A DNA stretch of 19,591 nt. Origin: Gemmatimonadota bacterium (lineage in GTDB: Bacteria; 4572-55; J002). Positions 1 to 19,591 of this stretch are shown piece after piece; position 1 is the stretch's first letter; each line of letters opens with the position of its first letter. The DNA is taken from positions 1-19,591 of the forward strand of contig RFFQ01000164.1 in assembly GCA_003697105.1 (NCBI GenBank), read 5' to 3'. Below the pieces are notes generated by a model, which was given only the letters and a program-made list of their open reading frames with translations, was not told the origin of the DNA and did no database searches. Both the position numbers and the translations under genes were made by a program.

Positions 1-333
1 GAAGCCTTGATCAAAATCATTAACCGCGAGTGCTTACGCTGGTATTTGATGACGCATCACAAAGAGCAATTTCAATCGATCTCGGAATTGCAAGAGGCGC
101 TGGATACCTTTGTCGAGTACTATAATTGGTATCGGGGACACCGCGCGATCTCGTATCATACGCCCGGAAGTGTTTATGCCGGATATCAGCCCAAACGATA
201 CCGATTAGGTGCCTTACCGGCAGCCGATATCCTGCTCGGACATCTCCCAGGACTAGAAGGAAAAAGCAAAGAACCACCACCCATTGTCGATCACGCCTTT
301 AGAAAAAGGCATCTGGCACTTGTGACGGTCTAA
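1..333 (+). CDS. DDE/integrase-core transposase, C-terminal fragment (5' end outside window)
   Basis: The reading frame is open to the left edge and ends at TAA 331-333, so only about the last 110 residues are visible. They match the end of an integrase-core (rve) transposase of the IS3/IS481 type. The first residue in the window is a Glu followed by a helix ending NREC, which fits the region of the third catalytic acidic residue of the DDE triad. About 40 residues later comes YYNWYRGHRAISYHTPGSVY, matching the conserved YN..R.H.....TP block near the end of this domain. A basic tail follows. Whether the element is intact cannot be judged, because the catalytic Asp residues and the left end lie outside the window. 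No clear terminal inverted repeat of an insertion sequence is identifiable downstream. Confidence 0.8.
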   Translation, partial: EALIKIINRECLRWYLMTHHKEQFQSISELQEALDTFVEYYNWYRGHRAISYHTPGSVYAGYQPKRYRLGALPAADILLGHLPGLEGKSKEPPPIVDHAFRKRHLALVTV

Positions 334-363
334 AATTCTCACAGGTCAGGTGATAGAACAGGC

Positions 364-403
364 TATATGCCTGCCAGTCCTTTGAAAGGGTGGCAGGCAT
401 ATA
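364..403. repeat. Perfect 13-bp inverted repeat (hairpin) between transposase and pyrophosphatase genes
   Basis: The arms TATATGCCTGCCA (364-376) and TGGCAGGCATATA (391-403) are exact reverse complements around a 14-nt centre, which itself holds CCTTT-G-AAAGG. It lies between the converging ends of the transposase and the pyrophosphatase gene, so it could stop transcription from both sides. Neither strand has a run of T after the stem, so it is not a classical intrinsic terminator. It may instead be tied to the end of the mobile element. Confidence 0.6.
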
Positions 404-434
404 ACACCAACAATAACGAAGCATCCAAAGCACG

Positions 435-1583
435 CTATCCTTGCTCCCGGTAACGACGTTCACACTCCCGAATGATACGAATCGCCGCCTCGTGCCCATC
501 CCATCCTTCTACACCGACCTTTTTCTCCTCTAAGTCCTTGTAAATAGTAAAGAAGTGCTCAATTTCTTTGAGCAAATGAGGTGGCACATCGTCCAGCGAT
601 TCCAAATGATTCCATAGGGGGTCCAATACCGGAACACATAAAATTTTCTCATCCGGACCCTTTTCATCCCACATTTTGAAGAGTCCCACCGGTTTTGCTT
701 CGATCATACAACCGGGGAAGGTCGGTTCCCAGACCAGCACCAGGGCATCTAACGGGTCACCATCTTGGGCTAAGGTATTGGGAATAAAGCCATAATCACT
801 GGGGTAATGGACGGCAGAAAACAACATCCGGTCAAACTTAACCACATTATGCTCTTTATCGTATTCATACTTGTTGCGGCTGCCTTTGGGGATTTCAATC
901 AAGACGGTTACCGTGATGTTCTCATCCTCTTTTAGTTGTCCAATGCTCATCTTTTTCAAGAGATCGGGGCGATCTTCCAAGGCGATCCGGGCAATTTCGA
1001 CAAAATCATACAACCAATCCTCAAACTGATCCAGAGCTTGATCCCGTTTTTGGGTGGCGGTTTTTAATTCCTGCCGCTCAGTTTCCATCGTTTGATATGC
1101 TTGTGCCACCCGGTCTAGTCCCGGCAAATCGGCTTCCAGTTTCGCGGCGCTAATCCCAAACGAGCTTAATTTGGTGATAATCTTCTCATGGGACAAGGCA
1201 GTGGTATAAAAATGACGAGCTTGGGTCAGCCACTCCTTAAAATCGCGCTCTCGTGGCGATTCCAAATCCAGTATTTGCAATAACTTTGGCTCGTTTTTCA
1301 AAGCGATTCTTGCGACGCGTAAATGTCGCCGGTAGTTTTTTTCCACGCTCTCGCGGACCAGCTCATAATTTTGGGTGGCTTCTTGATAGCCTCCGGATTC
1401 ATTCAATTGGTGCAGATGCCGTTCAACAGTGGTATCATAGAGCGCTTTACCCGCCGCTATTGTGGTCAGATCGTAGCCAAATTCCGCCAAATAGGGCTGA
1501 ATCTCCCGGTCCGTGAGAGCGGTTTGCAAGGCAGTTTGCGCCAGTGCTAAATGTTCATCTAAGGTTAATTTGTGTTTTGCCAT
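435..1583 (-). CDS. ppa: Inorganic pyrophosphatase (family I) with a ~215-residue N-terminal helical domain
   Basis: The last ~160 residues are a family I soluble pyrophosphatase, which hydrolyses pyrophosphate to phosphate in the cytosol. Visible signatures are IEIPKGSRNKYEYD, HYPSDYGFIP, the metal-binding DGDPLDAL, KMWDEKGPDEK and FFTIYKDLE. The conserved acidic, Lys, Arg and Tyr active-site residues appear present. The enzyme alone is usually 160-220 aa, whereas this protein is about 382 aa. The extra N-terminal part is rich in charged helices and carries two similar segments, RVARIALKNEPKLLQIL and EIARIALEDRPDLLKKM, so it looks like a separate helical domain of unknown role. The frame runs unbroken through the junction, and the Met at 950 before the enzyme part has no Shine-Dalgarno. 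I chose ATG 1581-1583 because GAGGAT lies 8 nt upstream. ATG 1599-1601, overlapping the methyltransferase stop as TGATG, is the alternative. It is probably co-transcribed with that gene. Confidence 0.88.
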   Translation of the reverse strand: MAKHKLTLDEHLALAQTALQTALTDREIQPYLAEFGYDLTTIAAGKALYDTTVERHLHQLNESGGYQEATQNYELVRESVEKNYRRHLRVARIALKNEPKLLQILDLESPRERDFKEWLTQARHFYTTALSHEKIITKLSSFGISAAKLEADLPGLDRVAQAYQTMETERQELKTATQKRDQALDQFEDWLYDFVEIARIALEDRPDLLKKMSIGQLKEDENITVTVLIEIPKGSRNKYEYDKEHNVVKFDRMLFSAVHYPSDYGFIPNTLAQDGDPLDALVLVWEPTFPGCMIEAKPVGLFKMWDEKGPDEKILCVPVLDPLWNHLESLDDVPPHLLKEIEHFFTIYKDLEEKKVGVEGWDGHEAAIRIIRECERRYREQG

Positions 1584-1600
1584 GTATCTATCCTCATTCA

Positions 1601-2575
1601 TCAAGGGGTAATCTCCGTTAACTTTGTAATCTCATTGCCCTCACATGTCCAGCACTGCAGGGAATCCAACCTCCGTTTTTTCATGGACTTGAATGGTGCT
1701 GGCAACCGGCGTTTGGTGAGTCTTTTTTCGGCGACGCCATTTTGAGCACAACCTAGCAGTAAACCGTATCCTTTGTGCCATCGCGGGCGGCCTAGCACTC
1801 GCACGGCGTTTCGGGGCAAGGCGGGAAAGGGTCGTTTATCCAGTACCAAATAGCTAAGCGGCAAACTGCGCAAATCCACCCCAGCCAGCCGCGCAAATTT
1901 GCTCCAATTTGGGTCGTGGAAAATCTCCGGCGGGGAATCCGCAAAAAAATGACACCAATGGGGTTGATGTTCCGGTAGCAACAAGCCGCAGGTCATTTGA
2001 TGGGGACAAGGGGCAATGATGTTAAAATCGGGTGTGAGGCGCTCCCGAATATCAATTAATTGGTGGCTCACGGCATACGTACCCGGCTCCACCCAGATGA
2101 TTGCCGTCGCTTGGCGAGCCAAAGTTAGCAGGTCACTCACCCGATCTGGGGAAAGTTCCGTCAACACATGGCTGATCAGGCAGATACCGCCGGTAATGCC
2201 GGACCGAATCTCGACGTTCAGCTTGGGGAAAGCGTGCTTCGCGCGATTCGCGGCGAAATGCCGGGCACGGGGTGAGCGATCCCATAAACAAAGGGATTGC
2301 ACCCGGTCTGCCCCAAATTGGTCGAGAAAGGTACGATGTGCCACACCACTACCGCAACCCCAATCCAGCAACATACCGGTTGGGGGTTGCCAATTCCGGC
2401 GCACCAATTCGCGCAAGACATATTGCCACTTCCAGCGGATACGTTGGGCAAACGTTTCGTCGTAGTGGTGCAGGTCATCTTCTGATTGCCAATAATCATG
2501 TGTGCCGGCAGTGCCGGTTAAAAATGCCTTGCGCAATCGTTCGAGTGTTTTCCAGTTGATAGTCGTCCAATCCAT
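1601..2575 (-). CDS. Rsm22-like (METTL17-type) SAM-dependent methyltransferase
   Basis: This is a 324-aa class I methyltransferase. The SAM-binding motif I, LLDWGCGSGVAH, lies at residues 69-80, and HVLTEL near 136-141 fits the next core strand. The C-terminal half has the features of the Rsm22 family: PCPHQMTC (C190, C196), WCHF (C208), a LSYLVLDK strand, and a late Cys in LLLGC (C275). In mitochondrial METTL17/Rsm22 four cysteines bind a 4Fe-4S cluster and the protein acts in small ribosomal subunit assembly. C190, C196, C208 and C275 are candidates for the same site here, though the spacing differs. A CWTC pair (308-311) sits in the basic tail. The ATG at 2573-2575 has only a weak ribosome binding site. 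The gene is followed at once by the pyrophosphatase gene. A role in ribosome assembly is inferred from the family. Confidence 0.75.
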   Translation of the reverse strand: MDWTTINWKTLERLRKAFLTGTAGTHDYWQSEDDLHHYDETFAQRIRWKWQYVLRELVRRNWQPPTGMLLDWGCGSGVAHRTFLDQFGADRVQSLCLWDRSPRARHFAANRAKHAFPKLNVEIRSGITGGICLISHVLTELSPDRVSDLLTLARQATAIIWVEPGTYAVSHQLIDIRERLTPDFNIIAPCPHQMTCGLLLPEHQPHWCHFFADSPPEIFHDPNWSKFARLAGVDLRSLPLSYLVLDKRPFPALPRNAVRVLGRPRWHKGYGLLLGCAQNGVAEKRLTKRRLPAPFKSMKKRRLDSLQCWTCEGNEITKLTEITP

Positions 2576-2633
2576 AGTGACCGGTATTCAAAATAGAGCA
2601 AGTAAACATCGTTGAAATCCGCCGGGTATGGGC

Positions 2634-2665
2634 AAAAAAACACCCGCTGACGGACTCAACGGGTG
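2634..2665 (-). terminator. Intrinsic terminator of the aldolase gene
   Basis: Read on the minus strand, CACCCGTTGA and TCAGCGGGTG form a 10-bp stem with one G-U pair and a 5-nt loop (arms at 2656-2665 and 2641-2650). It is followed directly by seven T (2634-2640). It lies about 30 bp after the aldolase stop and separates that gene from the methyltransferase gene. Confidence 0.92.
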
Positions 2666-2696
2666 CTTCTTTTGAACCTTAAAACCGGGAACCAAT

Positions 2697-3752
2697 TTAC
2701 GCTACAGTAACTTCATCTGTCAGATAAACATCCTGAATGGCGTTCAGCAGTGCGACGCCCTCATCCATGGGGCGTTGGAACGCTTTCCGCCCGGAGATCA
2801 AGCCCATACCCCCCGCACGCTTGTTGATAACAGCGGTCTTGACGGCTTGTGCCAAGTCTCCCGCACCACTGGAAGCGCCACCGGAGTTGATCAACCCAAT
2901 GCGACCCATGTAGCAATTTGCCACCTGATAACGGGTCAAGTCAATCGGATTGTCAGAGGTCAAATCCTCATACACTTTTTTGTGGGTTTTGGCAAATTTA
3001 AGGGCATTAAAACCGCCATTAGTTTCCGGTTGTTTTTGTTTAACAATATCGGCTTCGATAGTTACCCCCAAATGATTTGCCTGACCGGTCATATCCGCCG
3101 CAACGTGATAATCCGTGCCATCCTTTTTGAACGCCGAATTGCGCAGATAGCACCACAAAATAGTACCCATCCCCAATTCGTGCGCGTATTGAAAGGCTTC
3201 GCTAACTTCAATGATTTGGCGGCTTGATTCTTCCGAACCGTAGTAAATCGTGGCACCAACCGCCACCGCCCCCATATCGAACGCCTGCTCCACCGAGGCA
3301 AACATAATTTGATCGTACTTATTGGGATAGGTCAGCAATTCGTTGTGATTGATTTTAACAATAAACGGAATCTTGTGGGCATATTTCCGCGCAACCGCAC
3401 CCAACACCCCCAACGTGGAAGCGACGGCGTTACAACCCCCTTCAATGGCTAATTTGACGATATTTTCTGGATCAAAATAGATCGGATTGGGTGCAAATGA
3501 CGCCCCGGCAGTATGCTCAATCCCTTGGTCAACCGGTAAAATAGAGACATAGCCTGTACCCGCTAACCGGCCATGATTAAACAATTGCTGTAAACTGCGT
3601 AAAACCGGTATTGGGCGGTCAGATGCCATAAAGATACGATCCACAAAATCCGGTCCCGGCAAGTGAAGTTGGTCTTTAGGGATGGTTGTACACTCATGAC
3701 CGAGCAGGTCATCTGCTTCATCCCCTAACAGTTCGCGAATATGATCGATCAT
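2697..3752 (-). CDS. fbaB: Class I fructose-bisphosphate aldolase (FbaB/DhnA type)
   Basis: This enzyme cleaves fructose 1,6-bisphosphate reversibly to dihydroxyacetone phosphate and glyceraldehyde 3-phosphate through a Schiff base in the cytosol. It has the length (351 aa) and motifs of the archaeal-type class I aldolases such as E. coli Fba[45 protein letters not shown] with the likely Schiff-base Lys (residue 238), and [12 protein letters not shown] in the phosphate-binding region. The start is ATG 3750-3752, with AAAGGAGGAT 8 nt upstream. The GTG two codons earlier is too close to that site. It is a single gene, with its own terminator and a divergent neighbour (mpl). Metal-ligand features of class II aldolases are absent. 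The family assignment is secure. Confidence 0.95.
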
Positions 3753-3991
3753 CGACACATCCTCCTTTAAAAAGTAATGGAAAAAAAGAGTAAAAAGACG
3801 GTTATGACGTTATCAAAAACAAATGGGAAAATCAAGGAAAAAATAGCGATTTATCCGAAAATTTCTCGTTGCGTTTTTAGGGGGAAGCCTCTATTATTGA
3901 AGCCATCTTCCGGCAAGGGGTATCGAGACCTCAACCCCGGAATCCAGCATATTTTTTCCATCCGAATACTTAATTAATGATAGCATAATAG
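3753..3991. promoter_or_regulatory. Divergent intergenic region between fbaB and mpl
   Basis: These 239 bp are AT-rich and contain no convincing gene. A weak candidate promoter for fbaB on the minus strand is TTGATT (3830-3835), 17 bp, TAACGT (3807-3812), placing the start well upstream of a strong AAAGGAGG site. The mpl side is described separately. Confidence 0.45.
3869..3897 (+). promoter_or_regulatory. Candidate sigma70-type promoter for the mpl operon
   Basis: TTGCGT (3869-3874), a 17-bp spacer and TATTAT (3892-3897) fit a vegetative promoter with a good -10 and a half-matching -35. The resulting leader to the mpl start would be nearly 90 nt. It contains a bulged hairpin: TTCC 3908-3911 and GGGGT 3917-3921 pair with ACCCC 3934-3938 and GGAA 3939-3942. 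A T6 run follows at 3952-3957. Confidence 0.4.
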
Positions 3992-5395
3992 ATGAATCAC
4001 ATTCATTTTATCGGTATTTGCGGCACGGCAATGGCCTCCGTAGCCGTGATGTTCAAGCAATGTGGCATTCAGGTCACGGGGTCGGATCAAAACGTATATC
4101 CTCCGATGAGTACCTTTCTCGCCGAGAATGGCATTGACGTGAAAACGGGCTACAGTCCGGCGAATTTAGAACCGGCACCGGATATTGTCGTGATTGGCAA
4201 TGCCATTTCACGCGGGAACCCGGAAGTGGAAGCAGTGTTAGAGCGGCATCTGAATTATGCCTCTTTGCCGGAAATGTTGCGCGAAAATTTTATCCGCGGG
4301 CGCACCTCAGTTGTCATAACCGGTACTCACGGCAAAACGACAACCACCAGCCTCGTCGCATGGCTGTTACACTCAGCCGGAAAGGCGCCGGGGTTTATGG
4401 TGGGCGGTATTCCGCTCAATTTTGGCACCAGCGCACGCCTTCCACGGGGTGAAATTTTCGTCTGTGAAGGCGATGAATACGACACTGCCTTTTTTGACAA
4501 GCGTTCTAAATTCCTGAACTACCTACCGGATATGGTGGTGATTAACAATCTGGAATTTGATCATGCCGATATTTTTGATTCCCTGAAAGATATTCAAAAG
4601 TCTTTCCGCCAGTTGGTCAACTTAATTCCCCGAACAGGGCGGATTTGGGTCAATGGAGACGATGAAAATGCACTCGCCGTTGTGGATCATGCCTTTTGTC
4701 CCGTCGAGACTTTCGGATTTTCGGCAGGTTGTGATTGGCAGGCTGTTGGTATTCACCCAACCCCTACCGGCACTCGTTTTAACATTCGTTACCGGAAGTA
4801 CACCTTCCCGGAATTGACGCTCCCGCTATGGGGCAATCATAATGTTAAAAATGCCTTGGCGGCAACGGCACTGAGCTATCATCTCGGCTTGAAAAAAAAT
4901 GATATTCGACACGGGTTAGCCACGTTTCAAGGGGTTAAACGTCGTTTAGAACAGCTCGCTGAGATCCATACGATAACCCTTTATGATGATTTTGCCCATC
5001 ATCCGACCGCCATCCGCGAAACCTTGATTGCTTTGCGCCACAAGCATCCCAACCGGCGGCTCGTCGTTGCCCTCGATCCCCGTAGCAATACGATGGTACG
5101 GCACTTCCACCAAGAGACCTTACCGGTCGCTCTGGCACAAGCGGATGTTATTCTATTTAACGATTTACATCGCAAAGACACCATTGAGGTGGGTCAACGG
5201 TTACACCTCGATCCAATCGTTCAGAAATTAACCCGTCAAGGTAAGATCGCCCATGCTTACGCCTCAGCAGATGAGATTTTAAGCGCGTTGAGTACCATGC
5301 TTATGCCCAACGATGTGGTTGTTCTGATGAGCAATGGTGGCTTTGGCGGGATTCACCAGCATCTTATTAACCACCTCCAAAGGAAACCCTCATGA
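3992..5395 (+). CDS. mpl: UDP-N-acetylmuramate:L-alanyl-gamma-D-glutamyl-meso-diaminopimelate ligase
   Basis: This Mur-ligase relative attaches the recovered tripeptide L-Ala-D-Glu-meso-DAP to UDP-MurNAc in peptidoglycan recycling, using ATP in the cytosol. Three domains are visible. The N-terminal UDP-binding fold begins HIHFIGICGTAM and continues with GSDQNVYPPM and VIGNAISRGNP, which are Mpl-specific. The ATPase domain has GTHGKTTTT (111-119) and EGDEYDTAFFDKRSKF. The C-terminal domain has YDDFAHHPTAIRETL and ALDPRSNTM. The 467 residues match the usual ~455-470. The ATG at 3992 has little Shine-Dalgarno, which is unusual beside its neighbours. The stop overlaps the next start as ATGA. The gene implies DAP-type peptidoglycan that is recycled. 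Confidence 0.95.
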   Translation: MNHIHFIGICGTAMASVAVMFKQCGIQVTGSDQNVYPPMSTFLAENGIDVKTGYSPANLEPAPDIVVIGNAISRGNPEVEAVLERHLNYASLPEMLRENFIRGRTSVVITGTHGKTTTTSLVAWLLHSAGKAPGFMVGGIPLNFGTSARLPRGEIFVCEGDEYDTAFFDKRSKFLNYLPDMVVINNLEFDHADIFDSLKDIQKSFRQLVNLIPRTGRIWVNGDDENALAVVDHAFCPVETFGFSAGCDWQAVGIHPTPTGTRFNIRYRKYTFPELTLPLWGNHNVKNALAATALSYHLGLKKNDIRHGLATFQGVKRRLEQLAEIHTITLYDDFAHHPTAIRETLIALRHKHPNRRLVVALDPRSNTMVRHFHQETLPVALAQADVILFNDLHRKDTIEVGQRLHLDPIVQKLTRQGKIAHAYASADEILSALSTMLMPNDVVVLMSNGGFGGIHQHLINHLQRKPS

Positions 5396-5943
5396 CCACC
5401 AAACGAACGCCTGCCGAAAATATCGAAATTGTCTGGCAAAATGTTGAAGCCGCATTTCTCGCGGATGCGCGAGCCCGGCTTCAGAAAATGTACTTACCGT
5501 GGATTTGCCAATCGTTGGAAATGCTCTCCGAGGAAGACATTTGGTGGCGACCGAATCCACACTCCAACAGTGCGGGGAATTTGGTGTTACACTTATGTGG
5601 GAATATCCGCCAATGGGTCATCACGGGGCTAACCGGAGCAGACGATCAGCGCCAACGAGACGCCGAGTTTGCACCGGGTCAACATCCATCCCGGGCGGAA
5701 TTAATCGAGCTTCTCCAGCAAACATTGCAAGAAGTGGATCAGGTGCTGGAACATCTTTCACCGGATAAACTCCTAAAATACCATACCATTCAGGGATTTC
5801 GGGAGACCGGTCTGACGGCAATTTTTCATGCGGTGGAGCATTTTTCATATCACACCGGACAAATTGCGTATATCGCCAAATTACGCGGTGGAAAGCCAAC
5901 CCATTTTTATGATGACAACCAATTGAACACCCCGAAATCCTGA
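5392..5943 (+). CDS. DinB/DUF1572-like metal-binding four-helix protein
   Basis: This 183-aa protein of the DinB/YfiT-like four-helix bundle superfamily resembles the DUF1572 branch: WWRPNPHSNSAGNLVLHLCG, the RQRDAEF stretch and HAVEHFSYHTGQI near the end. Histidines 67, 150 and 154 stand where this superfamily binds a divalent metal. Members include thiol-dependent transferases (for example with bacillithiol or mycothiol), but the substrate here cannot be told. Its ATG overlaps the mpl stop by 4 nt (ATGA), so translation is probably coupled. A role next to peptidoglycan recycling is not obvious and may be only co-expression. Confidence 0.85.
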   Translation: MTTKRTPAENIEIVWQNVEAAFLADARARLQKMYLPWICQSLEMLSEEDIWWRPNPHSNSAGNLVLHLCGNIRQWVITGLTGADDQRQRDAEFAPGQHPSRAELIELLQQTLQEVDQVLEHLSPDKLLKYHTIQGFRETGLTAIFHAVEHFSYHTGQIAYIAKLRGGKPTHFYDDNQLNTPKS

Positions 5944-5957
5944 AGGGAGAACCCTAA

Positions 5958-7694
5958 ATGCTTGAAAACTATAATGAATTAATCACCGGTTTAGATCATG
6001 TTATAGGGGACATTTTACAGCTCGCCCACCAACGGCATTTGACGACGCTTACTCAATTCCTGACAGATCATGTTCGCTTAAAATTGCAAAAAAACGAGTT
6101 TTACATTGTCGTTTTAGGAGAGTTTAACGCCGGTAAATCTTCGCTAATCAATGCGTTACTTCAGAAGGATGTCCTTCCCACATCGGTTCGTCCGACGACG
6201 GCAACACTCAATGTGATCACCTATGGCGAATCTGCCCAAGCCACTGCCGTGGGTTATGATGGAACAACGACACCCATTGAACTTGACCAGTTGCGGAATT
6301 ACGTGACCGTAAGCGGCAGCCACACGGAAAAAGTCGCACAGGTGAACATCGAATATCCCCTAGATATGTTAAAAAATGGGGTCATCCTCGTGGACACGCC
6401 GGGAGTGAATGACATCAATCTGCAACGCACCGAGATCACGTCACACTACTTACCCAAAGCCGATGCCGCGTTATTTGTAATGGATTGTAAACAACCGATT
6501 AGCCTCTCCCAACTCCAATTTTTAAAGGAAAACGTGTTGGATAGTACCATCCAAAAGATATTTTTTATCCTGACCAAGATCGATCAGGTGGAAGAAGGGG
6601 AACGCGATGAGGTGCTAGCTTATGTTCGCGAAGAATTGAGCCGGGTGGTGGATCAACCTAAAGTATTTCCGTTTTCAGCAACCCGCGCCATAGCAGACCC
6701 GACCGACTACTATTACCAATATTTTCGGGATTCTCTGAATCAGTTTTTGGCACAAGATAAGGGTAACTTGGTACTCCTGAGCGGGCTAGCCAGTGCTCAG
6801 AATGCCATCAACACACTGAAACGGAGCGTGGCACTGGAAGAAAAAACGGTAAGTGACACGCTGGCAGATTTAGATGCAAAGATTGAAGCTATCCGCCCCC
6901 AAATTGAAGCCAAACAACGCGAAAAACAGCAATTGATTCAAGCAATTGACGATAAAATTGAGGAAGTAAACGGGTATTTTGTTTCCAGTTTACAGGTATT
7001 TACTCATGAATTTTCTCAAAAAATAGAAGATGAAATTCAAACAGCGAATGTGGATGATCTGAAAAAGTATTTGGCGGGGTTTGTGGAAAGCCGGTTTCGG
7101 GAGTGGCTCGATACAGAAAACCAGCGAATTCAAGACGAATTACGGAATTTTACTGCCGGAATTTTGCAACAGACCGGAGAAATTTTGAAAGAATTAGAAG
7201 ACCAATTTGCCCAACTCACGGAAATTCCGGCAAAACTTGACCTTGATATGACATACTTCACTCATGATGTCGCACTATTTGTGGGCGAGGGGCTGATCAT
7301 CTTGTTTAGTTTTTCATTACTCTCCGCACCATTCGCCATCATTAGCACCATTTTAGGTGGTGGAGCGCTTTATACCTACATGCGGGATTTGCGTCACGAA
7401 AAATTTCGAGAAGAATCGATCAAACGCACCCGGCAAGCCATTACCGAAACAAGTGAAACGCTGAAACCAAATGTTTACCAGCAATTGAGTGAATATGCCA
7501 ATCAACTAAAAACGTATGTGAATGATACGATTGAAACATCCATTCACTCTTTGGAAACCACCGTGGATCATATTCGCCAGCAAAAAACGCGTGAGGGCAC
7601 GCCGGTAACAGAACAGCGCCGGCAACTGGCAGAGCTGAACAATCAAATCGCCCAATTAGAGGACAAACTCCGGTCAATCCGTCAGAAAATATGA
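5958..7694 (+). CDS. Bacterial dynamin-like GTPase with C-terminal membrane segment
   Basis: This 578-aa large GTPase has P-loop GEFNAGKSS (54-62), switch RPTTAT (78-83), DTPG (146-149) and TKID (206-209), all typical of bacterial dynamin-like proteins. After the G domain comes a long helical, coiled-coil region (about 280-430). A hydrophobic stretch at about 437-475 (FVGEGLIILFSFSLLSAPFA...) is likely a membrane paddle or hairpin, and another charged coiled coil reaches the end. Such proteins bind and remodel membranes, with roles in fission, fusion or repair. The start follows GAAGGGAG at 8 nt, and it lies 14 nt after the DinB-like gene, so it is third in the mpl operon. Usually two such proteins occur side by side. 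Here there is only one. Confidence 0.9.
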   Translation: MLENYNELITGLDHVIGDILQLAHQRHLTTLTQFLTDHVRLKLQKNEFYIVVLGEFNAGKSSLINALLQKDVLPTSVRPTTATLNVITYGESAQATAVGYDGTTTPIELDQLRNYVTVSGSHTEKVAQVNIEYPLDMLKNGVILVDTPGVNDINLQRTEITSHYLPKADAALFVMDCKQPISLSQLQFLKENVLDSTIQKIFFILTKIDQVEEGERDEVLAYVREELSRVVDQPKVFPFSATRAIADPTDYYYQYFRDSLNQFLAQDKGNLVLLSGLASAQNAINTLKRSVALEEKTVSDTLADLDAKIEAIRPQIEAKQREKQQLIQAIDDKIEEVNGYFVSSLQVFTHEFSQKIEDEIQTANVDDLKKYLAGFVESRFREWLDTENQRIQDELRNFTAGILQQTGEILKELEDQFAQLTEIPAKLDLDMTYFTHDVALFVGEGLIILFSFSLLSAPFAIISTILGGGALYTYMRDLRHEKFREESIKRTRQAITETSETLKPNVYQQLSEYANQLKTYVNDTIETSIHSLETTVDHIRQQKTREGTPVTEQRRQLAELNNQIAQLEDKLRSIRQKI

Positions 7695-7763
7695 CACAAT
7701 TTCCATAGGTTGGCTGAATTTTACATCATAACAAAGCATTCGTTCAATGGAGGAAAAGCGACC

Positions 7764-7786
7764 AATAAAAACATAACCTTTTTATT
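7764..7786. repeat. AT-only inverted repeat after the dynamin-like gene
   Basis: AATAAAAA (7764-7771) and TTTTTATT (7779-7786) are perfect reverse complements around 7 nt. Lacking G-C pairs it would be a weak hairpin, possibly a poor terminator for the mpl operon. The rest of 7695-7854 holds no recognisable gene. TAGATTTG at 7832-7839 resembles the Bacteroidota -7 promoter element and lies upstream of the tRNA, but no matching -33 element is seen. Confidence 0.3.
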
Positions 7787-7854
7787 ATCAATAAATTAGA
7801 AGATATAAACTGCACACGACTAAATAGGTATTAGATTTGCAAATGTCATCCGGT

Positions 7855-7931
7855 GGCGGGTTGGAGAAGTTAGGTATCTCGTCTGGCTCATGACCAGAAG
7901 ATCCCCCGTTCGAATCGGGGACCCGCTACCA
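7855..7931 (+). tRNA. tRNA-Met(CAT), initiator-like with unusual positions
   Basis: A complete cloverleaf folds by eye. The acceptor stem is 7855-7861 with 7921-7927, and the D stem GAGA/TCTC is 7864-7867 with 7877-7880. The anticodon stem TCTGG/CCAGA (7882-7886, 7894-7898) carries anticodon CAT at 7889-7891. The T arm CCCCG-TTCGAAT-CGGGG is 7904-7920. A73 and an encoded CCA end at 7931. The A11-U24 pair and a weak first pair (G1-U72) are typical of bacterial initiators. However, the three G-C pairs of the anticodon stem are reduced to two (U29-A41 replaces G29-C41), and position 37 is G instead of A. It is most likely an initiator variant. Elongator Met and Ile2 (lysidine-modified) remain possible. 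Confidence 0.93.
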
Positions 7932-7932
7932 T

Positions 7933-7969
7933 AAAAAAGCCTCTCAATTTTGAAATTGAGAGGCTTTTT
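7933..7969. terminator. Bidirectional terminator after the tRNA
   Basis: GCCTCTCAATTT (7939-7950) and AAATTGAGAGGC (7953-7964) form a perfect 12-bp stem, followed by TTTTT and preceded by six A. It can end both the tRNA transcript (+) and the convergent four-gene operon (-). Confidence 0.93.
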
Positions 7970-7998
7970 GTTATGCCGGAACGGTGAATAGGGTACAT

Positions 7999-9513
7999 TT
8001 ACCGCTTTGCCCGAGCGCGGGTCAGCCGCTTCATTGCCGCCTGTAAGCTGGTCGCCAAGCGGGAGATAGAATCGGCTAATGCCCCGATTTCATCTTCAGA
8101 TTGGACATCAATTTTTAACTCCAAATCTCCCATACTGATTTTGTCGGCAAGTTCTGTCAAACGCACAATTGGACGTGTAATTCCTTGAGAAAATTGGTAC
8201 GCAAGCCCGATTGCAATTAAACCGAAGACGGCAATAAAAATGATGGTAATCAAGCGGGTATTCCGTGTGGTTCTATCGATTTCTGCGGCGGTTTCGGTCG
8301 CTTTCTTGTAGAATTCTTCCACACTGGCGCCAACACCCACCCAACCGAAACCTTCCGGGTACGTATATCCCCCGTTAAAGTAACGGATGGGGGCATATGC
8401 CACGAACAAGTTTTTACCTTCCCAAAAGTATTCAATGGAGCCGGGTTCACCTTGGGCAACCCGGTTTGGAATTTTCACGATCTCTGTAAATTGCGGAAAT
8501 TCAGCCAGCACATCTTTCAAAGCAACTAAATTCACTGGGTGGCTCAGGAACGGGTCTTTCAAGTGGTTTGATGCAGACGCTGCCGGAAAAGGATTACCAT
8601 TTTTATCCACACCCCGAATAAACCAATGTTGGTTATTGGCAATAAACCATCCTTCGTTATCCACAATGTAGGCTTCATTTCCGGCTTCAGGGTCGGGGAT
8701 TAAACTGTATCGTTTTTCAGTGGGCACAATATGCGCCACAAATTCCATCAGGTGGGTATGGTTCAAAGCAAGCCCAATGACCCCATCAAACGTACCATCA
8801 TTTTTGAAGACAGGCATCGCAAAGCGGACAATGCCTTGGAAGGGTTTGCCTTTTGCCTCACGCAGATTGGGACCACGTGTGAGCACATCATCTTGCATCA
8901 ATACATCATCCATTGTCCGGTAGCGCCCAATCACATGCGAGACAAAAATTTCCCCTTGGCGTGTTCCCGTTAGTTTTTTTGCCTCCTCAAAATACGTTTC
9001 TGCCTTAAAATTTGTATTTTGGCGGACACTCACATTCCGCAAACGCGGCGGATTTTCATCCAGAACAATTCCATCGATAACGCGCACCTGTTCCCAACCG
9101 GCGGCATCTACATACACTACTTCCGCATAGATGGGTAGGTCAACCCGTTCTTCTTCCCCCGTATTTGGATTGCGGCGCCATACCTCGCGGACCCGGGTAC
9201 GAGCGAAGTTCTCATAAACTTCCACATCGCGTGGCAGAAGCGCCAAGGCCCGCAGGTCATCTTCGCGTTCACGCAGGAAATCCGCTATCTGTTCCGCAAT
9301 TTCAAACGTACGCAGTTCAATAGCTTCGGTGGACTTTTCATTGAGCGCGGCTTTACTATCTTCAACTGCCCGTGTACCCACATCCGTGATCCGACTGAGT
9401 GCAAACCAGCCAAAGATCATCAACGGCACCAATGAAAGAATAATAAATAGGGAAAATACCCGGAATGAAATGCTTTTGGGTAGAGAAAAGGAAAAACGCT
9501 TGCCTTCAGCCAT
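7999..9513 (-). CDS. dCache-HAMP transmembrane sensor without output domain
   Basis: The 504-aa protein has a cytosolic start, membrane helix 1 at about 18-40 and a ~380-residue periplasmic part that looks like a double Cache domain (EAYIVDNEGWFIANN and GFGWVGVGASVEEF are typical strands). Membrane helix 2 is at about 420-440, followed by a HAMP domain (about 441-495: ITRPIVRLTELADKISMGDL, then EDEIGALADSISRL). It ends nine residues later with a basic tail, so no methyl-accepting, kinase, cyclase or GGDEF domain is present. It probably senses a small ligand and passes the signal to a separate protein. It is last in a four-gene operon, 23 bp after the solute-binding lipoprotein gene, a natural candidate partner. 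AAAGGAG lies 12 nt before the ATG. Calling it a chemoreceptor would go beyond the sequence. Confidence 0.88.
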   Translation of the reverse strand: MAEGKRFSFSLPKSISFRVFSLFIILSLVPLMIFGWFALSRITDVGTRAVEDSKAALNEKSTEAIELRTFEIAEQIADFLREREDDLRALALLPRDVEVYENFARTRVREVWRRNPNTGEEERVDLPIYAEVVYVDAAGWEQVRVIDGIVLDENPPRLRNVSVRQNTNFKAETYFEEAKKLTGTRQGEIFVSHVIGRYRTMDDVLMQDDVLTRGPNLREAKGKPFQGIVRFAMPVFKNDGTFDGVIGLALNHTHLMEFVAHIVPTEKRYSLIPDPEAGNEAYIVDNEGWFIANNQHWFIRGVDKNGNPFPAASASNHLKDPFLSHPVNLVALKDVLAEFPQFTEIVKIPNRVAQGEPGSIEYFWEGKNLFVAYAPIRYFNGGYTYPEGFGWVGVGASVEEFYKKATETAAEIDRTTRNTRLITIIFIAVFGLIAIGLAYQFSQGITRPIVRLTELADKISMGDLELKIDVQSEDEIGALADSISRLATSLQAAMKRLTRARAKR

Positions 9514-9536
9514 AAGTCCCTGGATCTCCTTTCGGC

Positions 9537-10538
9537 TCAGTCTAAGATAATCTGCTTAAAGCGTCGGATTGTTTTGATTCGATTCGAACTGACCTCATTC
9601 CAATCGATCACGAGCGCACGGTCTAATGCGTTTTTAACAGTTGCTCGATCAACACCTGTTGGGGGCGCCACATCAGAACGGGCGGATAAAAATGAACCCT
9701 CACGTGCCAGAAGCTCTTGGCCTTCCGGGGATAACACATAATCGATAAATGTTTCCGCACCCTTAATATTATCCGAAGTTTGGGTAATCGCAATCGGACT
9801 CGGAATCAAGACAATACCATCTTCAGGATAGATAATTTCCAAGGGGCTTCCCGCCACTTTTTTGGAACGTGCCACATAATCCAGCAAGATCGCCACTTGG
9901 AATTCACCTTTTTCCAACCGGTCGGCGACTTCACCATTACTGTTTGCAATCACAATGTGGTTAGCGCCTAATGCCTCAATAAATTCCCAGCCTTTTTGCT
10001 CCACCATTGCCGCTAACCATGCCAACGCCGATCCGGAACGGCGCGGGTCGGGTGAGATAATATTATCTTTCCAGACCGAATCCTGTAAATCGGACCATAA
10101 CCGCGGTGCCGCTTCGGGTCGAACTTGATTTGTGTTATAGACAATACACATACTGATCAGACGACCGCCGTAATAATAATTATTGGCATCCTTAAATTTT
10201 GTCGGAATATGGGAGCCTTCCGGCGAATCATATTGCCGTAAAAGACCCTGATCGATCAGCCGCAAATACTCAGAAGGGTCTGCCGCCCACACCAAATCCG
10301 CTTGTAACCCTTGGGGAGATTCAATTTCCAGCTCAATCCGGGAGCGTAGCGCGGTCGTTGATTCCCGAATAACTTCCAAATCCAGATCGGGATATGCCTT
10401 TTCAAACTCCCCTTCAATTTTTTCAATAATGGGTTGCGGCATGGAGGTATATAATGTTAGCATATTATCATTTTGTCCATCGCATCCCCCTAGCCACAGA
10501 ATAACGAGTCCTAATAGACCATAAGCCGCCCGTCTCAA
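9537..10538 (-). CDS. Extracellular solute-binding lipoprotein (Fe3+/polyamine-type ABC binding protein)
   Basis: The N-terminus is a lipoprotein signal, with a hydrophobic stretch ending LGGC (modified Cys at 19). The mature part has the two-lobed binding-protein pattern of the FbpA/PotD and aminoethylphosphonate type: LTLYTSMPQPIIEKI, ADLVWAADPSEYLRL, PRLWSDLQDSVWKDNIISPD, SGSALAWLAAM, AILLDYVARS and FIDYVLSPEGQELLA. The ligand cannot be predicted; no clear Tyr-Tyr iron site was identified. No permease or ATPase gene is nearby, so it more likely feeds a sensor than a transporter. The neighbouring Cache-HAMP protein fits that. The start is TTG with GGGAGGG 7 nt upstream, 13 bp after the preceding stop. 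The nearby ATG is out of frame. Confidence 0.88.
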   Translation of the reverse strand: MRRAAYGLLGLVILWLGGCDGQNDNMLTLYTSMPQPIIEKIEGEFEKAYPDLDLEVIRESTTALRSRIELEIESPQGLQADLVWAADPSEYLRLIDQGLLRQYDSPEGSHIPTKFKDANNYYYGGRLISMCIVYNTNQVRPEAAPRLWSDLQDSVWKDNIISPDPRRSGSALAWLAAMVEQKGWEFIEALGANHIVIANSNGEVADRLEKGEFQVAILLDYVARSKKVAGSPLEIIYPEDGIVLIPSPIAITQTSDNIKGAETFIDYVLSPEGQELLAREGSFLSARSDVAPPTGVDRATVKNALDRALVIDWNEVSSNRIKTIRRFKQIILD

Positions 10539-10551
10539 GATTCATCCCTCC

Positions 10552-11427
10552 CTAATAGTTCTTTAATAGTGCGAAGAAGGTTTCTGTAAATGCTTTCATT
10601 TTTTCACCATCATCAATTTCCGGTTCTAGCAATTCTAGCAATTGGTTGGTCTTACTTTTGGGAAACTGGTCTAAGGAAGCATCAAGTTCTTCGACTTTTT
10701 CTTCCACAATGATGGGACCCATGGGACCGACCAATTTGGTCAGTTCATCGGAAATTTGGTCCAGAAATGCCGGGTCAATCATCTCCTCATCCTGCGAAAC
10801 CGCCTGCTGGGACTGAAGCATATAGGCATGTTCAATATCCGTTTTGTACACACTGAAAACCGCACCATGCTTCTCGGATAGCTCTAGCAATTTCTCAAGG
10901 GCGGCATCCCCCTCAATGATATTTCCACTGCTATCGGCATAGGCATTTTCCCGCAGAATACCTTCCCCAAAAAAGATCGACCCTTCCCCTTGGTCATCAT
11001 TGATCAAAATTTCAATATATCCCCAGTTTTCCTCATCTTGAACTTTGCTGATCAGCTTATTCAGCTTGACATAATCGGTGGTTAAACCTTCATGAAGGGG
11101 TTGCCGACCCGTCACCATTGCGCAAGTAACGGTTTGTTCACTTTCTAATTGATGAACACTGATCTGCCCATCGTTATCCCGGCATTTATGAAGCAAATTT
11201 TGGTAAGCAACTTTACCCCCCTTTAGCTCCTTTTTGGTGGTGCCTGAAACTTCCATGGCATTGATAATATTACCATTATCCAGAAAAATATAGCCATAAT
11301 ATTCCCAGAAGCTCAATTTAACATATCCGGTAAACTCCTCGCTCACTAGATTGTTAATAAATTGAGTAATTTCAATATAGCTCGTATATAAATTATCTTT
11401 CAGGATAACCCCGTTTGGAAATATCAT
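10552..11427 (-). CDS. Cytosolic protein with two DUF4388-like units and a GP-motif C-terminal domain
   Basis: This 291-aa protein has no signal sequence. Two units share a pattern of strand, gene-product-surface strand and helix: FTGYVKLSFWEYYGYIFLDNG (with NIINAMEVSG after it, residues ~32-61) and WGYIEILINDD followed by GSIFFGEGILRENAYADSSG (~135-168). This resembles the DUF4388 fold seen in bacterial signalling proteins. An acidic linker leads to a C-terminal helical part, DQISDELTKLVGPMGPIIVEEKVEEL then AFTETFF (~223-285). Its VGP...V pattern recalls small C-terminal domains (DUF8082-like) of kinases and gliding/signalling proteins. No catalytic motif is seen, so an adaptor role is inferred. 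Its ATG overlaps the ATP-grasp stop by one base (TAATG), indicating coupled translation and balanced amounts of the two proteins. Confidence 0.75.
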   Translation of the reverse strand: MIFPNGVILKDNLYTSYIEITQFINNLVSEEFTGYVKLSFWEYYGYIFLDNGNIINAMEVSGTTKKELKGGKVAYQNLLHKCRDNDGQISVHQLESEQTVTCAMVTGRQPLHEGLTTDYVKLNKLISKVQDEENWGYIEILINDDQGEGSIFFGEGILRENAYADSSGNIIEGDAALEKLLELSEKHGAVFSVYKTDIEHAYMLQSQQAVSQDEEMIDPAFLDQISDELTKLVGPMGPIIVEEKVEELDASLDQFPKSKTNQLLELLEPEIDDGEKMKAFTETFFALLKNY

Positions 11428-12296
11428 TACTCAAAGGCTCCTTTAGAGAGTTTATCATAAATATAATGAATCTGCAAAGCTGGAATATCCAGATCGGGCA
11501 TGTAGGTTTGGAACAGCGCCCAACCCGGGCAACCATTAATATCGACCATATAATAGGCTTGCTTACCAGCCTCAATCAAATCAAGCGCGGTCACACCCAA
11601 ATCAAAGAGATTCACAATGGCGAGTGCAAGCTGTTTCAATTGGGGTGACGCCACACCCGGTTCTACCTGAATAGGTTGCGACCGGTTTGTGCGCCAATCT
11701 TCGGTCTGGCGGTACCGGTACAACACACCCGCAATGTCCCCGCCAATAACAAATACGCGAAGGTCTCGGGTATGGGGGAGATATTCTTGCAAATAGTAGG
11801 GCGCCGGAAGGGCTAAGAGCCGATCCCCTAATCCTGCCGTGTCTGCCTGAAAAAGCAACTGACCTCGCCCCCCTTTTGCCCGATCCGGTTTTGAAATGAC
11901 GGTGTGTACCCGCTGAATGAAATCCACGGCACACCTGACATCCGAAGTAACAAGAGTACGAGGCACCAAAAACCCATATTGAGCCAGAATAGAAGTCGAA
12001 ACAATCTTGCTACTGCTATAAAAAAGAGCTTCCGGGGTATTAATGAAAAAAGCCTGATCCGAAAGCCAGATTAGTGCTTTCAGAATAATGGGATCAGACT
12101 CAAGCAAATCTAAAAACCCTTTAACAATTATCGCATCAACCTGTTGGTAATTAGTCCGAGAATCCGCTAAAAACGCGGAGACCAGTTCCCCCGGCGAAAT
12201 GTAAACTGCCCGACCGTACTTTGCGGCAGATTGAAGCAACTGCGTGGTGCCCCAACCCAGTGTAGGGCTAATAATTCCAACGGTGTACGACGTCAA
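11427..12296 (-). CDS. RimK-like ATP-grasp ligase
   Basis: The 289 residues form an ATP-grasp enzyme of the RimK/LysX type. ATP- and metal-binding features are ISKPD (K136), GGRG (142-145), YLQEYLP (168-174), DLRVFVIGG (178-186), WRTN (201-204), ALDLIE (237-242) and VDINGCPGW (251-259). These enzymes join a carboxylate, as acyl phosphate, to an amine or thiol. RimK relatives add glutamates or other amino acids to proteins or small peptides. The target here is unknown, but coupling (TAATG) to the DUF4388-like gene makes that protein a candidate substrate. The start is TTG 12294-12296, with AAAGGT about 11 nt upstream and an in-frame TGA just before, so no longer start exists. A good promoter lies directly upstream, making it the first gene of the operon. 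Confidence 0.88.
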   Translation of the reverse strand: MTSYTVGIISPTLGWGTTQLLQSAAKYGRAVYISPGELVSAFLADSRTNYQQVDAIIVKGFLDLLESDPIILKALIWLSDQAFFINTPEALFYSSSKIVSTSILAQYGFLVPRTLVTSDVRCAVDFIQRVHTVISKPDRAKGGRGQLLFQADTAGLGDRLLALPAPYYLQEYLPHTRDLRVFVIGGDIAGVLYRYRQTEDWRTNRSQPIQVEPGVASPQLKQLALAIVNLFDLGVTALDLIEAGKQAYYMVDINGCPGWALFQTYMPDLDIPALQIHYIYDKLSKGAFE

Positions 12297-12323
12297 AGAA
12301 TTTCAGACCTTTACTTCTGATCA

Positions 12324-12352
12324 ATACTATCAAAATTACGAGAGGTTGTCAA
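12324..12352 (-). promoter_or_regulatory. Sigma70-type promoter of the ATP-grasp/DUF4388/SBP/Cache-HAMP operon
   Basis: On the minus strand, a perfect -35 TTGACA (12347-12352), a 17-bp spacer and TAGTAT (12324-12329) precede the TTG start by about 30 bp. The transcript would start near 12317, just ahead of the AAAGG ribosome binding site. Confidence 0.75.
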
Positions 12353-12408
12353 GTAGTAAATTCAAAGCTACTTAAAAAGTTTACATTAGGCTACGACACT
12401 TAATGTAA
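12351..12408. promoter_or_regulatory. Two dyads upstream of the operon promoter, possible operators
   Basis: TTACATTA (12381-12388) and TAATGTAA (12401-12408) are exact reverse complements, 20 bp centre to centre (about two helical turns). A second dyad, AAGTAG (12351-12356) and CTACTT (12368-12373), touches the -35 hexamer. Together they look like binding sites for a dimeric regulator, although the region also holds the end of the sppA transcript. Confidence 0.4.
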
Positions 12409-12430
12409 TACATGAAATACATCGGAAAAG

Positions 12431-14197
12431 TTATTCAATATGAACTAGATAGGGCGGAAACAGCATCACAGGATGATCCTGAGCCAGCCGCCATACCAGC
12501 GCGCTTTGGAAAAGCCCCGCGGCATCTGGAATGGCGGCCGATTCCACCAGTTGAGCGGAAGGAGACCCCTGAACCTCTACTTCACGAAGAATTTCCGTCA
12601 GTAAATTAGGTTCTTTGGTCAGCGTCACCACATGAATTGGGTCGTCATCCTTCATCCCCAATTTCCGTTTGGCAGCTAAAATAGCACGATCTACGCCACC
12701 TAGGGCATCCACCAAGCCGGCATCATACGCTTGTTGTCCCGTCCAGACCCGTCCTTGGGCAACAGCATCCAATTCGGCATAGCTCAGACCCCGATTATCC
12801 GCCGCTTTTTGGACAAAAATCTTGTAAAAATCCATCACCATTTCGCGGAATTTTGCCCGCTCTTCTGCCGACATCGGCTTGGATTCGTCAAAAATCGCGG
12901 CATATTTCCCACGTTGGATGGATTCCACCGTCATCCCGAGTTTTTCCTCGTACAACTCTTCCATATTCATTTTGACTGCAAGAACCCCAATCGACCCGGT
13001 GAGCGTATTCGGTTGGGCAATAATGCTATCCGCACACATGGAAATATAATAGCCCCCCGATGCCGCCACATCTGACATAGAGACGATGACCGGTTTTTTC
13101 TCCTTTGTAATCATCAGTTCTCGCCAGATCAAATCCGACGCTAGCCCAGAACCCCCCGGGCTATTCACGCGGTAAATCACCGCTTTAACATCCTTATCGT
13201 CTCGCGCTTTTCGGATCAGCGAGATCGCATCATCAGCCCCTAAAATTCGCCCCATGAGCGGGTCATAATCATCTGAACCGGTGGTAATAGCACCCATCCC
13301 ATAAATGAGGGCAATCTTTTTACCGGGGACGAAATCGTCCACTGGAGAAGCCGTGGCTAGGGTGTATTTTTTCAATTTAATGGATGTTAGCGACTCTTCA
13401 TCGTTATTTTTCTCACGTAACCGCGCATTCACTTCATCTTCATATTGACTCCCATCAATGAGATCAAGCTCAATCGCTTCTTCTGCATCAATAAACCCAT
13501 CCTCATTAATCAACCCCAGAACATCATTGACATCAACATGGCGCCGGTCTGCCACTGCGGCGGTAAACCGCTCGTAAAATTCATCCAAAATGGAGTTCAA
13601 AACTTCCCGTTGGGCATCGCTCATCGTCTCCCGATTAAAGGTATCCGCGGCACTTTTGTACTTACCCACCCGCTCCACTTCCGGTTGGATACCGATTTTG
13701 TTGAGAGTACCTTTGATAAAACTAACCCGCGCTTGCAGTCCATCCAGATAGAGGTCACCGGTGGGACACAAGTAAATTTCATCTGCCGCGAGAGCTAAAT
13801 AATACTCCTTTTCACTACCGGAGATCAGATAAACCACAATCCATTTACCGGATTTGCGAAATTGTGCCAATTTATCCCGCAATTCTTCAATTTTTGCCCA
13901 GCCGCAATTTAAACCGCCCAGTTTTAGATATATCCCGGAAATCCGGTCATCTTTCTGAGCAGTCTCAATGGTCTCCAGAATACGGCTCAAGGTCAGTTTT
14001 TTCTCTCCGAGAAGCGTTTCCAGATAATTTGTTGGGAGATGCTCCGGTAAGTCCCCTTTGATCGTTAATTCCAGTACAGAATTGTCCTCTACTTTGGGTG
14101 GTTTACTCAGAAAATAGATTGCGACGCCGGCAATGATGACAAACAAGATAAATTGAACCAACGAGATAATCAAAAACCGTTTGATAAATTTAAGCAT
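12431..14197 (-). CDS. sppA: Signal peptide peptidase SppA (67K type)
   Basis: This 588-aa membrane-bound serine protease digests signal peptides left in the membrane. One N-terminal membrane helix (about 8-30) is followed by two tandem S49 halves, as in the long E. coli form (618 aa). The Ser-Lys dyad is split between them: Lys181 in VGKYKSAADTF and Ser380 in SDVAASGGYYIS. IYRVNSPGGSGLASD (341-355) and the TGSIGV stretch complete the active-site region. The long form suggests a diderm-type enzyme. AGGAGG lies 4-5 nt before the ATG, and the gene starts 17 bp after the carboxypeptidase stop, so the two are co-transcribed. No clear terminator follows it. Confidence 0.95.
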   Translation of the reverse strand: MLKFIKRFLIISLVQFILFVIIAGVAIYFLSKPPKVEDNSVLELTIKGDLPEHLPTNYLETLLGEKKLTLSRILETIETAQKDDRISGIYLKLGGLNCGWAKIEELRDKLAQFRKSGKWIVVYLISGSEKEYYLALAADEIYLCPTGDLYLDGLQARVSFIKGTLNKIGIQPEVERVGKYKSAADTFNRETMSDAQREVLNSILDEFYERFTAAVADRRHVDVNDVLGLINEDGFIDAEEAIELDLIDGSQYEDEVNARLREKNNDEESLTSIKLKKYTLATASPVDDFVPGKKIALIYGMGAITTGSDDYDPLMGRILGADDAISLIRKARDDKDVKAVIYRVNSPGGSGLASDLIWRELMITKEKKPVIVSMSDVAASGGYYISMCADSIIAQPNTLTGSIGVLAVKMNMEELYEEKLGMTVESIQRGKYAAIFDESKPMSAEERAKFREMVMDFYKIFVQKAADNRGLSYAELDAVAQGRVWTGQQAYDAGLVDALGGVDRAILAAKRKLGMKDDDPIHVVTLTKEPNLLTEILREVEVQGSPSAQLVESAAIPDAAGLFQSALVWRLAQDHPVMLFPPYLVHIE

Positions 14198-14214
14198 AAA
14201 ACCTCCTCATGTAG

Positions 14215-16344
14215 TTAATAGTGCCACTCCACCATGGTGTGAACCCACTGTTGAACATCTTGAATATCAATTTTACCATTCTGATTATAATCCAAATACG
14301 GTATATCGTAACCCCATTCATCCAGTAACACATTCACATCCTGAAGGGTAATTTCCCCATCCCCATCCACATCAATAATAATGGCATCGATGCGGGGCAA
14401 TACCATGTGGCTCCAACCACCCACTTGACCTTGAGCATCTACAGCCCGCAACCGGTAGCGCGCGGTGGGATCAAAATGATGTGGTAATGCCAGATAACCC
14501 GAAGCAAACCCGCGCCAAACTTCCGTCACCTGAGATGCCGTACCGCAAATTGAAATATCATCGATATACCAACCTTCATATTGCGTTTCACCCCACGCCC
14601 CATTAAACACAAAGCGCAAATAGACTTCCTGCCCGGCATAGGTGGCGAGGGGGAATTCCACCAACTGCCAGTCCGAAGAACCAGTAATACCGTTCCCCCG
14701 GTTATTACGCCAATTATAGGAATTGGTGGTGATTGTTCCCGCAAGCGATTGGTACGATGCGCCCCCATCAGTGGAAATCTCCACATAAGCCCAATCATTA
14801 TTGGGATAAATCTGATAATAGGTCCAAAACTGAAGCACATCATCGCTATTGATGAGTACTGGCAATTTTGAGGTTAAGGTCTGGCGAGTACCGTGCCCCG
14901 AATAAAACGCCGTCGAGCCGCTATGGGAACGCTCTTCGCTCACCGTAAATCCGGAGGCAATCCAGTTATTCAGTGTTTCGGCAGAATCCACCGTAACCCG
15001 ATAATCTTGAATTTCCTCCACCACAAATTCAACAGGCGGATTGTCGGAATCTTCTGGTATGCTCCATGAAAGGATCAGTGAGTCCACCGTTTGGGTACTG
15101 GTCAGCTCGGGTTGGGGGGGCACAAACAGATGATAGGGGTTTTCTTGAATTTGCAGAGCCGCTTCTGCCGTGACATACAAGGAGGGTAAATTTTCGGCAC
15201 ATATAATCGGAACTTGCCATTCGGGGGGCCAAAATTCATCGGCGGTTTCCGGGGTGATGCCAAAAAAGCGGTTTTTCTCCTGATCTTCGCCATAAAACCA
15301 ATCATCGGTATCACCGTTTGTGTTGTAAACCAATCCATTGTACGGGTTTCCTTGCCGGTAGCCATTATAGGCGCGCATACGATTTGCCCACTCGTAAAAA
15401 ATCGGATGATCCGGGGTGTTGGCATCCCTGTAACCCCAGCCGTAAAGTAACATCCGCCCGTAGCTGTGGTAGGAAAGCGAAAAGGAAAAATTATGAGCAA
15501 GGCACAACTGCCGGATCGCCTCGGTTTCCGGCTCAGAAAAAGCGGCGGGTCCCCGGTATGTTTGCGAACTACTAGAAGGGCTTGACCCGTAGTTGTCATA
15601 TCCCCACATGTACCCAAAATTGCGATTGAGATCGACACCATCGGTGTACATCTCGTGAAAATTGCCGTTATGGTTATTATCACGGGTGTTTTTACGCCAC
15701 CAACTCTGACCCGATTCTACCCGAAGGTGTCCATCTGGGTTCGCCATCGGTACAAACCAAAATTCTAATTGATTGACATAGGCAGTTGCCGTGGAATCCA
15801 CCCCATACCGGGAGGTAAGATCATCGATCATGTGTAGCACGATCTCGGTTGTGACCACTTCCCGCGCGTGCAAATTGCCGATCAGCAGAATTTCGGATTC
15901 GGTTTCTTCCTCTAACGCTGGATTGTCAGAGACCTTCACTGCCCAGATGGGATTACCCTCTGTAGAAGTACCAATGCTTTGCACTTGTAAAATCTCTGGA
16001 AAAAGTAAACTTAGCGAATCCAATTTGACGACCAGTTCCTCATACGTATGGTAAACCCCCATTGCGGTACGCCCGCCAAACCGCTCTTGGTACCGGGCAG
16101 GCATATCCTCGATGACGACCTCCCATTCAAAACCGGCTTCGGTTAACCGTTGGCGGTCTGCGTCATCGGTAACCACATCCCAACCGTGATGGCACGGAAC
16201 ATCACTCAAATCTACACCTAATTTGACCAGCCGGTCTATTTCATCTGAAGTGGAGATAGGCACACGCACCAACGAAATCTGCCCGCGAAGTGGCGCCGTG
16301 ACCGCCAGCACACCCAACACTATAAAAATAAATAATCGATTCAT
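14215..16344 (-). CDS. Secreted M14 zinc carboxypeptidase with MAM-like, Fn3-like and dockerin-type domains
   Basis: About 709 aa. A Sec signal (MNRLFIFIVLGVLAVTAPLRGQ) and a propeptide-like region of ~90 residues precede the M14 catalytic domain. The zinc ligands are in NLHAREVV (H159, E162) and SLSYHSYG (H293), DGVDLNRNFG lies in the substrate-binding region, and the catalytic Glu is in GITPETADEF (E366), as in carboxypeptidase T. After ~410 comes an Fn3-like sandwich that appears interrupted by a MAM/immune-inhibitor-A-like domain (about 450-602, ending WYIDDISICG). At the end are two EF-hand-like dockerin repeats, DVDGDGEITLQDV and DYNQNGKIDIQDV. It likely trims proteins or peptides outside the cell, with the tail for Ca2+-stabilised attachment. 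The start at 16344 overlaps the upstream stop (ATGA) and opens directly on the signal peptide, whereas the longer frame adds 26 unrelated residues. Confidence 0.92.
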   Translation of the reverse strand: MNRLFIFIVLGVLAVTAPLRGQISLVRVPISTSDEIDRLVKLGVDLSDVPCHHGWDVVTDDADRQRLTEAGFEWEVVIEDMPARYQERFGGRTAMGVYHTYEELVVKLDSLSLLFPEILQVQSIGTSTEGNPIWAVKVSDNPALEEETESEILLIGNLHAREVVTTEIVLHMIDDLTSRYGVDSTATAYVNQLEFWFVPMANPDGHLRVESGQSWWRKNTRDNNHNGNFHEMYTDGVDLNRNFGYMWGYDNYGSSPSSSSQTYRGPAAFSEPETEAIRQLCLAHNFSFSLSYHSYGRMLLYGWGYRDANTPDHPIFYEWANRMRAYNGYRQGNPYNGLVYNTNGDTDDWFYGEDQEKNRFFGITPETADEFWPPEWQVPIICAENLPSLYVTAEAALQIQENPYHLFVPPQPELTSTQTVDSLILSWSIPEDSDNPPVEFVVEEIQDYRVTVDSAETLNNWIASGFTVSEERSHSGSTAFYSGHGTRQTLTSKLPVLINSDDVLQFWTYYQIYPNNDWAYVEISTDGGASYQSLAGTITTNSYNWRNNRGNGITGSSDWQLVEFPLATYAGQEVYLRFVFNGAWGETQYEGWYIDDISICGTASQVTEVWRGFASGYLALPHHFDPTARYRLRAVDAQGQVGGWSHMVLPRIDAIIIDVDGDGEITLQDVNVLLDEWGYDIPYLDYNQNGKIDIQDVQQWVHTMVEWHY

Positions 16345-16760
16345 GGTTCTTGAATGGAGTTTAAATGAGTCATTAATCGTTCCTGAATAATCGCCGGTAG
16401 TTCCGGTGGATTCGCCGGGCACACCCGATGACGCCGTGTCGCAATGACATCATAAACATAATCTCGCACCCTCTGGGGAACAATAATAAAAACAAATCCG
16501 AGCGATAAAGGAAACCGCAAATAACGGACAATGTGCAAAATCGCACTGGATTTCAGGTAAACCCGGTCACCCCGGAGCAACACCACGCTTTTTGCATAAT
16601 CAGGGGATAAACCCGAATGCATTAGCAATGCCTGCCCTGCCTCAGATTGTACCGGCACAAACCGGAATCGGCGTTGGAGGTCATGCTTCGCCACAAACAA
16701 AACACTCCGCTGACACAGCCCACACGTTCCATCAAACAGAATCATCAAAACGTTTGCCAT
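16341..16760 (-). CDS. DCC-family thiol-disulfide oxidoreductase-like protein (DUF393)
   Basis: This 139-aa protein begins MANVLMILFDGTCGLCQRSV. The DGTCGLC motif is the D-x-x-C-x-x-C signature of the DCC family (DUF393), small thioredoxin-like proteins thought to act on thiols or disulfides. RRFRFVPVQSEAGQALL and the later YLKSSAILHIVRYL also fit the family. The frame is open for 76 codons further upstream, but that part is AT-rich, low in protein character and covers the promoter. ATG 16758-16760 is preceded by GGGAGG at about 12 nt and starts just before the family's conserved strand. It is first in an operon with the carboxypeptidase (4-bp overlap) and sppA. A role in disulfide handling of exported proteins is inferred from this position only. 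Confidence 0.88.
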   Translation of the reverse strand: MANVLMILFDGTCGLCQRSVLFVAKHDLQRRFRFVPVQSEAGQALLMHSGLSPDYAKSVVLLRGDRVYLKSSAILHIVRYLRFPLSLGFVFIIVPQRVRDYVYDVIATRRHRVCPANPPELPAIIQERLMTHLNSIQEP

Positions 16761-16799
16761 ACGTTTCGGGAACCTCCCGCACAAAAAAGTGCCGTTGCG

Positions 16800-16828
16800 A
16801 TCAAAAAATTTTTCACCCGTGTTGTCAA
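16800..16828 (-). promoter_or_regulatory. Sigma70-type promoter of the DCC/M14/sppA operon
   Basis: On the minus strand a perfect -35 TTGACA (16823-16828), 17 bp and TTTGAT (16800-16805) lie about 40 bp before the DCC start, leaving room for the GGGAGG ribosome binding site in the leader. Confidence 0.6.
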
Positions 16829-16900
16829 TAAAAACTTCTAAAAGCAATAAAAAATGATAACCACATGATAAATAAGCAGTTAATTGTGTGGGAATCAAAG

Positions 16901-16916
16901 TGGTATTGTGCTTGCA
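16901..16916 (+). promoter_or_regulatory. Possible sigma54 (-24/-12) promoter of the receiver-kinase gene
   Basis: TGGTATT, 4 nt, TTGCA places GG (16902-16903) and GC (16914-16915) at the exact 12-bp offset of the sigma54 consensus TGGCACG-N4-TTGCW. Only one of the semi-conserved bases is off. The gene begins 65 bp later, after GGGGGGAT. A competing view is TATAAA at 16925-16930 as a sigma70 -10, for which no good -35 is found. Confidence 0.4.
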
Positions 16917-16980
16917 GAAAAGAGTATAAATTGATGAGTTCAACCTTTCTGAGAAAAATTTTTGTGGGGGGATACCATCC

Positions 16981-18081
16981 ATGAACAAAATTTTAGTTGT
17001 CGATGATGATGATGCGATCCGCCGAAGTCTCGCTCAAACCTTGGAATTTGCCGGATTTAATATTTTGGAAGCGGAAAACGGGCGCGTGGGGCTTGAACAA
17101 GCCAAAGCACACCAACCAGACCTCATTTTGTGTGACATCATGATGCCCGGTGTCGATGGTTACACCGTGTTGAACGAACTCCGGCAAGACCCTCTCACCG
17201 CCACCACACCCTTTATTTTTCTGACCGCTAAATCCTCCCGGCGCGATCTACGATACGGCATGGAACTGGGCGCCGATGATTATATTGCCAAACCATTTCA
17301 GGCAGACGAGGTCATTTCTGCCGTCAAAACCCGATTGGAAAAACAACGCGAACTCCGCCGCCGTAGTGAGGCACAAGTCAAACATCTCCAAAACACGATC
17401 AATTATGCTCTGCCACATGAACTGCAAACGCCACTTTCAGCCATTCTGGGCTTTTCCGAAATTCTACTCGACCAAAATGCGTCACTCCGGCGAGAAGAAA
17501 TCACTCAAATTGCCCGGATTATCAACAATTCCGGCATTCGATTAGACCAGTTGATCAAAAACTACGTGCTTTTTGCCCAATTGGAAGCCCTGACAAACAA
17601 TGCGGAAGAAATCCAAAAGCTACAAACAGAAGTCGTTGAAAATACAGAGCATCTGATCGAAATCGCAGTTGCTCATAAAGCGGAAGAACACAACCGGGGT
17701 GCAGATGTGATCACCCATTTAGTCAATGCCAAGCTCACCATCTCGGAAAACGGATTGACCAAAATCATCGAAGAACTAATTGACAACGCCCTCAAATTCT
17801 CCGCAGCCAAAACACCGGTCACGGTTTATAGCGAAACACAAGAAAATTTGTACATCCTCAAAATCAAAGACCAAGGTAGTGGGATGAACCGGGAACAAAT
17901 CGCTCAAATTGAGGCGTATATCCAGTTTAACCGCGACCACCGGGAACAACAAGGGTTCGGGTTGGGTCTGGCGATTGTGAAACGGTTGGTTGAACTTCAC
18001 GGGGGCGAATTGATGATTGAGAGCCAACCAAATCAGGGAACATTGGTTACAGTCGTACTCAAAACTGCCGAACCAAAATGA
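16981..18081 (+). CDS. Response regulator receiver-histidine kinase hybrid
   Basis: This 366-aa cytosolic two-component protein has the receiver first. The receiver (about 3-120) has the acidic pocket VVDDDD, phospho-acceptor Asp52 in LCDIMMPG, Thr82 in LTAKS and Lys104 in YIAKPF. A short helix leads to a HisKA domain with His146 in LPHELQTPLSAILGFSEIL. The usual R after HEL is Q here. The catalytic ATPase domain has the N box EELIDNALKFS, G1 KDQGSGM and G2 GFGLGLAIVKRLVELHGG. There is no membrane segment or PAS sensor, so the kinase is probably controlled by phosphorylation of its own receiver, and it must pass phosphate to an unseen partner. It is a single gene bounded by terminators. The ATG follows a GGGGGGAT site. 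Confidence 0.93.
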   Translation: MNKILVVDDDDAIRRSLAQTLEFAGFNILEAENGRVGLEQAKAHQPDLILCDIMMPGVDGYTVLNELRQDPLTATTPFIFLTAKSSRRDLRYGMELGADDYIAKPFQADEVISAVKTRLEKQRELRRRSEAQVKHLQNTINYALPHELQTPLSAILGFSEILLDQNASLRREEITQIARIINNSGIRLDQLIKNYVLFAQLEALTNNAEEIQKLQTEVVENTEHLIEIAVAHKAEEHNRGADVITHLVNAKLTISENGLTKIIEELIDNALKFSAAKTPVTVYSETQENLYILKIKDQGSGMNREQIAQIEAYIQFNRDHREQQGFGLGLAIVKRLVELHGGELMIESQPNQGTLVTVVLKTAEPK

Positions 18082-18103
18082 AACCTGGGCCCTAGCCCCT
18101 GCC

Positions 18104-18141
18104 ACCGTTAGGTTAACGGTAGCATTTTTCCGTAAAAATGC
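18104..18141 (+). terminator. Two small hairpins after the receiver-kinase gene
   Basis: ACCGTTA-GGT-TAACGGT (18104-18120) is a perfect 7-bp stem followed within a few bases by five T (terminator-like). GCATTTTT-CCGT-AAAAATGC (18122-18141) is a second perfect stem. The T run belongs to the second hairpin, so the two cannot both work in full. Confidence 0.5.
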
Positions 18142-18150
18142 AAGCAATAA

Positions 18151-18190
18151 CAAAAATGCCAGTATCCCCTTTGTGGTACTGGCATTTTTG
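18151..18190. terminator. Strong bidirectional terminator between the kinase gene and gmhA
   Basis: CAAAAATGCCAGTA (18151-18164) and TACTGGCATTTTTG (18177-18190) form a perfect 14-bp stem with a 12-nt loop. T-rich outer arms on both strands suit the two converging genes. Confidence 0.85.
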
Positions 18191-18226
18191 TTGAGAATCT
18201 TCGTAAACGGAATCACAGTCCATCAT

Positions 18227-18799
18227 TTATCCGTATAGTCCATATTGAACCAGATCACACAGAATATGCCCAATGAGAATGTGGGACTCCTGAATCCGGT
18301 TTGGGTTCTCCGAATCCACACAGATAATAACATCACACACGTCTTTCATTTTACCGCCGCTTTTACCCGTGAGTCCCAGTGTGGTTATCCCTCGTGTTTG
18401 AGCGGCTTCCAATGCCAGAATCACGTTTTTGGAATTACCACTGGTACTGAGCCCCAACAGCACATCCTCTGGTTTGCCTAATGCTTCCACTTGCCGGGAA
18501 AAAATAAAATCATAACCATAATCATTCGCACATGCCGTGATAGTAGAGGTATTGGTTGTCAACGCCAACGCCGCAATTGCAGGGCGTTCAAAAACGGAAC
18601 TCAACCGGATCGTGAGTTCCGTGGAGAGATGTTGCGAATCCCCGGCACTGCCGCCATTCCCGCAGATCATCAATTTTCCACCATTCTGAATCGACTGCGT
18701 TATTACATTCGCCATCAGCTCGATTGGTTTCGTTTGATCGAGTAAAAGCTGTTTTACCCGGATACTTTCTTGAATTTGGTCTTGAATGGGTTGCATCAT
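18227..18799 (-). CDS. gmhA: Phosphoheptose isomerase (sedoheptulose 7-phosphate isomerase)
   Basis: This 190-aa SIS-domain enzyme converts sedoheptulose 7-phosphate to D-glycero-D-manno-heptose 7-phosphate, the first step to the heptose of LPS core, S-layer or capsule sugars. Motifs are CGNGGSAGDSQHLSTEL (with zinc ligands H57 and E61), LSTSGNSKNVILALEAA, GLTGKSGGKM and RIQESHILIGHILCDLV (Q170, H178). The length matches the family (about 190 aa). Two adjacent ATG codons (18794-18799) follow the CpsB-like stop by 6 bp, with only a weak Shine-Dalgarno, so translational coupling is likely. The other heptose genes (kinase, phosphatase, nucleotidyltransferase) are not in the window and could lie beyond the right edge. 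Confidence 0.93.
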   Translation of the reverse strand: MMQPIQDQIQESIRVKQLLLDQTKPIELMANVITQSIQNGGKLMICGNGGSAGDSQHLSTELTIRLSSVFERPAIAALALTTNTSTITACANDYGYDFIFSRQVEALGKPEDVLLGLSTSGNSKNVILALEAAQTRGITTLGLTGKSGGKMKDVCDVIICVDSENPNRIQESHILIGHILCDLVQYGLYG

Positions 18800-18805
18800 A
18801 TCAAG

Positions 18806-19591
18806 TTACTTTCGGCTAAAAATGAGGTCAAAGGTATCTTTTACCACTTCTTTTAGAGAATTTCGAATCGGTTCAGGTTCATATGTGGGCACGAATTTGC
18901 CTTCAATGATTAGCTTTGGGTTTCGCACAAATAGGTCATCAGCATCTTGTTCGTCTTCCAGTACATCTGCGGCAATCCCCTTGGCATCTGCCAAAATCAG
19001 CGGGCGTTTTTGGGGATGATGCGCATCACTAGCGATAACATGTACCAAATTATGGCGTAGCAATTTTTTGGAAAGGCGTTGTACCAACGGACCCCCGAAC
19101 CCCAACAAGCTGGCGGCGGTCAATTGGGACAAAATCCCCCGTCGAACAAAATGATACAGAACATTCGGATTCTCCTGAATGGACCCGTTCCGTTCGGGAT
19201 GGGCAATAATTGGGGTGACTCCTTGTAACTGAATCTGGAAGAGGAGTTCATCCGCCCCGGAGGGAATTGAGGTCATGGGAAATTCCACCAAGGCGTATTT
19301 GCCGGTACCATTTAGGGTAAATGTTTGATGTTTTACCGCCTCAAGCGCTTCTGGATCACAGAAAATCTCAGCGCCTAGATACACTGTAACATCGATTCCG
19401 ATTTCAGCCAGTTTTGCTTGAAGTTGACTTTGTTTCAGGAGTAGCTCGGCTTCATAGTCTGCCCCCATCTCACCCCGAACATGGGGAGTTGCCACGATCC
19501 CGGACAACCCTTGTTCGTACCCCTGACGGATCAGATCAACAGCTTCTTCATACGTCTCTACGCCGTCATCACCCGGAATATCGGGTAACAC
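18806..19591 (-). CDS. CpsB/YwqE-type PHP tyrosine-protein phosphatase (5' end outside window)
   Basis: The frame is open to the right edge. The first visible residues VLPDIPGDDGVET correspond to the HxxLPGxDDG block that normally lies near residue 10, so only a short N-terminal piece, with the first His-x-His metal ligands, is missing. The GTG at the edge is probably an internal Val. Other PHP-domain metal-site motifs are IVATPHV, YLGAEI, IIAHPERN and IASDAHHP. These manganese-dependent phosphatases remove phosphate from bacterial tyrosine kinases (Wzc/CpsD type) that control capsule or exopolysaccharide export. The tail (about 225-261) is longer than I expect for the core domain and highly charged. 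With gmhA 6 bp downstream, it points to a surface-polysaccharide operon. Confidence 0.9.
   Translation of the reverse strand: MLPDIPGDDGVETYEEAVDLIRQGYEQGLSGIVATPHVRGEMGADYEAELLLKQSQLQAKLAEIGIDVTVYLGAEIFCDPEALEAVKHQTFTLNGTGKYALVEFPMTSIPSGADELLFQIQLQGVTPIIAHPERNGSIQENPNVLYHFVRRGILSQLTAASLLGFGGPLVQRLSKKLLRHNLVHVIASDAHHPQKRPLILADAKGIAADVLEDEQDADDLFVRNPKLIIEGKFVPTYEPEPIRNSLKEVVKDTFDLIFSRK

Follow-up and report, generated by a model that had tools for sequence, protein, structure and literature searches.

Operon organization and conservation

The question raised by this locus is whether four co-oriented genes of a Gemmatimonadota genome encode a signalling system, and to which partner a membrane receptor ending just after its HAMP domain might pass its signal. 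The window, i.e. the whole stretch of DNA that was analysed, comprises 19,591 nucleotides and contains the following features.

12324..12352, minus strand: sigma-70-like promoter candidate (TTGACA, spacing of 17, TAGTAT, with TG; 10/12 matches)
11427..12296, minus strand: RimK/MptN-like ATP-grasp enzyme, TTG start; lineage-specific, probably not core
10552..11427, minus strand: soluble 291-aa adaptor made up of two PATAN/DUF4388-like repeats and a STAC-like domain
11143..11427, minus strand: PATAN/DUF4388-like repeat 1 of the adaptor (residues 1-95), predicted order of elements b-a-b-b-b-a-b; E 0.008 with DUF4388 of Pfam
10840..11103, minus strand: PATAN/DUF4388-like repeat 2 of the adaptor (residues 109-196), similar element order again in the predicted model
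10558..10776, minus strand: STAC-like four-helix domain of the adaptor (residues 218-290), matching 5a1q (Af1502) with Z 6.2 and, by profile, E 0.0022
9537..10538, minus strand: 333-aa solute-binding lipoprotein of the SBP_bac_6 family, starting with TTG; residues 16-19 form the lipobox, LGGC
7999..9513, minus strand: 504-aa dCache-HAMP receptor with two membrane helices, ending just after HAMP
8287..9369, minus strand: extracytoplasmic double Cache domain of the receptor (residues 49-409), Z 15-18.7 with kinase and chemoreceptor sensor domains of the dCache type
8002..8190, minus strand: Af1503-type HAMP and short C-terminal tail of the receptor (residues 442-504), from PDB sequence matches
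approx. 7934..7969, minus strand: intrinsic terminator hairpin (-23.3 kcal/mol, z = -7.1), followed by a U run

The open reading frames confirmed the gene arrangement given in the initial annotation. All four genes lie on the minus strand in the order ATP-grasp, DUF4388-like adaptor, solute-binding protein and dCache-HAMP receptor; the stop codon of the first and the start codon of the second have one base in common at GAGTAATGATA, and the following gaps are 13 and 23 bp long. The terminator proposed behind the operon was borne out by the hairpin, which is located between the operon and a tRNA-Met gene (7855-7931, plus strand) and could be bidirectional, acting for both strands. The "one good promoter" in front stood in part: the candidate (12352-12324) is among the two best-scoring sites of the region, but sites of this quality are not more frequent than expected by chance (12 observed versus 10.7 ± 3.1 after shuffling), so that an operon promoter is plausible, not demonstrated. 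Genes for a permease or a transport ATPase are found neither in this operon nor in that of the sister genome described below, and the window operon contains no gene for a GTPase, a roadblock protein, a kinase or a response regulator.

In a sister genome, belonging to another family of the same class, the genes for the DUF4388-like protein, the solute-binding protein and the dCache-HAMP receptor are located together (37-44% identity; 43-44% for the adaptor), while the ATP-grasp gene is absent. That three of the four genes stay together there as well makes their grouping more than chance. The conserved signalling unit of four genes that had been proposed is thus reduced to a trio; the full set was not kept in the neighbourhood comparison.

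The ATP-grasp protein scores above the cut-off of the Pfam RimK family (E 3e-15; 56.6 bits versus 21) and below that of NCBIfam rimK_fam (98.6 versus 143.4 bits). An assignment to the ATP-grasp enzyme of the GAK system was rejected (40 bits, 300 needed).

Receptor and solute-binding lipoprotein

The claim that the receptor is a HAMP sensor without fused output held up: no other domain was found beyond HAMP (Pfam E 1e-10), and the chain stops about ten residues behind it. A histidine kinase domain was not detected in the receptor with Pfam. The Pfam match to dCache_1 (4e-7) is under the cut-off of this family; the assignment stands nevertheless because the structural match of the predicted AlphaFold2 model (pLDDT 80.7) reaches the upper Z value listed above. 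Among solved structures, constructs of the Af1503 HAMP take all of the first 17 places in a sequence comparison with the receptor HAMP (lowest E 4.8e-10), whereas the best HAMP domain of another protein follows at E 0.011. The signature of the C-terminal tail is common to related receptors ending in HAMP.

The lipoprotein belongs to SBP_bac_6 (4e-29), and its relatives are P5PA and binding proteins of the Fe/hexose-phosphate type, including HptA (6lki, E 2.7e-9). By analogy with these nearest relatives, its ligand is perhaps a small, phosphorylated solute.

A STAC-like domain in the adaptor

The earlier description of the second gene product as a cytosolic DUF4388-like protein proved incomplete, as a C-terminal STAC-like domain had been missed. 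This domain has no Pfam match. Its model (pLDDT 80-90) aligns with Af1502 (5a1q) over 69 of 69 residues with an rmsd of 3.0, at a Z value that small helical bundles can reach by chance, and a profile of the C-terminal family ranked Af1502 first of 177,635 PDB sequences, with the modest E value listed above. The STAC proteins linked to Af1503-like receptors are reported to carry an LGPx(x)A motif (PMC4834066). At the corresponding GPxA position, GP is invariant in seven sequences; A is present in five of the seven and S in one relative, while the window copy reads GPMG. The assignment of the C-terminal domain as STAC is supported, not proven. STAC profile matches in three further genomes (G047, G178 and, within a UvrC-like protein, G041) were attributed to chance or were too weak.

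The N-terminal repeats score below the curated cut-off of DUF4388 (PF14332; 16.7 versus 25 bits, compared to 22.1 and 25.1 in relatives) and are therefore termed DUF4388-like. In one relative (L038:5807-6835), the match (E 1.9e-5) covers residues 115-178. The alpha-helical insertion of PATAN domains, to which a work cited by title in PMC11580455 (Makarova 2006) refers, is not seen in the predicted adaptor model, the confidence of which is moderate. A profile search of solved structures with the whole adaptor yielded no relative, and the roadblock fold was not in the list of structural matches. With Foldseek, the adaptor matched only DNA sliding clamps, weakly and over its whole length (TM about 0.14); these matches were dismissed because recurring beta-alpha units produce them artefactually. 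The likeness of repeat 2 to acetolactate decarboxylase (Z 6.9) is within the range of common arrangements.

STAC genes and HAMP-ending receptors in other bacteria

Confident STAC matches were obtained in ten bacterial families, and in nine of these (f1, f2, f55, f76, f129, f247, f12, f138 and f163) a STAC gene is located at most two genes away from a HAMP-ending receptor; the last three had been held out from the STAC profile. The window operon shows the same arrangement, with a single gene in between. The exception is f13, and STAC genes without such a neighbour also occur in one f12 genome and at a second f129 locus. Conversely, HAMP-ending receptors of two genomes (G267 and G012) have no STAC neighbour. 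A functional basis of the pairing is supported, not proven. Genes for roadblock and/or MglA proteins are found in the same cluster in six families (f55, f76, f247, f100, f138 and f229); in the window genome they are encoded at a different locus.

Solute-binding proteins are encoded beside related receptors in f229 and in Chloroflexota. The Chloroflexota relatives share the Cache domain, and ParA-like proteins recur in their neighbourhood, but they were kept apart from the present system because HAMP and tail differ; an ATP-grasp protein found there (L118) is Ddl-like, not RimK-like. Relatives in Syntrophaceae have no HAMP.

At a paralogous locus of both the window genome and the sister genome, HAMP and DUF4388 are fused in one protein, next to genes for a solute-binding protein and RsbW/RsbV-like proteins (STAS-HATPase and STAS). 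Together with the adjacency of STAC and receptor genes in nine of ten families, this fusion makes the suggested partnership of HAMP with the DUF4388-like protein likely.

Alternative explanations

An accidental operon of unrelated genes is highly improbable: even if full conservation could be tested in only one other genome of the class, the trio is conserved at the above identities across families, and the STAC/HAMP pairing recurs in nine of ten families. The initial annotation had regarded the ATP-grasp protein as a core enzyme modifying one of its partners. As a true fourth component, it could act on the adaptor or the receptor, e.g. by glutamylation, which would suit its RimK-type sequence, its position as first gene and the overlap of its stop codon with the adaptor start. 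Against this role, which we consider quite unlikely, stand its absence from the sister genome and the different surroundings of its nearest relatives, which in two genomes are neighbours of mch-like genes. For these two reasons it is probably an accessory protein or a passenger and not part of the core.

The two remaining alternatives concern the route of the signal. The receptor might feed an RsbW/RsbV-like partner-switching pathway controlling a sigma factor instead of a GTPase, with the adaptor corresponding to the DUF4388 part of the fusion protein. The paralogous loci have these very output genes; no such genes are found beside the window operon or that of the sister genome, however, the fusion has no STAC match and a different sensor part, and four other families tie STAC/HAMP pairs to roadblock or MglA, which makes this pathway an unlikely target. 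It is somewhat less doubtful, yet still rather unlikely, that the lipoprotein serves only an ABC transporter encoded at a distance and that ligand sensing by the receptor is direct, co-transcription reflecting common regulation. The lipoprotein is indeed from a transporter-type family, and double Cache domains often bind small ligands directly. Nevertheless, neither operon encodes a permease or ATPase, solute-binding proteins recur next to related receptors, and an HptA-type protein acting on a double-PDC sensor provides a precedent.

Proposed signalling route

The core of the operon is probably a receptor with three components, of the kind represented by Af1503/Af1502, in which the signal runs from the lipoprotein via the dCache-HAMP receptor to the STAC/PATAN adaptor. 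The lipoprotein would capture a small solute and dock on the double Cache domain, a step for which HptA-HptS offers a solved precedent with homologous parts. The receptor HAMP would then change its conformation and hand the signal to the soluble adaptor without a fused output domain. The signal is likely received by the STAC-like domain, at HAMP or at the conserved tail, and the PATAN-like repeats likely form the output surface. Since receptor/STAC pairs of relatives sit with roadblock and MglA proteins, the next target is likely an MglA/roadblock switch or some other regulatory module, which this genome encodes elsewhere.

With somewhat less than even odds, receptors ending in an Af1503-type HAMP and signalling non-covalently to separate STAC adaptors may form a general class in bacteria. 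These adaptors, in which STAC is joined to modules of the PATAN, roadblock-like or Ser/Thr-kinase kind, would control small-GTPase switches, with extracytoplasmic binding proteins supplying the ligand. If so, this class would provide the missing receiver for the Af1503 HAMP, a main structural model of transmembrane signal passage by receptors. As this HAMP subtype has the same kind of neighbour in many bacterial families, some with a ligand-binding protein upstream and small-GTPase genes alongside, the partner of a HAMP-only receptor becomes a directly testable question.

Comparison with known systems

HptASR of S. aureus and CuaDSR of Ruminiclostridium also combine a solute-binding protein with a membrane sensor through which it signals (PMC8774646, PMC8534201, PMC10384115). 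HptA and the lipoprotein are related in sequence, and HptS, like the receptor, contains HAMP in addition to its double-PDC sensor. However, the sensors of both systems are histidine kinases with response regulators, neither of which is encoded in the window operon. The actinobacterial conservons CvnABCD join a HAMP-containing membrane sensor to a roadblock protein and an MglA-like GTPase, as in several clusters of relatives (PMC13343842, PMC4316618). In contrast to the window operon, which has no GTPase gene, their sensor is kinase-like, and no solute-binding protein, PATAN or STAC is reported. PatA and PixG share PATAN-like domains with the adaptor; such domains are interaction modules, some encoded near MglA genes (PMC10519157, PMC4316618). 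The adaptor differs from these regulators by its tandem repeats, its sub-cut-off Pfam score and the absence of a receiver domain and helical insertion. In the SLC5-STAC kinases CbrA and CrbS (PMC13022988, PMC5715377), STAC is likewise placed at the handover from membrane to cytosol, but follows the transporter in the same polypeptide instead of being part of a separate soluble protein. Deletion of STAC in CbrA and CrbS caused no obvious difference in growth (PMC5715377).

The view that no named system has this composition overlooked the Af1503/Af1502 pair of Archaeoglobus fulgidus (PMC4834066; 4gn0, 5a1q). Af1503 is a receptor without recognisable effector module, and Af1502, the STAC protein encoded next to it, was examined alone; in Af1503-like receptors HAMP is the sole cytosolic part, and genes for STAC proteins are frequently linked to theirs (PMC4834066). 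No report on the downstream partner or the cellular role of Af1503 was found in the literature. The window operon differs by its bacterial host, by the fusion of the STAC-like domain to two PATAN-like repeats and by the lipoprotein gene between receptor and adaptor genes. Common to both are a cytosolic part consisting of HAMP only, the same HAMP subtype, a neighbouring gene for a STAC-like four-helix domain and links to solute uptake genes. With these features, the receptor and its likely adaptor resemble a bacterial counterpart of archaeal Af1503/Af1502.

Operon structure and flanking genes

The four minus-strand genes described in the initial annotation were found in the window, which spans an entire contig, with the reported spacing, a 1-base overlap followed by gaps of 13 and 23 bases:

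12296-11427, minus strand, ATP-grasp gene (ORF)
11427-10552, minus strand, DUF4388-like (adaptor) gene (ORF)
10538-9537, minus strand, solute-binding lipoprotein gene (ORF)
9513-7999, minus strand, dCache-HAMP (receptor) gene (ORF)

Behind the operon, the terminator was recovered as a strong hairpin that leads into a stretch of U residues. The candidate promoter is a good match, but equally frequent matches occur in shuffled sequence. On the opposite strand, a bacterial dynamin-like GTPase gene (5958-7694; Dynamin_N 9e-33) is located just before tRNA-Met and the operon end. Judged by sequence, the ORF at 435-1604 seems to resemble inorganic pyrophosphatase in its C-terminal part, preceded by an N-terminal extension of approximately 200 residues, and a short ORF at the contig edge (7-333) may be a transposase or integrase end.

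Conservation of the gene cluster

In a sister genome (same class, other family), the DUF4388-like, solute-binding and dCache-HAMP genes are kept in the same order and strand (43%, 37% and 44% identity, respectively), while the ATP-grasp protein has no match anywhere in that genome. ATP-grasp relatives among 386 sampled genomes (25-32% identical) lie apart from such clusters in all four contexts examined; two adjoin genes which, read by eye, resemble mch and other tetrahydromethanopterin genes. The core therefore comprises three genes. The conserved neighbourhood expected for all four holds for these three only, and the role proposed for the ATP-grasp enzyme, modification of a signalling partner, is unsupported.

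Receptor and adaptor

The AlphaFold2 model of the receptor is confident (pLDDT 80.7), with a predicted double Cache domain at residues 49-409 (Z up to 18.7). The protein stops directly after HAMP and thus has no fused output, as proposed. When HAMP and tail were compared with all solved structures, the first 17 places were taken only by HAMP constructs of Archaeoglobus fulgidus Af1503 (E 4.8e-10 to 4.7e-6), some under generic names; the first other HAMP followed at E 0.011.

In the adaptor model, built from a two-sequence alignment (pLDDT 68.7 overall), a beta-alpha-beta-beta-beta-alpha-beta unit occurs twice in succession, and a four-helix domain, modelled with higher confidence, stands apart from both units. 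By sequence, these units match the DUF4388/PATAN core only weakly in the window copy and more clearly in relatives. The structural alignment of the predicted four-helix domain with Af1502 covered all 69 residues of the latter. Independently, Af1502 was the top hit (E 0.0022) when a profile of seven such domains was searched against 177,635 solved sequences. Af1502 is a STAC protein whose gene adjoins and is translationally coupled with that of Af1503 (PMC4834066). The adaptor C-terminal domain is thus probably a STAC domain, and the window gene pair matches the archaeal neighbours, each by its own search.

In Chloroflexota, members of the receptor Cache family have HAMP with a longer tail and are encoded next to ParA-like genes; in Omnitrophota they are fused to a putative histidine kinase (by reading), and in Syntrophaceae-like Deltaproteobacteria they lack HAMP, which argues for a sensor module used with different outputs. 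The Chloroflexota relatives (L118:1997-12598, L037:7849-10276, L050, L047) show recurrent ParA/MinD-like ATPase neighbours and a conserved C-terminal tail past HAMP. The gene in front of the HAMP-less Cache membrane protein (L041-L119, Syntrophaceae and relatives; e.g. L048:7560-9323) usually encodes about 125 amino acids; the one sequence inspected resembles an F0 c-subunit.

Pairing of STAC and HAMP-ending receptors

Relatives were collected with an adaptor profile, which used no HAMP information, and a STAC profile, and their neighbours were then checked. A receptor ending in HAMP lay at most two genes from STAC in nine of ten bacterial families with confident STAC matches (f1, f2, f55, f76, f129, f247, f12, f138, f163), of which f12, f138 and f163 were held out of the STAC profile. 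No such receptor was found among the neighbours checked in f13, one f12 genome and a second f129 locus. Since HAMP proteins account for about 0.5-1% of all genes (between 8 and 53 candidates in each genome among the matches listed), chance pairing is roughly estimated at a few percent per family. The HAMP-ending receptors share the tail signature [RM]xxSLxxAxxRL, also present in Af1503. The solute-binding gene lies between both partners in f1 and f2. In f138 (L280:3616-6055, L281:3531-5958), the lipoprotein's place is taken by a secreted-looking beta-helix/TonB_C protein.

Putative output

Roadblock and MglA-like genes are found within the same cluster in f55, f76, f247 and f100, a roadblock gene in f138, and MglA with two binding proteins in f229. 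Proximity of PATAN and MglA genes has been described before (PMC4316618), and in Synechocystis PilB, the pilus motor, is a binding partner of PATAN domains (PMC10519157). In the window genome, an MglA/roadblock pair is encoded at another locus. A paralogous locus in this genome encodes sensor, HAMP and DUF4388 as one protein, which supports HAMP-to-DUF4388 signalling; genes for a solute-binding protein and for RsbW/RsbV-like proteins adjoin it, and an equivalent locus exists in the sister genome. Two outputs are thus possible, MglA/roadblock or RsbW/RsbV-like.

The paralogous loci (L158:3715-8259, G000:C69; L161:2560-7047, G001:C15) comprise solute-binding protein, sensor-HAMP-DUF4388 fusion, STAS-HATPase and STAS genes, the solute-binding protein being fused to AhpC/TSA in one and LysM in the other. 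At L306:74-3763, the genes after a HAMP-ending receptor encode an MglA-like GTPase and two binding proteins of the Peripla_BP_6 family; the contig breaks off upstream, so that a STAC gene may have been cut away. A Ser/Thr kinase carries the STAC domain in f129. A Ser/Thr kinase with a C-terminal STAC-like domain lies directly ahead of the HAMP-ending receptor at L247:5115-8017 and L248:5476-8252.

Comparison with known systems

The initial annotation recognised a real system, and two of the interactions that it predicted were good guesses. The initial annotation knew of no named system of this kind; Af1503/Af1502 is a named precedent. Af1503-like receptors, with HAMP as sole cytosolic part, are often coupled to STAC proteins, which share an LGPx(x)A motif, and are located among transport genes (PMC4834066). 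The operon was classified as a variant of this kind, with a probable STAC domain; open-licence literature was covered, and bacterial pairs may have been mentioned earlier. Among the solved structures related to the lipoprotein are HptA of Staphylococcus aureus (6lki, E 2.7e-9), a binder of pyridoxal phosphate and several iron-type binders. The sensor on which HptA works, HptS, combines a double PDC with HAMP, comparable to the double Cache and HAMP of the window receptor. By analogy with this precedent, lipoprotein-to-Cache signalling is plausible.
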